From Myxococcus hansupus (GTDB taxonomy: Bacteria; Myxococcota; Myxococcia; Myxococcales; Myxococcaceae): a stretch of DNA of 64,000 nucleotides. The notes under the pieces were generated by a model that saw nothing but the letters and a program-made list of their open reading frames with translations, did no database searches and was not told the DNA's origin. The position numbers and the translations under genes were made by a program. Numbering within the stretch: position 1 is the first letter of the stretch; every line of letters starts with the position of its first letter. Below, one piece after another: positions 1-64,000 of the stretch. The DNA is taken from assembly GCF_000280925.3 (NCBI RefSeq), contig NZ_CP012109.1, positions 4,980,501-5,044,500 on the forward strand, written 5' to 3'.

Positions 1-593
1 ACCTCGCGGCGCAGGTCGCTCTTGCTGTGGCAGATGGTCACCGTGGCGTTCTTCTGGAGCAGCATCAGCGCCATGGGCTTGCCCACGATGTTGCTGCGGC
101 CCACCACCACGGCCCGCTTGCCCGCGGGCTCACAGCCAATCTCCTCCAAGAGCCGCATCACGCCAAAAGGCGTACACGCGCGGGTGGCGGGCCGCCCCAG
201 CAGCAGGTTTCCCGCGTTGAGCGGGTGGAAGCCGTCCGCGTCCTTCTCCGGCTTCACGGCGGAGATGATGACGTCCGGGTCGATGTGCCGGGGCAGCGGG
301 AGCTGCACCAGGATGCCGTGCACCGCCGGGTCCTCGTTGAGCTGGTGGATGAGCTTCAGCAGCGCGTCCTGGGTGATGTCCTCGGCTGGGTGGAGCTCCC
401 AGGAGTTGAAGCCCACCTCCTCGGCGGCCTTCTTCTTCCCGTTGACGTAGACCTTGGAGGCGGGGTCCTCCCCCACGCGCACCACGGCCAGCCCCGGCGT
501 CAGGCCGTGCTCGCGCTGGAGCCGGTCCACCGCCGCCTTGACCTCCGCACGCACGCGCGCGGCGACTGCCTTGCCATCCATCAACTGGGCCAT
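1..593 (-). CDS. folD: FolD, methylenetetrahydrofolate dehydrogenase/cyclohydrolase (3' end cut by window edge)
   Basis: Bifunctional cytosolic enzyme that interconverts 5,10-methylene-, 5,10-methenyl- and 10-formyl-tetrahydrofolate for one-carbon metabolism. The reading frame begins at an ATG (591-593, minus strand) and runs off the left edge, giving the first 197 of about 285 residues. Visible family marks are YVNGKKKA with the catalytic Lys near residue 53, QLPLP near 98, DGFHP near 120 and the nucleotide-binding GRSNIVGKP near 165. The missing part is the C-terminal third of the NADP domain. It is divergent from the DjlA-like gene. Identification is by family motifs and is secure. Confidence 0.95.
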   Translation of the reverse strand, partial: MAQLMDGKAVAARVRAEVKAAVDRLQREHGLTPGLAVVRVGEDPASKVYVNGKKKAAEEVGFNSWELHPAEDITQDALLKLIHQLNEDPAVHGILVQLPLPRHIDPDVIISAVKPEKDADGFHPLNAGNLLLGRPATRACTPFGVMRLLEEIGCEPAGKRAVVVGRSNIVGKPMALMLLQKNATVTICHSKSDLRRE

Positions 594-649
594 AAGGCAT
601 GGCACTCTATGCGAAACTCCCCCGCCGGAAAGGGAGCGGAACCTCGGTC

Positions 650-1465
650 ATGGGTGCAGGAACAGTACTTGGAGGGATGTTGGGGCTGATGGCGGGCCTG
701 CTCGTGGGCAGCCCGTGGGCCATCGTCCTGTTCCTCATCGCGGGCGGCTTCGCGGGGCGCTACTACGACTCCCTGAACGCGATGCCGCCGCAGGACCCGG
801 AGGCCCTGTCCGACTTCACGCCCGCGTACCTGCCCTACGACGACACGGACACGGACATACGCCCGGCACGGCGGGAAGAACCCTACGAACAGCTCGCCAG
901 TGACTTGTGCGCCGTCTTCGTGGAGGTGGCGCATGCCGACGGAGAGGTCCGCCGCGACGAGGTCAAGGTGGTGCGCCGGTACTTCCAGAAGACGCTGGGC
1001 TACGGGCCCGAGGCGCTGGAGGTCGTCCGGGGCCACCTGAAGACCTTCCTGGCCCGCCCGCCCGACCTGGACGCCGCGGTCAGCGCCTGTGAAGCGCAAC
1101 TGCCCGCCTCCGAGCGGCACCGGCTGCTCGACACGCTGTACGAGCTGGCGCTCGCGGACGGCGGCATGCAGCGCTCCGAGCGCGAGGTGCTGCGCCGCGT
1201 GGCCGAGGGCCTGGGCATCTCCGAGGCGGACGAGCACGCCATCATCTCCAGCCACCTGGGCGCGAGCGACGAGCACTACGCCGCCCTGGGCCTGACGCCC
1301 GACGCGACGGACGTGGAGGTGAAACGCGCCTTCCGACAGCTCGCCGCCGAGTTCCATCCCGACAAAGCCGCCCACCTGGGCCGTCAGGCCGCCGAGCAGG
1401 CGGCCCGTCGCTTCCAGGAAGTCCGCGACGCGTACGAAGAGATTCGGCGCCTGCGCGGCCTGTAA
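650..1465 (+). CDS. DjlA-like membrane-anchored J-domain co-chaperone (TerB + DnaJ)
   Basis: A 271-residue protein with an N-terminal hydrophobic segment (about residues 5-30), a central TerB-like helical domain (about 75-190) and a C-terminal J domain holding HPD (in FHPDKA). This is the DjlA order: membrane anchor, TerB, J domain. DjlA proteins stimulate the ATPase of DnaK at the inner membrane. An earlier in-frame ATG exists at 599, but it lies only 5 bp from the divergent folD start and its first codons are poor in G/C at the third position. The ATG at 650 follows AAGGGAG and gives a normal DjlA N-terminus, so I chose it. The client is unknown. Confidence 0.8.
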   Translation: MGAGTVLGGMLGLMAGLLVGSPWAIVLFLIAGGFAGRYYDSLNAMPPQDPEALSDFTPAYLPYDDTDTDIRPARREEPYEQLASDLCAVFVEVAHADGEVRRDEVKVVRRYFQKTLGYGPEALEVVRGHLKTFLARPPDLDAAVSACEAQLPASERHRLLDTLYELALADGGMQRSEREVLRRVAEGLGISEADEHAIISSHLGASDEHYAALGLTPDATDVEVKRAFRQLAAEFHPDKAAHLGRQAAEQAARRFQEVRDAYEEIRRLRGL

Positions 1466-1515
1466 CACCGGGTTACATCCCCACAGACGCCCACGACGAG
1501 GACAGACCTCCAGCC

Positions 1516-2229
1516 ATGAGCCAGCAGCGCAACGGCCCCAAGAAGAAGGAACCGGCGTTCGCCAACAACCCCTTCAAGTCCGCCATCCAGACGATGAAGG
1601 ACGAGGAGAAGAAGGCGGCGCAGGAGAAGGCCGCCACGCAGGCCGCCCAGCGCAAGGCCGCGGCGCCCCCGCCCCGGGCCGCGAAGGCCCCGAAGGTCCG
1701 CGAGGAGGACGACGCCTCCCTCTTCTTCTCCGCCATGGACGGCGTGCAACAAATCACCAACCGGGGCGAGGCCCCCGCCCCCAACCCCCGCCTGCCGGAA
1801 ATCATCGACGAGAACGCGGAGGCGCTGGCGCAGCTCTCCGAGCTGGTCGCCGGCCAGGGGGACTTCGACTTCACCGGCTCGGATGAGTTCCTCGAGGGCG
1901 CGGGCCCTGGCGTCGACCGGAACCTGCTGCGCGCGCTGCGCCGCGGAGACTTCGCCATCCAGGGACAGTTGGACCTGCACGGGAAGACGCAGGTGGAGGC
2001 CCGCGACGCGCTGGAGCGTTTCCTCGACGACAGCCGCCGCGCGAAGAAGCGCTGCGTGCTGGTGGTTCACGGCCGCGGTTTGAATTCCAAGGACCAGATT
2101 CCGGTGCTGAAGGAGCGGCTCAAGGGCTGGCTGTCCGAGAAGCGGATTGGCCGGAGGGTGCTGGCGTTCGCTACCGCACGTCCCCAGGACGGCGGCACCG
2201 GCGCGGTGTACGTCCTGCTCCGGCGGTAG
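1516..2229 (+). CDS. Smr domain protein (MutS2 C-terminal-type, YdaL-like)
   Basis: A 237-residue protein with a Lys/Ala-rich, probably disordered N-terminal half and a C-terminal Smr domain. The Smr signatures are LDLHG (152-156), HGRG (near 185) and TGAVYVLL at the extreme C-terminus. Smr domains of the MutS2/SmrA/YdaL type nick or bind branched DNA, or cleave RNA at stalled ribosomes; which applies here cannot be told from the sequence. It lies 50 bp downstream of the DjlA-like gene on the same strand. Confidence 0.85.
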   Translation: MSQQRNGPKKKEPAFANNPFKSAIQTMKDEEKKAAQEKAATQAAQRKAAAPPPRAAKAPKVREEDDASLFFSAMDGVQQITNRGEAPAPNPRLPEIIDENAEALAQLSELVAGQGDFDFTGSDEFLEGAGPGVDRNLLRALRRGDFAIQGQLDLHGKTQVEARDALERFLDDSRRAKKRCVLVVHGRGLNSKDQIPVLKERLKGWLSEKRIGRRVLAFATARPQDGGTGAVYVLLRR

Positions 2230-2266
2230 CCTTTACGCGCGCCCGGCACTGTGCATACATGCCGCC

Positions 2267-3262
2267 ATGGCACGCGATCTGATCGACCTGCATATCCACG
2301 TGGGTGGCGCGGTGGCGCCCCACATCCTCTGGTCCATCGCCCACCAGCAGGGCTTCAAGCTCCCGGTCAAGAACTACTTCGACTTCGTGGAGCTCATCAC
2401 CTCTCGTCCGGGCAAGGTGGGCAGCCTGGACGACTACCTGAAGATTCTCCACACCTGGACGGAGAAGATTCAGTCCTCGCCCAGCGCGATCGAGCGCTCC
2501 GTCTACGAGGTCATCGGCAAGGAGTACCGCGGCAGCCGCGTGACGCAGATGGAGCTGCGCTTCAACCCGATGAAGCGCAACCTCAACTCAGAGCTGGACC
2601 TGGACCACATCATCCACGCCGCGCTGCGCGGCATGGACCGCGCGGTGCTGGAGTACGGCGTGAAGATGGGGCTCATCTTCTGCCTGGCGCGTGAGTTCGA
2701 CCACCGGCTCAACAGCATCATCGTGGACAAGGCCATCAAGTACCGCACGCGCGGCGTGTACGGCATCGACCTGGCCGGCACCGAGACGAACGCCATGGAG
2801 CTGCGGCCGGAGGTCGTCTCCCAGTACGAGGAGCTCTTCTCGCGCGCCCGCCGCGCCGGGCTCAAGTGCACGGTGCACACCGGCGAGACGCGCGGCACCG
2901 GCGCCGAGGGCGTCATGTCGGTGGTGGAGAAGCTCCAGCCGCACCGCATCGGCCACGGCATCCGCGCCGCCTACGACGAGCACGCGATGAAGGTGCTGCG
3001 CGAGCGCGACATCGTCCTGGAGCTGTGCCCCACGTCCAACCTGCACACCAAGGCCGTGGAGGGCGTGGAGGAGCTGCGCCACATCGTCCGCACCTTCTGG
3101 GACCGCAAGGTGAAGTTCACCATCAACACGGACGGCCCCTACCTGCTGGAGACGGACATGCGGCGGGAGATCGACATCATCGAGCAGAACGGCATCCTCA
3201 CGCCCGAGCAGGTGGATCAGACGCTCGCCTGGGCCCGTGAAGCCTCGTTCATCCCGGCCTGA
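2267..3262 (+). CDS. Adenosine deaminase-family amidohydrolase with altered substrate pocket
   Basis: A 331-residue (beta/alpha)8 metal-dependent deaminase of the adenosine/AMP deaminase family. Zinc ligands are visible: H9 and H11 (DLHIH), H204 in VHTGE, and D289. The catalytic Glu is E207 and the second catalytic His is H230 (IGHGI). GIDLAGTE is also present. Two positions that contact adenosine in characterised enzymes are changed: the Asp of HLDGA is Gly13 (HVGGA), and the second Asp of TDDP is Gly290 (TDGP). The chemistry should be intact, but the substrate may not be plain adenosine. The start is the ATG in the correct frame; upstream codons overlap the Smr gene end and have no other good start. 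It lies 8 bp before pyrD, probably in the same transcript. Confidence 0.85.
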   Translation: MARDLIDLHIHVGGAVAPHILWSIAHQQGFKLPVKNYFDFVELITSRPGKVGSLDDYLKILHTWTEKIQSSPSAIERSVYEVIGKEYRGSRVTQMELRFNPMKRNLNSELDLDHIIHAALRGMDRAVLEYGVKMGLIFCLAREFDHRLNSIIVDKAIKYRTRGVYGIDLAGTETNAMELRPEVVSQYEELFSRARRAGLKCTVHTGETRGTGAEGVMSVVEKLQPHRIGHGIRAAYDEHAMKVLRERDIVLELCPTSNLHTKAVEGVEELRHIVRTFWDRKVKFTINTDGPYLLETDMRREIDIIEQNGILTPEQVDQTLAWAREASFIPA

Positions 3263-3270
3263 GTCCGCCC

Positions 3271-4353
3271 ATGTACGGACTCACCCGTTCGCTGCTCTTC
3301 CAGATGTCCGCCGAGCGCGCGCACCGGCTCGGCATGGCGGGGCTCCATTACCTGGGCCGCTCGCGGGACTTGTGTGAGTCCCTGCGGGAGAAGGCCCTGG
3401 AAGGGGCCCCGCCCAACCTGGCCGTGGAGGTGGCGGGCCTGCGCTTCGCCCACCCCGTGGCGCTGGCCGCGGGCCTGGACAAGGACGCCGAGGCCGTGGA
3501 CGGACTCTTCGCCTGCGGCTTCTCCGCGGTGGAGATTGGCACCCTCACGCCCCGGCCCCAGCCCGGCAACCCCAGCCCCCGCTTGTTCCGCCTGCCGGAG
3601 CACCGTGCCGTCATCAACCGCATGGGCTTCAACAACCACGGCGCCGCCCAGGCCGCCACGCGGCTGCGGATGCAGACGTGGCGCCCCGGCCCGCTGGGGG
3701 TGAACATCGGCAAGAACAAGGACACGCCGCTGGATCAGGCCGTGGAGGACTACGTGGCCTGCGTGGACGCGCTGGCGGCGCTGGGGGACTACGTGGTGGT
3801 CAACGCCTCGTCCCCCAACACGCCGGGCCTGCGCAAGCTGCAGGAGCCCGAGCAGCTCACGCAGTTGCTGGGCGCGGTGCAGGAGCGCCTGGCCTCCGTG
3901 GCCCCGGGCAAGCCGCTGTTCCTCAAGATTGCCCCGGACCTCACGCCCGAGGCCGTGGACGAGGTGGTGGACGTCGCGCGGGCCTGCAAGCTCGCGGGGC
4001 TCATCGCCACCAACACCACGCTGGCCCGCCCCTTCGAGCACCCCCTGGCGAAGGAGGCCGGGGGCCTGTCCGGCGCGCCGGTGCGGGAGCCCGCCAACGC
4101 CGTCATCCGCCGGGCGTACCTCCGCGGCGACGGCGCGCTCCCCATCATCGGCGTGGGCGGCGTCTTCACCGCCCAGGACGTCTACGAGAAGCTGCGCGCG
4201 GGCGCGTCCGTGGTGCAGGTGTACACGGGGTTCATCTACGAGGGGCCCGGCATGGTGGGGCACATCCTCCCCGCCCTGGCCACGCTGCTCGCTCGAGACG
4301 GGTTCAAACAGGTCCGCGACGCGATTGGCGCCGAACACCGGGGCGCCGCCTGA
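3271..4353 (+). CDS. pyrD: Dihydroorotate dehydrogenase, class 2 (quinone-dependent)
   Basis: Membrane-associated FMN enzyme that oxidises dihydroorotate to orotate in pyrimidine synthesis, passing electrons to quinone. It is 360 residues long. The N-terminal amphipathic helix (MYGLTRSLLFQM, about 1-30) is typical of class 2. The active-site segment SSPNTPGLRKLQ starts near residue 180, LKIAPDLT and ATNTTL follow, and the FMN phosphate loop GVGGVF is near 292. The catalytic base is Ser, as in class 2. It follows the deaminase-like gene by 8 bp, giving a nucleotide-metabolism pair. It converges with the DUF4097 gene. Confidence 0.95.
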   Translation: MYGLTRSLLFQMSAERAHRLGMAGLHYLGRSRDLCESLREKALEGAPPNLAVEVAGLRFAHPVALAAGLDKDAEAVDGLFACGFSAVEIGTLTPRPQPGNPSPRLFRLPEHRAVINRMGFNNHGAAQAATRLRMQTWRPGPLGVNIGKNKDTPLDQAVEDYVACVDALAALGDYVVVNASSPNTPGLRKLQEPEQLTQLLGAVQERLASVAPGKPLFLKIAPDLTPEAVDEVVDVARACKLAGLIATNTTLARPFEHPLAKEAGGLSGAPVREPANAVIRRAYLRGDGALPIIGVGGVFTAQDVYEKLRAGASVVQVYTGFIYEGPGMVGHILPALATLLARDGFKQVRDAIGAEHRGAA

Positions 4354-4375
4354 CGCATCGAGTCAAATCGCGGAC

Positions 4376-4421
4376 AAAAAATGAGCGCTCGCCGGCGCCT
4401 TGGAGTTTCACCGGCGAGCGC
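4376..4421 (-). terminator. Rho-independent terminator of the DUF4097 gene
   Basis: A perfect 11-bp inverted repeat (GCGCTCGCCGG / CCGGCGAGCGC, 4385-4395 and 4411-4421) with a 15-nt loop. On the minus strand it is followed at once by six T residues. It lies just beyond the stop of the DUF4097 gene and could also act on the convergent pyrD transcript, although there is no T-run in that direction. Confidence 0.8.
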
Positions 4422-4452
4422 CCCGGGCCCAGTGCTTGACGGGCCTCGAAAG

Positions 4453-5139
4453 CTATGGCTGCACGGAGAGCGAGCCGCTGACCGTGCTGACTTCGACTGA
4501 CTGGGTGCCCGCGCCGTAAGTCTTTTCGCGGCGCCCCAGCATCGCGGCGCTGTCGTTGAAACGACCGCTGACCGAACTGAATTCCAATCTCGCGTCCGCC
4601 TTGGCCGGCAGCTTCAGCCGGACATCCCCGCCCACCGAGGACACAGAAGTAGTCACGATTTTCCGTGGTGCCAGTGTCACGCTGCCTTCCACCGTGCTGA
4701 CGTCCAACCGCCCCTCGGAACCGTTGACTTCCACACGGCCACCGACGGTCGCCACCTCCTGCGCCCCCGCCACCCCGTTCACCGTCACCGGGCCTCCCAC
4801 CGTCGCCACTTCCAGACGCGTCCCCCGGGGCACCTTCACCGTGAACCGGACCGGCTGCATCTTCTGACGGCAGGTCTGCATTCCTTCTTCACACGGACCG
4901 CAACAAACCCGCGCTCGGATGTCGTCTCCTGTTTGGACGACCTCCACTTCCACTTCGTTCCGAGATTTCTCCAGGCCTTCCCTAACAACCTCGAAAATCA
5001 CGTCATTCCCGTCTACCCCATCTACGCGCACCGCGCCATCAACATTGGCGATGTGGACAGCAGGCGTACCATCCGTTCCGAACTTCCACGTCTGGGAGGC
5101 GGGCGCGGCGGCGAGGACAAGCAGCAGGGGCAGGACCAT
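4453..5139 (-). CDS. Exported DUF4097-family beta-strand repeat protein
   Basis: A 228-residue protein with a short signal peptide (hydrophobic residues 2-14 ending in AAPAS) and a mature part made of short repeated beta strands, for example VATVGGPVTVNGV, VATVGGRVEVNGS, VSTVEGSVTL and VSTVSGSLSV. This is the putative adhesin fold of the DUF4097/DUF4098 families, whose function is unknown. A Cys-rich patch (CCGPCEEGMQTC, about 79-90) could form disulfides in the periplasm. GGAG lies 8 nt before the ATG. The N-terminal half is noticeably less GC-rich than neighbouring genes. Confidence 0.75.
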   Translation of the reverse strand: MVLPLLLVLAAAPASQTWKFGTDGTPAVHIANVDGAVRVDGVDGNDVIFEVVREGLEKSRNEVEVEVVQTGDDIRARVCCGPCEEGMQTCRQKMQPVRFTVKVPRGTRLEVATVGGPVTVNGVAGAQEVATVGGRVEVNGSEGRLDVSTVEGSVTLAPRKIVTTSVSSVGGDVRLKLPAKADARLEFSSVSGRFNDSAAMLGRREKTYGAGTQSVEVSTVSGSLSVQP

Positions 5140-5240
5140 GACGGAGCTCCGGGAGAGGTAGGATTCACCCCGCCCTACGCCCTGGCCCCACCCTCATTGC
5201 GCCCAGCGAGGACGCAGTATCCACACCGCTCTGACATGAC

Positions 5241-6395
5241 TCAGGCGTCGGTACCCCGCACGATGCGTTGGTACAGCGCGTCATGGCGGCGGACCATCTT
5301 CTCCAATGACAGCTCACGCGCGACGAAGTCCCGCGCGGCCTTGCCCATCTCTCTCGCCTTCTCGGGATTCGAGAGCAATTGGCGGAAGGCCTGAGCGAGC
5401 TGTGCGGGGCGCTCGGGGTCCACCACCAGGCCCCGCTCGCCGTCGCGGACGAGGTCGGTGTTGCCACCCACCCGTGTCACCACCATGGGGAGCCCCGCGG
5501 CCATGCCCTCCATGACGGCGTTGGACATGCCCTCCGCGGTGGAACAGAGGACGCCGAAGTTCGCCCGCGCGTAGATGGCGGGCACGTCCGTGCGGTGTCG
5601 CAGGAAGTGAACGATGTCGCGCACCCCCAGCTCCCCCGCGAGCTTCTCCAGGCCGGGGCGGCGCTCGCCGTCGCCCACGAGGAAGGCATGCAGCTTCACG
5701 CCCTCGTGGCGCAGCATCGCCAGGGCGAGCAGCAGGTCCTCCTGCCGCTTCACCGGGTGGCTCATGTTGGCCACGTGGACCACCACTGGCGCGCCGCCCG
5801 TCTCGGGCAGGGGGCCGCGCAGGCCCTCGCGCCGGCGCGACTCGAAGCGCGGCAAATCCAGGCCGTTGTGGATGACGGAGACGCGCGAGGCGGGCAGACC
5901 CTCCTCGGTGATGAGCTGGTTGCGGATGGCCTCCGCGTTGCCAATCACGTGGTCCGCCATGCGCGTCAGCCGCGAGTGCACGGCGCGCCGCGCCCGCCCC
6001 TGCCAATGCGACAGGTCCAACCGGCCGACGATGACCTTGGTGCCCGCAAGCTTCGCGGCCGGCACGGCCACCATCGTCGAATAGAAGTCGTGCACATGCA
6101 CCAGCTCCACCCGGTGCTGCCGGAGCCAGCGCGCCATGCGGTACACCTGATACGCCGTGTTCGCCTGCACCACGGAGCCCTTGAGCGGGAAGGCCGCGGG
6201 CGCGTGCCCCAGCTTCCACACCGCGCCAATGAGCGGCCCCGAGTCATCCAGCACGGACACCTGCAACCGGTAGCTGGGGGGCAGCCCCCGCAGCAGCTCC
6301 AACACCTGCACCTCGGTCCCTCCAATGTGGAAAGACCGGGTGAACTGAACCAGGCGAAGGGGCTCTTGCCCCATCCGCGCTTCCTCACGCCGCAT
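5241..6395 (-). CDS. Glycosyltransferase family 4 (GT-B)
   Basis: A 384-residue retaining GT-B glycosyltransferase. The N-terminal acceptor half begins LRLVQFTRSFHIGGTEVQV with the glycine loop. The C-terminal donor half has the EX7E motif (E288 to E296 in EGMSNAVMEG) followed by TRVGGNTDLV. The start ATG at 6395 follows GGAGGGG with 7-nt spacing and overlaps the stop of the upstream polymerase gene by 11 nt, so the two are translationally coupled. A second in-frame ATG at 6374 also has a fair RBS. The pairing with a Wzy/WaaL-like protein points to surface polysaccharide synthesis. From memory of Myxococcus xanthus gene order, this would match the glycosyltransferase beside the spore-coat Wzy; that is unverified. 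Confidence 0.85.
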   Translation of the reverse strand: MRREEARMGQEPLRLVQFTRSFHIGGTEVQVLELLRGLPPSYRLQVSVLDDSGPLIGAVWKLGHAPAAFPLKGSVVQANTAYQVYRMARWLRQHRVELVHVHDFYSTMVAVPAAKLAGTKVIVGRLDLSHWQGRARRAVHSRLTRMADHVIGNAEAIRNQLITEEGLPASRVSVIHNGLDLPRFESRRREGLRGPLPETGGAPVVVHVANMSHPVKRQEDLLLALAMLRHEGVKLHAFLVGDGERRPGLEKLAGELGVRDIVHFLRHRTDVPAIYARANFGVLCSTAEGMSNAVMEGMAAGLPMVVTRVGGNTDLVRDGERGLVVDPERPAQLAQAFRQLLSNPEKAREMGKAARDFVARELSLEKMVRRHDALYQRIVRGTDA

Positions 6396-7668
6396 GTCCG
6401 GACCCCTCCCACGTCGCCACCACCGGCTCGCGAGGAGCCGGAACCCGTTGCATGTCCGCCGCGGCTTCCGTCGCCCGCGCGATGCGGTGCGCCGCCGCCG
6501 CCAAACCAAAGAGCACGTAGCAGTGCGCGGACAGGATGTAGCCGGAGAACAAGTCACACACGAGATAGCCCGCCACCGACGCGGACAGCGCCCGCGCCAG
6601 CCAGCCAATCTCCTTGTCTCGCGACGCCTCGAAGGCCCCGCCCGCCGCGCCGCCCGCGAACACCATGAAGAACGCCAGTCCCACCCAGCCCAGCTCGCCA
6701 ATCACATCCAGGAAGATGTTGTGCGCCACGTACGCGCGGCGCGCCTCGGGCGGCGCGTACATGGGCCACGCGTAGCGGAAGCTGCCCGCGCCCACGCCCA
6801 ACAGCGGCTTGTCCAGGCTGATGCGGCTGGCCACCTGCCACGCGTAGACGCGGCCCATGGCGGACGCATCCTCGTGGAACTCGGCCACCGTCTCGTTGCG
6901 CTGCCAGAAGCTCTGCGGCGCGAAGACGAGCAGGCCCAGCACGAAGAGCGAGCCCACGACGATGGACTGGATGCGGCGCTTCTCACGGATGGCCCACAAG
7001 CCCATGGCCACCGACAAACCAATGAAGCCACCGCGCGAGTGGGAGACGACGATGGCCGCCACCGCGAGGCCCGCCGCCACCAGACACGCCAGCCGCCACA
7101 CCCAGGCGCTGCCCTTGCGCGCCACGAAGGCCACGGCCAGCGGCACCACCAGGGCCAGATTCATGGCCATGTGGTTGGGGTCCGCGTAGACGCCCACCCA
7201 GCGCGCGCGGAAGCCTTCCACCAGGTCCTCGCCCACCAGGTACCAGTTGATGGCGCCAATGGACGTCACCACCGACGCGAGCACCATGGCCCCGCACACC
7301 ACCGCCAGCCGGCGGCCCGTGGTGATGACGTTGACGAACGTGATGTAGATGGCCGTCAGCTTCAACAGCTCGACGCCCGTGGTCGTCGTGACCTCCGGAT
7401 TCACGGACCAGCCGACGGAGGCCACCGCCAATGTCGAAAAGGCGATGAGCGACAGGCCGCGCGAGCCGTCCACATACAGCGGCTCCGCCCGGCCCAACCT
7501 GCGAATCACCATGAGCCCCGCCGCCACGCCAGACGTCACCAGCGCGAGGCGAAGCGGCGCGAGCGCCGGAATCCACTCACCCGGAACCGCGTACATCACC
7601 GCCGCGAAGGCGGTCAGCGCATAGAAGGCCCACACGTCACGGCGCTGCCCCTGCTCTCCCAGCACCAT
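6385..7668 (-). CDS. O-antigen ligase/Wzy polymerase-like membrane protein
   Basis: A 427-residue integral membrane protein with about ten hydrophobic segments and the large periplasmic loop typical of the Wzy_C/O-antigen ligase family. The conserved loop segment GVGAGSFRYAWP is followed by HNIFLDVIGELGWVGL. Such proteins polymerise undecaprenyl-linked repeat units or ligate them to lipid A core. The ATG is preceded by GGAGG. It is coupled to the downstream glycosyltransferase, and a sigma-54 promoter candidate lies about 45 nt upstream. Counting genes from aglZ, the position agrees with my memory of the M. xanthus spore-coat polymerase wzyS. The function is an inference from synteny, so no symbol is given. 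Confidence 0.8.
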   Translation of the reverse strand: MVLGEQGQRRDVWAFYALTAFAAVMYAVPGEWIPALAPLRLALVTSGVAAGLMVIRRLGRAEPLYVDGSRGLSLIAFSTLAVASVGWSVNPEVTTTTGVELLKLTAIYITFVNVITTGRRLAVVCGAMVLASVVTSIGAINWYLVGEDLVEGFRARWVGVYADPNHMAMNLALVVPLAVAFVARKGSAWVWRLACLVAAGLAVAAIVVSHSRGGFIGLSVAMGLWAIREKRRIQSIVVGSLFVLGLLVFAPQSFWQRNETVAEFHEDASAMGRVYAWQVASRISLDKPLLGVGAGSFRYAWPMYAPPEARRAYVAHNIFLDVIGELGWVGLAFFMVFAGGAAGGAFEASRDKEIGWLARALSASVAGYLVCDLFSGYILSAHCYVLFGLAAAAHRIARATEAAADMQRVPAPREPVVATWEGSGHAA

Positions 7669-7718
7669 TCACTCCACCTCCCGGCAGTTGCGTCGCGCAC
7701 CAATACGCGTGCCTGGGC

Positions 7719-7738
7719 GAAAGCAGAGGACATGCCAG
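7719..7738 (-). promoter_or_regulatory. Sigma-54 (-24/-12) promoter candidate for the Wzy-like gene
   Basis: The minus strand reads CTGGCATGTCCTCTGCTTT. It matches the -24 element TGGCACG at six of seven positions and the -12 element TTGCW at four of five, with exact GG-to-GC spacing. The expected start of transcription is near 7712, leaving a leader of about 44 nt with GGAGG before the ATG at 7668. Enhancer-binding proteins drive such promoters; no activator site was sought. Confidence 0.5.
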
Positions 7739-7818
7739 GGGCCCCATCGGGCAAAGCCCTGAATCTTCTAAGACGGGACGGCCTCGCCTGGCTGGCGGGC
7801 CGCCCGGGACTGAAATTC

Positions 7819-9480
7819 CTACGGGATGGGGGCGGACTCCATCGGAAGGATCGCCGAGGCCACCGGCTCCAGCCGGCCGTCCTGGAGCCACGCCGTTCCC
7901 AGTTCCTCCAGGAGCCGGGACAGCGTCACCCCCACCAGCCGGTGCAGCTCCGCGTGGGCCTCGGGGGGCACCACGGGCTCCAGCCCCTTCCGGGCGCGCT
8001 CGGCCGCGGAGTCACGCACGCGCGGTGCGTCCGGGGTGCCCTCGAAGAGGCGCTGGCCCAGCTCCACCACGCGGCCCAGCGGGACCGGGCGTGGATCAGC
8101 GCGCTCCTCCAACACCGCCATGGCCACCACCGCGGCGAAGAGCCGCTCCACGCCCAGCGTCTCCAGGGACACACCGAAGCGCGCCAACGCCTCCCGGGCC
8201 GCGTCGTCGTTGCCGCCCAGGGCGCCGCGCAGCAAGGGAATCTGCGCCTCCGCGCGGGCCAGCAGCGCCTCGCTGGCGGCCAGCTCGCGACGGGAGCGGA
8301 ACGGCACCGGCTCCGCGCCCTCCACGCGCAGCGCCCGCCGGGGCCGCTTCTGCCGCAGCGCCACGATGGCGGCGGCCTCCTCCGGCAGCACCATCAGCAC
8401 GCCCTCCAGCAGGGCCCCCGGCAGCTTCATCAGCCGGTCCGCGCGGAACTTGAGCTGGAGCGTCAGGGAGAAGCCCGTCTGGAAGATGCGCCGCATGGGC
8501 GTGTCCCGCAGGACGTCCGTGGCGCGCTCCGTGTCCGCGCCCGTCAGGTGCTCGAGCCCCAGCGACAGGTAGTCGCGCACCGTCTCGCTGGCGCGGCGGA
8601 TGGCGTCCAGGTCTCCGGGGTCCGCCAGGTCCGCCACCAGCGCGGCGCTGGCCACCTCGCGCAGCTCGTCCTCCGCGTTCAGGGCCTCCATCAACGTCAG
8701 CCCCCGGAAGGCCGCTTCCAGGTAGTCCACGTGGCCTGACTGCGGCACCAGTCCGGGGCGCGCAGCGGCCGTGGGCGAAGGCGCCACGTCCATGCGGCTG
8801 AAGAGCGCCACGGCGTCCTCCAGTGACGGGAAGCCCAGGTCCGCGAGCCGGCCGCGGCGGAACTGGTACGCCGTCTCCTCCATCTCACTGGGCAGCTCCC
8901 AGCGCACCGCCTCCAGCAGGCGCACCGCCTCGAAGGGGTTCTCCGCCAGGAGGTCGTTGAGGAGCATCCGGACGGCGGACATCTCCACGCCCTCCACCTT
9001 GATTTCAATGAGGTAGCGCCCCTCGGGCGTCTCCATCGTCACGCCCGGCGGGTTGACGTCCGGGTTCTCCTCCAGGTCATGCACCTCGACGAACTCGCGC
9101 AGGAGGTACTCCACCACCTCCAGGTCCACCGCGTGCAGCTTGCGCAGGAACTCGGCCGTGTCATCCACCCCGCCCCGCGCCGCGCGCAGCCAGGTGAGGA
9201 CGGCGTGTGAGTCCAGCTTGTCGCGCTGCCAGCCGCCCAGGTCCACGAAGGCGCGGAACTGCCCGGGCGACGCGAGCTGCACCAGCTCCGTCGCGTCCGC
9301 CAGCCCCAGCTCCTGGATGGTGACGTAGAGGTCCTCGGCCGGCATCGAGCGGACCAGCGCCCGTGCCTCCGCGACATCCAGGAGGGCGTCCACGCGCTGA
9401 CGCGGGGACAGCCTCATCAACCGCTGACGCAGCTCCCGTGGGGCGAGCTGCACGTCCTTGCCATTTCCGTTCTCGGACAC
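7819..9480 (-). CDS. DUF6178 family protein
   Basis: A 553-residue soluble protein of unknown function, recognised as the DUF6178 family common in myxobacteria and related deltaproteobacteria. It is largely helical, with segments such as LRQRLMRLSPRQRVDALLD and LVRSMPAEDLYVTIQELG near the N-terminus. No catalytic motif is evident. I chose the GTG at 9480, which follows AGGGA by 8 nt and gives VSENGNGKD; longer in-frame extension upstream is not supported. It is followed by a 150-bp gap holding the sigma-54 promoter of the next gene. Confidence 0.7.
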   Translation of the reverse strand: MSENGNGKDVQLAPRELRQRLMRLSPRQRVDALLDVAEARALVRSMPAEDLYVTIQELGLADATELVQLASPGQFRAFVDLGGWQRDKLDSHAVLTWLRAARGGVDDTAEFLRKLHAVDLEVVEYLLREFVEVHDLEENPDVNPPGVTMETPEGRYLIEIKVEGVEMSAVRMLLNDLLAENPFEAVRLLEAVRWELPSEMEETAYQFRRGRLADLGFPSLEDAVALFSRMDVAPSPTAAARPGLVPQSGHVDYLEAAFRGLTLMEALNAEDELREVASAALVADLADPGDLDAIRRASETVRDYLSLGLEHLTGADTERATDVLRDTPMRRIFQTGFSLTLQLKFRADRLMKLPGALLEGVLMVLPEEAAAIVALRQKRPRRALRVEGAEPVPFRSRRELAASEALLARAEAQIPLLRGALGGNDDAAREALARFGVSLETLGVERLFAAVVAMAVLEERADPRPVPLGRVVELGQRLFEGTPDAPRVRDSAAERARKGLEPVVPPEAHAELHRLVGVTLSRLLEELGTAWLQDGRLEPVASAILPMESAPIP

Positions 9481-9563
9481 GGCGCGGTCCCTACCACAGC
9501 GACCCCCGGCCCGGGAGGGGAACCCCACCCCAAGCGGCCGTTACCCGATGGAGCCCTGCCCCG

Positions 9564-10184
9564 TCAGACGCGGGTGGACTTGCCGAAGGTGTCGAGCAGC
9601 GCGCCCCAGACCTCGTCCACGCCCAGCTTCTCCGTGGAGGAGAACGGGAGGATGACCTCCAGGGGGACGTCCATGGCCTTGGAGAGCTCAATCATGCGGG
9701 GCTTGCGGCGGGCCTTGGTGAGCCGGTCCACCTTGGTGGCCACCACCAGCACGCGGCGCTTGTGGGCATGGAGGTAGTCCAGCGTCGCCAGGTCGTCCGG
9801 CGTGGGGCCCACCTCCGAGTCGATGATGCTGACCACGGCCTCCAGGCGGTGCCGCTTCTCCAGGTAGGTGGTGATCATCTTCTCCCACTGGGCCTTGTCC
9901 GACTTGCTGGCCTTGGCGAAGCCATAGCCGGGCAGGTCCGCCAGGCGGAGCTGGTGGCGGATGCCGCCGCGCTCCAGCTCCACGTCGAAGAAGTTCAGCG
10001 TCCGGGTGCGCCCCGGCGTGTTGGACACACGCACCAGCTTCCTGCGGCCGGTGAGCGCGTTGATCATGGAGGACTTGCCCACGTTGGAGCGGCCGACGAA
10101 GGCCACCTCCGCCGTGTGGTCCGTCGGGTAGCCCTTGGGCTCCACGGCGGTGGTGACGAAGCGGGCGTCAATGAGCTTGATCAC
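9564..10184 (-). CDS. engB: Ribosome biogenesis GTP-binding protein EngB (YihA/YsxC)
   Basis: A 206-residue TRAFAC-class GTPase needed for large ribosomal subunit assembly. All G motifs are visible: G1 GRSNVGKS (31-38), a G2 Thr in NTPGRTRTLNFF, G3 DLPG, G4 TKVD and G5 SS. The length is normal for the family. Translation starts at GTG (10184), 4 nt after the TGA of the upstream cytochrome gene, so it is probably cotranscribed and coupled with it. Confidence 0.95.
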   Translation of the reverse strand: MIKLIDARFVTTAVEPKGYPTDHTAEVAFVGRSNVGKSSMINALTGRRKLVRVSNTPGRTRTLNFFDVELERGGIRHQLRLADLPGYGFAKASKSDKAQWEKMITTYLEKRHRLEAVVSIIDSEVGPTPDDLATLDYLHAHKRRVLVVATKVDRLTKARRKPRMIELSKAMDVPLEVILPFSSTEKLGVDEVWGALLDTFGKSTRV

Positions 10185-10188
10185 AACG

Positions 10189-10671
10189 TCATTTCTTGAC
10201 CGACGGATCCGTCCCGGCGGCGCGGCGGGCGCGCTCGGCGGACCAGTGGTCGATGGCCTTGAGCGACTCCTTGAAGTCGAACGGCCGTAGGGAGGGCGAC
10301 GAGGCGTCGTGGCAGGAGCGGCACTGCTTCTCCGACGGGTCCACCAGACCCACCAGGCGCGCCAGCTCCGAGTCCTTCATCACGTACTCGGGTGAGTAGT
10401 ACTGGCCCCCGCCGTGGCACGTTTCACAGGTGACATTCACGGTCGCCTGGGTGACCTGCTCCGGTGAATGGCAGGACAGACAGCGCCCGTCCTTCTTCTG
10501 CTGCTCGGTCAGCGAGCTCTCCGCCCGGGCATGCTTCGACTGCATCCAGGCGTCGTACGCCTCCGGGTGGCAGCCCTTGCAGCTATCCGGGCCTACGAAG
10601 TCCGCGCCCCCGGCCGCCCCAGCGGCGGCCAGCACGAGAAGGGAGAGAATCCTGATGCCAGGAACGCGCAT
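10189..10671 (-). CDS. Exported tetrahaem cytochrome c
   Basis: A 160-residue protein with a signal peptide (about 1-23) and four haem-c motifs: CKGCH (31-35), CLSCH, CETCH and CRSCH. The arrangement resembles small multihaem cytochromes of the c554/NapC-associated type. It should be periplasmic and carry electrons or sense redox state; its partner is not encoded next to it. The start MRVPGIRILSLLVLAAAG was chosen because it opens the signal peptide. It lies directly upstream of engB, which is not a usual functional partner. It is divergent from the BamE-like gene. Confidence 0.85.
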   Translation of the reverse strand: MRVPGIRILSLLVLAAAGAAGGADFVGPDSCKGCHPEAYDAWMQSKHARAESSLTEQQKKDGRCLSCHSPEQVTQATVNVTCETCHGGGQYYSPEYVMKDSELARLVGLVDPSEKQCRSCHDASSPSLRPFDFKESLKAIDHWSAERARRAAGTDPSVKK

Positions 10672-10800
10672 GTCCGCCGGAGTAGCAGAGCCCCCCGGAC
10701 GGGGCAAGGCGTCTCGTGGTTGAATGACCGGCAGAAACTTCCGTCGGGCTAGAGGGGTTGCTAGAGCCATGCCCGCCCGTACCACCAGGGAGGAGCCGTA

Positions 10801-11268
10801 ATGCGCATCCTGACCGTCCTTGCCGTGCTCACACTCGCCGTGCCCGCCGCCGCCAAGCCCTGGCAGGGAATCGAGCCGGGTGTGTCCAAGCGCGACGACA
10901 TCATCAAGAAGTTCGGCGAGCCGTCGCGCACCGTCCGGCAGGACGGCAAGGAGGTCATCGCCTATCTGGCCAAGGAGGCCATCAAGGGCACCACCCAGGC
11001 CCAGTTCAAGGTGGATCCGGAGACGCAGCTCATCGAGCGCATCGACGTGTTCCCCGGCCCCGTCATCGACAAGGAGACGGTGGAGAACAGCTACGGCCCC
11101 GCCTGCCCCTCCGGCGCCGCGCCCGCCACGCCCTGCTACCTGAAGAAGCTGACGGACGACTTCCGCACCTACTTCCTCTACCCGCGCCTGGGCCTGGCCA
11201 TCTTCTTCAACGAGGACGGCAAGACGGTTCAGTCGTTGACGTTCACCACGCAGAAGGCCGCGAAGTAG
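10801..11268 (+). CDS. Exported BamE/SmpA-like protein of unknown function
   Basis: A 155-residue secreted protein with a signal peptide (residues 1-18, ending AVPAAA). The mature N-terminus contains GIEPGVSKRDDIIKKFGEPS, which resembles the BamE/SmpA-type fold in which a helix is followed by G-x-P. There is no lipobox Cys, so it is probably soluble periplasmic. Two Cys residues in YGPACPSG and TPCYLKK may pair. GGGAGGAG lies 6 nt before the ATG. It is 10 nt upstream of coaE. The role is unknown. Confidence 0.65.
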   Translation: MRILTVLAVLTLAVPAAAKPWQGIEPGVSKRDDIIKKFGEPSRTVRQDGKEVIAYLAKEAIKGTTQAQFKVDPETQLIERIDVFPGPVIDKETVENSYGPACPSGAAPATPCYLKKLTDDFRTYFLYPRLGLAIFFNEDGKTVQSLTFTTQKAAK

Positions 11269-11278
11269 GCACGCGTCC

Positions 11279-11875
11279 GTGCACGTCTTTGGCCTGACGG
11301 GAGGCATCGCCTCCGGGAAGAGCACCGTCACCCGCGTCCTCCGGGAGCTGGGCGCGGTGGTGCTGGACGCGGACGTGATTGCCCGCGAGGTGGTGGAGCC
11401 CGGCACGCCGGGCCTCGCCGCGGTGGCCGCGCGCTTTCCGGGCGTCGTGGGCGCGGACGGCCGGTTGGACCGGGCGAAGCTGGGCGCGCGCGTCTTCGCC
11501 GACCCCGCCGAGCGCGCCGCGCTCAACGACATCACCCACCCGCTGGTGCGCCAGGCCTTCATGGACAAGCTCCAGGCGCTGGAGGCCCAGGGCGTGGCGC
11601 ACGTCGTCTACGACGTCCCGCTCCTCATCGAGAGCGGCATGCACGCCTGGATGGAGGGCGTGGCGGTGGTGTGGGTCCCCCGGGAGGTCCAGAAGGCCCG
11701 GCTGATGTCGCGGGATGGCCTGGATGACGCCGCCGCCGAGAGCCGGCTGGCCGCCCAGCTTCCCCTGGATGACAAGCGCGCGCACGCCACCTGGGTCATC
11801 GACAACAGCGGTGGACAGGACGCCACCCGGGCCCAGGTGGAAACGATGTGGCGCGCCATGCTCGCGCGCGGCTGA
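11279..11875 (+). CDS. coaE: Dephospho-CoA kinase
   Basis: Cytosolic kinase for the last step of coenzyme A synthesis (3'-phosphorylation of dephospho-CoA). It is 198 residues long, the usual size. The P-loop GGIASGKST lies at residues 8-16, DADVIAREV follows near 31, and PLLIESG near 117 is typical of CoaE. Translation starts at GTG. It is followed by an SDR and two dehydratase genes, a set that may serve acyl-CoA metabolism. Confidence 0.93.
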   Translation: MHVFGLTGGIASGKSTVTRVLRELGAVVLDADVIAREVVEPGTPGLAAVAARFPGVVGADGRLDRAKLGARVFADPAERAALNDITHPLVRQAFMDKLQALEAQGVAHVVYDVPLLIESGMHAWMEGVAVVWVPREVQKARLMSRDGLDDAAAESRLAAQLPLDDKRAHATWVIDNSGGQDATRAQVETMWRAMLARG

Positions 11876-11898
11876 GCGCCGGGTATGCTGCGCGCCGC

Positions 11899-13041
11899 AT
11901 GAGCGAGACGCGCAAGAAGTCCACGGCCGGGACGTACTTCCTCACCGGCTACCCCGGGTTCATCGGCAAGCGGCTGGTGGAACACATCGCCCGCGAGGAC
12001 CCCAAGGGGCACATCTACGCGCTGGTACAGCCCAAGTCCTTCAAGGAGGCGCAGCAGCACGCGGCCCGCGTGAAGGGCGCCAAGGTGGAGCTGCTCACCG
12101 GCGACGTGGTGGACATGCACCTGGGCCTGTCCGGCGAGGAGTATCAGCGCCTCTGCGAGCGGGTGACGGACATCTTCCACCTGGCGGCGGTGGCCCAGTT
12201 GGGCGTGGCCAAGGAGACCGCGTGGCGGGTGAACGTGGACGGCACCCGCAACATGCTGGAGCTGGCCCGGGACTGCGGGAAGCTGTCGCGCTTCAGCTAC
12301 TTCTCCACCTGCTACGTGTCCGGCGACCGCGTGGGCGTCATCGCCGAGGACGAGCTGGACCGGGGCCAGGCCTTCCGCAACGCCTACGAGGAGACGAAGT
12401 TCCAGGCGGAGCGGCTGGTGCAGCGCGCGGGCGCCACCCTGCCCATCACCGTCTTCCGTCCGTCCAGCGTGGTGGGTGATTCGCGCACGGGCGAAATCGA
12501 CCGCTTCGAGGGGCCCTACTACCTGGGCATCCTGCTGGTGACGTCCCCGCTGGTGGTCCCCCTCCCCCTGCCGGGCAACGGCGTGGCGCCGCTGAACGTG
12601 GTGCCGGTGGACTTCGTGGTGGAGGCCGTGTGGCGCCTGTCCAAGGACGCGCGCGCCCAGGGCAGCACCTTCCACCTGGTGGACCCCAACCCGATGAGCG
12701 CGCGGCGCGTGTACGAGCTCATCGCGGAGAAGTCGAACAAGAAGCTGCCGCGCTTCAACCTCTCCGCCCGGGCCGCGGACGTCATGCTGCGGCTGCCATT
12801 GCTGGAGAAGCTGGCCCGCCCGCAGCGCGCCGCCATCAGCTACGTCAACCACCTGGCCATCTACAACTGCCACAACACGCTGGAGCTGCTGGACGGCACC
12901 GGGGTGCGCTGCCCTCCCCTGGCGTCCTATCTGGACCAGCTCGTGGCCTACGTGCGGGAGCAGTACCGCAAGCGCCGCGAGGGTTCGGAAGAGGACGACC
13001 CGTTGGATCAGGGAATCGCGAGGGACGCGGAGGGTCACTGA
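11899..13041 (+). CDS. Extended SDR / NAD-dependent epimerase-reductase (thioester-reductase-like)
   Basis: A 380-residue extended short-chain dehydrogenase. The NAD(P) loop TGYPGFIG lies near residue 16. FHLAAVAQL follows near 93, and the active-site YEETK (Tyr-x3-Lys) near 163 has an upstream Ser in YFSTCYVSG. The FRPSSVVGDS segment and the C-terminal half resemble fatty acyl-CoA reductase/thioester reductase relatives. I chose the ATG at 11899 (MSETRKKS); an earlier start would overlap coaE. The substrate is unknown. The neighbours (coaE and two hot-dog dehydratases) suggest acyl-thioester chemistry. Confidence 0.8.
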   Translation: MSETRKKSTAGTYFLTGYPGFIGKRLVEHIAREDPKGHIYALVQPKSFKEAQQHAARVKGAKVELLTGDVVDMHLGLSGEEYQRLCERVTDIFHLAAVAQLGVAKETAWRVNVDGTRNMLELARDCGKLSRFSYFSTCYVSGDRVGVIAEDELDRGQAFRNAYEETKFQAERLVQRAGATLPITVFRPSSVVGDSRTGEIDRFEGPYYLGILLVTSPLVVPLPLPGNGVAPLNVVPVDFVVEAVWRLSKDARAQGSTFHLVDPNPMSARRVYELIAEKSNKKLPRFNLSARAADVMLRLPLLEKLARPQRAAISYVNHLAIYNCHNTLELLDGTGVRCPPLASYLDQLVAYVREQYRKRREGSEEDDPLDQGIARDAEGH

Positions 13042-13077
13042 GTCCGCGCGGCGCAGCCGTGGTAAATCCAGGGCTCC

Positions 13078-13473
13078 ATGCCACGCACCTACCAGCCAGG
13101 CGACACGTTCACGCACGTCCGCGAGTGCGACCGGTACCGGCCGATTTATTACGCGGGCGCATCCGGGGACTACAACCCCATCCACATCGACCCGGAGGCG
13201 GGCGCCGCCGCCGGGCTCAACGGCAACATCCTCCAGGGGCTGTGCACCCTGGGCTGGGTGGTGGAGGCCATTGCCGGCTTCGTCGAGGATCCGGGGCGGG
13301 TGCGCCGGGTCAAGGCGCGCTTCTCGCGCCCCGTGCGGCCCGAGGACACCATCACGTTCCAGGGCCGCGTCACCCGTGTGCAGGACGGCCGTCTCACCGC
13401 GGACATCTCCGCCACCAACCAGCGCGGCGAGGACGTCCTGAAGGGCGCCATCGTCGAAGCCTCCATCGAGTAA
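13078..13473 (+). CDS. MaoC-like (R)-hydratase, HadB-type
   Basis: A 131-residue single hot-dog-fold dehydratase. The hydratase-2 motif is SGDYNPIHID (about 30-39), with the catalytic Asp/His pair inside it. It ends in a strand-rich segment typical of MaoC. It is followed 5 bp later by a second hot-dog protein; in the mycobacterial FAS-II HadAB/HadBC enzymes, one subunit of the pair carries the catalytic residues and this one fits that role. The substrate is probably a 3-hydroxyacyl thioester. Confidence 0.8.
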   Translation: MPRTYQPGDTFTHVRECDRYRPIYYAGASGDYNPIHIDPEAGAAAGLNGNILQGLCTLGWVVEAIAGFVEDPGRVRRVKARFSRPVRPEDTITFQGRVTRVQDGRLTADISATNQRGEDVLKGAIVEASIE

Positions 13474-13478
13474 CGCCC

Positions 13479-13958
13479 ATGGCCCTCGACAAGCGCTTCA
13501 TCGGCCGCGAATACGGCCCCTACCGCTACACCCTTGGCGAAGAGAAGATGCGCGAGTTCACCCTCGCGCTCGGCGGCGCGAAGCCCGGCGCCGGCACGCC
13601 GGGAGAGCCGCCCGCCCACGTCAGCCCGCTGCTCCACGACGCGCAGGCCGCGAAGGCGGGGCCGCATGGGGGCCTCATCGCCTTCCCCAGCTTCGCCGTC
13701 GTCTTCGCCATCCGCCCCTTCAGCGCCGCTATCGCCGACCCGGAGCTGAACATCAACATGCAGATGGTGGTGCACGGCGAGCAGGATTTGGAGTTCCTGG
13801 ACGTGATGCGCCCCGGTGACGTGATGACGACCACGGGCCGCATCGCGGACCTCTACGAGCGGGCCCGCATGGGCTTCGTCATCGTCACCAGCGAGTCGCG
13901 CAACCAGCACGGCACCCTCGTGGTGAAGGGGACGTGGACGGCCATCGTCCGCGGCTAG
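13479..13958 (+). CDS. HadA/HadC-like hot-dog dehydratase partner subunit
   Basis: A 159-residue hot-dog protein of the FAS1-dehydratase/MaoC_N type (MALDKRFIGREYGPYRYTLGEEKMREF opening). It lacks the D-x4-H hydratase motif and so is probably the non-catalytic, substrate-binding subunit of a heterodimer with the preceding MaoC protein. Segments GGLIAFPSFAVVF and EQDLEFLDVMRPGDVM are typical. It starts 5 bp after its partner. It converges with the TPR gene with a 3-bp gap. Confidence 0.78.
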   Translation: MALDKRFIGREYGPYRYTLGEEKMREFTLALGGAKPGAGTPGEPPAHVSPLLHDAQAAKAGPHGGLIAFPSFAVVFAIRPFSAAIADPELNINMQMVVHGEQDLEFLDVMRPGDVMTTTGRIADLYERARMGFVIVTSESRNQHGTLVVKGTWTAIVRG

Positions 13959-13961
13959 CCG

Positions 13962-14840
13962 TCACTTCGGGGCGATGACGCCTTCGTCGAGCAACTGAGC
14001 GAGGATGCGCGCGGTATCCAGCCGCGTCATCCCCGACAGCGAGAAGAGGTCCTCGTAGCTCACCGTGCCGTCAATCTGGGCCAGCACGAAGCCAGCGCGG
14101 TGGTCCAGGTTGAGCCAGATGATGTCGTCCGGCTGGAGCCGCACGGCGGGCACCCGTCCCAGGTCGCCCAGCTTGTTCTCCAGCCGCGACATCAACATCT
14201 GCTCGCTGCGCACCCGCAGCGCCTCCACCCGCGAGTCCGTGGGCGCCAGCTCCTTGGCCTTGAAGAGCAGGTCCACCGCGCCGGAGTGGTCGTCCAGCTC
14301 CAGCAGGTCCGCCGCTCCACGCAAGAGCAGGTCCAGCTCGCTCTCCACCGCGGGGAGACCGAACTCCTGCGTGTTCCCCTCCGGGACGCCGTACTCGTCG
14401 GTGTCGCCTGACGGGGTGACGACGGGCTCCTCGAAGTCGAGGTCCACGTCGCGCGCCAGCAACTCCATCACATCCGCGGGCGCGCCATCGGATGCGACGG
14501 GCAGCACCACCGGCGAGGCCTTGTTGTCACCGTCCTGCGGCCCCCCCTGCCCGTCCGCCCAGGCGCCCCAGTCCCCCTCCAGCACCGGCGCCACGGGCAG
14601 GTCCGCGGCCGTGGGCATCAGGCGTCCGGGCAGCGGCTCGGACTCGGGCGGCCGTTGGAAGGGCGAGGTCGTTCCCCGCGAAGCGGCACCCGAGGCCGCG
14701 GCCAGGTATTCACGCGCGCGAGCGTTGGCGGGGTCCAGCTCCAGCGCGCGCTCGAAGAGGCGCTGAGCGCCTTGCGAGTCGCCGCTGAGACGCAACCACA
14801 ACCCGGCCTCGATGAGCTGGTTCGCGCGCTGGGTGCTCAT
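13962..14840 (-). CDS. TPR protein, third gene of a DnaJ-DnaK-TPR operon
   Basis: A 292-residue acidic protein. One or two TPR motifs open it (about 8-50, AGLWLRLSGDSQGAQRLFERALELDPANARAREYL in outline). A disordered linker follows to about residue 155, then another TPR-like pair (LLELDDHSGAVDLLFKAKELAPTDSR in outline), and a C-terminal winged-helix-like segment after residue 225. Its ATG follows the DnaK stop codon with no gap, so it is almost certainly coupled to it. The role is unknown; the context suggests an adaptor for the adjacent Hsp70. Confidence 0.7.
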   Translation of the reverse strand: MSTQRANQLIEAGLWLRLSGDSQGAQRLFERALELDPANARAREYLAAASGAASRGTTSPFQRPPESEPLPGRLMPTAADLPVAPVLEGDWGAWADGQGGPQDGDNKASPVVLPVASDGAPADVMELLARDVDLDFEEPVVTPSGDTDEYGVPEGNTQEFGLPAVESELDLLLRGAADLLELDDHSGAVDLLFKAKELAPTDSRVEALRVRSEQMLMSRLENKLGDLGRVPAVRLQPDDIIWLNLDHRAGFVLAQIDGTVSYEDLFSLSGMTRLDTARILAQLLDEGVIAPK

Positions 14841-16682
14841 CTACCGCCCCGTGCCACTGACCGCGGGCCCCTTGAGCTGCGTCAGGCACCCGGTGAGCAA
14901 CTCACACGCCCGAGCCAGCGCCGCCACGTCCTCGCCGGCGCGGACCGCGCGCGCGTGCTCCAGCACCTGCTCCGCGCGAGGCATGACATCCGGCGCCAAC
15001 CCACCCCCGCCCGGGAGCAGCCGCGCCCGCGTCAGCGCATCCACCACGTCGCGCGCCAGCGAATCCAGCTCCACCCGCCGCGTCTTCAGTTCGTCCGACG
15101 CGCGGGCCGCGAGCAGGTACTCGCGCTGCTCGTCCATGATGCGCTGGAGTTCCTCTTCCGTGAGGCCGCTGGACGCGGTGACGGTGATGGACTGGCGCAG
15201 CCCCGTCTCGCGGTCCTTCGCGTGGACGGAGACGATGCCCTCCGCGTTGATGTCGAACGTGACGTCAATCTCCACCTGGCCCCGAGGCGCCTCGCGCAGG
15301 CCGGTGAGGACGAACTCGCCCAGCAGCTCGTTCTGGTGCGCCAGGTCGTGCTCGCCCTGGAGCACCATGATCTTCACCACGCGCTGGAAGTCCTTCGACG
15401 TGGCGAAGACCTCCGTGGCGGAGGTGGGCACCGTGGTGTTCTTGGGGATGAGCCGGCGCACCGACCCACCGGCAATGGCCACGCCCAGGCTCTGCGGCGT
15501 CACGTCCAGGAGCAGCAGCTCGTGCTCCGGCTGCACCAGCGCGTACGCCTGAATCGCGGCGCCCAGGGCGACGACTTCATCCGGGTGCACGCCCTTGCAG
15601 GGCTCGCGGCGGAAGTAGCCGCGCACGGCCTCGACGATTTTGGGCATGCGCGACATGCCACCGACGAGGATGACCTCCTTGAGCTCGGAGGCGCGCACAC
15701 CCGCCTCGCCCAGCACCTCGGTGGTGATGCCCACCACCCGCTCGGCCAAATCGGACGTCAGGTCGTCCAGCTTCTCGCGGCTCAGCGTGGACTGAAGATG
15801 GAGCGCGGCGCCGCCACCGGGCGGCGTGCAGATGAAGGGCAGGTTGAGCGCCGCCTCCTTCACGCTGGACAGCTCCACCTTGGCCTTCTCCGCCGCGTCC
15901 TTGAGCCGCTGCAACGCCATGCGGTCCTTGCGCAGGTCGATGCCGTGCTCCTTCGCGAAGCCGAAGACGAGCCACTCGATGATGCGGTTGTCCCAGTCCT
16001 CGCCGCCCAGGTACGTGTCGCCGCCGGTGCCCACCACGTCGAAGACGCCCTGGGAAATCTCCAGCACGGACACGTCGAAGGTGCCGCCGCCCAGGTCCAG
16101 CACCGCCACGCGTCCGTTCACCGTGCGGCCGAAGCCGTAGGCCAGCGCCGCCGCCGTGGGCTCGTTGATGATGCGCAGCACGTCCAGCCCGGCGATGCGG
16201 CCCGCGTCCTTGGTCGCCTGTCGCTGGGCGTCGTTGAAGTAGGCCGGCACGGTGATGACGGCCTTGCTGACGGGCCGGCCGAAGTGCGCCTCCGCGTCTG
16301 ACTTCAGCTCCTGGAGGATCATGGCGCTGATCTCCGGAACCGACAGGTCCTTGCCCCCCATGCGGATGCGCAAGTCGTCGTGCTGCCCCGCGACGACCTC
16401 GTAGGGCAGCGAGCGCAGCGCGTCCTGCACCTCGTGCGAGGAGAACTTCCGGCCGATGAGCCGCTTGGCGGCGTACACCGTCTCCTGGGGATTGGTGATG
16501 GCCTGACGCTTGGCGATGCCGCCCACCAGGCGCTTGCCATTCTTCGCCATGGCGAGGACGGAGGGCGTGAGGCCCTGCCCCGTGCGGTTCTTGATGACCA
16601 CGGGTTGGCCGTCCTGGACGGTGGCGACGATGCTGTTCGTCGTTCCCAGGTCGATGCCAATGAGAGGTTCGGGCTCAGCCAT
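14841..16682 (-). CDS. DnaK-like Hsp70 chaperone (paralogue, not the grpE-dnaK-dnaJ copy)
   Basis: A 613-residue Hsp70. The nucleotide-binding domain has [10 protein letters not shown] (8-17), [41 protein letters not shown] and [12 protein letters not shown]. The substrate-binding domain contains [12 protein letters not shown]. The lid is shortened and ends without the EEVD-like tail. It sits between a J-domain/TPR protein and a TPR protein, without grpE, so it is probably one of the specialised DnaK paralogues of myxobacteria (such as SglK or StkA) and not the housekeeping copy. Which paralogue it is cannot be decided from the sequence alone. Confidence 0.9.
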
Positions 16683-16700
16683 GGGGCAGCGTACTCACTC

Positions 16701-18071
16701 CTAGAACGTCCAGCGCAGCTTCTTCAGCGCGGCCTTCGCATCGGCGTTGTCCGGGGCCAGCTTCGCCGCGTCCTCGAAGGCTCGCTTGGCGAGTTTCTTC
16801 GATCCCGCGTCCAACAGCACCTTTCCCAACGTCAGATGGTGCTCCACCCGGGTGTCGTCCAGCTCCACGGCACGTTGCGCCAACCCGCGGATCTCCGCGG
16901 CATCCTGCCCCAGCAACTGACCCAGGCGGGCGGCCCGCCAGGCGGCCTCGGCGTTCTGGTCGTCCAGCGAGCAGGCGAGCCGGTAGGCGGCCATCGCCCC
17001 CAGGCTGTCGCCGTGCTGCTCCAGGCCGAGCCCTCGCATCACCTCGGCGCCCGAACGTTGCGCGTCGTGGGCCCGCCGCGCCTTTACCAGGAGGGTGGCG
17101 ACTTCCCGGTTCTTCGGGTCAAGGCTCTGGAGCTGGTGGAAGTCGTGGTAGGCGCGTTCCCAATCTCCGCTCGCGATGGCGGCCTTGCCCCGCGCCAGCA
17201 GCTCCGCCAGCCGCCCCGTGCGGGCCAGGTAGGGATGACGTGCCAGCCGGGCCTGCCGCTCCGCGCGGCGAGCCTCGGACTCCACCGGATCGGCGGACGG
17301 CAAGGCCGGCGCTGGGACGCTGGCGGCGGGCGCGGGACGCGACACGGGCGATGACGACGGGCGCGACACGGGCGCCGGCGCGGCCACGTGATGGACGGGC
17401 GGCGGCTCCGGCGTCAGCAGGTGCTGCGTGGGCGCTGACGCGGCGGGAGGCGGCGCGGCGGGAGGCGGCGGCGCGGCGGCCTTCTCCGCCTGGGCCAGCG
17501 CGGGATGTCCCCGCAGGTAGGCTTCACGCTTGTCCGGCTGGAGGAGCACGTTGTGCGCGTCCGTGAGGCGCCGGAAGATGCGCTCCATGCGGGCGCGGAA
17601 GCTGCCCAGGTTCTTCCCGAAGTAGCGGTCCGGATGGAAGCGGCGCGAGGCGTTGTAATACGCCTGCTTCACCTCCGCCGCCGGAGCCCCCGGCTTCAGC
17701 CCCAGCACGGCGAAGTGGTCCATGCTGTCCAGCGAGCGCTCCAGCTCGATGATTTCCTTCTTCCGCTCCGGCTCGAGATCCACGTCCTCGGCCATCGCCG
17801 CGTCCAACGTGGGCGCGGGCGCGCCCCGGGGCACCACCCGAGCGGGGACGATGGCGCCCTTGGCGCGCAAGGACAGCAGCACGGCGATGGTGCGAGGCTC
17901 GCCCAGCCTGGAGCGCGCCAGGACCTGGTCGATGCGCTCCACGCGCCCGACGAGTTGCAACACCGCGCCCTCCTCCGCCGAAAGCTGGAGGCGCGCCGTG
18001 TCCAGTTGGGGAACCGTGGCGATGTGATCCGTCAGGGCCCCCAGCCCGACGATCGTGTTTGGCGCACTCAC
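16701..18071 (-). CDS. J-domain protein with C-terminal TPR repeats
   Basis: A 456-residue protein. Residues 1-105 resemble the winged-helix/DUF4388-type segment often found in myxobacterial TPR proteins. A J domain lies at about 115-185 with the HPD motif in RRFHPDRYFGKNLG. An Ala/Pro-rich linker spans about 195-275, and three or more TPR motifs follow to the C-terminus. The J domain should stimulate the DnaK encoded 18 bp downstream. The start is GTG at 18071. The operon order J/TPR, Hsp70, TPR makes a self-contained chaperone module. Confidence 0.82.
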   Translation of the reverse strand: MSAPNTIVGLGALTDHIATVPQLDTARLQLSAEEGAVLQLVGRVERIDQVLARSRLGEPRTIAVLLSLRAKGAIVPARVVPRGAPAPTLDAAMAEDVDLEPERKKEIIELERSLDSMDHFAVLGLKPGAPAAEVKQAYYNASRRFHPDRYFGKNLGSFRARMERIFRRLTDAHNVLLQPDKREAYLRGHPALAQAEKAAAPPPPAAPPPAASAPTQHLLTPEPPPVHHVAAPAPVSRPSSSPVSRPAPAASVPAPALPSADPVESEARRAERQARLARHPYLARTGRLAELLARGKAAIASGDWERAYHDFHQLQSLDPKNREVATLLVKARRAHDAQRSGAEVMRGLGLEQHGDSLGAMAAYRLACSLDDQNAEAAWRAARLGQLLGQDAAEIRGLAQRAVELDDTRVEHHLTLGKVLLDAGSKKLAKRAFEDAAKLAPDNADAKAALKKLRWTF

Positions 18072-18105
18072 AGTGACGGTCCGAGGAAAGACTTCCGGAG
18101 TTTCC

Positions 18106-18135
18106 AGCGTAGGGGTTCCGGACGCAGGGCGTCAA
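18106..18135 (-). promoter_or_regulatory. Sigma-70-type promoter for the J/DnaK/TPR operon
   Basis: The minus strand carries TTGACG (18130-18135), an 18-bp spacer and TACGCT (18106-18111). Transcription would start near 18099, 28 nt before the GTG at 18071. The -35 element is strong and the -10 is weak, as is common in GC-rich myxobacteria. Confidence 0.4.
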
Positions 18136-18167
18136 ACGTCCGTGAACCCATCGTGCGAGCAGAGATG

Positions 18168-18182
18168 GACGGCCAGGCCGTC
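18168..18182 (-). terminator. Hairpin overlapping the argD stop codon
   Basis: A GACGGCC-A-GGCCGTC inverted repeat whose first bases are part of the argD TGA. It has no T-run, so it may act as a weak terminator or 3'-end stabiliser ahead of the next operon's promoter. Confidence 0.35.
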
Positions 18183-19425
18183 AGTTGGCGGCGAGCACGC
18201 GCTCGAGGATGGACAGGCCCTCATCCAGCTCGCGCACCGTGACGATGAAGGGCGGCGCGAAGCGGAGGGTCCGATCGCCCGCGGCGTTCACGAGCAGGCC
18301 CTCCCCACGCAGTTGGGCGATGACGGGCGCGACGTCGCGGTCCAGCTCCACGCCCAGCAGCAGACCCTGGCCCCGTACGGCATGGATGCGGCCCGCGGGC
18401 AGGCGCGCCTGGAGCTCCCTCGCCCGGGCCTGGAAGTGCGCGCCCTTCTCCTGGACCTCGTCCAGGAGGCCGGGACGCCGGAGGATGCGCACCACCGCGT
18501 TGGCGGCGGCGGCGGCCACGGGGTTGCCTCCGAAGGTGGACCCGTGGGTGCCCGGCGTGAGACTCGCGCCCAGTGCCTCCTTGCAGAGCATGGCGCCAAT
18601 GGGCAGGCCGTTGCCCAGCGCCTTGGCCACGCTGATGCCGTCCGGAACGAAGCCGTCGTGCATGAAGCCAAACGGCTTGCCGGTGCGGCCCATGCCCGTC
18701 TGAACCTCGTCCACGAGGAGCAGCAGGCCCAGCTCGTCACACAGCGCGCGCAGGGCCTTGAGGAAGCCCGGAGGCGCCAGGCGCACCCCGCCCTCGCCCT
18801 GGATGGGCTCCACGAGGATGGCCGCGGTCGCCGGGCCCACCGCCTTGCGCACGGCCTCCACGTCCCCGTAGGGCACGTGGGTGAAGCCGGCGGGCAGCGG
18901 CTCGAAGCCCTTGTGGTACTTCGCCTGCCCGGTGGCGGTGACGGTGGCCAGGGTGCGGCCGTGGAAGCTGCTGTCGAAGGTGATGACCTCGAAGCGCTCC
19001 GGCGTGCCGCGGTCCTTCATCACCTTGCGCGTCAGCTTGAGCAGCGCCTCGTTCGCCTCCGCACCCGAGTTGCAGAAGAACACGCGCTCCAGGCCCGACC
19101 ACTCGGTGAGCTGCGCGGCCAGGTCGATCTGCGGCTGCGAATAGAACGCGTTGGAGACGTGCCACAGCGAGTCGAGCTGCGCCTTCGCGGCGGCCACCAC
19201 GTCCGGGTGACAGTGCCCCAGCGCGCACGTGGCGATGCCCCCAATCAAATCCAGGTACTCGCGGCCTTCCGTATCCCAGACACGAGTGCCCTGCCCCCGC
19301 GCCAGCACGAACGGCGGCTGCTTGTAGTTCTGCAGCAGGTGGCGCTTCGCCTTCTGGATGAGGGCGTCGGTGGCGGAATCGGACGATGCGGAGGGGGACA
19401 ACTCGGATTGCGACAAGGCAGTCAT
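18181..19425 (-). CDS. argD: Acetylornithine aminotransferase (class III, PLP)
   Basis: A 414-residue class III aminotransferase that converts N-acetylglutamate semialdehyde to N-acetylornithine in arginine synthesis; it may also act on succinyl-diaminopimelate. Seen in the sequence: CNSGAEANEALLKLTRK, SFHGRT, LVDEVQTGMGRTG, the PLP Lys near 268 in SVAKALGNGLP, and THGSTFGGNP. Ornithine and acetylornithine enzymes are hard to separate by eye; the length and motifs fit ArgD best. It lies 37 bp downstream of hslU, probably in the same operon. The start is ATG (MTALSQ), with only GAAGG directly before it. Confidence 0.85.
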   Translation of the reverse strand: MTALSQSELSPSASSDSATDALIQKAKRHLLQNYKQPPFVLARGQGTRVWDTEGREYLDLIGGIATCALGHCHPDVVAAAKAQLDSLWHVSNAFYSQPQIDLAAQLTEWSGLERVFFCNSGAEANEALLKLTRKVMKDRGTPERFEVITFDSSFHGRTLATVTATGQAKYHKGFEPLPAGFTHVPYGDVEAVRKAVGPATAAILVEPIQGEGGVRLAPPGFLKALRALCDELGLLLLVDEVQTGMGRTGKPFGFMHDGFVPDGISVAKALGNGLPIGAMLCKEALGASLTPGTHGSTFGGNPVAAAAANAVVRILRRPGLLDEVQEKGAHFQARARELQARLPAGRIHAVRGQGLLLGVELDRDVAPVIAQLRGEGLLVNAAGDRTLRFAPPFIVTVRELDEGLSILERVLAAN

Positions 19426-19462
19426 CCTTCGTGCGGTGCTGTGCCCCTCCGCATATAGCGCG

Positions 19463-20860
19463 CTACAGGATGTAGCGCGACAGGTCCTCGTCCTGGACGA
19501 TGGCGGCCAGGCGCTCACGCACGTAAGCGGCGTCCACCTGGAAATCCCGGGGTCCCATCTCACTGGCCGAGAAGGACACCTCGTCCAGCAGTCGCTCCAG
19601 GATGGTGTGCAGCCGCCGGGCGCCAATGTTCGCCGTGCGCTCGTTGGCCTGCTGGGCGATGCGCGCCAGCTCCGTCACCGCATCGTCCGTGAAGGACAGA
19701 CGCACACCTTCGGTGCCAAGCAGCGCCGTGTACTGTCGCAGGAGTGAATTCTTCGGCTCCCGGAGGATTCGCACCAGATCCTCACCGGTGAGGGGCTCCA
19801 GCTCCACGCGGATGGGGAAGCGGCCCTGGAGTTCGGGAATCAGGTCGCTGGGCTTGGAGACGTGGAAGGCGCCCGCGGCGATGAAGAGCATGTGGTCCGT
19901 CTTCACCACGCCGTACTTGGTGTTGACAGACGAGCCTTCCACGATGGGCAGGATGTCCCGCTGGACGCCCTCTCGGGACACGTCCGGGCCGCCGCCGCCC
20001 TTCCCGCCGCCATCGCGGCTGGCGATCTTGTCGATTTCGTCGATGAAGATGATGCCGTTCATCTCCGCGCGGATGACGGCCTCTCGCTGGACGCGGTCGG
20101 GGTCCACCAGCTTGGCGGCCTCTTCCTTGCGCAGAAGCTGGAGCGCCTCGGGCACGCGCACGCGGCGGCGGCGCGTCTTGTTCATGCCCGGCATGTTCTT
20201 GAAGAGGTCCTGGAGGTTGACGCCAATCTCCTCCATGCCCTGGCCGGAGAAGTTGCGCATGAACGTGGGCGAGGACTCCGCGGTCTCCACCTCGACCTCG
20301 ACGTCATCCAGCGTGCCGGCGCGGAGCTGAGCGCGGAACTTCTCGCGGGCGCTGTCGCTGGCGCGCTGGGCCGGCGGAGGCGGCGGCGGAGCGAAGCCAA
20401 ACGGCGGCGTCGCGGTGGACGTCTTCCCGCCGCCCTGCATCAGCTCCATGAGGCGGTCCTCGGCCTGCTCCTCGGCGCGAGGGCCGACCTTCTCGGTCTC
20501 CTCCTCGCGAACCAGCGCGATGGCGGCCTCGACGAGGTCGCGAATCATGGATTCGACATCGCGGCCGACGTAGCCGACCTCGGTGAACTTGGAGGCCTCC
20601 ACCTTGACGAAGGGGGCCTGGGCCAGCTTCGCCAGCCGGCGGGCGATCTCCGTCTTCCCCACGCCGGTGGGCCCAATCATGATGATGTTCTTGGGGTGGA
20701 TTTCGTCGCGCAGGTCATCGGTCACCTGCTGGCGGCGCCACCGGTTGCGCAGGGCGATGGCGACGGCGCGCTTGGCGGCGTTCTGCCCGACGATGTAACG
20801 GTCCAGCTCGCTGACGACCTCGCGAGGCGTGAAAGCGGACAACTTGCGCGATTCGGCCAC
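19463..20860 (-). CDS. hslU: ATP-dependent protease ATPase subunit HslU (ClpY)
   Basis: AAA+ unfoldase of the HslUV protease. It is 465 residues long. Walker [10 protein letters not shown] starts at residue 63 and Walker [12 protein letters not shown] follows the I-domain (about 110-235). A C-terminal sensor-2 region contains [15 protein letters not shown]. The C-terminus ends in DLSRYIL, the hydrophobic tail that inserts into HslV. The start is GTG, with AGGAG about 9 nt upstream. The hslV stop is 12 bp before it. Confidence 0.96.
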
Positions 20861-20872
20861 GGGGTGTGTCTC

Positions 20873-21400
20873 CTAGAGCTCTTCGATGGAGATGTTGGCG
20901 TTGGTGTAGATGTCGATTTCACCCGCGATGGTGAGCGCCTGGTGGACCACGTCGCGAGCGGAGAGCTGGGTGTGCGCCATGAGGGCGCGCGCGGCGGCGA
21001 AGGCGTAGGGGCCACCGCTGCCCACGGCGGCGATGCCGTAGTCGGGCTCGATGACGTCGCCGGCGCCGGAGAGGATGAAGGTCTTCTCCTTGTCCGCGAC
21101 GATGAGGAGCGCCTCCAGCCTGCGGAGGAAGCGGTCGGTGCGCCAGTCCTTGCCCAGCTCCACGCAGGCGCGGGCCATGTTCTTCTGGTGCTCCTTGAGC
21201 TTGGCCTCGAAGCGCTCGAAGAGGGTGAAGGCGTCCGCGGTGCTGCCCGCGAACCCCGCGAGCACCTGGCCCTCACCCAACCGGCGAACCTTCTTCGCCG
21301 TGTTCTTCATCACGGTCTTTTCGAGGGAGACCTGGCCGTCGCTGGCGATGGCGACCTTGCCGTCGCGCCGCACACAGAGAATGGTGGTGCCGTGGAACAT
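20873..21400 (-). CDS. hslV: ATP-dependent protease peptidase subunit HslV (ClpQ)
   Basis: A 175-residue N-terminal-threonine peptidase that forms the HslV double hexamer. The sequence [15 protein letters not shown] shows a four-residue propeptide before the catalytic Thr5. Lys37 of [24 protein letters not shown] and SGGPYA are conserved. The start codon directly abuts a perfect 10-bp hairpin that masks the likely ribosome-binding bases (see the separate entry). It is followed by hslU. Confidence 0.96.
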
Positions 21401-21430
21401 AGGACCCCGGGTTTAACAAGCCGGGGTCCT
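21401..21430 (-). promoter_or_regulatory. Hairpin covering the hslV ribosome-binding site
   Basis: AGGACCCCGG / CCGGGGTCCT, a perfect 10-bp stem with a 10-nt loop. In the transcript the 3' arm ends at the base before the hslV ATG, so the only G-rich bases near the start are paired. It could be a translational switch, a stem that needs coupling or a helicase, or the remains of a terminator from the genes upstream. It has no U-tract. Confidence 0.55.
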
Positions 21431-21500
21431 CGTTTCCAAGGAACAGTGACTGCTTGTCTGCTCCCGTACCGTTTCGTGCACGACGGGGTGCAGCACGACG

Positions 21501-21803
21501 TCATCCGTCATGCCCCTGGCGCGGCTCCCGGCGCCTCAGCAGTGCCGGCAGCGACCACTGCACGACGCCGTGCACGATGACCAGTCCCGCGAGAAGCGGG
21601 AGGAAGCGGTCCAGGGATAGCGCCGTTCGAATCGCGCAGAACAGGAGGTAGCCAATCAGGGCGACCACCGGCACGCCCGAGGCCATCCGTGGCTGATGTC
21701 TCGTGCGCCAGAACAGGACGACGGTGGACACGTCACAGAGAAGGCCCAGTCCCAGAAAGCCCCAGGCCAGCACGTTGGCGATGAAGGTGAACCAAGCGGC
21801 CAC
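21501..21803 (-). CDS. Small membrane protein of unknown function
   Basis: About 100 residues with three hydrophobic stretches (FTFIANVLAWGFLGLGLLC, VPVVALIGYLLFCAI and LPLLAGLVIVHGVV in outline). I chose the GTG at 21803, which follows GGAGG closely; a TTG at 21821 is possible. It lies between the DUF4265 gene and hslV. No family is recognised. Together with the DUF4265 gene it interrupts the usual xerC-hslV-hslU order. Confidence 0.55.
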   Translation of the reverse strand: MAAWFTFIANVLAWGFLGLGLLCDVSTVVLFWRTRHQPRMASGVPVVALIGYLLFCAIRTALSLDRFLPLLAGLVIVHGVVQWSLPALLRRREPRQGHDG

Positions 21804-21823
21804 GCCCCCTCCGTCTCCCAAGA

Positions 21824-22285
21824 TTACTGACGAAGAATCGGCTCTTCGTAGTCGATGTTATCGCGTCCCTTCTCGGCCTGGAGGTAAGCCTGGACATCGC
21901 TGAGGCTGACTGACGCGGGAATACTCACCGCAAGCAGTCGATATCGGGGGGCGGACTCCGTAGAGCATCCCAATCCCACGAGGAATTCTCGGACTCTTTG
22001 CATACAATCAAGCTCGAAGAAGTAGACCCTGACGAGGGAGTACTCCGAGCGTTGCAACACTGACTCAAACCAATGACACCCGTCTTCCAATCGCGTCGAG
22101 ACGACATCACCCAGCGTCGCCTCACGTGCAAAGAACGGCGTGTTATCAATGGTCACGCCGGGACTCGCAGGATCCACAATCGCCCATACTGACTCGACAG
22201 ATGCAGGAGGATAGTCGTCCTCATCTGGGTACAACTGAAAGAACACTTTCAGCAAAGAGTCGTCGTCTATCATCAGCCAACCCAT
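21824..22285 (-). CDS. DUF4265 domain protein, low-GC
   Basis: A 153-residue acidic soluble protein of the DUF4265 family (ESVWAIVDPASPGVTIDNTPFF, in outline, then LGDVVSTRLEDG and SLVRVYF). The function is unknown. Base composition is near 50% G+C, with many A/T third positions, against about 70% for neighbouring genes; this signals recent transfer. It starts 4 nt after the xerC stop codon. A second in-frame ATG lies at 22273. DUF4265 genes are often scattered in myxobacterial genomes in small accessory clusters, but a toxin-immunity role is only a guess. Confidence 0.65.
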   Translation of the reverse strand: MGWLMIDDDSLLKVFFQLYPDEDDYPPASVESVWAIVDPASPGVTIDNTPFFAREATLGDVVSTRLEDGCHWFESVLQRSEYSLVRVYFFELDCMQRVREFLVGLGCSTESAPRYRLLAVSIPASVSLSDVQAYLQAEKGRDNIDYEEPILRQ

Positions 22286-22289
22286 CCCA

Positions 22290-23192
22290 TCACGCCCGCG
22301 GATGCGCGGAGTCGTAGACCTGCTGGAGCTGTTCCCACGTCACCTGCGTATACCGCTGCGTGGTGGACAGGCTCGAGTGGCCCAGCAGCTCCTGGATGCT
22401 GCGGATGTCCGCGCCGCCGCCCAGCAGGTGCGTGGCGAAGGAGTGACGCATGGCGTGCGGGCTCACCTTCCGCGTCAGCGCGCACTTGAGCACGTACGTG
22501 TCCAGGTGCCGCGCGATGCTTCGCGGCGTCAGGCGCCCACCCCGGAAGTTGAGGAACATCGCCTCGGGCGCTTGGTCCTTGCGAATCACAGCCAGCAGCT
22601 CCCCGCGCCGCGCCAGATATGCCTCCAGCGCGCGGATGGACTGCGCATTCACCGGCACGAGCCGCTCCTTGCTGCCCTTGCCCATCACCCGGACGATGCG
22701 CCCGCTCCGGTCGATGTCCAACGTGTCCAACCCGCACAGCTCGCTGATACGCAGACCGCCGCCGTAGAGCAGCTCCAGGATCGCCCTGTCCCGCAGCCCG
22801 AGCACCGTCTTCAGGTCGGGCATGTCCAGGATGGCGAAGACCTCCTCCACCGGCAGCACCTTGGGCAGCGCCTTGGGCAACTTCGGGCTCTTCACCAGCT
22901 TCGCCGGGCTCGCGGGCAGCAGCTTCTGCCGCACGAGGTACTTGTAGAAGGACTTGATGCTGGCCAGCCGCCGCGCCCTGCTCGCGGGCTCGTGGTCCGT
23001 GCTCAACGTGCCCAGGTAGCCGCGAATCGCCGCGTGCGTCCCGGCCAGGAGCGACAGCTTCATTCGCTCCACCAGGTACCGCTCGAAGTCGACGAGGTCG
23101 ATGAGGTAGTTGCGCACCGTGTGCGGGGACGAGCCCTTCTCGTCCTCCAGGTGGGAGCGGAACTTCTCCAGCAGCGGCGACAGGCTCGTCAT
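22290..23192 (-). CDS. xerC: Tyrosine recombinase XerC
   Basis: A 300-residue site-specific recombinase that resolves chromosome dimers at dif with XerD and FtsK. All catalytic residues are visible: R148 (GGGLRISEL), K172 (GKGSKERLVP), H246 and R249 (HAMRHSFATHLL), H272 (LGHSSLSTTQ) and Y281 (QRYTQV). The N-terminal SAM-like core-binding domain spans 1-105. It heads the gene run leading to hslV/hslU, as in the Bacillus codV-clpQY arrangement, so it is a housekeeping gene and not an integrase. Confidence 0.93.
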   Translation of the reverse strand: MTSLSPLLEKFRSHLEDEKGSSPHTVRNYLIDLVDFERYLVERMKLSLLAGTHAAIRGYLGTLSTDHEPASRARRLASIKSFYKYLVRQKLLPASPAKLVKSPKLPKALPKVLPVEEVFAILDMPDLKTVLGLRDRAILELLYGGGLRISELCGLDTLDIDRSGRIVRVMGKGSKERLVPVNAQSIRALEAYLARRGELLAVIRKDQAPEAMFLNFRGGRLTPRSIARHLDTYVLKCALTRKVSPHAMRHSFATHLLGGGADIRSIQELLGHSSLSTTQRYTQVTWEQLQQVYDSAHPRA

Positions 23193-23241
23193 GGAGACGA
23201 GCCTACGGGCCGGAGATTTCCTGGCAAGATTCGCGGTGGCC

Positions 23242-25494
23242 CTACGGCGCCTTGGCGGGCACCGCGGCGGGTACGATGACCGCCGGAACCTGCTCGGCCT
23301 TCGACGGGAGCACCGCCAGGCAAGTGTCCTGAGACAGCCAGCCCGCGTGGCAGAACCACGTCAGGAGCGGAATCCGGACCTGCCAGAGCAGTACGAAAAT
23401 CACCGCCAGCGTGACGGCGAGCTTCGTCCAGCCCGACGCTTCTTCCGACTCGTCGTCGTCCTGCTGGCGGGCCAGCGCCGAGCGCACCATGTCCAGCCGG
23501 TCCACGCGCGCGTGCGACGGCAGCTTCGGGCGCCGCGTCACCAGCGAGGACAGCTCCTTCGTCAGCATCAGCCGGTCGTTCAACGCCCAGCCAGAGCCCT
23601 CCAGCAGCAACGCCAGGTTGCGCCGGCGCAGCTTCAACCAACCCAGCAGACCCGCGGGCGCCATCACCACGATGGCGATCAACGTCGCCGCGGAGATGAG
23701 GTCCACCAGCGTCAGCGACTTCACCTGCGACATGATGAACGCGAAGGACGAACCCAGGGCCGCCGCGGCGACACCACCGGCCGCCACGATTCCCGCGAGC
23801 CCCGCCCCGCCGCCACCTGACGCCGCCGGAGCAGCAGCAGCGGGCGGCGGCGCCACCTGGGGCGCATTCGCGGCGTTCGTGTAGCCCGTCTCCAGCGTCG
23901 TATCGAAGGTCTTCTCCCCCGCCGACGCCAACCCCTCCACCTTCTTGGTGATGAAGTCGCCAATGCGCGCGAAGGGCATGGTCATCGCCTCCCACAGCGA
24001 CACGGGCTGGCGGACCACGTGCGTCACCGTGGCATCACTTTCGACACCATCCACGTCGTAGAACACGCCCCGCTTGCCCACCGTGAGGTCCGTGCTCCGC
24101 CCGCTCGTCACCGGCACCGCCACTTCGTAGCCCGGCGTCCCGTCCTTCGGCGCCACCTGGACGTAGAGGATGCACGTCGTCCCGGTCGCCGTCAGCGTGG
24201 AGTGCGCGGCCCGGTTCGTCACCAGCACCGACAGCGTGTACTTGCGCCCGCCCAGGATGAGCGTGCCCTTCTCCACCAGCGCCAGGCGCTTGGGCATGTA
24301 GAGGCTGGGCATGCTGATGAAGTTGTTGGCGAACAGCAGCAACCAGCGCTGGTAGAGCACCAGTCGCTCCAGTTCAACAATGGCATCCAGCGTGGGCTTG
24401 AGCGCGAGGTCCGCCGCGCTCGCCGCGTCGATGGCGTCCAGGTCCGCGTCAGACACGTTGGGGAACGTGTCCATCAGCTTGCGCACCGGGTTCGCGTCAT
24501 GCTGCGTCTGCCACGCCAGCACGCCATCCGCCTTCGCGAGCAGCTCACGCCACGCCGAGTCCGTCAGCCGCTGCGTATCCCCCGTCATCGGCGTGGCGAC
24601 GTCCTTCCGGAACGCCTCCAGCCGCTCGTACGCGGGGCCCCGCAGCAGGCGGGACCACTCCAACGCACCCGAGGCCTCCGGCGGCGCGATGGGCAAATCC
24701 CCCGCCGCCTTCCCCAGCGCCGCCACGTCTCCCAGCGCGCCTTCCACCCGCTCCGCGCGCAGGCGCAGGCTGGCCGCCGCCTCGGGCTGCGCGGCCACCA
24801 GCCGGCACTGCACGAAGTACGCGTCCAGCAGCGGCGCCACCTCGCGCACGCGCTTCGCCGTCTCCAGGCTGACGTCGCCCCAGACGAAGGCCGCGCCCTG
24901 CTTCTCCCGGTGCGCCAGCAGCGCCGCGCGCTCCTCGCGGAAGCGCTTCACCAGCGTCGAATCCACGCCCGCCTTGCCCGCCCGGTTCGTCAGCGCGGGG
25001 AAGGCGGCCATCAGCTCCTTCGCCAGGGGCCGCAACGGCTCCGGGAGGTGCTCGGGCGCGACGATACCATCGCCGTTCTGCCCGGACTCCCGCAGGGCCT
25101 TCTCACTGTCGCGGACCTGCTTCAGCGAAATCCGCCCCGCGTCGTCGGCCTTCAGCGTCCGGAGAATCCGGTCCGCCGCGTCGCGCAGGGGCTTCGCCTC
25201 GTCGCTGAGCGCGCCCAGCTCCAACACGTCGCTGGAGGCATCCGCGCCGCTGCGGTCCTTGAGCTGACGTGCGGCCCAGTCCACCGCGCCGCGGACCTCG
25301 GCCACGCGGATGCGGCCGTTGCGGTCCGCGTCCATCAGCGTCAGCAGCCGAGGGTCACAACTGAGGCCCTCGAGCGGACACGCCGTGGCAATCCACTGCG
25401 TTTCGGGAATGCGGACCGCCTCCACGAGCACGTCGAAGGAGGGAATGTCCACCTGGAGCGAGCCGCCGTAGCGGCGATAGATGAGCGAAGCCAT
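23242..25494 (-). CDS. Large EF-hand-containing membrane protein of unknown function
   Basis: About 750 residues. A canonical EF-hand loop, DADRNGRIRVAE, lies near residue 60, and a second degenerate one (GQNGDGIVAPE) lies near 145. A long helical region follows to about residue 360, then a beta-rich segment (about 400-490). A Pro/Ala/Gly-rich hinge lies near 535-560, and four or so hydrophobic segments follow in the last 200 residues. The protein is thus a soluble calcium-binding-like N-terminal part anchored at its C-terminus. I chose the ATG giving MASLIYRRYGG; an upstream GTG at 25515 is possible. No relative of known function is recognised. Confidence 0.7.
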   Translation of the reverse strand: MASLIYRRYGGSLQVDIPSFDVLVEAVRIPETQWIATACPLEGLSCDPRLLTLMDADRNGRIRVAEVRGAVDWAARQLKDRSGADASSDVLELGALSDEAKPLRDAADRILRTLKADDAGRISLKQVRDSEKALRESGQNGDGIVAPEHLPEPLRPLAKELMAAFPALTNRAGKAGVDSTLVKRFREERAALLAHREKQGAAFVWGDVSLETAKRVREVAPLLDAYFVQCRLVAAQPEAAASLRLRAERVEGALGDVAALGKAAGDLPIAPPEASGALEWSRLLRGPAYERLEAFRKDVATPMTGDTQRLTDSAWRELLAKADGVLAWQTQHDANPVRKLMDTFPNVSDADLDAIDAASAADLALKPTLDAIVELERLVLYQRWLLLFANNFISMPSLYMPKRLALVEKGTLILGGRKYTLSVLVTNRAAHSTLTATGTTCILYVQVAPKDGTPGYEVAVPVTSGRSTDLTVGKRGVFYDVDGVESDATVTHVVRQPVSLWEAMTMPFARIGDFITKKVEGLASAGEKTFDTTLETGYTNAANAPQVAPPPAAAAPAASGGGGAGLAGIVAAGGVAAAALGSSFAFIMSQVKSLTLVDLISAATLIAIVVMAPAGLLGWLKLRRRNLALLLEGSGWALNDRLMLTKELSSLVTRRPKLPSHARVDRLDMVRSALARQQDDDESEEASGWTKLAVTLAVIFVLLWQVRIPLLTWFCHAGWLSQDTCLAVLPSKAEQVPAVIVPAAVPAKAP

Positions 25495-25554
25495 ACGGGC
25501 GGCGGAAGTAAGCACACCGCCCAGCGAATCGCACGATCCCCAACAATCTAAAAA

Positions 25555-27195
25555 CTAAGGCGTTGCGGGGATGCTGTAGACGCCCGCCTTGGGGCCCTGG
25601 GTGATGGCGTAGACGGCCAGTGAGTCATTCTCACCACCGAAGGACACCGGCACCTGGACGCCCTGGTCCAGCGTCTTCTTCGCCTGCGTCTTCACGTCGT
25701 ACACGGCCACGTCATAGGTGTCCGAGTCCATGCGGGCATACGTCACCAGCAGCCGCTGCCCGTCCGTGGAGACCTTGTAGCTGAAGATGCCCTGCAGCCA
25801 CGTCTTGGGGGCCTCGGCCTGCTTGGGCAGGTCCAACGCCATGAAGTCACAGGAGCGCCCGTTCCGGATGCAGTTGGAGCGGAACACCACCTGGCTGTTC
25901 CCCGGCGTGAAGCCATACCCGAAGACACCCTGTTGCACCTTCGAGGCCTTCTCCTCTCCCAAGGCGTAGAGCATCAGGTCCACGGAGTACGCGGGCTTGA
26001 GGATGCGTGACAGGAACGCGACGTGGCGCCCATCCGCCCCCCAGACGAAGTTGGGCACGCGGCCGCCCACCTGCTTCGTCGCCCCGTCCGGCAACGCGGC
26101 CACCGACATCAACCCCGCGTTGGCCGTCGAGTCGTACTTCTCCAGGAAGCCCACCGCCTGCGAGTCCGGCGAGAAGGCCAGCTTCTCCACCTGCACGCCC
26201 AGCTTGCGCCCCGCGCCGCCCGACGCCGGGCCCAGGTGCAGGTCCCCCGGCACGTTGGGCTTGCCGTTCTCCGTGCGCGCCAGCCACTTGCTGTCCGGCG
26301 AGAAACCAAACACCCCCGACGCCACCGCCAGCCGCTTCGCCTTCAGCTCCGGCAGCTCGGCCAGGTGCAAGTCATACAGCCCCGGCACCGACTCGCTGCG
26401 CACCTGGAACGCCACGCGCTGGCCGTCCGGCGAGACTTCGTAGTCCCCCACCTGGTCGGAGATCTTGAGGGGCGCGGCGTCGGGCTTCTCCACCGACACC
26501 GCCGCCAGCCCGCCCGCCGCGGACAGCCGGCGCTTGAAGAGCAGCGTCTTCCCATCCGGGGTGAACTGGGCCGTGCTGACCTCCGCCGCCACGTCCGTGA
26601 AGGGCCCCGACGGCAGCGCGCCCAGCTTCAGCTTGCCCCCATCCACGTACGCCAGCTTCGTCCCGTCCGGGCTGGGCAGCATGTAGCTGACCGCCGTGCC
26701 CAGCACCGTGGGCGCCGCCTTCGCGTCGCCCAGGGCCACCACGTTCAACACGCCCGACTGCGTCGCCGGGCTGTAATCCGCCAGGAAGAGCACGTGTTTG
26801 GAGCCCGGCGCCGTGAGCTGCCCGCCGGGGACGTTCGTCACGCCCTCCCCCAGCTTGCGCGGCTCGCCGCCCGCCACCGGCACGGCGTACAGCTCGCCCA
26901 GCACCATCTGCGGCGGGATGCCGTCCATGCGGGGCTTCTGCCCGTTGGCGATGTACGTGGCGAAGTGGCCATCCGGCGTCACCCGCAGGTCCGTCACTCG
27001 GCCCGAGGCGAGCAGCGTCCCCTGCCCCGCTCCGGGCGCTCCCGGCGGGGGCGGCTTCTCCGCTGTCGCGGCGGCCTTGGTGCGGCGCACTCCCGGCGCC
27101 TCCGAGCCCCCGTTCTCGCCCTGCTTGCAGCCCGTGCCGGCCATCACCAGCGAGGCCAGCAGGCCCACGGTCCAAAGACGCCCCTGCCGCATCAT
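25555..27195 (-). CDS. Lipoprotein with WD40-like (PD40) beta-propeller repeats
   Basis: A 546-residue lipoprotein. The N-terminus [16 protein letters not shown] is followed by the lipobox VMAGTGC. The mature part is built of PD40/TolB-type blades marked by repeats such as [50 protein letters not shown] and [10 protein letters not shown]. It probably forms a seven-bladed periplasmic scaffold or binding platform. The ATG overlaps the trmFO stop (ATGA), so the two are coupled. The AglW/TolB family shares this fold, but no gliding role can be claimed from the sequence. Confidence 0.8.
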
Positions 27196-28565
27196 GCGCT
27201 CCTCTGCTCCCGGTGCTCGGGGCTGCCCGCTGCCGGGACGCCCGCGTGTGGCAGCCATGCCGCCAGGTCCTGCTTCGCCCGCGCCGAATACGCCGCGCGC
27301 TTCTCCGCCTTCTTCATGCGGCCGGTGATGGGCGGGAAGATGCCGAAGATGATGTTGGAGGGCTGGTGCGGGTAGTCCGGTGGATGCGCCTCCCCCGTCA
27401 CGTGCCGCAAGAGCGCGCCCATGGCCGTGGTGGCCGGCGGCGGAACCCACTCCGTCCCCGTCAGCTTCGCATGCAGCGCCAACGCCACCAGGTATCCACA
27501 TGCCGCGCTCTCCACGTAACCCTCCACGCCGGAGACCTGGCCCGCGAAGTAGAGCCGGGGCTCCGTCTTCAGCGACAAGTCCTTCGACAACAGCCGGGGC
27601 GAGTCGATGAAGGTGTTTCGGTGGATCTGCCCCATCCGGAGGAATTCCGCCTGCTGAAGTCCGGGGATGAAGTTCGCGAAGATGCGCTTTTGTTCACCCC
27701 AGGTCAGCCGCGTCTGGAAGCCCACCATGTTCCATGACGTGCCGCCCACGTCCTCCATGCGGAGCTGCACCACCGCGTAGGGGTCCTGCCCCGTGCGCGG
27801 GTCTCTCAGCCCCACCGGCTTCATGGGCCCGTAGGCCAGGGTGTCGTCGCCGCGCTCGGCCATCACTTCGATGGGCAGACACCCTTCGAAGTACTTGGGT
27901 TCCTCGAAAGCGTGCGGCACCACCTTCTGGCCCGCCTTCAGCTCGGCGATGAAGCGGTGGTACTCGTCCTTCGTCATCGGCAGGTTGAGGTAGTCGTCCC
28001 CGCCGCCCTTGCCGTAGCGGCTCTGGCGGAACGCCACGTTCATGTCGATGGAGTCCGCGGACAGGATGGGCGCGATGGCGTCGTAGAAGTAGAGCTTGGT
28101 GCCCACGTGGCGCTCCAGCTCCCGCGTCAGCGCGTCCGACGTGAGCGGCCCCGACGCAATCACCACCGGGCCTTCGTCGGGCAGGCGCTCCACTTCACCG
28201 GCGACCAGCTCCACGCCCGGATGGCTCAGCAGCGACTGCGTGATGGCCCCCGAGAAGCCATCGCGCTCCACCGCCAGCGCGTCACCGGCGGGCACCCGGT
28301 TCGCGTCCGCGGCGCTCAGCACCACCGAGCCCAGGGCGCGCAGCTCCGCGTGCAGCAGGCCAATGGCGCTCTCCGGGTTGTCCGAGCGCAGCGAGTTGCT
28401 GCACACCAGCTCCGCCAGCGCGTCCGACTTATGCGCCGGCGAACGCTTGTGGGGCTTCATCTCGCGCAGCACCACCGGCACCCCGCGGCGGGCGAGCTGG
28501 TAGGCGCACTCGGTTCCCGCCAGACCTCCGCCAATCACCGTCACCCGCTGCTTTTGATCCGACAT
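27192..28565 (-). CDS. trmFO: Methylenetetrahydrofolate-tRNA-(uracil-5-)-methyltransferase TrmFO
   Basis: Folate- and FAD-dependent enzyme that makes 5-methyluridine-54 in tRNA. It is 457 residues long. The FAD-binding [15 protein letters not shown] lies at 10-24, the conserved Cys55 in [10 protein letters not shown], and a second catalytic Cys near 222 in [15 protein letters not shown]. The C-terminal FAD segment is [20 protein letters not shown]. The start was set at the second ATG (28565) because the GGGAGG RBS abuts the first. It is coupled to the lipoprotein gene downstream. Confidence 0.95.
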
Positions 28566-28839
28566 CCGCATCCTCCCGGCCCGCGCGCGCGGGGCCGTCC
28601 CACCTCTGTTAGCAGGACTGACACGCCCTGTCCCAGCGTCGATTCAGCCGTGCACCAGGCCACGCCTCCGCTCGGGGCCCGCGCCTGCCCGGCCGCTCAG
28701 CAGGCCGCCGCCATCCCCGTCTGGAAGGCGCGGTTTCCCTACCTGGGTTGAACCCCTACGTTTCTCGCGTTCGCCGCTCGGGGGCGGCCTGCATCCGGGC
28801 GAGCGCCAAATGAACTCGAAGACTGGGAGTACCGAAGCC
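28566..28839. other. 274-bp divergent intergenic region
   Basis: It separates the trmFO and DksA-like starts and must hold both promoters. No clear -35/-10 pair, sigma-54 site or long inverted repeat stands out. GGGAGG ahead of trmFO and GGGAG ahead of the DksA-like ATG are the only clear signals. No gene is seen in it. Confidence 0.5.
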
Positions 28840-29232
28840 ATGGCCACCCGACGAATCCAGGACCTGAACCGGATCCGCGAACTCCTGCAGCGCCGGCGCC
28901 GGGAAATCCTCAGCGCCAACGAGGGTGCGCACCGCGAGCTCACCGCCCTGAAGAACCAGGAGCGCGACCCCGAGTACGAGGAGAACGCCCAGTCCGAGCT
29001 CGCTGACTACACCCTGTCCAGCCTGATGGAGGCGCAGCGGCGGGAGATCATGCTCATCGACGCCGCGCTGCGCCGCATGGAGATGAACGTCTTCGGCGAG
29101 TGCGTGGACTGCGGCTTCGAGATTCCCATTGAACGCCTGGAGGCCCTGCCCTTCGCCATCCGCTGCGAAGAGGACGCCAGCATCCACGAGCTGGAGACGC
29201 GCGGCGGCCCCATGGCCAGCCCGTCCCTCTGA
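28840..29232 (+). CDS. DksA/TraR-family zinc-finger protein with an altered fourth ligand
   Basis: A 130-residue protein: an N-terminal coiled-coil hairpin (about 5-82) and a C-terminal C4-type finger. Cysteines are C88 and C91 (GECVDCG) and C109 (AIRC), but the position of the fourth Cys is Asp112. DksA proteins insert their coiled-coil into the RNA polymerase secondary channel and act with ppGpp. The acidic tip here is DPEYEEN (43-49). I chose the ATG at 28840, preceded by GGGAG; an earlier ATG at 28810 would add ten residues. It converges with the TolR-like gene. Confidence 0.82.
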   Translation: MATRRIQDLNRIRELLQRRRREILSANEGAHRELTALKNQERDPEYEENAQSELADYTLSSLMEAQRREIMLIDAALRRMEMNVFGECVDCGFEIPIERLEALPFAIRCEEDASIHELETRGGPMASPSL

Positions 29233-29246
29233 GGGACCACCGGGTA

Positions 29247-29275
29247 CGCGCTCCCGGTGCCGCCCCGGGAGCGTG
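29247..29275. terminator. Bidirectional terminator hairpin between convergent genes
   Basis: CGCTCCCGG / CCGGGAGCG (29249-29257 and 29265-29273) with a 7-nt loop, extended by a G-T and a C-G pair. It sits in the 43-bp gap between the DksA-like gene and the TolR-like gene. There is no T-run on either strand. Confidence 0.5.
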
Positions 29276-29857
29276 CTACTCGCCGTCCTTCTGCAGCACC
29301 ACGAACCGGTAGTTCTCCAGCTCGTTCTGCCCGGCCGTGTAGAGCACCGTGAGCAGCATGTCGTAGGGAATCTTCTTGTCCGCGATGACGGAGAGTTCCC
29401 CGCTGAAGGGCGCCGACGGGTTGCGCGCGGCGATGTACTTCAGCTTCTCCACTTCCTTCTTCAACTGCGCGTCCAGCGGCAGCACCAGCCGGCCCTGAAG
29501 CAGGTCCGCGGGGAACTGGCCGTTCTGCAGCCGCAGGACTTCCCGCTCGCCCACCAGGACGTTCTTGGGGGTGATCGTGACGGCCACCGTGTCGCGGGGC
29601 GTCGCGCGCGTGGAGGACACCGGCGGACGCACGTCCTCGGACGCCGTCACCGCCGCGGACGACGACGCGAAGGACTTGAGCAGGAACACCAGGAGGATGG
29701 TCATCATGTCCATCATCGCGGTGATGTTCAGCTCCTTGATCTCCCCCGCCGCCTCACGCTCCTTGCGCTTCTTGCGCGCCAGCGCCCGGCGGAAGCTCAG
29801 CCGCGCCACCGTCTCCGCGTCGGGCGTGTCCAGCGCGGGTGTCGTCGGCTCGGCCAT
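29276..29857 (-). CDS. ExbD/TolR-family protein (second TolR of the aglX operon)
   Basis: A 193-residue protein with a short cytoplasmic N-terminus, one membrane helix at about 43-65 and a periplasmic domain. The proton-path Asp lies in NITAMMDMMTILLVF. ExbD/TolR proteins pair with TolQ/ExbB to form proton-driven motors. It starts 2 bp after aglV, so three genes (TolQ, TolR, TolR) form one operon, the same composition as the M. xanthus aglRQS motor operon. Its own role in motility is not known to me. Confidence 0.85.
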   Translation of the reverse strand: MAEPTTPALDTPDAETVARLSFRRALARKKRKEREAAGEIKELNITAMMDMMTILLVFLLKSFASSSAAVTASEDVRPPVSSTRATPRDTVAVTITPKNVLVGEREVLRLQNGQFPADLLQGRLVLPLDAQLKKEVEKLKYIAARNPSAPFSGELSVIADKKIPYDMLLTVLYTAGQNELENYRFVVLQKDGE

Positions 29858-29859
29858 GG

Positions 29860-30381
29860 CTAGATGGCTCCCAGCGTGACGTCCGGGAACAGCAGCCGGC
29901 GCTCGCGGCCCTGCGTCTCGCGGATGGCGTCCAGCGTCTGCGTCAGCGTCTCGTAGGGGACGTCCGGGTCCGCGCCCACGATGACCTTCGTCTCCTGCGG
30001 GAAGGCGGATTTGATCTCCACCATCTTCGCGTTGAGCGCGCCGAAGTCGTGCGCCCCATCCGCCTTCACCGGGATGGTGGGCGCGCCGGCCTCCCCGAGG
30101 ATGGCGTTCTCACTGCTGACGAAGTGCCCCTTCTTCGAGATGAGCACCGACAGCGTCAGCTTGGGCCCGTCGTCCGGGTTCTCCTGCGCCATGCCCGTCG
30201 TCGGTCCGCCGTAGGCGGGGGCGTTGACGTTGATGATGCCGAACGTCGCCAGCCCGGTGATGGACAGCAGCATGAAGATGATGAGGTTCATGAGGATGTC
30301 GAGGTACGGGACGATGTTCAGCTCGCCCGTCTCTTCTTCCTCGCGGACCTTCAGCTTGCGCCGGGAGTAGTGGAACGCCAT
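29860..30381 (-). CDS. aglV: TolR/ExbD-family gliding protein AglV
   Basis: A 173-residue TolR-like protein. A membrane helix at about 20-42 carries the conserved Asp (VPYLDILMNLIIFML). The periplasmic domain follows to the C-terminus. The gene lies 19 bp downstream of the TolQ homologue. The assignment to AglV rests on family, on operon position and on the gene count to aglZ, which matches the M. xanthus order as I remember it. AglV and AglX are needed for adventurous gliding, but their exact place in the machinery is not settled. Confidence 0.72.
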   Translation of the reverse strand: MAFHYSRRKLKVREEEETGELNIVPYLDILMNLIIFMLLSITGLATFGIINVNAPAYGGPTTGMAQENPDDGPKLTLSVLISKKGHFVSSENAILGEAGAPTIPVKADGAHDFGALNAKMVEIKSAFPQETKVIVGADPDVPYETLTQTLDAIRETQGRERRLLFPDVTLGAI

Positions 30382-30400
30382 GGCCGCGTGCCCTCGCGCC

Positions 30401-31138
30401 TTACGACGCGCGCGCTTCGAGCTCCGTGGTGCCCGGATCCACCGAGCCGCGGCGCGACAGCAGGTTCTCCAGCTTGAGCGCGTTCAGCTCCAGGCCCTCC
30501 ACCATGCTCTTCGCGTACGACGTGAGGAACAGGTGGAACACGATGCAGATGACCGCGATGGAGAGCGCGAAGGCGGTGTTGTTCATCGCCTTGGAGATAC
30601 CGTCCGACAGCAGCACCTGCTTCTGCTCCGCCGGCACGTTGCCCAGCGCCTGGAAGGTGCCGATGAGACCGAAGATGGTGCCCACCAGCCCCACCAGCGT
30701 GGCGATGTTCGCCAGGGACCACAGCCAGGGGATGCGCTTGGACACGTGGGGGCTGTACTCGACGATGGCCTCTTCCACCGCCTTGGAGACCTCAACCTCG
30801 CCGCGGTTGGCGTTCACCAGGCCCGCGCGGACCACCTTGGCCAGCGGCGCGTTGGGCGCCATGCCGCACACCTTCACGGCGCGGTCCAGGTTGCCGCTGC
30901 GCACCAGCTTGGCGATCTGCTCCATGAAGGGCGGCGCGTTGAGGTTGTAGCGGAACACGAGCGTGACGACCCGCTCCAGCGCCACCGCCAGCGAGCACGC
31001 CAGCCAGAACAGGTTCACGAACATGAACGGTCCGCCATCCTTGAAGAACTTGATGACGGAGTCCGTGACGCCCATCTTGCCGCCTTCCGTGGCCGCGAAG
31101 GTCACGTTCAGCAGCAGCTCGCTCACCGAGGGAATCAT
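30401..31138 (-). CDS. aglX: TolQ/ExbB/MotA-family gliding motor protein AglX
   Basis: A 245-residue proton-channel protein with three membrane helices: about 38-58, 140-165 (LANIATLVGLVGTIFGLIGTF in outline) and 185-210. The third is flanked by SKAMNNTAFALSIAV. It would form a stator-like complex with the two TolR homologues downstream. Identification as AglX rests on the TolQ family, the operon, and synteny with aglZ twelve genes away. A TolQ of the Tol-Pal or TonB system is the alternative; no tolB, pal or tonB is adjacent. ATG with AAAGGA 11 nt upstream. Confidence 0.75.
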   Translation of the reverse strand: MIPSVSELLLNVTFAATEGGKMGVTDSVIKFFKDGGPFMFVNLFWLACSLAVALERVVTLVFRYNLNAPPFMEQIAKLVRSGNLDRAVKVCGMAPNAPLAKVVRAGLVNANRGEVEVSKAVEEAIVEYSPHVSKRIPWLWSLANIATLVGLVGTIFGLIGTFQALGNVPAEQKQVLLSDGISKAMNNTAFALSIAVICIVFHLFLTSYAKSMVEGLELNALKLENLLSRRGSVDPGTTELEARAS

Positions 31139-31232
31139 TGCGCCCAGAGTCCTTTCGACGCCCGCCCCCCGGGGGGCGCCCGTCCGGAAGCGGGCACCCG
31201 CTCGACGTTCCCCGGGGAGGGAGCAGCCTGGA

Positions 31233-31262
31233 CTTGTAGGGCGGGCCCGCCAAGGCTGTCAA
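31233..31262 (-). promoter_or_regulatory. Sigma-70-type promoter of the aglX-aglV operon
   Basis: The minus strand has a perfect TTGACA (31257-31262), an 18-bp spacer and TACAAG (31233-31238). Transcription would start near 31226, giving a leader of about 88 nt that includes a GC-only palindrome at 31163-31178. Confidence 0.55.
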
Positions 31263-31299
31263 GCCGAGGACGGGCCATGCCCATGTAACTACTGGGCTT

Positions 31300-33875
31300 T
31301 CAAGCAGCCGAGGAGGCCTCGGGCGACCCACCCGGGCCGCCTGGCTGCTCGGTGATTTCGCGCCGGTAGTCGCACTCCTTGTTGGGGCACGCCACGTACG
31401 GGCCGTCCCGCTTGGAGAACTTCTGCAGCAGGTAGGGCGAGGCGCAGGTGGGGCACGGCTCGGCCAGCGGCCGGTCCCACGCGGCGAACTTGCAGTCCGG
31501 GTAGCGGTTGCAGCCGAAGAAGATCTTCCCTCGTCCGCTGCGGCGCTCCGTCAGGTAGCCCTCCTTGCACTCCGGGCACGACACGCCAATGGAGATGGGC
31601 TTGGACGTCTTGCAGTCCGGGTAGCCCGAGCAGGCGAGGAAGCGACCGAAGCGGCCCCGCTTGATGACCATGGGCTTGGTGCACTTCTCGCAAACCTCGT
31701 CGGTGGTCTCCTCCTCCACCATGACGATCTTGCCTTCGGCGTCGCGCTTGAAGTCCTTCGTGTTCTTGCAGTCCGGGTAGTTCGAGCACGCGAGGAAGTG
31801 CCCCATCTTCCCGAACTTGATGACGAAGAGGTTGCCGCACTTCTCGCAGGGGATGTCCGTCTTGATCTCCTCCCGCTTGACGTCGCGCATCTCCGCTTCG
31901 GCCTTCTCGAGCGTCTCCTTGAAGGGCCCGTAGAAGTCGTGCAGCACCGACTTCCAGTTGGCGCCGCCCTCGGAGATCTGGTCGAGCTTCTCCTCCATCG
32001 TCGCCGTGAAGGTGACGTCCAGTTCGTGGGGAAGTGCTTGACCAGCATCTCGTTGGTCATGTTCCCCAGGTCCGTGGGACGGAAGCGGCCCTCCAGCTTC
32101 TCCACGTACTTCTTGTCCTGGATGGTGGAGAGAATGGCGGCGTAGGTGGACGGACGGCCAATGCCCCGCTCTTCCAGCTCCTTCACCAGCGTGGCCTCGC
32201 TGAAGCGCGGGGGCGGCTGGGTGAAGTGCTGCTCGTGGAGCAGCTTCTGGAGGTTCAGCGCGTCGCCATCGTTGAGCACCGGCAGCTCGCCCACGGCGTC
32301 AGCCGCCTCGGCGTTCTCGTCACCGGCGGCCTTGGCCTTCTCCTTCTCCGCCTCTTCCTCCGGCGTCAGGCCGGCGCCGTACACCGCCAGGTAGCCGGCG
32401 AACTTCAGCGTGCTGCCGGAGGCGCGGAAGGTGGCCCGGCCCGCGGCGATGTCCGCGCTCGTCTGATCGTAGACGGCGGGCTTCATCTGACACGCGACGA
32501 AGCGGTTATAGATGAGCTCGTAGAGGCGATACATGTCCTCCTCGCCCATCGCCTCGAAGAAGGGCTTCACCCGCTCCGGCGGATACTCCAAGGACGTGGG
32601 CCGGATGGCCTCGTGCGCGTCCTGGGCGCTCTTCTTGCTGCGGTACACCACGGGCTCGTCGGGCAGGAACTCCTTGCCGTACTTGCCGTCGATGAACTCG
32701 CGCACCTGCTTCACCGCATCGTCGGACAGACGCGTGGAGTCCGTACGCATGTACGTGATGAGCGCCGTCTGGCCCTCGTCCCCCAGCGGCACGCCTTCGT
32801 AGAGGCGCTGCGCCAGCGTCATCGTCTTCTTCGCGGTGAAGGACAGCCGGTTGGCCGCCTCCTGCTGCAGCTTGGAGGTGATGAACGGCGCGGGCGCGTT
32901 GCGGCGGCGCTCGCGGCGGTCCACCTTGGCCACCACGAAGTTGGCCGTCTGCAGCTCGGCGACCAGGTTCTCCGTGAAGACGCGCTCCTTCAGCTCCACC
33001 TTCTTGCCGTCCAGCTTGGACAGCTTGGCCTTGAACGGCGGCGGACCGGAGGGGCCCTCCAGCAGCGCGTCCAGCGTCCAGTACTCCACGGGGACGAAGG
33101 CCTTGATTTCGTCCTCGCGCTCCACGATGAGCCGCACCGCCACGGACTGGACGCGGCCGGCGGACAGGCCCCGGCGCACCTTCTTCCAGAGCAGCGGGGA
33201 GATTTGATACCCCACCAGCCGGTCGAGGATGCGGCGCGTCTGCTGCGAGTCGTAGTTGTCCTGGTTGAGCTGGCGCGGCTGCGCGATGGCTTCCTGGATG
33301 GCCTTCTTGGTGATTTCGTTGAAGGTCACCCGGAGCGCGTCGGGGTGCGCGAGCTCCTCCTTGATGTGCCACGCAATGGCCTCGCCCTCGCGGTCGGGGT
33401 CCGTGGCCAGGAAGACGCGGTCGGCCGACTTCGCCATCTTCTTGAGCTCGTTGAGCACCTTCTCCTTGCCCTTGATGACCGTGTACTCGGGCTGGAAGTC
33501 GTGCTCCACGTCGACGCCCATCTTGCTCTTGGGCAAGTCCTTCACGTGGCCCACGGACGCCTTCACCGTGTAGCCGGAGCCCAGGTACTTCTTGATGGTC
33601 TTCGCCTTGGCGGGAGACTCCACGACGACCAGGTAGTGCGGGCCCTTGCCGCGCGGCGTGGCCTCCTCCTCCGCGTCGGCCTCGACGGTGGGGAGCTCGT
33701 CGTCATCGCCCTTCTTGGCGCGGCCGCGGGCCGCCGTCTTCTTCTTCGCGGCGGTCTTCTTCTTGGCCGCAGGCTTCTTCTTTGCGGCGGCCTTCTTGGC
33801 GGCGGCCTTCTTGACGGGCGCCTTCTCCTCGGCCGCCTCAGTCTCTTCCACCTTCTTCTTCGTCCGCGTGGCCAT
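31300..33875 (-). CDS. topA: DNA topoisomerase I, interrupted by a -1 frameshift in this sequence
   Basis: Type IA topoisomerase that relaxes negative supercoils. It has a Lys/Ala-rich tail (about 1-65), then Toprim (YLVVVESPAKAKTIKKYLG near 82 and ATDPDREGEA). The active-site Tyr375 is in TYMRTDSTR. Four C4 zinc fingers (CEKC...CSNYPDC, CEKC...CSGYPDC, CPEC...CNRYPDC, CPTC...CPNKEC) close the protein. The frame breaks at a G-run (32028-32031): reading through gives HFPTNWTS, while one added base restores HFPHELDVTFTATMEEK and joins the zinc-finger part. Taken literally, the first frame runs on out of register to 31551. The gene is normally essential, so a sequencing error is the likeliest cause. 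It follows dprA. Confidence 0.88.
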
Positions 33876-33886
33876 GACTCTCCTAC

Positions 33887-35011
33887 CTAGATTCTTTCGT
33901 ACAGCCTGCCCGGGTGCTGGATGACCAGCCCCGTCAACTCCAACTCCACCAGCGCGCCAACGAGCGCGGCCGGTGAAAGGGTGCTGCCGATCAGCACCTC
34001 ATCGAAACTCCGGGGAACCCGGTCCAACATCGCGAAGGTCCCCTTCGCTTCCGCCGAGAGCGCCTCCCACGAGCCCAGTGCCCCTGGGAGTGGAACCGCC
34101 GCGAGCGGATCCACTTTCAGCACCCTCCACACATCTTCCGGCGCCAGGCACGCTGTCGCATGCCCGTCCCGCAGCAGCGTGTTGCAGCCGAACGCCGCCT
34201 CCTGCCGCACGTCGCCCGGCATCGCGAGCACCGGCCGCCCCTGCGCCCGCCCCGCCTCCGCCGTGTAGAGACTCCCCGACTTCTTCCCCGCCCGCATCAC
34301 CAGGACCGCGTCCGATGCCCCGGAGATGAGCCGGTTGCGGCGCGGGAAAGTCGTGGTGCTTGCCCGCACGCCGGGAGGCAGCTCGCTGAAGAACATGCCC
34401 CCTCTGTCCAGGAAGTGAGGGAGCAGGCGGGCTTGCGCCGTGTCGAACGCATCCAGGGCGGAACCCAGGAAGGCCCACGTCTCTCCCCGCGCGTCCAGGG
34501 CGCCCCAATGGCAGGCCTGGTCCACCCCCGCCGCCGCCCCCGACACCACGCCCACCCCGGCCTCCGCCACCCGCCGGGCGAAGCGCCTCGCCAGGGGCAG
34601 GAAGCCCTGATCCGGGTGCCGGCTGCCCACCATGGCCAGCCGCCGCCGAGGCATCCCCGGCGAGCCCCGGTAGAAGAGCAGCGGGGGCGCGTCCAGCACC
34701 TCGACCAGCCGCTCCGGATAGGCCCGCTGGCCCGCGAAGGCCACGCCCATGCCCGAGGCCCGGCACGCAGACAGGACCCGGTCCGCCAGCGGCGCGAGGC
34801 GCTCCACGGTGGCCAGCCGGCGGCGCACCTGTGGTGAAACCGGCGCTTGGGACACCCAGTCTCGTACAGGAGTCGCGACCAAGGGGGAGAGGCTTCCGTC
34901 AGCGAACGCGCGCAGGGCGGCCAGCGTCCTCGGCCCCAGGCCGGGAACGGCCCAGAGCGCGAGGCATGCCTGCTGCTCCGCCGTGAGGCTGTCCGTCTCA
35001 GCGTCCGCCAT
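33887..35011 (-). CDS. dprA: DNA-processing protein DprA
   Basis: A 374-residue protein that loads RecA on single-stranded DNA during natural transformation. The N-terminal helix-hairpin-helix region (about 10-65) contains AVPGLGPRTLAALRAF. The Rossmann-fold domain has AMVGSRHPD, GVVSGAAAGVDQACHWGAL, TFPRRNRLISGASDAVLVM and AGRAQGRPVLAMPGD. A DML1-like winged helix closes it (about 305-374). The ATG at 35011 follows GGGGGA; a GTG eight codons earlier is less likely. topA begins 11 bp downstream, an arrangement common in bacteria. Confidence 0.93.
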   Translation of the reverse strand: MADAETDSLTAEQQACLALWAVPGLGPRTLAALRAFADGSLSPLVATPVRDWVSQAPVSPQVRRRLATVERLAPLADRVLSACRASGMGVAFAGQRAYPERLVEVLDAPPLLFYRGSPGMPRRRLAMVGSRHPDQGFLPLARRFARRVAEAGVGVVSGAAAGVDQACHWGALDARGETWAFLGSALDAFDTAQARLLPHFLDRGGMFFSELPPGVRASTTTFPRRNRLISGASDAVLVMRAGKKSGSLYTAEAGRAQGRPVLAMPGDVRQEAAFGCNTLLRDGHATACLAPEDVWRVLKVDPLAAVPLPGALGSWEALSAEAKGTFAMLDRVPRSFDEVLIGSTLSPAALVGALVELELTGLVIQHPGRLYERI

Positions 35012-35070
35012 ACCCGTCCCCCGCTCGATACCCACCTATATAGAAGGTGGGGCCGCTGGGAGGGGCGCGA

Positions 35071-35099
35071 CACATAAACACCGGACCGCCACCGGTCAA
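35071..35099 (-). promoter_or_regulatory. Sigma-70-type promoter candidate for dprA-topA
   Basis: TTGACC (35094-35099), a 17-bp spacer and TATGTG (35071-35076) on the minus strand. The predicted start is near 35064. The -35 is good and the -10 moderate. It lies just past the hairpin that follows the LysM gene. Confidence 0.4.
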
Positions 35100-35106
35100 G
35101 CACTCA

Positions 35107-35125
35107 GCCCCTCCGTATGAGGGGC
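35107..35125 (-). terminator. Hairpin after the LysM gene
   Basis: GCCCCTC / GAGGGGC, a 7-bp stem with a 5-nt loop, 25 bp beyond the LysM stop codon and ahead of the dprA promoter candidate. There is no T-run on the minus strand. Confidence 0.45.
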
Positions 35126-35149
35126 CGGATGCACTTTTCCTGCCGCCGC

Positions 35150-36358
35150 TCAGCGGCTGGCGGAGGTCGACGAGCCCGGCGACATGTGGGCGCGGTCGCC
35201 CGGAACGAGCTCTTCCAGCGAGCGGGTCATGAGGCAATTGGACGTGCGCTCCTTCACCTCGGTCACCATGCACGCGCCGATGTTCCGCCACGGATAGGCC
35301 TGCTCCTGCTTGGACGGCTTGCGCACGTCGTGGCCCAGCACGTGGCGCGAGGGGTCGCCCTTGCGGAGGATGTTGAAGGTGTTGCCCAGCTCCACGCCGT
35401 CCGCGCTGCCCTTGTCCACGACGATGCTGTGGTTCTCGCCCAGGATGGTGAGGTACGGCACCAGCGCGGTGATGACGGTGCCATCCACCTGCTTGGAGTT
35501 CGGCTTCGCCGTCACCTGCTCGGTGAGGCGCTCGCCCATGGGGCCCACCAGGTCACCGCGCTCGATGCCGTCCCAGGTGTCCATGATCTGCGCGGTGACG
35601 ATGCCGTCGCCCACGCGCTGCACGCGCAGGGTGCCCACGAAGTCGGTGAGGTAGCCCAACTGACGCCCCGTCGCCGGGTGCTTCACCGCCTGGGTGGTGT
35701 GGAAGACGACGTAGCGGTCCCCCACCTTCACGTCACCCTTCCGCTTGAAGCGCACGTAGACGCTGTCCGGGAAGGACAGCATCACCGCGTTGGAGGGCGA
35801 GCCGTCGATGCGGCCAGCCTCGTCCAGCTCGCGCTGGGTGACGAAGCCCTGCGTCGTCACGGGGACGGACTTGGCCACGTCGAAGCCAATCTTGCCCGTC
35901 ACGGTGACCTGGTTGTTGTTGGAGGCGAACTCCGTGGGCGCCGTCACGTCGCCCTCGTCCACCACCATCTCCGTCACCCGCGCGGGGACCTCTTCCCCAC
36001 CGGAGAAGAAGCGGACCTGGTTGCCGGGGTAGATCCAGTGCGGGTTGGCGATCTCCGGGTTGTAGGACCAGACCTTGGGCCAGTACCAGGGGCTGCCCAG
36101 GTAGCGCTGGGACAGGTCCCAGAGCGTGTCACCCGACTCGACGGAGTGGACCGTGCCCGGGGAGCTCTCGCGGCCCTGCGGCGCGCCCGGAGGAAGGGCG
36201 ACGGAGGTGGGCCGAGAGGACTCGGGGACCTCATCCATCACCTCGGCGCCGTCCATCTCTCCGCCAAGGTCCTGCTCCTCCTCGTTCTCCTGCTGGGCGT
36301 GCGCGGCCGGCGCGACGGCGAGGCTCAACATCAGCGAGGTGAGGATCCGGGAGCGCAT
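35150..36358 (-). CDS. Exported LysM-domain protein
   Basis: A 402-residue protein with a signal peptide (MRSRILTSLMLSLAVAPAAHAQ, in outline, cleaved near 21), an acidic linker, and a LysM domain at about 72-118 (SGDTLWDLSQRYLG, WPKVWSYNPEIANPHWIYPGN). A beta-rich C-terminal part of about 260 residues has no recognised family. LysM binds N-acetylglucosamine in peptidoglycan, so the protein is probably periplasmic and wall-bound. AAAGGA lies 7 nt before the ATG. The CpoB-like gene is 26 bp upstream, so the two may be cotranscribed. Confidence 0.82.
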   Translation of the reverse strand: MRSRILTSLMLSLAVAPAAHAQQENEEEQDLGGEMDGAEVMDEVPESSRPTSVALPPGAPQGRESSPGTVHSVESGDTLWDLSQRYLGSPWYWPKVWSYNPEIANPHWIYPGNQVRFFSGGEEVPARVTEMVVDEGDVTAPTEFASNNNQVTVTGKIGFDVAKSVPVTTQGFVTQRELDEAGRIDGSPSNAVMLSFPDSVYVRFKRKGDVKVGDRYVVFHTTQAVKHPATGRQLGYLTDFVGTLRVQRVGDGIVTAQIMDTWDGIERGDLVGPMGERLTEQVTAKPNSKQVDGTVITALVPYLTILGENHSIVVDKGSADGVELGNTFNILRKGDPSRHVLGHDVRKPSKQEQAYPWRNIGACMVTEVKERTSNCLMTRSLEELVPGDRAHMSPGSSTSASR

Positions 36359-36384
36359 CGCGAGACGTCCTTTCAAAAGAAGCT

Positions 36385-37242
36385 TCACTGGGGGAGCGCG
36401 GCGAGCCGCTGTTCCGCCTGGGTAGCAGCCGCCGTCCCCGGGAACTGGGTGACGACGCGGGTATAGAGCACCTTGGCATCCGCGGCCTGGTTGAGCCGCA
36501 TCCGGCACTCGGCGAGCCGGAGCATGCCGTCCAGCATGGCGTCCCCGGCGGGATAGCTGTCGATGAGCCGCTGGAACGTCTTGGCGGCCTGCTTGAAGTC
36601 GTTGAGGCCGATCTGCCCGAGCCCGCTGAAGTACAGCGCGTTGTCGGCCCGGGGGTGGCGCGGGTTCGCCTGGGCGAAGCGCGCCAGCCGCTCCACCCCG
36701 CCCTCCACGTTGCCGGTGCGGAGCATCGACACGCCCTGGTCGAACTCCAGCTCCAGCAGGTCGGGGTCCTTCTCCTCCCCCGCGGAGTCGTCGCTCGACG
36801 CCACCATGGTGGCGGCCCCGCTCGCGCTCCCCGAAGAAGCGTCGTCGGCGACGGGGCTGATGAACATCTCCATCTGCTCGTCGTCCGGCTCCGTCACCGC
36901 GACGGCGGTGGGCAGCCGCGGCGCGGGATCATGCCGCGGCTTGAGCTTCACCACCGCCAGTTCGGGCGTGGCGTCCAGCGCCACCGCGGGCGCGGCCTCC
37001 ACCTTCACCGGGATGGGCCGGGCGGCGCCGCTGTCGCTCGCGCTCCCCGCGCGGGCCACGGTGTCATGGGCCTCCAGGCGCTCCACCCGCTCCTTGAGCC
37101 GCTCCTGCGAAGCGCGCAACGTGCGCAGCTCGGCCCTCAGCGCGCCCAGCTCCGCTTCAGCGGGGGCGGTGGTGGCACAAGCGCACAGCGCGCAGAGGGG
37201 CGCGGCGGCGAGCAGACGGAAGATGACGGAGCGCGCGGGCAC
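36385..37242 (-). CDS. CpoB/YbgF-like TPR lipoprotein
   Basis: A 285-residue lipoprotein. The lipobox LCAC ends the signal sequence near residue 22. A coiled-coil follows (about 30-60, with the repeated LRAEL and LKERVERLEAH). A low-complexity linker spans about 65-150 and three TPR motifs close it (about 160-283). The order (coiled-coil then TPR) is that of CpoB/YbgF, which coordinates envelope constriction with Tol-Pal. Here it is beside a LysM protein and not a tol operon, so it is a CpoB-like protein and not proven CpoB. The start is GTG, directly after an AAAAAGG segment that is itself in a hairpin (37243-37286). Confidence 0.75.
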   Translation of the reverse strand: MPARSVIFRLLAAAPLCALCACATTAPAEAELGALRAELRTLRASQERLKERVERLEAHDTVARAGSASDSGAARPIPVKVEAAPAVALDATPELAVVKLKPRHDPAPRLPTAVAVTEPDDEQMEMFISPVADDASSGSASGAATMVASSDDSAGEEKDPDLLELEFDQGVSMLRTGNVEGGVERLARFAQANPRHPRADNALYFSGLGQIGLNDFKQAAKTFQRLIDSYPAGDAMLDGMLRLAECRMRLNQAADAKVLYTRVVTQFPGTAAATQAEQRLAALPQ

Positions 37243-37326
37243 GGGCCTTTTTCAGCAGAGGGGTCCCCCCGAGGATAGGAAGGCCCGTCGGAGAGCGTCA
37301 AGAAATCGGCCCCCCACACCGGGTGG

Positions 37327-38088
37327 CTAGAAGCGGTGTACCACGTAATTGAGGTGGCGCCCCGTGCGCCCCGCGTCCCGCCGGTGGGAGAAGAACCGCG
37401 TCGCGTCACACGCGGTACACGCCTGTAGCACGTCCACGTGCGCGGCCTTCAGCCCCGCCCGCTCCAGGGACAGCCGCACCGCCCGCGTCAAATCCAGGTG
37501 CGCCCGGGCCCCCTTCGTCACCACCACCTCCGGCCCGAAACGCGCGCGGAAGCGCTGTCCCAGCTCATCCGACACCTCGTAGCAACAGGCCTGTATCGCC
37601 GGCCCCACCGCCGCCAGCAGCCGCTCCGGCCGGCCCCCCCGCGCCACCAGCAGCTCCACGGCGCGCGCGCTGATGTCCGCGTCCGTGCCCCGCCACCCGG
37701 AGTGCACCGCGGCCACGCGCCGCCCGTCCGGGTCCACCAACAGCACCGGCACGCAATCCGCCGTGCCCACCGCCACCCAGTGCTCGGGCGTCTGCGTCCA
37801 CAGCCCGTCCGCCTCGCCCTCCGTGGGCCGCAGCCCCGCGTCCCCTTCCCCGCCCCGGGCCTCCTGCACGCGGTCCCCATGCACCTGGGACACCCGGCTC
37901 AACGCCCCGAGCGCCGCGCCCGCGGCCTCCGCCAGACGCCGGTGGTTCTCTTCCACGCGCGCCCGTTCATCCCCCACGGAGAAGCCCAGGTTGAGCGACG
38001 CAAAGGGGCCCTCGGACACGCCGCCCGCGCGGGTGGTGAAGCCGTGTGGCACGGGCAACAACGAGGACGTGAGGAACTCGGTCGACAT
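37327..38088 (-). CDS. pgeF: Peptidoglycan editing factor PgeF (multicopper polyphenol oxidase fold)
   Basis: A 253-residue protein of the YfiH/DUF152 family. PgeF removes misplaced L-Ser from muropeptide precursors; related proteins act on purine nucleosides. The metal-binding triad is H70 (QVHGDRV), C112 (TADCVPVL) and H129 (AVHSGWRGT). CCYEVSDEL and FSHRRD near the C-terminus are also typical. GGAG lies 5-6 nt before the ATG. It is the last gene on the minus strand before a divergent promoter region. Confidence 0.88.
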   Translation of the reverse strand: MSTEFLTSSLLPVPHGFTTRAGGVSEGPFASLNLGFSVGDERARVEENHRRLAEAAGAALGALSRVSQVHGDRVQEARGGEGDAGLRPTEGEADGLWTQTPEHWVAVGTADCVPVLLVDPDGRRVAAVHSGWRGTDADISARAVELLVARGGRPERLLAAVGPAIQACCYEVSDELGQRFRARFGPEVVVTKGARAHLDLTRAVRLSLERAGLKAAHVDVLQACTACDATRFFSHRRDAGRTGRHLNYVVHRF

Positions 38089-38170
38089 GGAATCTCCAGG
38101 AATCCACCTCGCTGACGCATCAGGAGGTGATCCAGCGTCAGCGCAATCGTAGGATGTTTCACCGCTTCGT

Positions 38171-38199
38171 TTGACAGGTCGTGTCAGCCAACTGACAAT
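38171..38199 (+). promoter_or_regulatory. Sigma-70 promoter overlapped by TGACA repeats
   Basis: A perfect TTGACA (38171-38176), a 17-bp spacer and GACAAT (38194-38199). Within it TGACA (38172), TGTCA (38182) and TGACA (38193) alternate at 10- to 11-bp spacing, forming two overlapping inverted repeats on one helix face. This suggests an operator. It sets the diguanylate cyclase start downstream of 38206. Confidence 0.55.
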
Positions 38200-38239
38200 T
38201 CGTGGCCTCCCGCTGCGCTCGAGAGCCGCGAGCATCCAC

Positions 38240-40180
38240 ATGCCCCTGGGTCCCGACACCATTGGTCGCAAGTTGCTGTGGAGCATCGCCCTGCCGGGCC
38301 TGCTCGTGGCACTGCTGGGTGTTGGCCACTTCTGGCGTGAGGCGCGGGTCTCCGTGCAGGACGCGACGCAGGTGGAGTCCCTGGCGCTCGCGGAGTTCGT
38401 CGCCTCCACCTTCACGCTTCCGCAGGCGCGAGGCACCCCGGCCCACAGCGCCGTCACGGAGGTGATGCGCTCCGACACGCGGCTGTTCCGCTCCGTGGAG
38501 GACGTGCGGGTGCTGACGCCCGACGGGCGCATCCTCTGGTCTCGCCGCGCGGGGGAAGAGGGCTCGGTGCATCCGGAGGCCGCGCGCCTCACCGCCCCTG
38601 GCCCCGAGCGCGCGCGCTCCGTGGCGCAGATGACCGAGGTGATTCGCCCCCTGGGCGGTCCCGAGTGCGCGGGCTGTCACACGGGCAGCGAGGTCCCCGG
38701 CGCGAGCATCCTCCAGCTCCGCATGACGGAGCCCGAGCTGCACCAGCAGCTCTCCACGGTGTTCGGCGCGGCGCTTGGCTCCATGGGGCTGTTCGTGGTG
38801 ATGCTCGCGGCCCTCACCGGGCTGGGGCTGCACTTCGTGCTCACCCGGCCCTTGCGCAAGCTGAGCGCGGCCATGCGGCGCGCGGAGGCCGGCGACTTGC
38901 TGGTGCGCGCGGAGGCGCGGGGCTCGGACGAGCTGGCGCAGCTTGGCGCGGCCTTCAACCAGATGCTGGCGCGGCTCACGTCGATGAAGGCGGAGGAGAT
39001 CGACACCCACCGCGACCTGGAGCTGGTGAAGGAGAAGCTGGCGCTCAAGGACGAGCTGGAGGACCGCCTCAAGGAGCTGTCGCTGCTGTTCGACGTGGCG
39101 CGCTCGCTCAACGCCACGCTGGAGCTGGACGAGTTGCTGGACGCCGTCACCCGGCAAGTGACGGAGCGGCTGCACATCCCCGAGTTCTCCATCATGTTGA
39201 TGAACCCGGACGGCGTGCTCGAAATCAAGCACGCGTGGCCGGAGGGCCGGGGCGCCGAGGGGCTCACCTTCGCCCTGGGCGAAGGCGCCTGTGGCCGCGC
39301 CGCGGAGACGCGCAAGGCGGTGTACCTGCCGGACACGTCGGACCGCTCCAGCGTGTTCGCCAAGCCGGACCTGGTGAAGGGTGGGCTGAACACCGGCGCG
39401 CTGCTGGCCGCGCCCATGGTGCACATGGAGACGCTGCTGGGCGTGATGAACTTCCAGCGCCCCGAGGTGGCCAGCTTCTCCGCGGAGGAAATCGAGCTGC
39501 TCACCGCGGTGGCGGACGTGGTGGCCACGGCGGTGAAGAACGCCCGGCTCCACGCGGAGACGGTGAAGCTCACCATGACGGACCCGCTCACCGGCGTGCC
39601 CAACCGGCGGCACCTGTTCCAGCGCATGGAGCTGGAGCTGGCGCGCGCCAACCGCTTCGGGACGCCGCTGGCGCTGCTCATGGTGGACGTGGACCACTTC
39701 AAGCGCATCAACGACCTGGCCGGACACCGCGTGGGTGACGAGTCCCTGCGCCGCGTGTGCGACGTGCTGCGGCTGCGCGTGCGCAAGGTGGACACCCTGG
39801 CCCGCTACGGCGGCGAGGAGTTCGTGCTGCTGCTGCCGCAGACCACCAAGGCGGAGGCCATGGAGGTCGCCGAGAAGCTGCGCCGCGCGGTGGCGGAGTC
39901 GGTGGCGCTGGCCCAGCCAGGGCTGCCCGGCAACCACATCACCGTGTCCGTCGGTGTGTCGCACTACCCCTCGGACGCCAACGCCCAGGAAGAGCTGGTG
40001 GACTGCGCGGACGCGGCGCTCTACTTCAGCAAGCGCACGGGCCGCAACCGCAGCACGCTGTATGAAGCCGGCATGGAGCTGCACCCGGGCCGCGAGCGCG
40101 GTCCCCACTCCCCCGCCAGCGCCACCGAGCCCCCCACCGTCTCCGCGCCCAAGCCGCCGAGCGGTCTCGCCAAGGCGTAG
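38240..40180 (+). CDS. Membrane diguanylate cyclase with periplasmic haem-c motif, HAMP and GAF
   Basis: About 646 residues. Order: membrane helix (about 10-30), a periplasmic sensor (30-165) containing CAGCH (143-147), a second helix (about 170-195), HAMP (195-250), a short coiled-coil, GAF (about 280-430) and GGDEF (about 460-620). The active site is GGEEF (524-528), and the inhibitory I-site RKVD lies five residues before its Tyr-Gly. So it should make c-di-GMP and be product-inhibited. The haem motif suggests redox or gas sensing. I chose the ATG at 38240; an earlier TTG (38171) is the promoter -35 itself. Confidence 0.87.
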   Translation: MPLGPDTIGRKLLWSIALPGLLVALLGVGHFWREARVSVQDATQVESLALAEFVASTFTLPQARGTPAHSAVTEVMRSDTRLFRSVEDVRVLTPDGRILWSRRAGEEGSVHPEAARLTAPGPERARSVAQMTEVIRPLGGPECAGCHTGSEVPGASILQLRMTEPELHQQLSTVFGAALGSMGLFVVMLAALTGLGLHFVLTRPLRKLSAAMRRAEAGDLLVRAEARGSDELAQLGAAFNQMLARLTSMKAEEIDTHRDLELVKEKLALKDELEDRLKELSLLFDVARSLNATLELDELLDAVTRQVTERLHIPEFSIMLMNPDGVLEIKHAWPEGRGAEGLTFALGEGACGRAAETRKAVYLPDTSDRSSVFAKPDLVKGGLNTGALLAAPMVHMETLLGVMNFQRPEVASFSAEEIELLTAVADVVATAVKNARLHAETVKLTMTDPLTGVPNRRHLFQRMELELARANRFGTPLALLMVDVDHFKRINDLAGHRVGDESLRRVCDVLRLRVRKVDTLARYGGEEFVLLLPQTTKAEAMEVAEKLRRAVAESVALAQPGLPGNHITVSVGVSHYPSDANAQEELVDCADAALYFSKRTGRNRSTLYEAGMELHPGRERGPHSPASATEPPTVSAPKPPSGLAKA

Positions 40181-40194
40181 TCTCCGACGCCGCT

Positions 40195-40785
40195 TCAGCG
40201 GCTCACCAGCGACTGCACCAGGGGCAGCATCAGCTCCGCCCACTCCGAGTAGCCCTCGTCCGAGGGATGGAACCCGTCGCTGGAGAAGAAGTGCGGGCTG
40301 TGCGGAATCATCGCCTTGCTGGCGGTGAAGAGGTCCACCAGGTGCAACCCGTGCGCGTGGGCCACCTCGGCGATGGCGGCGTTGAAGGGCTCGATGCGGC
40401 CTTCGTACAGGGCCGCGGGCACCATCTTCGCCACCGGCGCGAGCGCCAGGTCCACGAGGTTCACCACCACCAGCGGCGCCCCGGTCTGCTTCAGGCGCCG
40501 GGCGATGCGGTCCAGGTCGTCCTGGAAGTCCTCCAGCGGCGTGCCGCGCCAGACGTCGTTGGTGCCAATGCCCAACGTCACCAGCGTGGGCTGCGAGGCC
40601 ACGGCGCGCTTCACCTGTCCGGTGAAGACGTCTCGGATGCGCGCCCCGCTCTGCCCCAAGTTGGTGAGGCCCACGGCCAGGCCCGCCGCGCGCAGCCGGG
40701 ACGCCAGGCGGTCGGGATAGCCGCCTCGCGAGGCGCCCACGCCCACCGCCGTGCTGTCACCCAGCGCCACGTAGTTGACGCTCAT
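40195..40785 (-). CDS. SGNH/GDSL-family hydrolase
   Basis: A 196-residue esterase-fold protein. Block I is VALGDSTAVG (nucleophile Ser11), block II has NLGQSGARI, block III GIGTNDVW and block V SSDGFHPSDEGY with the Asp-x2-His dyad. No signal peptide is seen, so it is probably cytoplasmic. SGNH enzymes hydrolyse acyl esters or acetyl groups; the substrate is unknown. It starts 22 bp after the htrA stop codon, so it is probably cotranscribed with the protease. Confidence 0.85.
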   Translation of the reverse strand: MSVNYVALGDSTAVGVGASRGGYPDRLASRLRAAGLAVGLTNLGQSGARIRDVFTGQVKRAVASQPTLVTLGIGTNDVWRGTPLEDFQDDLDRIARRLKQTGAPLVVVNLVDLALAPVAKMVPAALYEGRIEPFNAAIAEVAHAHGLHLVDLFTASKAMIPHSPHFFSSDGFHPSDEGYSEWAELMLPLVQSLVSR

Positions 40786-40807
40786 CCGCCGCGCTCCAGT
40801 CGCGGGC

Positions 40808-42295
40808 TCACGGCACCCGCAGGGCCCTCAGATTGCGCGCGCCACCGGGCGCTGTCACGCGCAACAGCAAGGTGCTCCCAGACGCGGCGCCCTTGATGAT
40901 GCGGGCCAGGGCATCCGCGTTCTCCACCTTCTTGCGGTTGGCCTCGATGACCACCATGCCGGGCTCCAGTTGCGCGCGGTCCGCCGGCGAGCCGGGCACC
41001 ACGTCGGTGATGAGCGCCCCGCTGCTGTCCGTGAAGCCGGCCTGCTGGGCCGTGCGCGCATCCAGGTTCTGGAGGCTGACGCCCACGCGCCGCGAGCTCT
41101 CCTGCTGGTCGTCCGGCTTCTGCTTCGCGGAGGCCACGCCCTCCAGGTCCGGCCGCGTGCCCAACGCCACCTTCACGTCCTGCTTCTTGCCGTCGCGAAA
41201 GAGCGTCAGCGTGGAGGTGCTGCCGGGCCGCTTGAGCGCCACGGTGCGCGTCAGCTCGCCGCTGGACGTCACGGTCCTCCCGTCGATGGCGATGACGACG
41301 TCATCCTGCTTGAGCCCCGCCTTCGAGGCCGGCGAGGACGGCATGATTTGCGTGAGGATGGCGCCCTCGTTCACGGGAAGCTTGAGCGCGCTCGCCAGGT
41401 CCCGCGTCAGGTCCTGGATGCCCACGCCGAGCCACGCGCGCGTGACGGAGCCTTCCTTCTGCAACTGCGGCAGCAGCGAGCTGATGAGGTTGCTGGGCAC
41501 CGCGAAGCCGATGCCCGAGCCCCCGCCCACGATGGCGGTGTTGATGCCCACCACCTGGCCCCGCATGTCGAAGAGCGGGCCGCCGGAGTTGCCGGGGTTG
41601 ATGGCCGCGTCCGTCTGAAGGAACTCGTCGTACTGGCTGGCGCCAATCTCGCGCGCCCGCGCGGAGACGATGCCCAGGCTGACGCTGGAGGCGAGCCCGA
41701 ACGGGTTGCCAATGGCCACCACCCAGTCGCCCACGCGCAGCGCATCCGAGTTGCCCAGCTTCACCGTGGGCAGCCCTTCCACCTTCTCCTTCAACCGCAC
41801 CAGCGCCACGTCGGTGAGCGGGTCGCGCCCCACGACTTCGCCGCTGAAGCTGCGCCCGTCATTTAGACGGATGGTGATGGTGACCGCGTCCTCCACCACG
41901 TGGTTGTTGGTGAGAATCAGGCCCTTGGGGTCGATGATGAAACCGGACCCCGCGCCTTGCCGGAGCGGCTCACGGCGCTGGCTGCCGCCCTCCCGTCCGC
42001 CGCCGAAGAAGCGGTCAAAGAGCGGGTTGTCCTCCATCCCCCGAGGCATGCCGCTGCCCCGGGCCTGCACGTCCACGTTGACGACGGCGGACTTCACCGA
42101 CTCCACCAGCGGGGCCAGGGACGGGAGTGTCTGGGCCTCTCGCGTCGCGGGCTGGAGCACGTTGTCCGGCCCCTGCTGCGGCGTGGCCGCCGGGGCCGGC
42201 CTCGACGCGGGCGCCTGGGCAACGGCGGCGGAGGGCAACGCGACCAGGAGCGCGGCGACGAGCGCCTTCCGGAACGACACGGTCGAACGGTTCAT
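40808..42295 (-). CDS. DegP/HtrA-type periplasmic serine protease
   Basis: A 495-residue protease-chaperone. A signal peptide (about 1-28, ending AAVAQ) is followed by a trypsin-like domain with the triad H132 (LTNNHVVED), D162 (LTDVALVRL) and S237 (GNSGGPL), then two PDZ domains (about 285-375 and 390-490). This is the DegP/DegQ/DegS family; two PDZ domains favour DegP or DegQ. The ATG at 42295 follows GGAG by 5 nt; a GTG two codons earlier overlaps that RBS. It begins 98 bp after the GH57 gene. Confidence 0.92.
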   Translation of the reverse strand: MNRSTVSFRKALVAALLVALPSAAVAQAPASRPAPAATPQQGPDNVLQPATREAQTLPSLAPLVESVKSAVVNVDVQARGSGMPRGMEDNPLFDRFFGGGREGGSQRREPLRQGAGSGFIIDPKGLILTNNHVVEDAVTITIRLNDGRSFSGEVVGRDPLTDVALVRLKEKVEGLPTVKLGNSDALRVGDWVVAIGNPFGLASSVSLGIVSARAREIGASQYDEFLQTDAAINPGNSGGPLFDMRGQVVGINTAIVGGGSGIGFAVPSNLISSLLPQLQKEGSVTRAWLGVGIQDLTRDLASALKLPVNEGAILTQIMPSSPASKAGLKQDDVVIAIDGRTVTSSGELTRTVALKRPGSTSTLTLFRDGKKQDVKVALGTRPDLEGVASAKQKPDDQQESSRRVGVSLQNLDARTAQQAGFTDSSGALITDVVPGSPADRAQLEPGMVVIEANRKKVENADALARIIKGAASGSTLLLRVTAPGGARNLRALRVP

Positions 42296-42393
42296 ATGCA
42301 CTCCAAGCTAGATCCGAAGTGCCGCCCCGCAAGCCCAACTGCCTGTCGTGGCGGGAAGAAGACACACCCACCCCTCCCCTCCTCCCTGGGTCC

Positions 42394-43983
42394 TCAGGCA
42401 GGCTGATAGAGGCGGTAGTCCAGCTCTGGATAGAGGTTGTCGCGGCTCTCGACGTGGGTGAGCCAGCCCTCGTCCACGCTGCCACCGCGAAGCTGCTCGT
42501 GCAGGCGCTGGAACCGCAGGAGGTGCTCGCGCGTGCGGCGCTGCGCGTACTCCACCATGGTGCCCGTCTTCATGATGAAGGCCCAATCCGAGGACTGCGC
42601 GAGCAGCAGCTCCCGCGCGGCCTGGTTGAGCGCGCGGCGTTGCAGCTCGCCCGCATCCGGGAAGTCCCGCGCGAGCGCCACCATCTGCTTCGCGCTGTGC
42701 GTGAGGTGGCGGTAGATCCAATCGTTGCTGCCGTCCAGCCACATGCCCGCGTACCCCCCCGCGCCCCACGAGGACAGCGGCGGCGTCGCCACCTGATTCT
42801 CCGGGTGCTCCCGCAGGTCATCCGACGGCGTCACCAGCTTGAAGGTCTTCTGGTCGTACGCGGCCTTGCGGATGAAGAAGTCGAGGAACTGCGGCCCCTC
42901 GAACCACCAGTGACCGAAGAGTTCGGCGTCGTAGGGCGCGACCACGACAGGCGCTCGGCCCCCAAGGCGTGCGGCGAGGTCTTCAATCTGCCGTTCGCGG
43001 TTGAACAGGAAGTTGCCCGCGTGGACGGCGGCGCGCTCACGCGCGGCCCGAGGGTCATACGGGCGCTTGTCGTCCGTCTTGCCGGTGATGCGGAAGTACT
43101 TGAAGCCCGTGTTCTTGCGTTCACCGGTGGGCTGGATGAACGGGCGGATGTAGTCCAGGTCCAGGTCCCAGCCGATGTCCCGGTAGAACTCGCGGTAGTC
43201 CGGGTCGCCCGGGTAGCCGTGCTCGGTGCTCCACACCTGCTGGCTGCTCTCTGGATCCCTCGCGTACGCGGCCACGCCGGCCTCGGTGAAGACCGGGGCG
43301 TAGGGCCCGTGCAGCGGCCGGGGCACCGCGTCCGTCAGGCCGTGCGTGTCCACGAAGAAGTACCGGATGCGCTCGTTGGCGAGCAGGCGCTCCAGGCCCG
43401 GGTAGTAACCGCACTCGGCCAGCCAGATGCCCGCGGGGTCCTTGCCGAAGTGCTGGCGGTAGTGATTCGCCGCCACCGTCACCTGGGCCCGGACGGCCTC
43501 CGGCACCTGATGCATCAACGGCAGGAAGCCGTGGGTGGCGTTGCACGTGAGGATGTCCAGATGGCCCGCGTCCTGGAGACGGCGGAACGCGCTGACCAGG
43601 TCGCGCCGGTAGCGGTCGTGGAACATGCCTCGCAGGGACTCGAAGTGGTCCCGATAGAAGTGGGCAATGGGCCCGAACGTGGCGTCATGGCGCGTGCGGT
43701 GGACTTCCCGCGCGCCCAGCTCGCAGAGCAGGTCCAGCCGCCGTGCGTAACGCTCCATCAGGAGCTCGTCTCGAAGCATGGAGACGAGCGTCGGAGACAG
43801 CGTCATCGCCAGCCGGAACGGGACGCCGTCCTCCGCCAGCTTGTCGAAGACCTGGAGCAGCGGGAGGTACGTCTCGGAGATGGCTTCGTAGAGCCAGTCC
43901 TCCTCGAGGAAGTCCTCGTGCTCGGGGTGCCGGACGAAGGGGAGGTGCGCATGGAGAACCAACGCGAGGGAGCCCTGGCTCAT
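42394..43983 (-). CDS. GH57 1,4-alpha-glucan branching enzyme (DUF1957)
   Basis: A 529-residue GH57 enzyme. The opening LALVLHAHLPFVRHPE is the first GH57 motif. The nucleophile Glu lies in IWLAECGYYPG and the acid/base Asp in PYDAELFGHWWFEG. A DUF1957 helical domain closes the protein. Such enzymes branch alpha-1,4-glucan to alpha-1,6. The DUF4912 gene lies 25 bp upstream, and a GT-B glycosyltransferase is divergent from that. The trio recurs in several phyla, which suggests glycogen or another alpha-glucan. Confidence 0.9.
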   Translation of the reverse strand: MSQGSLALVLHAHLPFVRHPEHEDFLEEDWLYEAISETYLPLLQVFDKLAEDGVPFRLAMTLSPTLVSMLRDELLMERYARRLDLLCELGAREVHRTRHDATFGPIAHFYRDHFESLRGMFHDRYRRDLVSAFRRLQDAGHLDILTCNATHGFLPLMHQVPEAVRAQVTVAANHYRQHFGKDPAGIWLAECGYYPGLERLLANERIRYFFVDTHGLTDAVPRPLHGPYAPVFTEAGVAAYARDPESSQQVWSTEHGYPGDPDYREFYRDIGWDLDLDYIRPFIQPTGERKNTGFKYFRITGKTDDKRPYDPRAARERAAVHAGNFLFNRERQIEDLAARLGGRAPVVVAPYDAELFGHWWFEGPQFLDFFIRKAAYDQKTFKLVTPSDDLREHPENQVATPPLSSWGAGGYAGMWLDGSNDWIYRHLTHSAKQMVALARDFPDAGELQRRALNQAARELLLAQSSDWAFIMKTGTMVEYAQRRTREHLLRFQRLHEQLRGGSVDEGWLTHVESRDNLYPELDYRLYQPA

Positions 43984-44008
43984 GGTCGTTCGAAGTCTCC
44001 GTGCAGGT

Positions 44009-46588
44009 TCATGAACGGCGGCCGCCCGTTGGCGGCTTGCCAGGAAGTGGCTCCGACACCTCGGTCGACGACCCTGCCTCCGTGTGTTGCGGACGTGAGA
44101 CTCGGGCCGAAGACGCTGGCACCTCGAAGTAGCGGTGGTTCTCGCTGTCGTCCGAGGCACCTGACCGTGTGTCTTCAGGCCGTGAAGTCACGCGCTTCCG
44201 CGACGGTGGAGGCACCTCGAAGTAACGGTGGTTCTCCTCCTCGGAAGGAGCAGGTGCATCGTGGGCAGGCGACGGTGCTTCGGAGCGCCGCGGGTGTGTC
44301 TCCGCGAATCTCGGTTCGGTGGCATCCCGCTCCCGGTCCCCTGCCGCGTCATCGACCGGCTGGCTGCCAACGGCGCCTGCTGCGCGAGGCGTCGACTGAG
44401 ATGACCACGTCGCGGCCTCGGGAGTGCGTCCGGGGGCCTCTTGATAGTGCTGCTCGGATGCACCTGACGCACGCTCGGGCGTCTCGAGATAACGGAGGTC
44501 CGAAGCGCCTGGAGACGTGGCCAGATAACCCTGGTCCGAAGCGCCCGAGGCACGTGGGACATGGCCCAAGTAAGGATGGTCCTCGTACCGCTGGTCCGAA
44601 GCCCCCGATGCGCGTGGGACATGGCCCAGGTATGGCGAGCCCGCCACGCTGGAGGGATGGTCCAGGTACCGCTGGTCCGAAGCGCCCGAGGCGCCCGGAC
44701 CGTGTCCCAGTTGGGGCTGAGCCGCGCTGGCCTGGTAGCGCAAGTCGGACGCGCCCGGCATGCCTCTGACGTCCAGGTACCGGTGCGGCGCGCCCGTGCT
44801 CACGGCTTGCCCCGAGACGCTCCCCTGCGCCTGATGACGCAAGTCGGACGCGCCCGGCATGCCACGAACATCCAGGTATCCCTGCGGCGAGCGCTCGGCC
44901 GCGAATTGTCCCGTCGCGCCGTCCTGGTACCGAAGGTCCGAGGCGCCAGGAATGCCTCTCACGTCCAGATAGCGATGCGGCAACCGCACAGGGGCCCCTT
45001 CATGAGCACGAGGCACCACCGCGCCCGCCCCAGGACGCGGAGCCCCTTCCGCGTAACGCAGGTCCGAAGCCCCCGGCACGCCCCGCACGTCCAGGTAGGC
45101 GCGCGAAGCGGACGGAGGGACACCCGCCGCCGAGCGCTCAGTGCTCTCGACATAGCGTTGGTCCGAGGCTCCCGGCGCTCGGCTCAGCGTCTCCAGGTAA
45201 CGAGGAACCGGCGACGTCACGGCCCCCTGCGCCACACGCTCCGTTCGAGGCGCCGCATCCGCGAGATACCGCATGTCCGAAGCCCCGAGCGCACGCGCTT
45301 CCGCCGCCGCATAGCGCTGGTCAGAAGCCCCGTGCGCGCGTTCAGACGCGCCCACGTAGCGCTGGTCCGATGCGCCCGGTGCTCGCTCGACGCCTTCCAG
45401 ATGCGCGTCGTCCCGCGCGCCACCGCTGCGTTCGCGATGGACCTCGGGCACGTCGAACGCACCTCCGCTTCCAGGCAGATTCACCCGCCTCCAGGAGATG
45501 TATTCGCGCTCCTCGTCCGGCAACGCCCGCGCGGCGGGCACTGACGGGGGAGCCTCCACCACGGGCGGCACGCGAAGAAACCGCACCGTCAGGTCCGTGG
45601 ACACGCCCATGGGGGGCAGCGTCACGCGGTTGCTCGATGCGCCGATGCGCCGGCTCCGCCCGTCCCTCCCAATGAAATGGGCCTCCACGCGGTACGTCCC
45701 ACCCGGTGCCAGCCCCTGGACGTAGAAGCCCGGCGCCTCCAACACGAAGGCCTCTTCCCGGATGACGTGTTCACCATCGAACACACGCAGCACGGGCCGA
45801 GGAGCATCCAGGCCGTCTTCCGCCCGGAGCCGGGCGCCCAGGCTGAAGTCCCAGGACACGAAGAGCGTGTGGGGATCCCGTGGCAACAGCAACACCGTGT
45901 CGTCTTGGTAGCCCGCGGGCAGCGCCCCCAGCCCCTCGGATTCCTCTTCCACGGGGGCCTGCGCCGTCGCGGGCGCGGGCTCCACCAGGTGGTGATGACG
46001 CGCCTCGTCCTCACCGGCCACGCGCGCGACGAAGAACCCCTCCACCACGGGCTCGGCGGCGTGCTGAACCGGCTTGGGACTCGCAACCGGGGCCGCCTCT
46101 TCCTTCGGCTTCGGCTCGACCGGTCGCGTATAGGACGAGACCACGGGCGTGACGGGCTCACGCGGGCGCTCCACACGGGGCTTCGGAGGGAAGTTCACCA
46201 CCGTCGCGGGTCTGGCGGGCGGCTTGCTCCCCGGTTTCTCGGAGGCCCGCTTGGCGGCCACCCGCTTGGGCGCGGACACCCGCCCCTGCCCCGGAGCCGG
46301 CGCCTCTTTCGCCTCCACGCCAGACGCGGCCTTGGACGACCTGGCCGTCTGGGTGGCGGGGGCGGCATGAGGCGCCTTGGAATCAGGGGCCTTGGAGGCG
46401 GCCTTCGGAGCCGCGAGCTTTCCCGGCACCCGGATGCCCGCGAGCCTGGCGAGCTTCGCCAGCGCGGGGACGTAGGCCGCCAGGGCGGCGAGCAACTCCT
46501 CCTTCCGCATCCGGCTGTAACCGGTCCCCAGGTGCTTCCGGGCCAACTCCCTGAGGTAGCCGACCGTTACGCTCTTGAGGTCTTCCAT
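44009..46588 (-). CDS. DUF4912 protein with a GASDxRY-repeat C-terminal half
   Basis: A 859-residue protein. A Rho-N/SAP-like helical module opens it (LKSVTVGYLRELARKHLG, about 4-45). A Lys/Ala/Pro linker reaches about 225. The DUF4912 domain (about 228-345) has VLLLPRDPHTLFVSWDFS. From about 400 to 716 the motif GASD[QLM]RY recurs about 13 times, often preceded by YLDVRGxP, and HRYFEVP occurs twice near the end. The C-terminal half looks disordered. DUF4912 is found beside GH57 branching enzymes; its function is unknown. ATG at 46588; a TTG two codons earlier is possible. Confidence 0.8.
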   Translation of the reverse strand: MEDLKSVTVGYLRELARKHLGTGYSRMRKEELLAALAAYVPALAKLARLAGIRVPGKLAAPKAASKAPDSKAPHAAPATQTARSSKAASGVEAKEAPAPGQGRVSAPKRVAAKRASEKPGSKPPARPATVVNFPPKPRVERPREPVTPVVSSYTRPVEPKPKEEAAPVASPKPVQHAAEPVVEGFFVARVAGEDEARHHHLVEPAPATAQAPVEEESEGLGALPAGYQDDTVLLLPRDPHTLFVSWDFSLGARLRAEDGLDAPRPVLRVFDGEHVIREEAFVLEAPGFYVQGLAPGGTYRVEAHFIGRDGRSRRIGASSNRVTLPPMGVSTDLTVRFLRVPPVVEAPPSVPAARALPDEEREYISWRRVNLPGSGGAFDVPEVHRERSGGARDDAHLEGVERAPGASDQRYVGASERAHGASDQRYAAAEARALGASDMRYLADAAPRTERVAQGAVTSPVPRYLETLSRAPGASDQRYVESTERSAAGVPPSASRAYLDVRGVPGASDLRYAEGAPRPGAGAVVPRAHEGAPVRLPHRYLDVRGIPGASDLRYQDGATGQFAAERSPQGYLDVRGMPGASDLRHQAQGSVSGQAVSTGAPHRYLDVRGMPGASDLRYQASAAQPQLGHGPGASGASDQRYLDHPSSVAGSPYLGHVPRASGASDQRYEDHPYLGHVPRASGASDQGYLATSPGASDLRYLETPERASGASEQHYQEAPGRTPEAATWSSQSTPRAAGAVGSQPVDDAAGDRERDATEPRFAETHPRRSEAPSPAHDAPAPSEEENHRYFEVPPPSRKRVTSRPEDTRSGASDDSENHRYFEVPASSARVSRPQHTEAGSSTEVSEPLPGKPPTGGRRS
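44440..45390 (-). repeat. GASDxRY coding repeat array
   Basis: About 13 copies of a degenerate unit centred on G-A-S-D-[Q/L/M]-R-Y, with spacing from 13 to 35 codons. Four neighbouring copies share the longer form YLDVRG-x-PGASDLRY. The repeats are in frame with the DUF4912 gene. Confidence 0.85.
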
Positions 46589-46720
46589 GGGCAAGCAGGC
46601 CTTTAGGTCGCGGGTCGTAGAGGGTCAACGTGCCAGCATTTCATGTGTTCTTCGCCCGACCCCCCTTCTTCGACCAACACCCGATGACACTCCGGGGGCG
46701 GCTAGGTATCCTGCCCACGC

Positions 46721-49700
46721 TTGAGCGACCTGCCCAGACTGCTCCTGTGCAGTTTCGACGTCATCCCCGGTCCGTCGGGTTCGTCCCGACGTGTGACCGA
46801 ATACTTGAAGGCGTTGCCGGATCGCTTCTCCGTGGTGGTGCTGTCGGCGAAGACGCCGGACCACTCCCACATCGAGAAGTACCAGGGCGCTCGACTGCTG
46901 CGCGTCCCGGTAGGCTCGGGGGACCTGGCATCCCGCATCCAGGCCTTCGAACGGGCCGTGCGCCGGCAACTCGAGAGCGAGGACTACGCGCTCGCCCACT
47001 TCACGGACCCCTTCGGCGGATACGCCTTGTGCGAGCTGAAGGGGGACTACGGGTATCGCCTCATCTATGAGGCGCAGACATTCCCTTCGCAGGAGCTGCG
47101 CTACACCCACCCCCAGACGGAGGGGGACCGGCGCTTCCTGTCCAAGGTCCGCCGGCAGGAGCTGTTCTGCCTGATGAACGCGGACCTCGTCGTCACCGGC
47201 TCGGAGACGACGCGTGGGTACATCCAGTCGCTCGGCGCCAGCGAGGACCAGGTCCGGGTGCTCCCCGCACCGGTGGACCTCGGCCCGTATACGCCCGACG
47301 TGCTGGGCGTGCCCGACGGCAAGCCCCTGCGGATGATGTACCTGGGCAGCCAGGTGGGATGGCAGGGCCTGTCCACGCTGCTGCGCGCGGTGGCGCTGGC
47401 GGCTCGGCAGGAAGAGGTGCGCCTCACCGTGGTGGGCGCGAAGCACCCGGACTGGCAGCCGCATCTGGATGACCTGGTGAAGGAGCTGGGCCTGGGAGAC
47501 CGGGTGGAGTTCCAGCCGCCCGTGCACCATGACGACCTGGCCAAGGTGCTCGCGCTCGCGGACGTGGGCGTGCTCCCCATGGATGATGTGGAGCGCAATC
47601 GCGTGCAGGGTGGCCCGCTGGCGAAGGTGTCGGAGTACCTGGCCGCTGGCCGGCCCGTCATCGCCGCGGACCTGCCGGTGACGCGCGAGCTGGTCCCCGA
47701 AAGCGCCGCGCTGTTCTTCCCACCCGGCAACAGCCAGGCGCTGGCCGACCGCATCGTCGAGCTGGCACGCAATGTTCCACGAAGGCTGTCCCTGGGCCGC
47801 GCGGGACGGGCGCACGCGGAGGAGGCGCTCGACGCGGGACTCATCCGCGGGAAGCTGCTGGACCTGTACGACTCGCTGCTGGAGAAGCGGTCGGAGCCGG
47901 TCTCCACCACGAGCGAGGACGACCTCCCCGCGCCGACCACGGTCACGGGGACGCCCACGAACCGGCTGGCGGCGTTGCTGCCTCCCGAGCCCGCCCCCAC
48001 CGTGTCCCCTGTCGCGAAGGCGAAGGGACCGGACGCGAAGAAGGACGTGGCTCCGGCGAAGCCCTCGGTGAAGGAGGACCTGCCGCTCGTCAGGGGCGAG
48101 GTGCTCGATGAGGGGCTCGACACCCGGCTCATCAAGACGGAGTTGGAGACGAATCCCATCGAGCCTCCCGTGGTGATGGGCGCGCCCCTGCGGGAGGCGC
48201 CGGCCGCGAGCGGCTCAGGTCGGGAGAGCGAAGCGGCGGAACGGAAGGACGCTGCGGCGGAGACCGCGCAGGCGCATGAGCAGGACGCGGCCGACGACGA
48301 GGACTCCGAAGAGTCGCTTCCCATCGTCCATGCGACGGAGATCGAGCCCGACGAGGAGCCGCCGCCACCGACGCCCGTGGTGAAGGTCCCGCCCCCGCCG
48401 GGGCGAAGCGCGTCGGCGTCGAGCTCCGACACGGATGAAGTGTCATCGACGATGCCCAACAGCCGGGTGCCGCCGCTCTCGGAACGAGGCATATCGGCGA
48501 CGAGTCTCGACACGGACGAAGTGTCGGCGACGACGCCCAGCAACAGGTTCCCGCCGCTTCTGGGACGCGGCCCCTCGGCGTCGGGCGCGGATGAGGGTGG
48601 AGCATCGGCGTCGACACCTGTCGTCAAGGTGCCTCCGCCTCCGGGACGGAGCCCCTCTGCGTCCACCCCGGATGGGAATGACGCGTCTTCCGCGACGCCT
48701 GTCGTCAAGGCGCCCGCGCCGTTGGGCCGGAGTACATCGGACGCCAGCGACATGTCCTCGGCGACGCCCGTCGTCAAAGCCCCCGCGTCCCTGAATCGGA
48801 GCGCGGAGGACTCCAGTGACACGTCCTCGGCGACGCCTGTCGTCAAAGCACCTGCGTCCCTGGGTCGCGGCGCATCGGACTCCCATGACACGTCGTCCGC
48901 GACGCCTGTCGTCAAGGCGCCTGCGTCCCTGAATCGGAGCGCATCGGACGCCAACGACACGTCGTCTGCGACGCCTGTCGTCAAAGCCCCCGCATCTCTG
49001 AATCGGAGCGCGGACGACTCAAGCGACGCGTCCTCGGCGACGCCCGTCGTCAAGGCGCCTGCATCATTGGCGTCGGAGACGACTGACGCCGCGGCGGCCA
49101 CGCCGGTCGTCAAGGCCCCTTCCCCGCTCGGCCGCAGCACGTCATCGCCTGGCGACGACGACGCCCACTCTCCGTACACGCCCATCGTCAAGGCGCGCGC
49201 GGTGGACGACGAATCGCCCGAGGCGCCCACGCCGACGCCCGTCGTCCGGAATCCCGTGCACGGCGACCGCTACGAACCGCCCACGCACACGCCCGTGGCG
49301 CGGACTCCGTTCGAAACTGAACGGGACGAGCCCCCGGCCCCGACCCCCATCATCCGCGTGCCCACGGAGCTGCTGCGTGAGCTCCTCCCCACGCGCTCCT
49401 CCCACAGCCGCGGCGCCACCAGCCGCCCCGAGGAGTTCCCCACCCCCACGCCCATCGTCCCCGCCCCATCGCCGCTCGCCAGCCGGAGCATCACCTCCCG
49501 GATGGAGACGCCCGTGGGCCGCATCGCGTCGCTGCCTCACCAGCCGCGGACCACGACGGGCTCCGACCTCGAACGGCCTCCGCCCGTGCTAAAGCCCAGC
49601 CCGGGAGCCTCGGAGGCGGACCGCCTGCCGCCCATCCGGGGAGGTACGCCCACCGCGTCACCGGAGCGCCCGCCCCCGACACTCCGTCCGGGCGCCGCAT

Positions 49701-50287
49701 CCTCCGAAGCGGACCGGCCGCCAGCGCTTCCGCCTCGCGCGGCCACTCCGCCTCCGGTCCCCCGGCAGCGTCCGCCCAGGCTCCAGTCCGTGGACGGACC
49801 GCCCCGTCTCGCGCCGGTGGAGTCTCCGTCGCTGAAGATGTCCGCGCCGATCGCCGGCGGCCACCACGACGAGCCCGAGGAAATCTCCGAGGACGAAGCC
49901 GAGGCCATCGACGACGCGGACACCGACAACCCATCCCGCGCGCGGCCCCAGCCCGACGAGCCCGACGAAATCAGCAGCGACGAGGTGGAGGAAGCGGAGA
50001 TTTCCGCCACCAATGCAGCGCAGCTCATCGACGCGGACGACGCCATCGAGGAAGCCGAGGCCGAAGCGGCCCCGGACCCCGATGAGGGCCCCGCACCGGA
50101 GCCCGTGCCCTCGGCGCTGAACCCGTGGTTCGCCCAGCTCGCGCACGGGTACTGTCCCCCCGACGGAATCCGCTTCGACCGGCATACTCCGCCCACGACG
50201 TTCCCCGGCCGGGACGACACCACGAACCCCGCGCACCCGGCGCCCTCGGGCCGTCCGGAAGGTATCTCCCGCGACAAAAGCTCGTGA
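46721..50287 (+). CDS. GT-B glycosyltransferase with a ~790-residue repetitive tail
   Basis: A 1188-residue protein. The first 390 residues form a family 4-like glycosyltransferase (LLLCSFDVIPGPSGSSRR, YLGSQVGWQGLSTLL, VSEYLAAGRPVIAADLP, PGNSQALADRIV). The rest is disordered and rich in Ser, Thr, Pro and Asp. TPVVK-x-P repeats fill about 547-913, acidic stretches lie near 1050-1120, and a distinct peptide NPWFAQLAHGYCPPDG starts near 1133. There is no signal or membrane helix, so it is cytosolic. It starts at TTG (46721); no better start is seen. It is divergent from the DUF4912 gene and upstream of aglZ. The donor and acceptor are unknown. Confidence 0.8.
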   Translation: MSDLPRLLLCSFDVIPGPSGSSRRVTEYLKALPDRFSVVVLSAKTPDHSHIEKYQGARLLRVPVGSGDLASRIQAFERAVRRQLESEDYALAHFTDPFGGYALCELKGDYGYRLIYEAQTFPSQELRYTHPQTEGDRRFLSKVRRQELFCLMNADLVVTGSETTRGYIQSLGASEDQVRVLPAPVDLGPYTPDVLGVPDGKPLRMMYLGSQVGWQGLSTLLRAVALAARQEEVRLTVVGAKHPDWQPHLDDLVKELGLGDRVEFQPPVHHDDLAKVLALADVGVLPMDDVERNRVQGGPLAKVSEYLAAGRPVIAADLPVTRELVPESAALFFPPGNSQALADRIVELARNVPRRLSLGRAGRAHAEEALDAGLIRGKLLDLYDSLLEKRSEPVSTTSEDDLPAPTTVTGTPTNRLAALLPPEPAPTVSPVAKAKGPDAKKDVAPAKPSVKEDLPLVRGEVLDEGLDTRLIKTELETNPIEPPVVMGAPLREAPAASGSGRESEAAERKDAAAETAQAHEQDAADDEDSEESLPIVHATEIEPDEEPPPPTPVVKVPPPPGRSASASSSDTDEVSSTMPNSRVPPLSERGISATSLDTDEVSATTPSNRFPPLLGRGPSASGADEGGASASTPVVKVPPPPGRSPSASTPDGNDASSATPVVKAPAPLGRSTSDASDMSSATPVVKAPASLNRSAEDSSDTSSATPVVKAPASLGRGASDSHDTSSATPVVKAPASLNRSASDANDTSSATPVVKAPASLNRSADDSSDASSATPVVKAPASLASETTDAAAATPVVKAPSPLGRSTSSPGDDDAHSPYTPIVKARAVDDESPEAPTPTPVVRNPVHGDRYEPPTHTPVARTPFETERDEPPAPTPIIRVPTELLRELLPTRSSHSRGATSRPEEFPTPTPIVPAPSPLASRSITSRMETPVGRIASLPHQPRTTTGSDLERPPPVLKPSPGASEADRLPPIRGGTPTASPERPPPTLRPGAASSEADRPPALPPRAATPPPVPRQRPPRLQSVDGPPRLAPVESPSLKMSAPIAGGHHDEPEEISEDEAEAIDDADTDNPSRARPQPDEPDEISSDEVEEAEISATNAAQLIDADDAIEEAEAEAAPDPDEGPAPEPVPSALNPWFAQLAHGYCPPDGIRFDRHTPPTTFPGRDDTTNPAHPAPSGRPEGISRDKSS
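48360..49460 (+). repeat. TPVVKxP coding repeat array
   Basis: About 13 copies of T-P-V-[V/I]-[K/R]-x-P. The central five repeat with an exact 23-codon (69-bp) period, as TPVVKAPASLNRS plus an Asp/Ser/Thr segment. Flanking copies vary in length from 17 to 28 codons. Confidence 0.85.
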
Positions 50288-50315
50288 GGCAGCCAACCGA
50301 GCTGATCCTGGAAAC

Positions 50316-50345
50316 TTTCCAAGGGTCGCGCCCGCCCGATAGGAT
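50316..50345 (+). promoter_or_regulatory. aglZ promoter candidate with a palindrome over the -35
   Basis: TTTCCA (50316-50321), an 18-bp spacer and TAGGAT (50340-50345). The -35 overlaps TGGAAA-C-TTTCCA (50309-50321), an inverted repeat that could be an operator. It gives aglZ its own start in the 99-bp gap after the glycosyltransferase gene. Confidence 0.4.
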
Positions 50346-50386
50346 GTTCCGGTTTTCACAGCACTTTTTCCGGGACAAAGGGCTTC

Positions 50387-53300
50387 ATGGAGCGTCGGGT
50401 CCTCATCGTTGAGAGCGAGCATGATTTGGCGCTCAGCATGGCCTCCGTGCTCAAGGGCGCGGGTTACCAGACCACCCTGGCGGAGACGTCGGCTGACGCG
50501 CAGCGTGAGCTGGAGAAGCGGCGGCCAGATCTGGTCGTCCTCCGCGCGGAATTGAGTGATCAGTCCGGCTTCGTCCTCTGCGGCAACATCAAGAAGGGCA
50601 AGTGGGGTCAGAACCTCAAGGTGCTGCTCATTTCCTCCACCAGCGGCGTGGATGGACTGGCACAGCATCGTCAGACGCCGCAGGCGGCGGACGGCTATCT
50701 CGCCTTCCCGTTCGGCCCGGACGACCTCGCCACCTTGAGCCGCGGCATCGTTCCTCCTGGAATGGAGGACGCCGCCGGATTGGAGGATTCGACGCCGCGT
50801 GAAGCGCCGCCGCCCATGCCCTCCTCGGCCAAGGGCCCCGCGGGTGGCCCGCCGAAGCTGCCCAAGCGCGAGCGCCGCAGCGCCATGACGGAAGAGGACC
50901 GCGCGTTCCTCGACCGCGCCTTCCAGTCCATCGCGGACCGCAAGGCGGAGCTGCTCGCCGACTCCCGCCAGCTCAAGCGCCCGCCGCCGCGGCGCGAGCT
51001 GATGGGCACGCCCGAAGGCAAGATTCAAATCCTCCGCGACGAGCTGAAGACGCGCGAGGCCCAGCTCGCCCGCCTCTCCGAAATCTGGAGCGTGCGCGAG
51101 CGCGAGCTGCTCTCCGGCGAGGACCGGCTCCACGAGAAGGACGTGGAGCTCCAGGGCCTGAAGATGCAGGTGGACGACCTGCTCCGCCGCTTCAACGAGG
51201 CCCAGCAGGCCACCATCCAGAAGGAGCGCGAGCACGGCGCCACCGTCGATGACCTGCTCCTCCAGAAGTTCTCCGCGGAGAAGGACCTCATCGAGGTCGT
51301 CGCCTCCAAGGAGAAGGACATCAACCTCCTGCGCCGCGAAGTCTCTCGCGCCGAGGAGGAGCTGTCCCGCCGCGCCGGTGAGCTGGAGCACGGCCGCAAC
51401 GAGTACGACAAGCTGGAGAAGCACCTCGGCGTCGTCACGCTCGAGTTCGAGGTCAAGGAGCAGAAGCTCCAGGACACCCTCCTCGCGAACGAAGGCGAAA
51501 TCGCCCGGCTGACGAAGCGCGGCGATGACTTCGAAGCCGAGCTCAGCCGCACCGTCAGCGAGCGCGACCAGCGCTTCGCCGAGCTGGACGGTGAAATCCA
51601 GGCGCTGCAGGAGCGCCTGCAGCAGACGGAGCAGGAGCGCGACAGCACCGTGCGCGGCCTGGAGGCCCGTGCCACCCGCGCCGAGCAGCATGGCGCCCAG
51701 GCCGACGCGGAAATCCACCGGCTGAACGCCGAGCGCGACGCGCTGGACGCGAAGCTCAGCCAGCAGATCTCCGACCTGGAGACCGACCTCGCGCGGACCA
51801 CGAGCGAGCGCGACCAGCTCCGCCTGGACAAGGATGCCCAGGAGGCCGAGCTCACCCAGCGCATCGAGGACCGCGACGCGAAGCTCGCGACGCTGGACCG
51901 CGAGCTGGCGGAGACCATCGCCCGGAACGAGCACACCGAGGCGGAGCTCAACGCCAACATCCAGCAGCAACTGGAGCGCATCGGTGAACTCGAGGGCGAG
52001 GTCGAGGCCGTCAAGACGCACCTGGAGGACCGCGAGAACGAACTGACCGCGGAGCTCCAGGCGCTGGGCCAGGCCAAGGACGAGCTGGAGACGGACCTCA
52101 ACGACCGGCTCCACTCCCTCAACCAGGCGAAGGACGCGCTGGAAGCGGACCTCTCCCGCCAGTTGGAGGAGCTGCGCTCCGCCAAGGCCGAGATGGAGGC
52201 GGACCTCACCGGTCAGATTCAGGCGCTCACCTCCCAGTTGGAGGAGACGCAGCGGCAGCTCGACGATTCGCAGCGGACCGGCGAGCAGCTCTCCGCGCGC
52301 GTCGCGATGCTGGAGGACACCATCTCCCAGCGCGATGCCACCATCGAATCCCTCCAGGGGGATGTGGCCGCGCGCGACCAGCGCATCTCCGAGCTGAGCG
52401 GTGACCTGGAGGCCACCAGCCAGACGCTCGCGCAGACGCAGCAGACGCTGGGCCAGACGGAGCAGCAGCTCGCCGACACGCAGAACACCCTCGCCAGCAC
52501 CGAAGGCACACTGGCGGAGACACGCGGCGAGCTGGAGGCCACCAGCCAGACGCTCGCGCAGACGCAGCAGACCCTGGCCCAGACCGAGGGCACGCTGGCG
52601 GAGACGCGCGGCGAACTCGACGCCACCAGCCAGACGCTCGCGCAGACGCAGCAGACCCTGGCCCAGACCGAGGACACGCTGGCGCAGACGCGCGGCGAAC
52701 TGGACGCCACCAGCCAGACGCTGACGCAGACGCAGCAGACCCTGGCCCAGACCGAGGACGCGCTCGCGCAGACGCGCGGCGAGCTGGACGCCACCAGCCA
52801 GACGCTCGCGCAGACCGAGCAGCAGCTCGCCGACACGCAGAACACGCTCGCCAGCACCGAAGGCACGCTGGCGGAGACGCGCGGCGAGCTCGACGCCACC
52901 AGCCAGACGCTGGCCCAGACGCAGCAGACGCTGGCGCAGACCGAGGACACGCTCGCGCAGACGCGCGGCGAACTCGACGCCACCAGCCAGACGCTGGCGC
53001 AGACCCAGCAGACCCTGGCCCAGACCGAGGACGCGCTCGCGCAGACGCGCGGCGAACTGGACGCCACCAGCCAGACGCTCGCGCAGACCGAGCAGCAGCT
53101 CGCCGACACGCAAAACACCCTCGCCAGCACCGAGGGCACCCTGGCGGAGACGCGCGGCGAGCTGGAGGCCACCAGCCAGACGCTGGCGGACACGCAGGCC
53201 CGCCTCGCGGACACCGAGGGCGCGCTGGCGCAGACGACCCACGAGCGCGACCAGCGCATCGTGGAGCTGGCGGACCTGGGCGCGGCCAAGGACGCGCTGG

Positions 53301-54952
53301 AGCAGGACCTCACCGGCCAGATTGGCCAGCTCCGCAGCGAGCTGTCCGAGACGCAGGGGAACTACGAGGCCGAGCGGGCCGCCCACGAGAAGCTTGCGGC
53401 CGAGACGAGCGCGCACATCGGCGACCTCACCAGCGAGCGCGACGGTCTGCGCTCCGAGCTGGAGGCCACCAGCGCGACGTTGGACCAGACGCAGGGCCAG
53501 CTCACCGCCACCCGTGACGCCCTGGCGCGTGAACAGCACGCGCATCAGGAGAGCCAGCGGGCCGCCGCCAGCGCCCAGGCCGCGCTGGAAGGTCAGCTCG
53601 CCGAGGCGTACGCCCACGAAGAGGACCTGGGCGAGCACCTCACCGTCACCAAGCACGAGCTGGGGACGCGCGTCGCCGAGGTGACGCAGCTCACCGCCAC
53701 GCTGGCCCAGACGGAGAATGCCCGGGCGAGCCTGGAGGAGCGGCTGCACACGCTCACCGTGGAGTCGCAGCGCCGCGAGGAGCTGCTCCAGAACGACCTG
53801 ACGCAGAAGGGCACCGAGCTGTCGGACACGCTCCGCAAGCTCACCCACGTGACGCAGGAGAAGATGCGTCAGGCCGAGGTGCTCAACCGCGAGGTGGCCA
53901 CCCGCACCGAGCAGCTCAAGGCGATGGACGCCAAGCTCCAGGCGCAGGCCAACGAGGCCCAGAAGCAGGCCGAGGGACTGGGCCAGCAGATCGCCGGGCT
54001 CAACGAGCAGTTGGACCAGGGCCGCAAGGCGCTGGCCGGACGCGAGGAACAGCTCCGCGCCGCGGGCACCGCGCAGCAGAAGCTCACCACCGAGCGGGAC
54101 GGGCTCGCCGGGCAGCTCCAGCAGGCGGAGGCCAAGGCCCAGCAGCAGGCGCAGCAGACGGCCCAGGAGCGCGCCGACGCCAAGAAGGCGACGGACGAAC
54201 TGGCCGCGAAGCTGGCCAAGGCCGAGCAGCGCATCGCGCAGCTCATGCAGGACACCCAGAACCTCGCGGCCGACGCCGACGCCAAGGCGAAGGACCTGCA
54301 GGGCCAGCTCACCACGCGGGCGAAGAAGATTCAGGACCTGGAGCTGGCGCTGGAGAACGCGCAGGGCGCCAAGGGCCGCGCGGAGAAGGAGCTCAACGCC
54401 AAGGTGACCGCCGCCGAGGGCAAGGCCCACGAAGCCGTCACCCGGCTGGCCACCGCGCAGAAGGAGCGCAAGGACCTGGAGGCGCGGCACCTGCGGGAGC
54501 AGGAGGAGCTCACCGCCAAGCAGAAGGCGGAGCTGGAGCGCCGCGACGCCATCAAGGCCCAGGAGGTCGCCCGCCTGCAGCAGTCCGTGCAGGAGAAGAG
54601 CAAGGCCCTCAAGGTCGCCGAGCTGGAGCTGGCCCGCTACAAGAGCAAGTCCGCCACCGCGCCCGCCGCGAAGGCCGCGGCGGCCAAGCCCGCCCCCTCC
54701 GAGGAGGACGAGCTGGCCACGAAGCCGCAGCTCAACCAGGTCATCCCGCCCGCGGCCCAGGCTCCGGCGAAGAAGCCCGCTGCCAAGGCCGCCGCCCCCG
54801 CCGCGAAGAAGGCCGCGGCCCCTGCGCCCGCGCAGCCCTCGCCCCCGCTGGGCGAGGACTCCGAGGCGACGGACCGGACACTGCTCATCCAGTTGCCCAC
54901 CGTGAAGGAAGACGACGACTGGACGGCCCTGGTCGACGAGCTGGACAAGTAG
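50387..54952 (+). CDS. aglZ: Gliding motility protein AglZ (pseudo-receiver plus long coiled-coil)
   Basis: A 1521-residue protein. Residues 1-125 form a receiver-like domain close to those of AglZ and FrzS, but the usual phospho-Asp strand reads PDLVVLRAELSD, with Arg at the Asp position. After a linker, a nearly continuous coiled-coil runs from about 190 to 1425, with a heptad-repeat array at 676-927. A Lys/Ala/Pro tail and the acidic end DDDWTALVDELDK follow. AglZ scaffolds the gliding complexes with MglA and FrzCD. From memory, M. xanthus AglZ is about 1395 residues, so this one is roughly 126 (18 heptads) longer. AAAGGG lies 4 nt before the ATG. Confidence 0.88.
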   Translation: MERRVLIVESEHDLALSMASVLKGAGYQTTLAETSADAQRELEKRRPDLVVLRAELSDQSGFVLCGNIKKGKWGQNLKVLLISSTSGVDGLAQHRQTPQAADGYLAFPFGPDDLATLSRGIVPPGMEDAAGLEDSTPREAPPPMPSSAKGPAGGPPKLPKRERRSAMTEEDRAFLDRAFQSIADRKAELLADSRQLKRPPPRRELMGTPEGKIQILRDELKTREAQLARLSEIWSVRERELLSGEDRLHEKDVELQGLKMQVDDLLRRFNEAQQATIQKEREHGATVDDLLLQKFSAEKDLIEVVASKEKDINLLRREVSRAEEELSRRAGELEHGRNEYDKLEKHLGVVTLEFEVKEQKLQDTLLANEGEIARLTKRGDDFEAELSRTVSERDQRFAELDGEIQALQERLQQTEQERDSTVRGLEARATRAEQHGAQADAEIHRLNAERDALDAKLSQQISDLETDLARTTSERDQLRLDKDAQEAELTQRIEDRDAKLATLDRELAETIARNEHTEAELNANIQQQLERIGELEGEVEAVKTHLEDRENELTAELQALGQAKDELETDLNDRLHSLNQAKDALEADLSRQLEELRSAKAEMEADLTGQIQALTSQLEETQRQLDDSQRTGEQLSARVAMLEDTISQRDATIESLQGDVAARDQRISELSGDLEATSQTLAQTQQTLGQTEQQLADTQNTLASTEGTLAETRGELEATSQTLAQTQQTLAQTEGTLAETRGELDATSQTLAQTQQTLAQTEDTLAQTRGELDATSQTLTQTQQTLAQTEDALAQTRGELDATSQTLAQTEQQLADTQNTLASTEGTLAETRGELDATSQTLAQTQQTLAQTEDTLAQTRGELDATSQTLAQTQQTLAQTEDALAQTRGELDATSQTLAQTEQQLADTQNTLASTEGTLAETRGELEATSQTLADTQARLADTEGALAQTTHERDQRIVELADLGAAKDALEQDLTGQIGQLRSELSETQGNYEAERAAHEKLAAETSAHIGDLTSERDGLRSELEATSATLDQTQGQLTATRDALAREQHAHQESQRAAASAQAALEGQLAEAYAHEEDLGEHLTVTKHELGTRVAEVTQLTATLAQTENARASLEERLHTLTVESQRREELLQNDLTQKGTELSDTLRKLTHVTQEKMRQAEVLNREVATRTEQLKAMDAKLQAQANEAQKQAEGLGQQIAGLNEQLDQGRKALAGREEQLRAAGTAQQKLTTERDGLAGQLQQAEAKAQQQAQQTAQERADAKKATDELAAKLAKAEQRIAQLMQDTQNLAADADAKAKDLQGQLTTRAKKIQDLELALENAQGAKGRAEKELNAKVTAAEGKAHEAVTRLATAQKERKDLEARHLREQEELTAKQKAELERRDAIKAQEVARLQQSVQEKSKALKVAELELARYKSKSATAPAAKAAAAKPAPSEEDELATKPQLNQVIPPAAQAPAKKPAAKAAAPAAKKAAAPAPAQPSPPLGEDSEATDRTLLIQLPTVKEDDDWTALVDELDK
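52412..53167 (+). repeat. Heptad tandem repeats in aglZ
   Basis: Eight units that each start with ATSQTLAQT, of 28, 35 or 42 codons (exactly 4, 5 or 6 heptads), plus a decayed ninth. The consensus heptad is TLAQTxx, and units end in RGELD or RGELE. Long stretches are identical at DNA level, so length variation and assembly collapse are both possible. Confidence 0.92.
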
Positions 54953-54967
54953 CCCACGCTGTCTTCT

Positions 54968-54994
54968 GGGATTCCGGCACCCCGCCGGAATCCC
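54968..54994 (+). terminator. aglZ terminator hairpin
   Basis: GGGATTCCGGC / GCCGGAATCCC, a perfect 11-bp stem with a 5-nt loop 15 bp after the aglZ stop. A second smaller stem (GCGGG/CCCGC) follows. There is no T-run, as is usual in GC-rich genomes. Confidence 0.7.
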
Positions 54995-55122
54995 GGCGGG
55001 CACCCGCCTCAAAAAGCACGCGACCCGCTCGAGGGCCCCTGACATCCGTGCCCTAGCAGGGCATGCGGTTCAGGCCTTCGGCGGGTCGTTGCGCATCCAA
55101 CATCCGGCGGTGTTCGCCGGGC

Positions 55123-55344
55123 TCACAGGGCGGCGCGGGCCTCGCGGACCAGCTCCTTGAAATGGAGCGTGGAGACGACGTCGCGGAAGGAGACCCCACG
55201 GCCTCCACTCTCGGCCTCCGCCTGGGCCCTGCGCCAACTGCTTCGGAACGTCCGAAAAGAGACATAGGCCAGGAGCAGCGGGAACCCGCCGGGGAGCAGG
55301 ATGACCGCCACCATCATCACCATCCGCAACCACGCCCACACCAT
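55123..55344 (-). CDS. Small membrane protein of unknown function (73 residues)
   Basis: A short reading frame starting MVWAWLRMVMMVAVILLPGG. A single hydrophobic stretch covers about residues 6-28 and a basic cytoplasmic tail (FRTFRSSWRRAQAEAE) follows. TGAGG lies about 9 nt before the ATG, and codons are GC-rich at the third position, as in real genes here. A longer same-frame reading through the moxR region on this strand is not credible. It is convergent with aglZ and divergent from moxR. No family is recognised. Confidence 0.55.
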   Translation of the reverse strand: MVWAWLRMVMMVAVILLPGGFPLLLAYVSFRTFRSSWRRAQAEAESGGRGVSFRDVVSTLHFKELVREARAAL

Positions 55345-55533
55345 GACCGCTGACCTCACTGAGTCTTGAGTTACGGCGAAGAGATGCACGGCGTGTGCCC
55401 ACGGTGCGCAGAAAATTTCCCACTGCATTTCCGCAGGGTTGGCGGGCAACGAGGCGGACGGGCCGCGGTGCTGGTGCCGGAACCCTGGCATTTTTGCCGC
55501 AGTGGCTTGGAGGCCCTCGGTTAAGTTCACCGC

Positions 55534-56472
55534 GTGAGCACCCCTTCGACGGTTGAGAGCCACGCCTTCACCAGCGTGGAGGACGCGGAGCAGCGCCTGG
55601 AACAGGTGGGCTACCTGTCCTCGCCGGAAATCGCCACGGCGGCCTTCCTGGCGGACCGGATGAACAAACCCATCCTGGTGGAAGGCCCCGCCGGCGTCGG
55701 CAAGACGGAGCTGGCCAAGGCGCTGGCCCAGGCGCTGGGCCGCGAGTTCATCCGGCTCCAGTGTTACGAGGGGCTCGACGAGGCGAAGGCCCTCTATGAG
55801 TGGGAGTACGCCAAGCAGTTGCTCTACACCCAGCTCCTCAAGGACAAGATTGGGGACATGGTGCAGGGCACCACCACGTTGGCGGAGGCGGCGGACCGGC
55901 TGGCCTCCAGCGACGCGGTGTTCTTCTCCGAGCGCTTCCTCCTGCCCCGCCCCGTGCTGCGCGCCCAGCTTTCGGAGCGCCCCGCCCTGCTGCTGGTGGA
56001 CGAAATCGACAAGGCGGACCCGGAGTTCGAGGCCTTCCTGCTGGAGGTGCTGTCCGACAACGCCGTCACCATCCCCGAGCTGGGCACCTTCCGCGCGAAG
56101 CACATCCCCCGCGTGCTGCTCACCTCCAACGCCGCGCGCGAGCTGTCCGACGCGCTCAAGCGCCGCTGCCTGCACCTGCACATCGACTTCCCGGACCGCG
56201 AGCGCGAGCTGCGCATCGTCCGCTCGCGGCTCCCCCAAGTCCCCCAGGTCCTGGCCGAGCAGGTGGTGGAGGCCGTCGCCGCCATCCGCACCTTGGACTT
56301 GAAGAAGGCACCTTCCATCAGCGAGACGCTGGACTGGGCCCAGAGCCTGGCCCTGCTGAACGCCGACCAGCTCACCGCGGACGTGGTGGCCTCCACGCTC
56401 AACCTCGTCCTCAAATACGAAGGCGATATCGAGAAGGCGAAGTCCAACCTCTCGCAAATCGCCCAGGCCTGA
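55534..56472 (+). CDS. MoxR-family AAA+ ATPase
   Basis: A 312-residue AAA+ ATPase of the MoxR group, which act as chaperones for metal or cofactor insertion and protein maturation. Walker A GPAGVGKTE starts at 51, Walker B LLLVDEIDKADPEFEAF is near 152, and sensor 1 VLLTSNAARELSDAL is near 203. Unlike many MoxR loci, no VWA-domain partner follows. It starts at GTG. A weak -24/-12-like sequence (TGGCA at 55486, GC at 55499) lies upstream but its -12 is poor. The patatin gene follows after 16 bp, so they probably share a transcript. Confidence 0.88.
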   Translation: MSTPSTVESHAFTSVEDAEQRLEQVGYLSSPEIATAAFLADRMNKPILVEGPAGVGKTELAKALAQALGREFIRLQCYEGLDEAKALYEWEYAKQLLYTQLLKDKIGDMVQGTTTLAEAADRLASSDAVFFSERFLLPRPVLRAQLSERPALLLVDEIDKADPEFEAFLLEVLSDNAVTIPELGTFRAKHIPRVLLTSNAARELSDALKRRCLHLHIDFPDRERELRIVRSRLPQVPQVLAEQVVEAVAAIRTLDLKKAPSISETLDWAQSLALLNADQLTADVVASTLNLVLKYEGDIEKAKSNLSQIAQA

Positions 56473-56488
56473 CGGGCCCCATAACCGC

Positions 56489-57904
56489 GTGCTGCTGAAG
56501 GAACGCTTCCAAATCACCCGCCCGCTCGAGGAGATGGAGCTCGTCCTCGTGCGCGCGGCCATGGCCCGCACCGCGCTGCTCGACCCGCGGGAGGAAGCCA
56601 TCCTGCGCACCGCGCTGTCCCTGGCGCGGCTCTACAAGGTGCGGCACGGCGCGCTGGACGTGGGCGTGGGCGCGCTGCTCACGCCTTTCCGCGAAGAAGT
56701 GGAGCGCCGTTTGCGCCCCGTTCTCCTGGGGCCGTACCCGCCCACGCGCGACCGGCTGATGCCGCACGTGAAGGATCTGCGCCAACACGCGGCGAAGGCG
56801 CGCGACGCGGTGGCGCAGCGCCTGCGCGGGCGCGTTCCGGTGGAAGCGCTGGACCGGGAAATCCGTCAGAAGGAATTGGTGCTCGTCACCGGCGGCGGCG
56901 GCGGGACGGCCTACGTGTACCTGGGTGTGATGAGCCTGCTCGACGAGCACGGGCTGGAGCCGCGCCTGCTGGCCGGCACGTCCATGGGCGCCATCCTCGC
57001 CATCATGCGCTCGCGGCTGCCGCGCTTCGACCCCACGGACATGATCAACATCGTCCGGGGCCTCTCCTTCCGGAAGCTCTTCCGCTTCATCTCCACGGAG
57101 AGCCGCTACGGCCTGCCCGCGGCGCTGCGGCTCTTCCTCCGCGCGGGGCTGGGCCGGTTCTTCGGCGCGGGGCCGGAGAGCAGCGGCATGCGGTTGAAGG
57201 ATTTGCCGGTGCCCACGCTCATCGCGGTGGGCGGCATCCGCCGCGGCATGCTGCCCAGGCCGCTGGAGTATTACGAGCGCCTGTTGGGAACCAGCCCACT
57301 GGGTCTGCTCAACCCCGCCGGTGTCGCCCTGCGCATCCAGGCCGCCATGGGCGCCATGGCGGAGCTCTTCACCCGTCCCGAAATCACCGCCCGCCTCTAC
57401 CTGGGCGCCGACGAGACCACCGGCGACTTCGACGCGCTCGACGCCGCGGGCTTCTCCTCCGCGCTCCCCGGCGTCATCCACTACGACGTGCTGCGCGAGG
57501 ACCCGGCGATGCACACGTTGGTGGAAGGATTGATGGGCCAACACGGCGTGGCCCGCTTCATCGACGGAGGCCTGGTGGACAACCTGCCCGCGAAGGCGGC
57601 CTGGAAGGCAGTGGCCCGGGGACGCATCGGCACGCGCAACGCCTTCATCCTCGCGCTGGACGGCTTCGCGCCCCGCTTTACAACGCCCTTCTGGCTGCCC
57701 CTCCAGCGGTTGGCCGCGATGACGGTGGCGCCCAATCTGCCCTATACGCACCACGTCAAACGCTTCCCCCGAACACTGTCGCCCATCGAGGTCGTCCCCT
57801 CAGTGGAATTGGCCTCGAAGGCGCTACACTTCGGGCGAAAGGCACTGGCGGAGGACATCCCGTTCCTCCGCCGGATGCTCGCCCCCCTGCCACCGGTCCT
57901 GTAA
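56489..57904 (+). CDS. Patatin-like phospholipase
   Basis: A 471-residue patatin-fold acyl hydrolase. The oxyanion loop is VTGGGGGTAYVYLG (near 133), the nucleophile Ser165 is in AGTSMGAI, and the Asp359 dyad residue is in IDGGLVDN. The N-terminal 130 residues and the inserted region (about 185-330) are not recognised. There is no signal peptide. Patatins hydrolyse phospholipids or neutral lipids; myxobacteria use related enzymes in lipid body turnover, but no role can be assigned. It starts at GTG and follows moxR closely. Confidence 0.85.
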   Translation: MLLKERFQITRPLEEMELVLVRAAMARTALLDPREEAILRTALSLARLYKVRHGALDVGVGALLTPFREEVERRLRPVLLGPYPPTRDRLMPHVKDLRQHAAKARDAVAQRLRGRVPVEALDREIRQKELVLVTGGGGGTAYVYLGVMSLLDEHGLEPRLLAGTSMGAILAIMRSRLPRFDPTDMINIVRGLSFRKLFRFISTESRYGLPAALRLFLRAGLGRFFGAGPESSGMRLKDLPVPTLIAVGGIRRGMLPRPLEYYERLLGTSPLGLLNPAGVALRIQAAMGAMAELFTRPEITARLYLGADETTGDFDALDAAGFSSALPGVIHYDVLREDPAMHTLVEGLMGQHGVARFIDGGLVDNLPAKAAWKAVARGRIGTRNAFILALDGFAPRFTTPFWLPLQRLAAMTVAPNLPYTHHVKRFPRTLSPIEVVPSVELASKALHFGRKALAEDIPFLRRMLAPLPPVL

Positions 57905-57931
57905 CCCGGTGGCCGGAACGACAAACTCGCT

Positions 57932-57960
57932 TTGACCTCATAGCGGTGGCTGGCTAGAAG
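57932..57960 (+). promoter_or_regulatory. Sigma-70 promoter of ilvE
   Basis: TTGACC (57932-57937), a 17-bp spacer and TAGAAG (57955-57960). The predicted start is near 57967, giving a 40-nt leader with AAGGA 7 nt before the ilvE ATG. Confidence 0.6.
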
Positions 57961-58006
57961 GCCCGGGCGGTCCCACACCTCAAACATCCAGGCGAAGGAA
58001 CATCGA

Positions 58007-58954
58007 ATGAGCTCGACCTCGAGTAGTGGAGTGCGCGCCGAGCAAATCTGGCTCGACGGCCGACTGATGAAGTGGGACGAGGGCCACGTGCATCTGATGA
58101 CGCACGCCTTGCACTACGGCCTGGGCGTCTTCGAGGGCATCCGCGCGTACAAGACGCATGATGGACGGCTCGCCGTCTTCCGGCTGCGTGAGCACATCCG
58201 CCGGCTGCTCGACTCGGCGCACATCATCATGCTGAAGATTCCGTACACCGAGGACGAGCTCTTCGACGCGTGCGTGAATCTGCTGCGCGCCCAGAAGGAC
58301 CTGTTCGCCAACGGCGCCTACCTGCGGCCCGTGGCCTTCATGGGCGATGGCGCCATGGGCCTGGGCGCGGTGAACCCCACCCGCACGGCCGTGACGGCCT
58401 GGGATTGGGGCGCGTACCTGGGTGACAAGGGCATGAAGGAGGGCATCCGCGCCAAGGTGAGCTCGTACACGCGCATGCACGTGAACGTGAACATGGTGCG
58501 CGGCAAGATCACCGGCCAGTACGTCAACTCCATCCTCGCCAAGCGCGAGGCGGTGATGGCGGGCTACGACGAGGCCATCCTCCTGGACATCAGCGGCTTC
58601 GTGGCCGAGGCGTCCGGCGAGAACATCTTCCAGGTGAACAAGAAGGGCATCATCAAGACGCCCCCGCTGTCCTGCCCCATCCTGGATGGCATCACCCGCG
58701 ACACGGTGCTGCACATCCTCCGCGACAGCGGCCGCACGGTGGAGGAGGTCACCTTCACCCGCGACGCGCTCTACATCACCAACGAGATCTTCTTCTGCGG
58801 CACGGCGGCGGAAATCACGCCCGTGCGCGAGGTGGACAACCGTCAGGTGGCGGACGGCAAGCCCGGCCCCGTCACCCGGTACGTGCAGGACATGTACTTC
58901 CGCATCGTGCGCGGCGAAGAGCCGAAGTACGCGCACTGGCTCACGTACGTCTGA
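58007..58954 (+). CDS. ilvE: Branched-chain amino acid aminotransferase
   Basis: A 315-residue class IV PLP aminotransferase that transfers amino groups between Leu/Ile/Val and 2-oxoglutarate. Marks: HALHYGLGVFEGIRAY (near 33), RLREHIRRL, the PLP Lys179 in NSILAKREA, DEAILLDISGFVAEASGENIF in outline, and EIFFCGTAAEITPV near 260. The length is normal. In myxobacteria it also links to branched fatty acid precursors, which these cells use heavily. It has its own promoter and terminator. Confidence 0.94.
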   Translation: MSSTSSSGVRAEQIWLDGRLMKWDEGHVHLMTHALHYGLGVFEGIRAYKTHDGRLAVFRLREHIRRLLDSAHIIMLKIPYTEDELFDACVNLLRAQKDLFANGAYLRPVAFMGDGAMGLGAVNPTRTAVTAWDWGAYLGDKGMKEGIRAKVSSYTRMHVNVNMVRGKITGQYVNSILAKREAVMAGYDEAILLDISGFVAEASGENIFQVNKKGIIKTPPLSCPILDGITRDTVLHILRDSGRTVEEVTFTRDALYITNEIFFCGTAAEITPVREVDNRQVADGKPGPVTRYVQDMYFRIVRGEEPKYAHWLTYV

Positions 58955-58962
58955 GCCACCCC

Positions 58963-58993
58963 CGCCCCCTCTTTCGCGTCGAAGGAGGGGGCG
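58963..58993 (+). terminator. ilvE terminator
   Basis: CGCCCCCTC / GAGGGGGCG, a perfect 9-bp stem whose 13-nt loop can pair further (TTCG with CGAA). It starts 9 bp after the ilvE stop codon. There is no T-run. Confidence 0.65.
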
Positions 58994-59092
58994 CCGGGCG
59001 CCGGCGGTCTCCCGCCCGCCCCTCGGGCCGCCCCTGGAATGACGCCACGTCTCGTGAACGGGCCCGCGCTGAATGGGCTAGAACGGGGCTCG

Positions 59093-60433
59093 ATGGCTCC
59101 TCCCGCTGGCTACGCCTACGACGACAATCCGTTCAAGCTCGAGAACCCATCCATCCTCGACATCGCTCCGTCGGAGCCGAAGTCCGTGGAGGACACGGGG
59201 CTCAAGATGGGCATGCTGTCCGACATCGCCCTGAAGTACCTCTATTACACGGGCACGGGCACGGGCATGGGCATCGCGGACGAGATGCGCCTGCCCTGGC
59301 CGGGCGTCATCGAGCACGTGGTGGACTTCGTCGCCACCGAGAAGCTGGTGGACCTGCGCGGCGGCAAGGGCTTTGGCCGCGCGTCGGTGGAGTTCATCCT
59401 GTCGGAGAAGGGCCGCGAGTACGCGCGCGACGCGCTCACGCGCAACACGTACGTGGGCCCCGCGCCGGTGCCCATCGAGCAGTACAACGCCATCATCAGC
59501 AGCCAGACGGAGGAGACGCCCGTCGTCAGCCAGGACGAGCTGGTGATGGCGCTCAGCCACCTCACCGTCCCCGCGGAGCTGATGGACAAGCTGGGCCCCG
59601 CGGTGAACTCCGGGCGCTCGCTGTTCCTCTACGGCTCGCCGGGCAACGGCAAGACGAGCCTCGCCGAGGCCGTGTCGAACATGTTCGGCGGCGAGGTGTA
59701 CGTCCCCCACTGCCTGGAGATTGGCAATCAGATCATCCAGGTCTACGACCGGCTCATCCACACGCAGGTGTCGCTGGAGGTCGGCCGGGACTCCTCGGGC
59801 CGCCGGCAGACCTTCGAGATGGACAACCGGTGGATGCTCTGCCGCCGGCCCTCCGTCGTCGTGGGCGGCGAGCTGACGCTGGCCATGCTGGACCTCATCT
59901 ATTCGGAGAGCACCCGCTTCTACGAAGCGCCGTTCCAGGTGAAGGCCAACGGCGGCATGCTCCTCATCGACGACTTCGGCCGCCAGAAGGTCCACCCCAC
60001 CGACCTGCTCAACCGCTGGATTGTCCCCCTGGAGAAGCGGGTGGACTTCCTCACCCTCCACACGGGCAAGAAGTTCGAAATCCCCTTCGACCAGCTCCTC
60101 GTCTTCTCCACCAACCTGGACCCCAAGGAGCTGGTGGACGAGGCCTTCCTGCGCCGCATCAAGTACAAAATCGAGGTCGGAAATCCCGATGAAGAGGCTT
60201 ACCGGGAAATCTTCAGTCGCGTCTGCGAGGCAGCGGGAATCCCGTATGTTGACCAGGCCGTGACGTACCTCATCGAGCACTACTACAAACCCCGGAGCAT
60301 GGAGCTCCGCTCGTGCCATCCTCGGGACCTGGTGAGCCTCATCCGGGACGCGGCACGCTACCGGCAGATACCGCCGGCACTCTCAAAAGACCTCCTCGAC
60401 CAGGCGTGCGAGGTGTTCCTTGTCAATCTGTGA
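59093..60433 (+). CDS. AAA ATPase with N-terminal winged-helix-like domain
   Basis: A 446-residue protein. Residues 35-130 look like a winged helix (LSDIALKYLYYTG, VIEHVVDFVATEKLVDLRG, FILSEKGREYARDAL). The ATPase core has Walker A SPGNGKTS (Lys187), Walker B MLLIDDFGRQ and sensor VFSTNLDPKELVDEAFLRR. A helical lid closes it. It has no signal or membrane segment. I chose the ATG at 59093 (MAPPAGYAYDD); an in-frame ATG at 59039 is preceded by no RBS and its first codons are atypical. The function is unknown. It sits 116 bp before the Fic-fold gene. Confidence 0.75.
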   Translation: MAPPAGYAYDDNPFKLENPSILDIAPSEPKSVEDTGLKMGMLSDIALKYLYYTGTGTGMGIADEMRLPWPGVIEHVVDFVATEKLVDLRGGKGFGRASVEFILSEKGREYARDALTRNTYVGPAPVPIEQYNAIISSQTEETPVVSQDELVMALSHLTVPAELMDKLGPAVNSGRSLFLYGSPGNGKTSLAEAVSNMFGGEVYVPHCLEIGNQIIQVYDRLIHTQVSLEVGRDSSGRRQTFEMDNRWMLCRRPSVVVGGELTLAMLDLIYSESTRFYEAPFQVKANGGMLLIDDFGRQKVHPTDLLNRWIVPLEKRVDFLTLHTGKKFEIPFDQLLVFSTNLDPKELVDEAFLRRIKYKIEVGNPDEEAYREIFSRVCEAAGIPYVDQAVTYLIEHYYKPRSMELRSCHPRDLVSLIRDAARYRQIPPALSKDLLDQACEVFLVNL

Positions 60434-60441
60434 TGATTTCG

Positions 60442-60470
60442 TTGTTACAACCGCGCGGAATTTCTAGAAT
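60442..60470 (+). promoter_or_regulatory. Sigma-70 promoter of the Fic-fold gene
   Basis: TTGTTA (60442-60447), a 17-bp spacer and TAGAAT (60465-60470, five of six to consensus). Transcription would start near 60477. It lies within an unusually AT-rich stretch after the AAA gene, so the Fic-fold gene has its own promoter. Confidence 0.55.
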
Positions 60471-60549
60471 CCACGCGCCGTTGTACCGCTCGGCCGCATG
60501 CTTCGAGTACCGCCCGCGGCGGACCCGTAGCGAGAAGGAGCCGTAGTCC

Positions 60550-61392
60550 GTGAAGGAACGCTACCAGGACATCGACGAGAAGAACGAGGCGCTGCGCGGG
60601 TACCTCGACATCTACAAGGACAAGCCGGACGCGCGCGAGTTTGTCGACAAGCTCGAGATGTCGTGGATCTACCACGACGCCGCGCTGGAAGGAGTCGTCT
60701 ACACCCATCAGGAGCTGATGGCGGCGCTCTTCCCGCATCGCACCAGCGCGGAAGCCTCGATGATTCCGGTCGTGCTCGAGATCCGGAACCACAAGGCCGT
60801 CTGCGACTTCATCCGCGAGGAGGCGGCGGGCGCCAGGAAGCAGGCGCAAATCACGCTGACCACCATCAAGCGGATGCACGACCTGTTCCTGGGCAACACG
60901 CCCGAGGCCCAGACGGAGCGCGCGCGCATGGAGCGGCGAGAGCGCACCGAGAAGGAGCTGGCCAAGGAGCGCGACAGGTCCGGGCTGCGCAAGGACATGC
61001 CGCTGCACCGCACGTACTTCCACGACATCGCCCAGCCCGCGAAGATCCAGGGCGAGCTGGAGAAGCTCGTGGACTACACGGGCAGCGCCGAGTTCCGCGA
61101 GTTCCACCCCATCAAGCAGGCGGCCACGGTCCAGCACAAGTTCGTGCAGGTCTTCCCCTTCACCGAGCACAGCGGGAAGGTGGGGCGCATGTGCAGCAAC
61201 CTCATCCTGCTGCGCAACGGCTACATGCCCGCCGTCATCCACTCCATCGACCGGCAGCGCTACTACGAGTCCTTCCGGGCTCCGTCGTCCGCGTTCCGCT
61301 CGGTGCTGATGGACGCGATGGAGAACTCGCTCGACAACGGCGTGAAGTACTTCCGTGACCTGAGCCGCAAGTACAAGGCGCTGAACGGCTGA
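60550..61392 (+). CDS. Fic-fold protein with degenerate FPFTEHSGK active-site motif
   Basis: A 280-residue all-helical protein that aligns with Fic/DOC AMP-transferases. An inhibitory-helix-like DAALEG (Glu47) is near the N-terminus, and the Fic helix is HKFVQVFPFTEHSGKVGR followed by MCSNLILL. In active enzymes the motif is HPFxEGNGR. Here the catalytic His is Phe202, and Gly-Asn is His207-Ser208, while the Pro, the Phe, Glu206, the following Gly-Lys and the last Arg remain. AMP transfer by the usual mechanism is therefore unlikely. The start is GTG with AAGGAG upstream. Confidence 0.78.
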   Translation: MKERYQDIDEKNEALRGYLDIYKDKPDAREFVDKLEMSWIYHDAALEGVVYTHQELMAALFPHRTSAEASMIPVVLEIRNHKAVCDFIREEAAGARKQAQITLTTIKRMHDLFLGNTPEAQTERARMERRERTEKELAKERDRSGLRKDMPLHRTYFHDIAQPAKIQGELEKLVDYTGSAEFREFHPIKQAATVQHKFVQVFPFTEHSGKVGRMCSNLILLRNGYMPAVIHSIDRQRYYESFRAPSSAFRSVLMDAMENSLDNGVKYFRDLSRKYKALNG

Positions 61393-61408
61393 CCCGCGCG
61401 CGGGCCCG

Positions 61409-61435
61409 CGCACGGCCCCCATCCGGGGTCGTGCG
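61409..61435 (+). terminator. Terminator hairpin after the Fic-fold gene
   Basis: CGCACGGCCCC / GGGGTCGTGCG, an 11-bp stem with one G-T pair and a 5-nt loop, 16 bp after the stop codon. Confidence 0.55.
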
Positions 61436-61531
61436 GAGGCCCCATCCGGGGGATGCCCCGCCCATCCAGGTGAGCCCGCGCTGGCCCGACGAGGGAGCGC
61501 GCAGGCTCACGGTCCTCCCGTCCCTCGTGAA

Positions 61532-61602
61532 GGATTCGGGGTCCGTCGACACCATTGGTGTGTTGGCAACAGACCCCGGATTCTCGAATCCCAGGACGGG
61601 AG
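61532..61602 (+). promoter_or_regulatory. Nested inverted repeats upstream of the DHH phosphoesterase gene
   Basis: An inner palindrome ACACCA-T-TGGTGT (61549-61561) lies inside GGGGTC...GACCCC and an outer GGATTC...GAATCC, within the 228-bp gap before the DHH gene. It could be an operator or a leader structure. The rest of the gap holds the preceding terminator; no gene is seen. Confidence 0.35.
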
Positions 61603-61620
61603 GAAGTAAGAAGAATACCC

Positions 61621-62742
61621 ATGCCCGTGACACAGTCCTTCAACAGCCGCCGCGGAACCGGAAACTCGGGAGGCGAGCTGACGGAGCCTCCGCCAGAGCG
61701 ACTGGCCCACCTTCCGGCGCGTGACAAGCTGGAGCGGCTGCTGCAGGTGGCGCGCGGCCACGAGAAGGCCCTCATCCTCACGCACGACAACCCGGACCCG
61801 GACTCGTTGGCGGCGGCGGTGGCGCTTGCCCACCTGCTGGAGCGCAAGGCGGGCCTGAAGGCGCGGGTGGGCTACGGCGGCATCATCGGGCGCGCGGAGA
61901 ACATCGCCTTCGTGCGCGTGCTGCGCCTGCCCATCTCCCACGTGTCGGAGATCGACTTCGACGAGTACGACCTCTTCGGTCTCGTGGACACGCAGCCGAA
62001 GGTGGGCAACCACTCGCTGCCCGCGAAGCTGGAAGCGCACCTGGTGGTGGACCACCACCCCCTGCGCCAGGAGAGCCTGGAGGCCCCCTTCGCGGACGTG
62101 GGCGGAGACTTTGGCGCCACGTCCACCATGCTGGTGGAGTACCTGCGCGCCGCGCGGATGGAACCGTCCGTGGAGGTGGCCACCGCGCTCTTCTACGGCA
62201 TCAAGGCGGACACGCGGGACTTGGGCCGGGAGACGACGCCCGTCGACGTGGACAGCTACCTGTGGCTGTTCCCACGGATGGACAAGACGCTGCTGGCGCA
62301 GATTGAGCACCCCGAGCTGCCCGCGCGGTACTTCCAGCTCTACCACACGGCCTATGAGCGGGCGAAGGTGTACGGGACGGCCATCGTCACCGACCTGGAG
62401 GAGGTCTACTCCCCGGACATGGTGGCGGAGGTGGCCGAGCGGTTGATGTTCCTCGAAGGCATGAAGTGGTCGCTGGCCTTCGGCACCTACCGCAACCAGT
62501 TGTTCCTCAGCTTGCGCGTGAAGGACCGGCGGATGAACGCGGGGCGCCTCATCCGCGAAATCTGCGAGGACTACGGGGGCTCGTCCGGTGGCCACGGCAG
62601 CATGGCCGGCGCGCGGCTGCCGCTGTCGGGCAAGCTGGCGCAGCGCAAGGCCCTGAAGCGCGAGCTGGTGTCCAAGTTCCTCGAGGCCTTCGGCGTCGCG
62701 GACGAGCGGCCCGTGTCGCTGCTGTACGCGCAGGACTCGTGA
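61621..62742 (+). CDS. DHH/DHHA1 phosphoesterase (NrnA-like)
   Basis: A 373-residue DHH-superfamily phosphoesterase. Motif I is THDNPDPDS (about 59), motif II VDTQPKVGNH, motif III VVDHHPL with the signature DHH, and motif IV GIKADTRDL. The DHHA1 part closes the protein (RLIREICEDYGGSSGGHGSMAG in outline). NrnA-type enzymes degrade nanoRNA and pAp; c-di-AMP phosphodiesterases are relatives. There is no membrane segment. I chose the ATG at 61621 (MPVTQSF); a longer in-frame start at 61555 overlaps the inverted repeats. The next gene overlaps its stop by 4 nt. Confidence 0.87.
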   Translation: MPVTQSFNSRRGTGNSGGELTEPPPERLAHLPARDKLERLLQVARGHEKALILTHDNPDPDSLAAAVALAHLLERKAGLKARVGYGGIIGRAENIAFVRVLRLPISHVSEIDFDEYDLFGLVDTQPKVGNHSLPAKLEAHLVVDHHPLRQESLEAPFADVGGDFGATSTMLVEYLRAARMEPSVEVATALFYGIKADTRDLGRETTPVDVDSYLWLFPRMDKTLLAQIEHPELPARYFQLYHTAYERAKVYGTAIVTDLEEVYSPDMVAEVAERLMFLEGMKWSLAFGTYRNQLFLSLRVKDRRMNAGRLIREICEDYGGSSGGHGSMAGARLPLSGKLAQRKALKRELVSKFLEAFGVADERPVSLLYAQDS

Positions 62743-63884
62743 CGTACTGGGACTACAACGCGACGGCGCCGGTGCGTCCGGAGGTGGCCTCGCTGTTGGC
62801 GCGGGCCTTCTCCCAGGGCGGCTTCGGCAACGCCTCCAGCGTGCACCAGGAGGGCCGCGCGGCCCGGGCGCGGCTGGACGCGGCGCGGGCGAAGGTGGCC
62901 CGCGTGCTCGGCTGCGAGCCCAAGGAGGTCAGCTTCACGGGCTCGGGGAGCGAGGCGAACGCGCTCGCGCTCGTGGGGGCGTGGCAGGAGCGGCCCCATC
63001 CGGAGCGGCGGCGCATCGTCACGTCCGCCATCGAGCACCCCGCCCTGATGGCCACGGTGGCGCAGTTGGAACACGCGGGCGCGCACGTCGTCCGACTCAC
63101 ACCGGGCGCGGACGGCCGCGTGCGCGAGTCGGACGTCCTGGCGGCGCTGACGCCGGACACCGCGCTGTGCTCCCTGCAGTGGGCCAACAACGAGACGGGC
63201 GTCCTGCAGCCCGCGCGGGAGGTCGCGCGCGCGTGCCGGGAGCGCGGCATCTTGTTCCACACGGACGCGGTGCAGGCGGCGGGCAAGGTGCCCATGACGT
63301 CGCGCGAGGTGGACGCCGATTTGCTGTCCCTGTCCGCGCACAAGTTCGGCGGGCCCCCGGGCGTGGGCGTGCTGATGGTGCGCAAGGGCGTGGACGTGCG
63401 CGCACTGACGCCGGGACACCAGGAAGGTGGGCGCCGGGGCGGCACGCAGAACGTGCCCTACGCGGAGGCGCTGGCCCTGGCCCTGGAGCTGGCGGTGGCG
63501 GAGTTGCCGGAGACGTCCGCGCGCGTGGGCGCGCTGCGGGACGCCTTCGAGCGCGAGGTCTTGGGCGCCCTTCCCGGCGTGCACGTGAATGGCGGCGACG
63601 CGCCGCGCGTGCCCAACACGAGCAACCTGCGCTTCGACGACGTCGAGGGCGAGGCCCTGCTCATCGCGTTGGATTTGGACGGCATCTGCGTGTCTTCCGG
63701 CGCCGCGTGTGCGTCCGGAACCCTGACGCCGTCGCACGTGCTCCGCGCCATGGGCCTGTCGCCCGCGCAGGCCCGTGGCAGCCTTCGCTTCAGCCTGGGC
63801 CCGGCCACGACGGAAGCGGACGTGGCGCGCGTGGTGAGCGCGCTTCGCCAGCACGTGCCCGGGGTCCGCGCGCTGGCGGGCTAG
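62739..63884 (+). CDS. Cysteine desulfurase (NifS/IscS family)
   Basis: A 381-residue class V PLP enzyme that releases sulfur from cysteine for Fe-S clusters or tRNA thiolation. Marks: YWDYNATAPVRPEV at the start, GSGSEANALAL, IEHPAL, NNETGVLQP, HTDAVQAAGK, the PLP Lys202 in SAHKFGGPPGVG, and the active Cys324 in SSGAACASG. The last fits a NifS/IscS- or CsdA/MnmA-partner type with a short Cys loop; no iscU or iscA lies beside it. It starts at GTG inside the DHH gene's stop (GTGA). Confidence 0.92.
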   Translation: MTYWDYNATAPVRPEVASLLARAFSQGGFGNASSVHQEGRAARARLDAARAKVARVLGCEPKEVSFTGSGSEANALALVGAWQERPHPERRRIVTSAIEHPALMATVAQLEHAGAHVVRLTPGADGRVRESDVLAALTPDTALCSLQWANNETGVLQPAREVARACRERGILFHTDAVQAAGKVPMTSREVDADLLSLSAHKFGGPPGVGVLMVRKGVDVRALTPGHQEGGRRGGTQNVPYAEALALALELAVAELPETSARVGALRDAFEREVLGALPGVHVNGGDAPRVPNTSNLRFDDVEGEALLIALDLDGICVSSGAACASGTLTPSHVLRAMGLSPAQARGSLRFSLGPATTEADVARVVSALRQHVPGVRALAG

Positions 63885-64000
63885 AACACCGAGCGATGGC
63901 CCAGGGGCAGGCGGAAGTGGAAGGTCGAGCCCTGCCCCATCACCGACTTCGCCGACAACGAGCCCCCGTGCAGCTTCGCCAGTGACGAGGCGATGTAGAG
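63881..64000 (-). CDS. Sensor histidine kinase, C-terminal fragment (5' part beyond the window)
   Basis: The last 39 codons of a reading frame that enters from the right edge: LYIASSLAKLHGGSLSAKS followed by GQGSTFHFRLPL. This is the G2-box end of a HATPase_c domain. Its TAG and the TAG of the convergent desulfurase share the palindrome CTAG (63881-63884). Nothing can be said of its sensor or partner. Confidence 0.85.
   Translation of the reverse strand, partial: LYIASSLAKLHGGSLSAKSVMGQGSTFHFRLPLGHRSVF

Follow-up and report, generated by a model that had tools for sequence, protein, structure and literature searches.

A conserved sigma-54-like promoter element ahead of a probable spore-coat polysaccharide polymerase gene in Myxococcus hansupus and its likeness to the exoA operon promoter

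The genes for the myxobacterial spore coat lie at separate places on the chromosome, which poses the question of how those for export, flippase and polymerase are switched on jointly. The locus described here raises that question for the polymerase: does a gene standing far from its presumed pathway partners carry a promoter that could bring it under common control with them? In what follows, the window is the whole stretch of 64,000 nucleotides of Myxococcus hansupus DNA that was analysed. Three genes of the window, all on the minus strand, frame the analysis.

6385..7668, minus strand: wzyS/exoJ-like polysaccharide polymerase, 427 aa, with a Wzy_C domain (Pfam PF04932, E 7e-22)
5241..6395, minus strand: GT4-family glycosyltransferase (Pfam Glycos_transf_1, E 2e-32, and Glyco_transf_4; the domain begins at residue 115 of a long ORF)
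7819..9528, minus strand: upstream gene of the DUF6178 family (Pfam PF19676, E 1.5e-131), the 3' end of which borders the promoter

The probable start of the glycosyltransferase, an ATG at 6395, overlaps the stop codon of the polymerase, and the two genes are therefore likely to share a transcript as a putative operon. The polymerase occurs as one full-length copy in the 9.49-Mb genome and is matched at E <= 1e-20 in 104 of the 145 genomes of the order. Its closest named relatives are Myxococcus records, and the orthologue identity search that the initial annotation had suggested returned 94% identity in M. xanthus AM003 (L003). One record titled Comamonas sp. KCTC 72670 (L002) holds a polymerase 97% identical to the myxobacterial one, and its label is probably wrong.

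The identity of the polymerase was approached through the loci with which it might cooperate. An operon encoding OPX, beta-barrel, Wzz, AAA kinase and sugar transferase proteins is located near 4.733 Mb, at a distance of 254 kb from the polymerase, in a gene order that we take to match exoA-E. A second locus at about 4.64 Mb encodes a polysaccharide deacetylase, a Polysacc_synt_3 (Wzx-like) protein, a hexapeptide transferase and glycosyltransferases, presumably the exoL-P set. The genome contains five Wzy_C genes, two of the others being neighbours of OPX or Wzx genes that belong to different loci (8.725 Mb near an OPX gene at 8.745 Mb, and 7.334 Mb near a Wzx gene at 7.354 Mb). Among 59 genomes, the polymerase is present in 34/34 with exoL as against 1/25 without it (Fisher p ~1e-15, with kinship ignored). 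The exo-type operon 254 kb away and the co-occurrence with exoL make wzyS/exoJ, a spore-coat polymerase, the most likely identity of this gene; the M. xanthus counterpart bears the names exoJ and MXAN_3026. The same two observations lend support to the proposal of the initial annotation, drawn from remembered synteny, that the polymerase makes spore-coat glycan. In M. xanthus, the spore-coat polymerase WzyS lies 223 kb from the WzaS/WzcS/WzeS tract and is reported, in a note in proof, as required for spore-coat polysaccharide (PMC7310880).

Ahead of this gene, the minus strand at 7738-7722 reads CTGGCATGTCCTCTGCT, upstream of the minus-strand ORF 6385-7668. The element and the features predicted from it are as follows.

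7737-7722, minus strand: putative -24/-12 sigma-54 promoter element TGGCATG-TCCT-CTGCT (from sequence and orthologue conservation)
7709..7713, minus strand: predicted transcription start, at about 7711 (from promoter geometry, with GC as -13/-12)
7674..7682, minus strand: probable ribosome-binding site GGGAGGTGG (from sequence)

The core consists of GG at 7736-7735 and GC at 7724-7723 with a gap of exactly 10 bp, and comparison with TGGCACG-N4-TTGCW gives two mismatches, a T for C in the -24 box and a C for T in the -12 box. The element stands 69 bp ahead of the ATG at 7668 and on the same strand as the gene, a strand that had been left unstated. From this geometry the wzyS message would begin with a 5' leader of about 43 nt that carries GGGAGGTGG ahead of the ATG. 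Neither a sigma-70-like promoter nor a terminator was detected in 7600-7900, and a sigma-70 promoter for wzyS was rejected on the absence of any match in that interval. A second sigma-54-like site, AGGCACGCGTATTGG (7714-7700, two mismatches), was not counted as a promoter because the GC at -12 is missing and because a GCACGCG block there lies about 100 bp farther off in Corallococcus. Many orthologues retain this leader block (window 7713-7705, minus strand; L007, L010 and others); in Myxococcus it follows the promoter immediately, and in Corallococcus it lies about 100 bp farther down, just before the gene.

The sigma-54 word on its own is a modest match and weak evidence. When the GG and GC are required, sites with no more than two mismatches occur only three times in the 128 kb of strand that the window offers (both strands), or 0.009 per 400 bp of one strand. 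At up to three mismatches and without the GG/GC rule, 186 matches were counted in the window and 268 in shuffles, a frequency below chance. Over the 9.49-Mb genome, TGGCAYG-N4-YTGCT occurs at 19 places compared with 10 for the reversed control, and 14 of the 19 stand 43-151 bp before a start under a crude ORF rule. Many of the 18 exact sites other than that of wzyS (L105-L123) stand directly ahead of a start codon, and these 18 are candidates for sigma-54 promoters elsewhere in the genome.

Since the word alone is weak, conservation among orthologues is what raises the site above chance. Upstream segments of orthologues were collected from named contigs and genomes, identical segments were merged, and the remainder were scored for GG-N10-GC sites. 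All 66 distinct upstreams retained have such a site (61 with two mismatches or fewer, five with three), each segment being anchored on its best match and the segments being mutually related, with many from one genus. These 66 exclude the paralogues L090, L091, L093 and L094, the distant orthologues L099-L102, and L025 (40% identity, no site seen, unscored); orthologues of families f2, f4, f5, f6 and some others lie outside the wzyS count. The conserved site spans 17 genus-level groups in three families. Among 21 genus or family representatives, picked after sites had been seen and not independent of each other, 17 have a site at two mismatches or fewer within 400 bp, compared with 0/21 antisense and 0-4% in dinucleotide shuffles; the four without one belong to families f3 (three) and f9 (one). 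Despite kinship and selection, the shuffle rates are far exceeded by the agreement found across 17 genus-level groups. The initial annotation's reading of a sigma-54 promoter with correct spacing and position is thereby borne out for the word itself and backed by this conservation and by the range of M. xanthus sites listed in Table 1 of PMC9765219.

The pattern of conservation follows the parts of a -24/-12 element. The TGGCA and GCT columns agree in 17/17 sites and neighbouring columns mostly in 6-11 of 17, a contrast inflated by anchoring on the best site, and the N4 spacer drifts while the GG-N10-GC core and its spacing stay fixed. The distance from promoter to start codon ranges from 36 to 115 bp among the representatives and reaches about 170 bp in some Corallococcus, where site and gene are about 100 bp farther apart and the site is still present; the element thus keeps its place relative to the upstream blocks though leaders differ by about 100 bp. 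In Corallococcus L007, L011, L018 and L019, the roughly 100 extra bases between -12 box and gene carry variable inverted repeats. Sites are present even where the polymerase is only 44-49% identical (L096-L098). The four distant orthologues had no site at two mismatches or fewer, and the four paralogue copies (53-55% identity) had 0/4 at the same threshold. These paralogues are second Wzy copies, 53-55% identical to the query and devoid of the promoter element, in genomes G043, G046, G047 and G065.

The presumed partner loci were then compared. The exoA gene has TGGCACACGCGCTGCT 94 bp ahead of its ATG, and a sigma-54 site at two mismatches or fewer stands 93-110 bp before the start in 27/27 exoA orthologues scored (30 loci, of which three short ones were skipped). 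Ahead of the exoL/wzx operon, TGGCA(C/T)-N6-TGCA was found at 50-86 bp in 30/30 (two to three mismatches). By their sequences, all three spore-coat polysaccharide loci have conserved sigma-54-like promoters, and the wzyS, exoA and exoL/wzx gene groups are probably switched on together in sporulation. What is new here is the conserved sigma-54 sites at exoA and exoL/wzx together with two further elements common to wzyS and exoA. In the window these two elements are the following.

7749..7765, minus strand: proximal shared element GATTCAGGGCTTTGCCC, about 28 bp upstream of the -24 box, resembling exoA GATCCATGGGCTTTCCC
7810..7815, minus strand: distal conserved TTTCAG, a candidate enhancer half-site, 78 bp upstream of the -24 box and directly after the DUF6178 stop codon

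At exoA, GATCCATGGGCTTTCCC lies 30 bp upstream of the -24 box, and the elements common to wzyS and exoA have matching spacing: measured upstream from -24, GATYCA lies at some 29 bp and TTTTC(A/C) at some 80 bp; both words were picked after looking at the sequences. GATnC(A/G) at -34..-26 from the -24 box was found in 50/66 wzyS and 16/27 exoA upstreams (24/27 with a looser word) and in about 1% of shuffles, and in 0/30 exoL upstreams and 0/18 other genomic sigma-54-like sites. TTT(T/C)C(A/C) between -200 and -50 was found in 34/66 wzyS, 18/27 exoA, 16/30 exoL and 3/18 other upstreams, compared with 5-6% of shuffles, and peaks at -79/-80 in wzyS and at -80..-82 in exoA. We regard TTTTC(A/C), about -105 from the predicted start, as the likely enhancer and GATYCA as a putative accessory site. 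The window's own word, TTTCAG, recurs in 51/66 orthologue upstreams, mostly at -77..-79. As it follows the DUF6178 stop codon at a near-constant distance from the promoter in the window and in these upstreams, the end of that gene and the promoter seem to share their evolution as a single unit.

The distal element takes a fuller form at the partner loci. In exoA and some exoL upstreams the TTTTC element is part of a palindrome, GGAAA-n-TTTTTC, and within 400 bp upstream of wzyS the full palindrome was found in 0/24 genomes, wzyS having only the half-like TTTTTCAG; its left half may be missing because it would overlap the DUF6178 stop codon. In this genome GGAAA-N0-4-TTTTTC occurs just twice, once ahead of exoL and once ahead of exoA, a count that proves nothing alone because the word was drawn from those loci and the reversed control yields two as well. 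In 24 other genomes (108 palindrome hits), it stands within 400 bp upstream of exoA in 9/24 and of exoL in 3/19, where 0.00017 per 400 bp is expected, a comparison that is partly circular as some loci had been seen beforehand. A 20-column exoA weight matrix reached p<=0.01 at only 19/66 wzyS upstreams, which we read as an effect of one-base length differences, and the plain word test was used instead. The relaxed search with GATnCAnGGnnTTTnCC gave 17 places at one mismatch or fewer compared with four for the control, and among these matches only exoA and wzyS have a sigma-54 site (two mismatches or fewer) close downstream; L164, near the wzx operon, has none. Upstream of the exoA operon (L103 upstream of 15954, minus strand; L127-L156), two conserved palindromes, GGAAATTTTTCC and GGGAAAnCnTTTTCCC, lie some 75-90 and 145-155 bp ahead of the -24 box and are good enhancer candidates.

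Sequence, position, conservation, the elements in common with exoA and the co-occurrence with exoL are established by these comparisons. Very probably, the element functions as the sigma-54 promoter of a unit of two (or more) genes headed by wzyS/exoJ and is fired by an enhancer-binding protein (EBP) in sporulation, together with the exo loci. RNA polymerase with sigma-54 would be held closed at the -24/-12 element of 7737-7722 until an EBP-type activator, bound at the TTTTC(A/C) some 80 bp ahead of the -24 box, opens the complex during sporulation, possibly assisted by a protein or a bend at the GATYCA element. The same arrangement would act before the exoA operon, with the conserved sigma-54 site before the exoL/wzx operon, so that the genes for export, precursors, flippase and polymerase, which are distributed over about 0.34 Mb, would come on jointly. 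We infer the dependence of the wzyS promoter on sigma-54, as well as the activator, its binding place and the timing, from these sequence patterns. Counting against this reading are the two consensus positions that differ, the lack of GATYCA at exoL and of the full palindrome at wzyS, and the lack of a site in L099-L102.

Which EBP might act was considered against known binding sites. The conserved TTTCAG at about -78 and the TTTTC(A/C) that wzyS shares with exoA coincide with no known EBP site. Nla6 recognises a direct repeat, C(C/A)ACGNNGNC, of which a scan of 260 bp in the window gave no exact copy, one lying on the other strand at -339; nine scattered exact hits in the 66 wzyS upstreams include no conserved exact copy. 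Nor did the consensus for IHF match exactly in any of the 66. Exact Nla28 half-sites CT(C/G)CG(C/G)AG (consensus as given in PMC9765219) were absent from the window upstream and present in 4/66 upstreams at no common position. The FruA word GGGYR-N4-6-YGGG given in PMC4320627 had no exact copy in the window upstream and scattered hits among orthologues, four of them at -44, and the MrpC site, with consensus words from PMC9765219 and PMC4320627, had no conserved exact copy among the 66. Sites for IHF, Nla28, FruA and MrpC at wzyS were accordingly set aside. In glycerol-induced sporulation of M. xanthus, rpoN is reported to rise early and nla4, nla6, nla18 and nla24 to be needed, with fdgA (=exoA) up 12.3-fold and nla6 up 20.6-fold (PMC2875238). 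The exo genes are placed in developmental group 8, peaking in the sporulation phase (PMC6791715). These published expression data fit the sigma-54 reading and name no activator. A total of 53 EBPs are predicted, and rpoN itself is reported to be vital (Keseler and Kaiser 1997). Work by Giglio et al. from 2015 reportedly has Nla6 binding the exo and MXAN3259 operons, with wzyS absent from that target list.

It is conceivable, at somewhat below an even chance, that one EBP recognises an enhancer of the form TTTTC(A/C) / GGAAA-n-TTTTTC, some 105 bp ahead of the start, and, with GATYCA as an accessory site, fires wzyS, exo and exoL/wzx alike. Such a protein would define a dedicated spore-coat regulon in Myxococcaceae and their neighbours, with an old promoter kept at 44-49% polymerase identity. 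A rather doubtful alternative holds that sigma-54 control is real and that the activator of wzyS differs from that of the exo operons (for example a starvation EBP), GATYCA and TTTTC being bound by general helpers such as an IHF-like protein. The sequence GATnCA-n4-TTT is loosely IHF-like and lies between the distal element and -24, the place IHF would usually occupy, and the full exoA/exoL palindrome is absent at wzyS (0/24). Against separate activators, GATYCA is not general (0/18 at other genomic sites, 0/30 at exoL), exact IHF consensus is lacking in every wzyS upstream, and the offset of TTTTC(A/C) is equal at wzyS and exoA.

It is improbable that the block is conserved for some different role in DNA binding or RNA, such as a repressor site or leader structure, and resembles -24/-12 by accident. 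Further conserved blocks do stand nearby, GCACGCG being found in the leader of many orthologues, but exactly the GG-N10-GC core is kept at fixed spacing beside a drifting N4, its position relative to the upstream blocks holds despite leader differences of about 100 bp, and the sister operons carry the same core. A chance match in a GC-rich genome, for which the 186 loose matches in the window might speak, is rejected as highly unlikely on the conservation in 17/21 representatives at a shuffle rate of 0-4% per representative, the 0/21 antisense and the paralogue copies without a site.

With its conserved sigma-54 promoter and elements common to exo, the polymerase gene offers a concrete and testable rule of co-regulation for these scattered genes, and the wzyS promoter region could serve as a short DNA bait for the activator that would commit the cell to coat synthesis. 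The promoter itself belongs to a known class, and the joint wzyS/exoA architecture is the part worth testing. A search of titles and abstract openings found no description of a sigma-54 promoter of wzyS/exoJ; subscription literature lay outside its scope, and an earlier prediction is possible, for example in a 2005 sigma-54 regulon paper.

Compared with the Nla6 regulon, which reportedly comprises exo and MXAN3259, the exoA and exoL operons here have sigma-54 sites, and wzyS is without a conserved exact Nla6 site. The wzyS element falls within the range of the M. xanthus sigma-54 sites in Table 1 of PMC9765219, where pilA is given as TGGCATG-N4-GTGCT, actB as TGGCACA-N4-TTGCT, the mutationally analysed nla28 as TGGAGCG-N4-CTGCT and MXAN5040 as TGGCACG-N4-CTGCT. 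It has the -24 TGGCATG of pilA and the -12 CTGCT of nla28 and MXAN5040, with an N4 spacer throughout, and these four are starvation or developmental genes. Unlike Nla28 targets, the wzyS upstream is without conserved CT(C/G)CG(C/G)AG half-sites, and unlike exo, to which FruA is reported to bind upstream in M. xanthus (PMC4320627), wzyS conserves no exact FruA consensus. The promoter of the exo (fdgA/exoA-I) operon, the pathway partner of WzyS, likewise combines a sigma-54 element with GATCCA and TTTTC, which stand 30 bp and about 80 bp, respectively, ahead of -24; wzyS lacks full copies of the two GGAAA-TTTCC palindromes of exoA. As with M. xanthus WzyS/ExoJ, the Wzy_C polymerase described here, recognised from its sequence, lies far from the exo locus on the same chromosome, at 254 kb compared with the 223 kb reported in PMC7310880.

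Follow-up and report, generated by a model that had tools for sequence, protein, structure and literature searches.

Binding to MglA and a requirement for gliding are features by which AglZ of the FrzS/AglZ group is recognized. The paralogues AglZ and FrzS both lack a functional phosphorylation site and, apart from substitutions, differ mainly in the length of the coiled coil, which spans 1076 residues in Myxococcus xanthus AglZ versus 235 in FrzS (PMC4546325). Low-complexity repeats of prokaryotic proteins have been surveyed as well (PMC6821194).

In this study, we analyzed a window of 64,000 nucleotides (positions 4980501-5044500 of the complete, single-contig 9.49 Mb genome of Myxococcus hansupus) in which aglZ stands next to two other genes with internal repeats. 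Like M. xanthus AglZ (MXAN_2991) and FrzS, the AglZ of the window consists of a FrzS-like pseudo-receiver followed by a long coiled coil; its heptad array is longer, with 313 residues between anchors versus 180 and 250 in loci L010 and L011. It had been suggested from a sequence-only reading of the window that the three neighbors form a hotspot of length variation with a shared cause. Our analysis bears out the repeats and the variation in their lengths. It gives no support to a common cause specific to the locus, which is unremarkable as a hotspot.

Organization of the locus

The genes considered here are as follows.

42394-44160, minus strand: GH57-type branching enzyme gene, downstream of the DUF4912 gene (Pfam PF09210, E=6.3e-40, and PF03065)
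44009-46594, minus strand: DUF4912 gene, 861 codons, encoding an N-terminal helical Rho_N-like module, a DUF4912 domain, and a C-terminal motif-rich tail
46721-50287, plus strand: glycosyltransferase-like (GT-like) gene, 1188 codons
50387-54952, plus strand: aglZ, 1521 codons, encoding a FrzS-like pseudo-receiver and a long coiled coil
55534-56472, plus strand: MadB-like AAA ATPase gene, used as a length control

The open reading frames of the DUF4912, GT-like, and aglZ genes and their neighbor relations were checked on the sequence and confirmed. The DUF4912 gene is called with a TTG start; the true start is probably an ATG two codons in. The true start of the branching enzyme probably lies inside the listed frame, because that frame overlaps the DUF4912 frame at 44009-44160. 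The DUF4912 gene is divergent from GT-aglZ; the locus is transcribed in two directions and is not a single operon.

The locus was examined in 26 congeners, in further members of the family and the order, and in named records. The order branching enzyme-DUF4912-GT-aglZ is maintained throughout the family in all contigs of sufficient length. One record, L096 (BNCN01000003.1), is labeled Comamonas sp. KCTC 72670 and is clearly a Myxococcus, with 97-99% identity to the window genome in the AglZ N-terminus and the GT domain. No paper was found on MXAN_2988-2990; only MXAN_2991 is mentioned in the literature looked at.

Repeats and their frequency in the genome

Repeats were measured by the maximum off-diagonal score of each protein against itself and by Tandem Repeats Finder (TRF). 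Background rates were taken from 40 stretches of 20 kb, evenly sampled from the same genome (800 kb); the DUF4912 frame is absent from the background gene calls and was scored separately. A statistic based on shuffled coverage was rejected, since biased composition alone yields high self-similarity.

Tandem arrays at the DNA level were detected in aglZ and in the GT-like gene (TRF scores up to 1140 and 595, respectively), and for these two the earlier description of three neighbors with distinct long tandem repeats holds. It does not hold for the DUF4912 gene (44009-46594), in which TRF gave no row at a score of 50 or more; what this gene encodes is a recurrent motif, with a protein-level off-diagonal score of 125. 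The same description had the rest of the window free of arrays, which is nearly right, as only short repeats were found elsewhere, for example at 33729-33838. The latter repeat is Lys/Ala-rich and lies near the start of a topoisomerase I-like (topA-like) frame (31551-33875, minus strand).

Internal repeats at least as strong as that of the DUF4912 protein occurred in 18 of 523 sampled genes (3.4%), and 16 DNA arrays with a TRF score of at least 150 were counted in the 800 kb. At a slightly lower score threshold the sample held two adjacent pairs of repeat genes; no triple was seen in it. By our own estimate, chance alone would give about 0.25 such triples per genome (~6,000 genes at 3.4%), with the threshold picked post hoc as the weakest of the three genes. 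Three strong-repeat genes in a row are therefore uncommon and mildly improbable, and a special cause is not demanded. As in the surveyed prokaryotic low-complexity repeats (PMC6821194), the repeats are in-frame, sit in flexible parts of the proteins, and are common in this genome; they are the same in kind, and the sole oddity is that three stand in a row.

Length variation among relatives

The arrays had been expected to change length, and lengths do vary in all three regions. Across 21 congeners, with one genome compared per species, the GT-like protein has 1013-1819 residues, the DUF4912 protein 510-861, and the AglZ array 180-313, so that unit counts are not fixed across relatives. Flanking genes are near-fixed in length (MadB, 312 residues in 21 of 21 congeners; HtrA, 484-502).

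Many of the relatives are short-read drafts with contigs that end inside arrays, often in the GT tail (e.g., L098-L100, L104-L108, L111), and some of these lengths may be collapsed; the aglZ frame of L009 (G018) contains Ns. It is nevertheless very improbable that the differences are mostly assembly artefacts, an explanation that the earlier reading had itself raised. All three regions still vary when the comparison is limited to genomes of one or two contigs, among which the AglZ arrays measure 201, 243, 250, 306, and 313 residues and the GT-like proteins 1036-1819, and the reading frames remain open.

In the family outgroups L031-L033 and L035, the GT-like proteins (575-792 residues) have no TPVVK arrays and the DUF4912 proteins (340-605 residues) no GASD arrays. 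As these outgroups keep the gene order without those arrays, the order is older than both. The DUF4912 tail of L031 repeats a GSSEQRxWSxG motif instead, and that of L032 has a single similar GSSDQ copy near its end; in L031, which is from another genus, the same tail position is thus filled by a different recurring motif. The AglZ array is present in other genera, mostly in shorter form, and it predates those of the GT-like and DUF4912 genes.

Shared cause or independent turnover

In a true hotspot, the three genes would expand and contract together owing to some feature of the locus, be it replication, recombination, or selection that acts on motility or surface. The adjacency of the three genes and the breaks of short-read contigs inside the GT tail speak for such a feature. 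Independent contrasts of lengths were computed with a phylogeny of the conserved domains inferred by IQ-TREE. Within the genus the three regions vary independently: none of the contrasts was significant (DUF4912-GT, r=-0.34, p=0.13; DUF4912-AglZ, r=0.21, p=0.36; GT-AglZ, r=0.19, p=0.41). Among the six tests, the only hint of coupling came from the family-wide DUF4912-AglZ contrast (r=0.46, p=0.008).

Array genes outside the locus vary too. Variability controls were limited to two background array genes, both unrelated to the locus, and these vary comparably, one from 430 to 714 residues and an SbcC-like gene mostly from 1293 to 1683. The SbcC-like gene (L072 818-4945; G000:C1:7464496) has an array of the 10-residue unit AASAALSGVD, and the full protein differs greatly in length among species of the genus; one draft genome has a 1020-residue SbcC frame, possibly the result of a contig or frame problem. 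Correlations with an unrelated array gene were of the same magnitude as those among the three. The arrays are also unrelated in DNA, sharing a single 19-bp match only, and two of them are absent from the outgroups. With near-fixed flanking genes, and with the DUF4912 gene divergently transcribed beside the GH57 branching enzyme, we regard a hotspot with a shared cause as quite improbable.

The AglZ coiled coil

52406-53236, plus strand: AglZ heptad array, ~39.6 heptads in super-units of 28, 35, and 42 codons (TRF)

The best phmmer match of the AglZ N-terminal receiver-like domain is FrzS (2gkg, E=5.6e-17), and Pfam assigns it to Response_reg. On inspection, the phospho-acceptor Asp is absent (LVVLRAELS, with Arg at the Asp position of receivers), in agreement with PMC4546325. 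Sequence inspection and alignment indicate a very long coil, with heptad-like sequence extending over ~1200 residues beyond residue 205. The array is built of heptads of the type xTLAQTx and contains eight GELxATS units, which after a first unit of 42 are spaced by 28 or 35 residues. In one other record, L119 (Archangium lansinium), the aglZ frame stops at 398 residues, unlike in complete relatives, probably by an assembly frameshift.

Between fixed anchors, the length of the array equals 5 modulo 7 in 31 of 31 loci, over at least 16 inferred changes. Lengths for the final statistics were taken from the full alignment; in L019, L020, and L023 the aligner had shifted three residues over the array border, and the sum of the first coil and the array is a multiple of 7. 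Within its array, the coiled coil gains or loses whole seven-residue turns only, and the register is kept. In the remainder of the coil, which has no DNA array, indels are mostly of 7, 11, 14, 18, 21, 29, 42, 46, and 53 residues, with some of 3, 4, and 6. Those of the linker and C-terminal tail are almost all of 1-6 residues, and multiples of 7 make up 4 of 85. A 21-bp DNA unit alone would produce multiples of 7, so the quantization by itself is no proof of selection. Because the rest of the coil also shows coil-compatible indels and the family as a whole maintains the phase, selection on the register of the coil is favored over 21-bp slippage alone.

The whole-heptad changes of the AglZ array resemble those of coiled-coil proteins that vary by coil-compatible quanta. 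They differ in that the variation occurs among close species and in a recent DNA array. No published account of length variation in the AglZ array was found in the literature looked at.

The GT-like protein and its end motif

46721-47887, plus strand: GT-B glycosyltransferase-like domain, residues 1-389 (Pfam Glyco_trans_1_4, E=1.1e-20; confident in the model)
48371-49411, plus strand: TPVVKxP repeat region, 12 motifs, within the predicted disordered tail
48677-49062, plus strand: 69-bp DNA array (TRF score 595)
50111-50215, plus strand: C-terminal motif, residues 1131-1165, S-x-L-[ND]-P-W-[FL]-A-Q-[LV]-x-H-G-Y-C-P-P...PPT-x-[FM]-P-G-[RK]-D

The protein resembles glycosyltransferases of the GT4/GT-B type (Tll1590 6kih, MshA, PimB-type) in its two-domain GT-B signature, as judged from sequence matches to Pfam and to the PDB, where 6kih is the nearest solved chain (E=1.8e-14). 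Together with the secondary structure of the model, these matches point to a GT-B fold with a GT1/GT4 signature. It differs from those enzymes in having Gly297 in EX7E, a long tail predicted to be disordered, and a private conserved C-terminal motif. The EX7E motif is a feature of retaining GT4 glycosyltransferases. Here the first Glu is replaced by Gly297, and Glu at this position is absent from every related locus examined; the second (E305) is kept in nearly all of 27 aligned proteins. Since the first Glu is Gly, catalysis of the retaining GT4 kind does not appear assured, and we refer to the protein as GT-like rather than as a confirmed active GT4. It may be catalytically unusual. Models of defense families matched neither the GT-like nor the DUF4912 protein.

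In the structural model a fold is predicted for residues 1-389 only, and nearly all of residues 390-1134 have pLDDT below 50. The tail, predicted to be disordered, ranges from 190 to 1434 residues among relatives. Its 12 motifs in the window protein have the form TP[VI][VI][KRA], and five consecutive steps are exactly 23 codons long (TPVVKAP units). Concerted evolution of the 69-bp units was considered for the two closest species and was not clear, as the similarity of units was about equal between and within species. The dN/dS ratio is 0.17-0.39 in the tail versus 0.02-0.16 in the domain.

At the end of this hypervariable tail, directly before aglZ, stands a conserved motif (NPWFAQLAHGYCPPE...HTPPTTFPGRD in the window protein). 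S1131, W1136, G1143, Y1144, P1146, R1154, and G1163 are invariant in the 27 aligned proteins. The motif was found in 34 of 37 family genomes searched, by coordinates immediately upstream of aglZ, at a distance of ~160 bp. The distant loci L039, L040, L042, and L137 have a reduced form. In six of seven species pairs the motif evolves at a lower rate than the tail. The tail would serve as a hypervariable spacer ahead of a deeply conserved C-terminal motif.

The GT-like protein might be an uncharacterized partner of the AglZ scaffold. Its end motif, on a disordered tether, would bind AglZ or its partners and dock to the gliding or polarity machinery, bringing a sugar-processing enzyme to the gliding complexes; the tail and the coil would tune the reach, with lengths that differ among species. 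In the loci that include both genes, these lie side by side on one strand, and the position and conservation of the motif are consistent with such a partnership. However, a search of the genome gave no convincing second copy of the motif (single copy at E<0.01) and hence no other protein that hints at a partner. A short predicted helix (residues 1135-1141) coincides with the motif, but its placement in the model is not confident. In addition, L041 has an aglZ-like gene without a GT-like gene beside it, and in L034 the GT is divergent and has no such motif. We therefore consider docking of the motif unlikely, and a role of the protein as a scaffold partner is likewise doubtful.

The DUF4912 protein

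45593-45910, minus strand: DUF4912 domain, residues 229-334 (Pfam PF16258, E=3.4e-15)
44141-45376, minus strand: DUF4912 tail with GAS[DE] motifs, 15 copies, 14 of them within residues 407-717

The Pfam match of the domain scores 56.8 bits against a curated cut-off of 29.4. In the structural model this block has pLDDT mostly of 83-96, and its structural matches are filled by FN3 chains (best Z 9.7); the domain is predicted to be an FN3-like beta sandwich. The N-terminal helices are similar to Rho_N at E=0.0011, a match that falls short of the curated cut-off. The motifs of the tail, of the form GASD(Q/L/M)RY, are spaced irregularly by 7-101 residues. No convincing second copy of the GASD units was found elsewhere in the genome, and a search for a solved structure related by sequence to the protein yielded none, as did one for a study of the domain in the literature looked at. 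A glycan-related role is plausible, because the gene adjoins that of the branching enzyme.

Origin and meaning of the variation

Independent in-frame turnover of repeats in a repeat-rich genus, filtered separately by each protein, is probably what has shaped the three regions. The arrays would have gained and lost units independently, by slippage or unequal recombination between GC-rich units, and such repeats would be ordinary in the genus, with about 3% of genes carrying them. Each host protein would screen these changes according to its particular constraint. AglZ would retain changes of whole heptads only, so that the coil lengthens or shortens with its register intact. In the GT-like protein the repeats would sit in a disordered tail and set the distance between the enzyme domain and the conserved C-terminal motif. 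The DUF4912 protein would carry recurring copies of a short motif in a flexible tail after its FN3-like domain. Spacing and multivalent binding are candidate roles for the repeats.

Within one genus the AglZ arrays of 180-313 residues correspond, by our own conversion, to ~27 to 46 nm if fully helical. In this natural series coil length varies and register is kept, and the effect of scaffold length on gliding could be tested on alleles that these species already carry. Beside aglZ, the conserved end motif of the GT-like protein would offer a concrete and cheap target for an interaction test.
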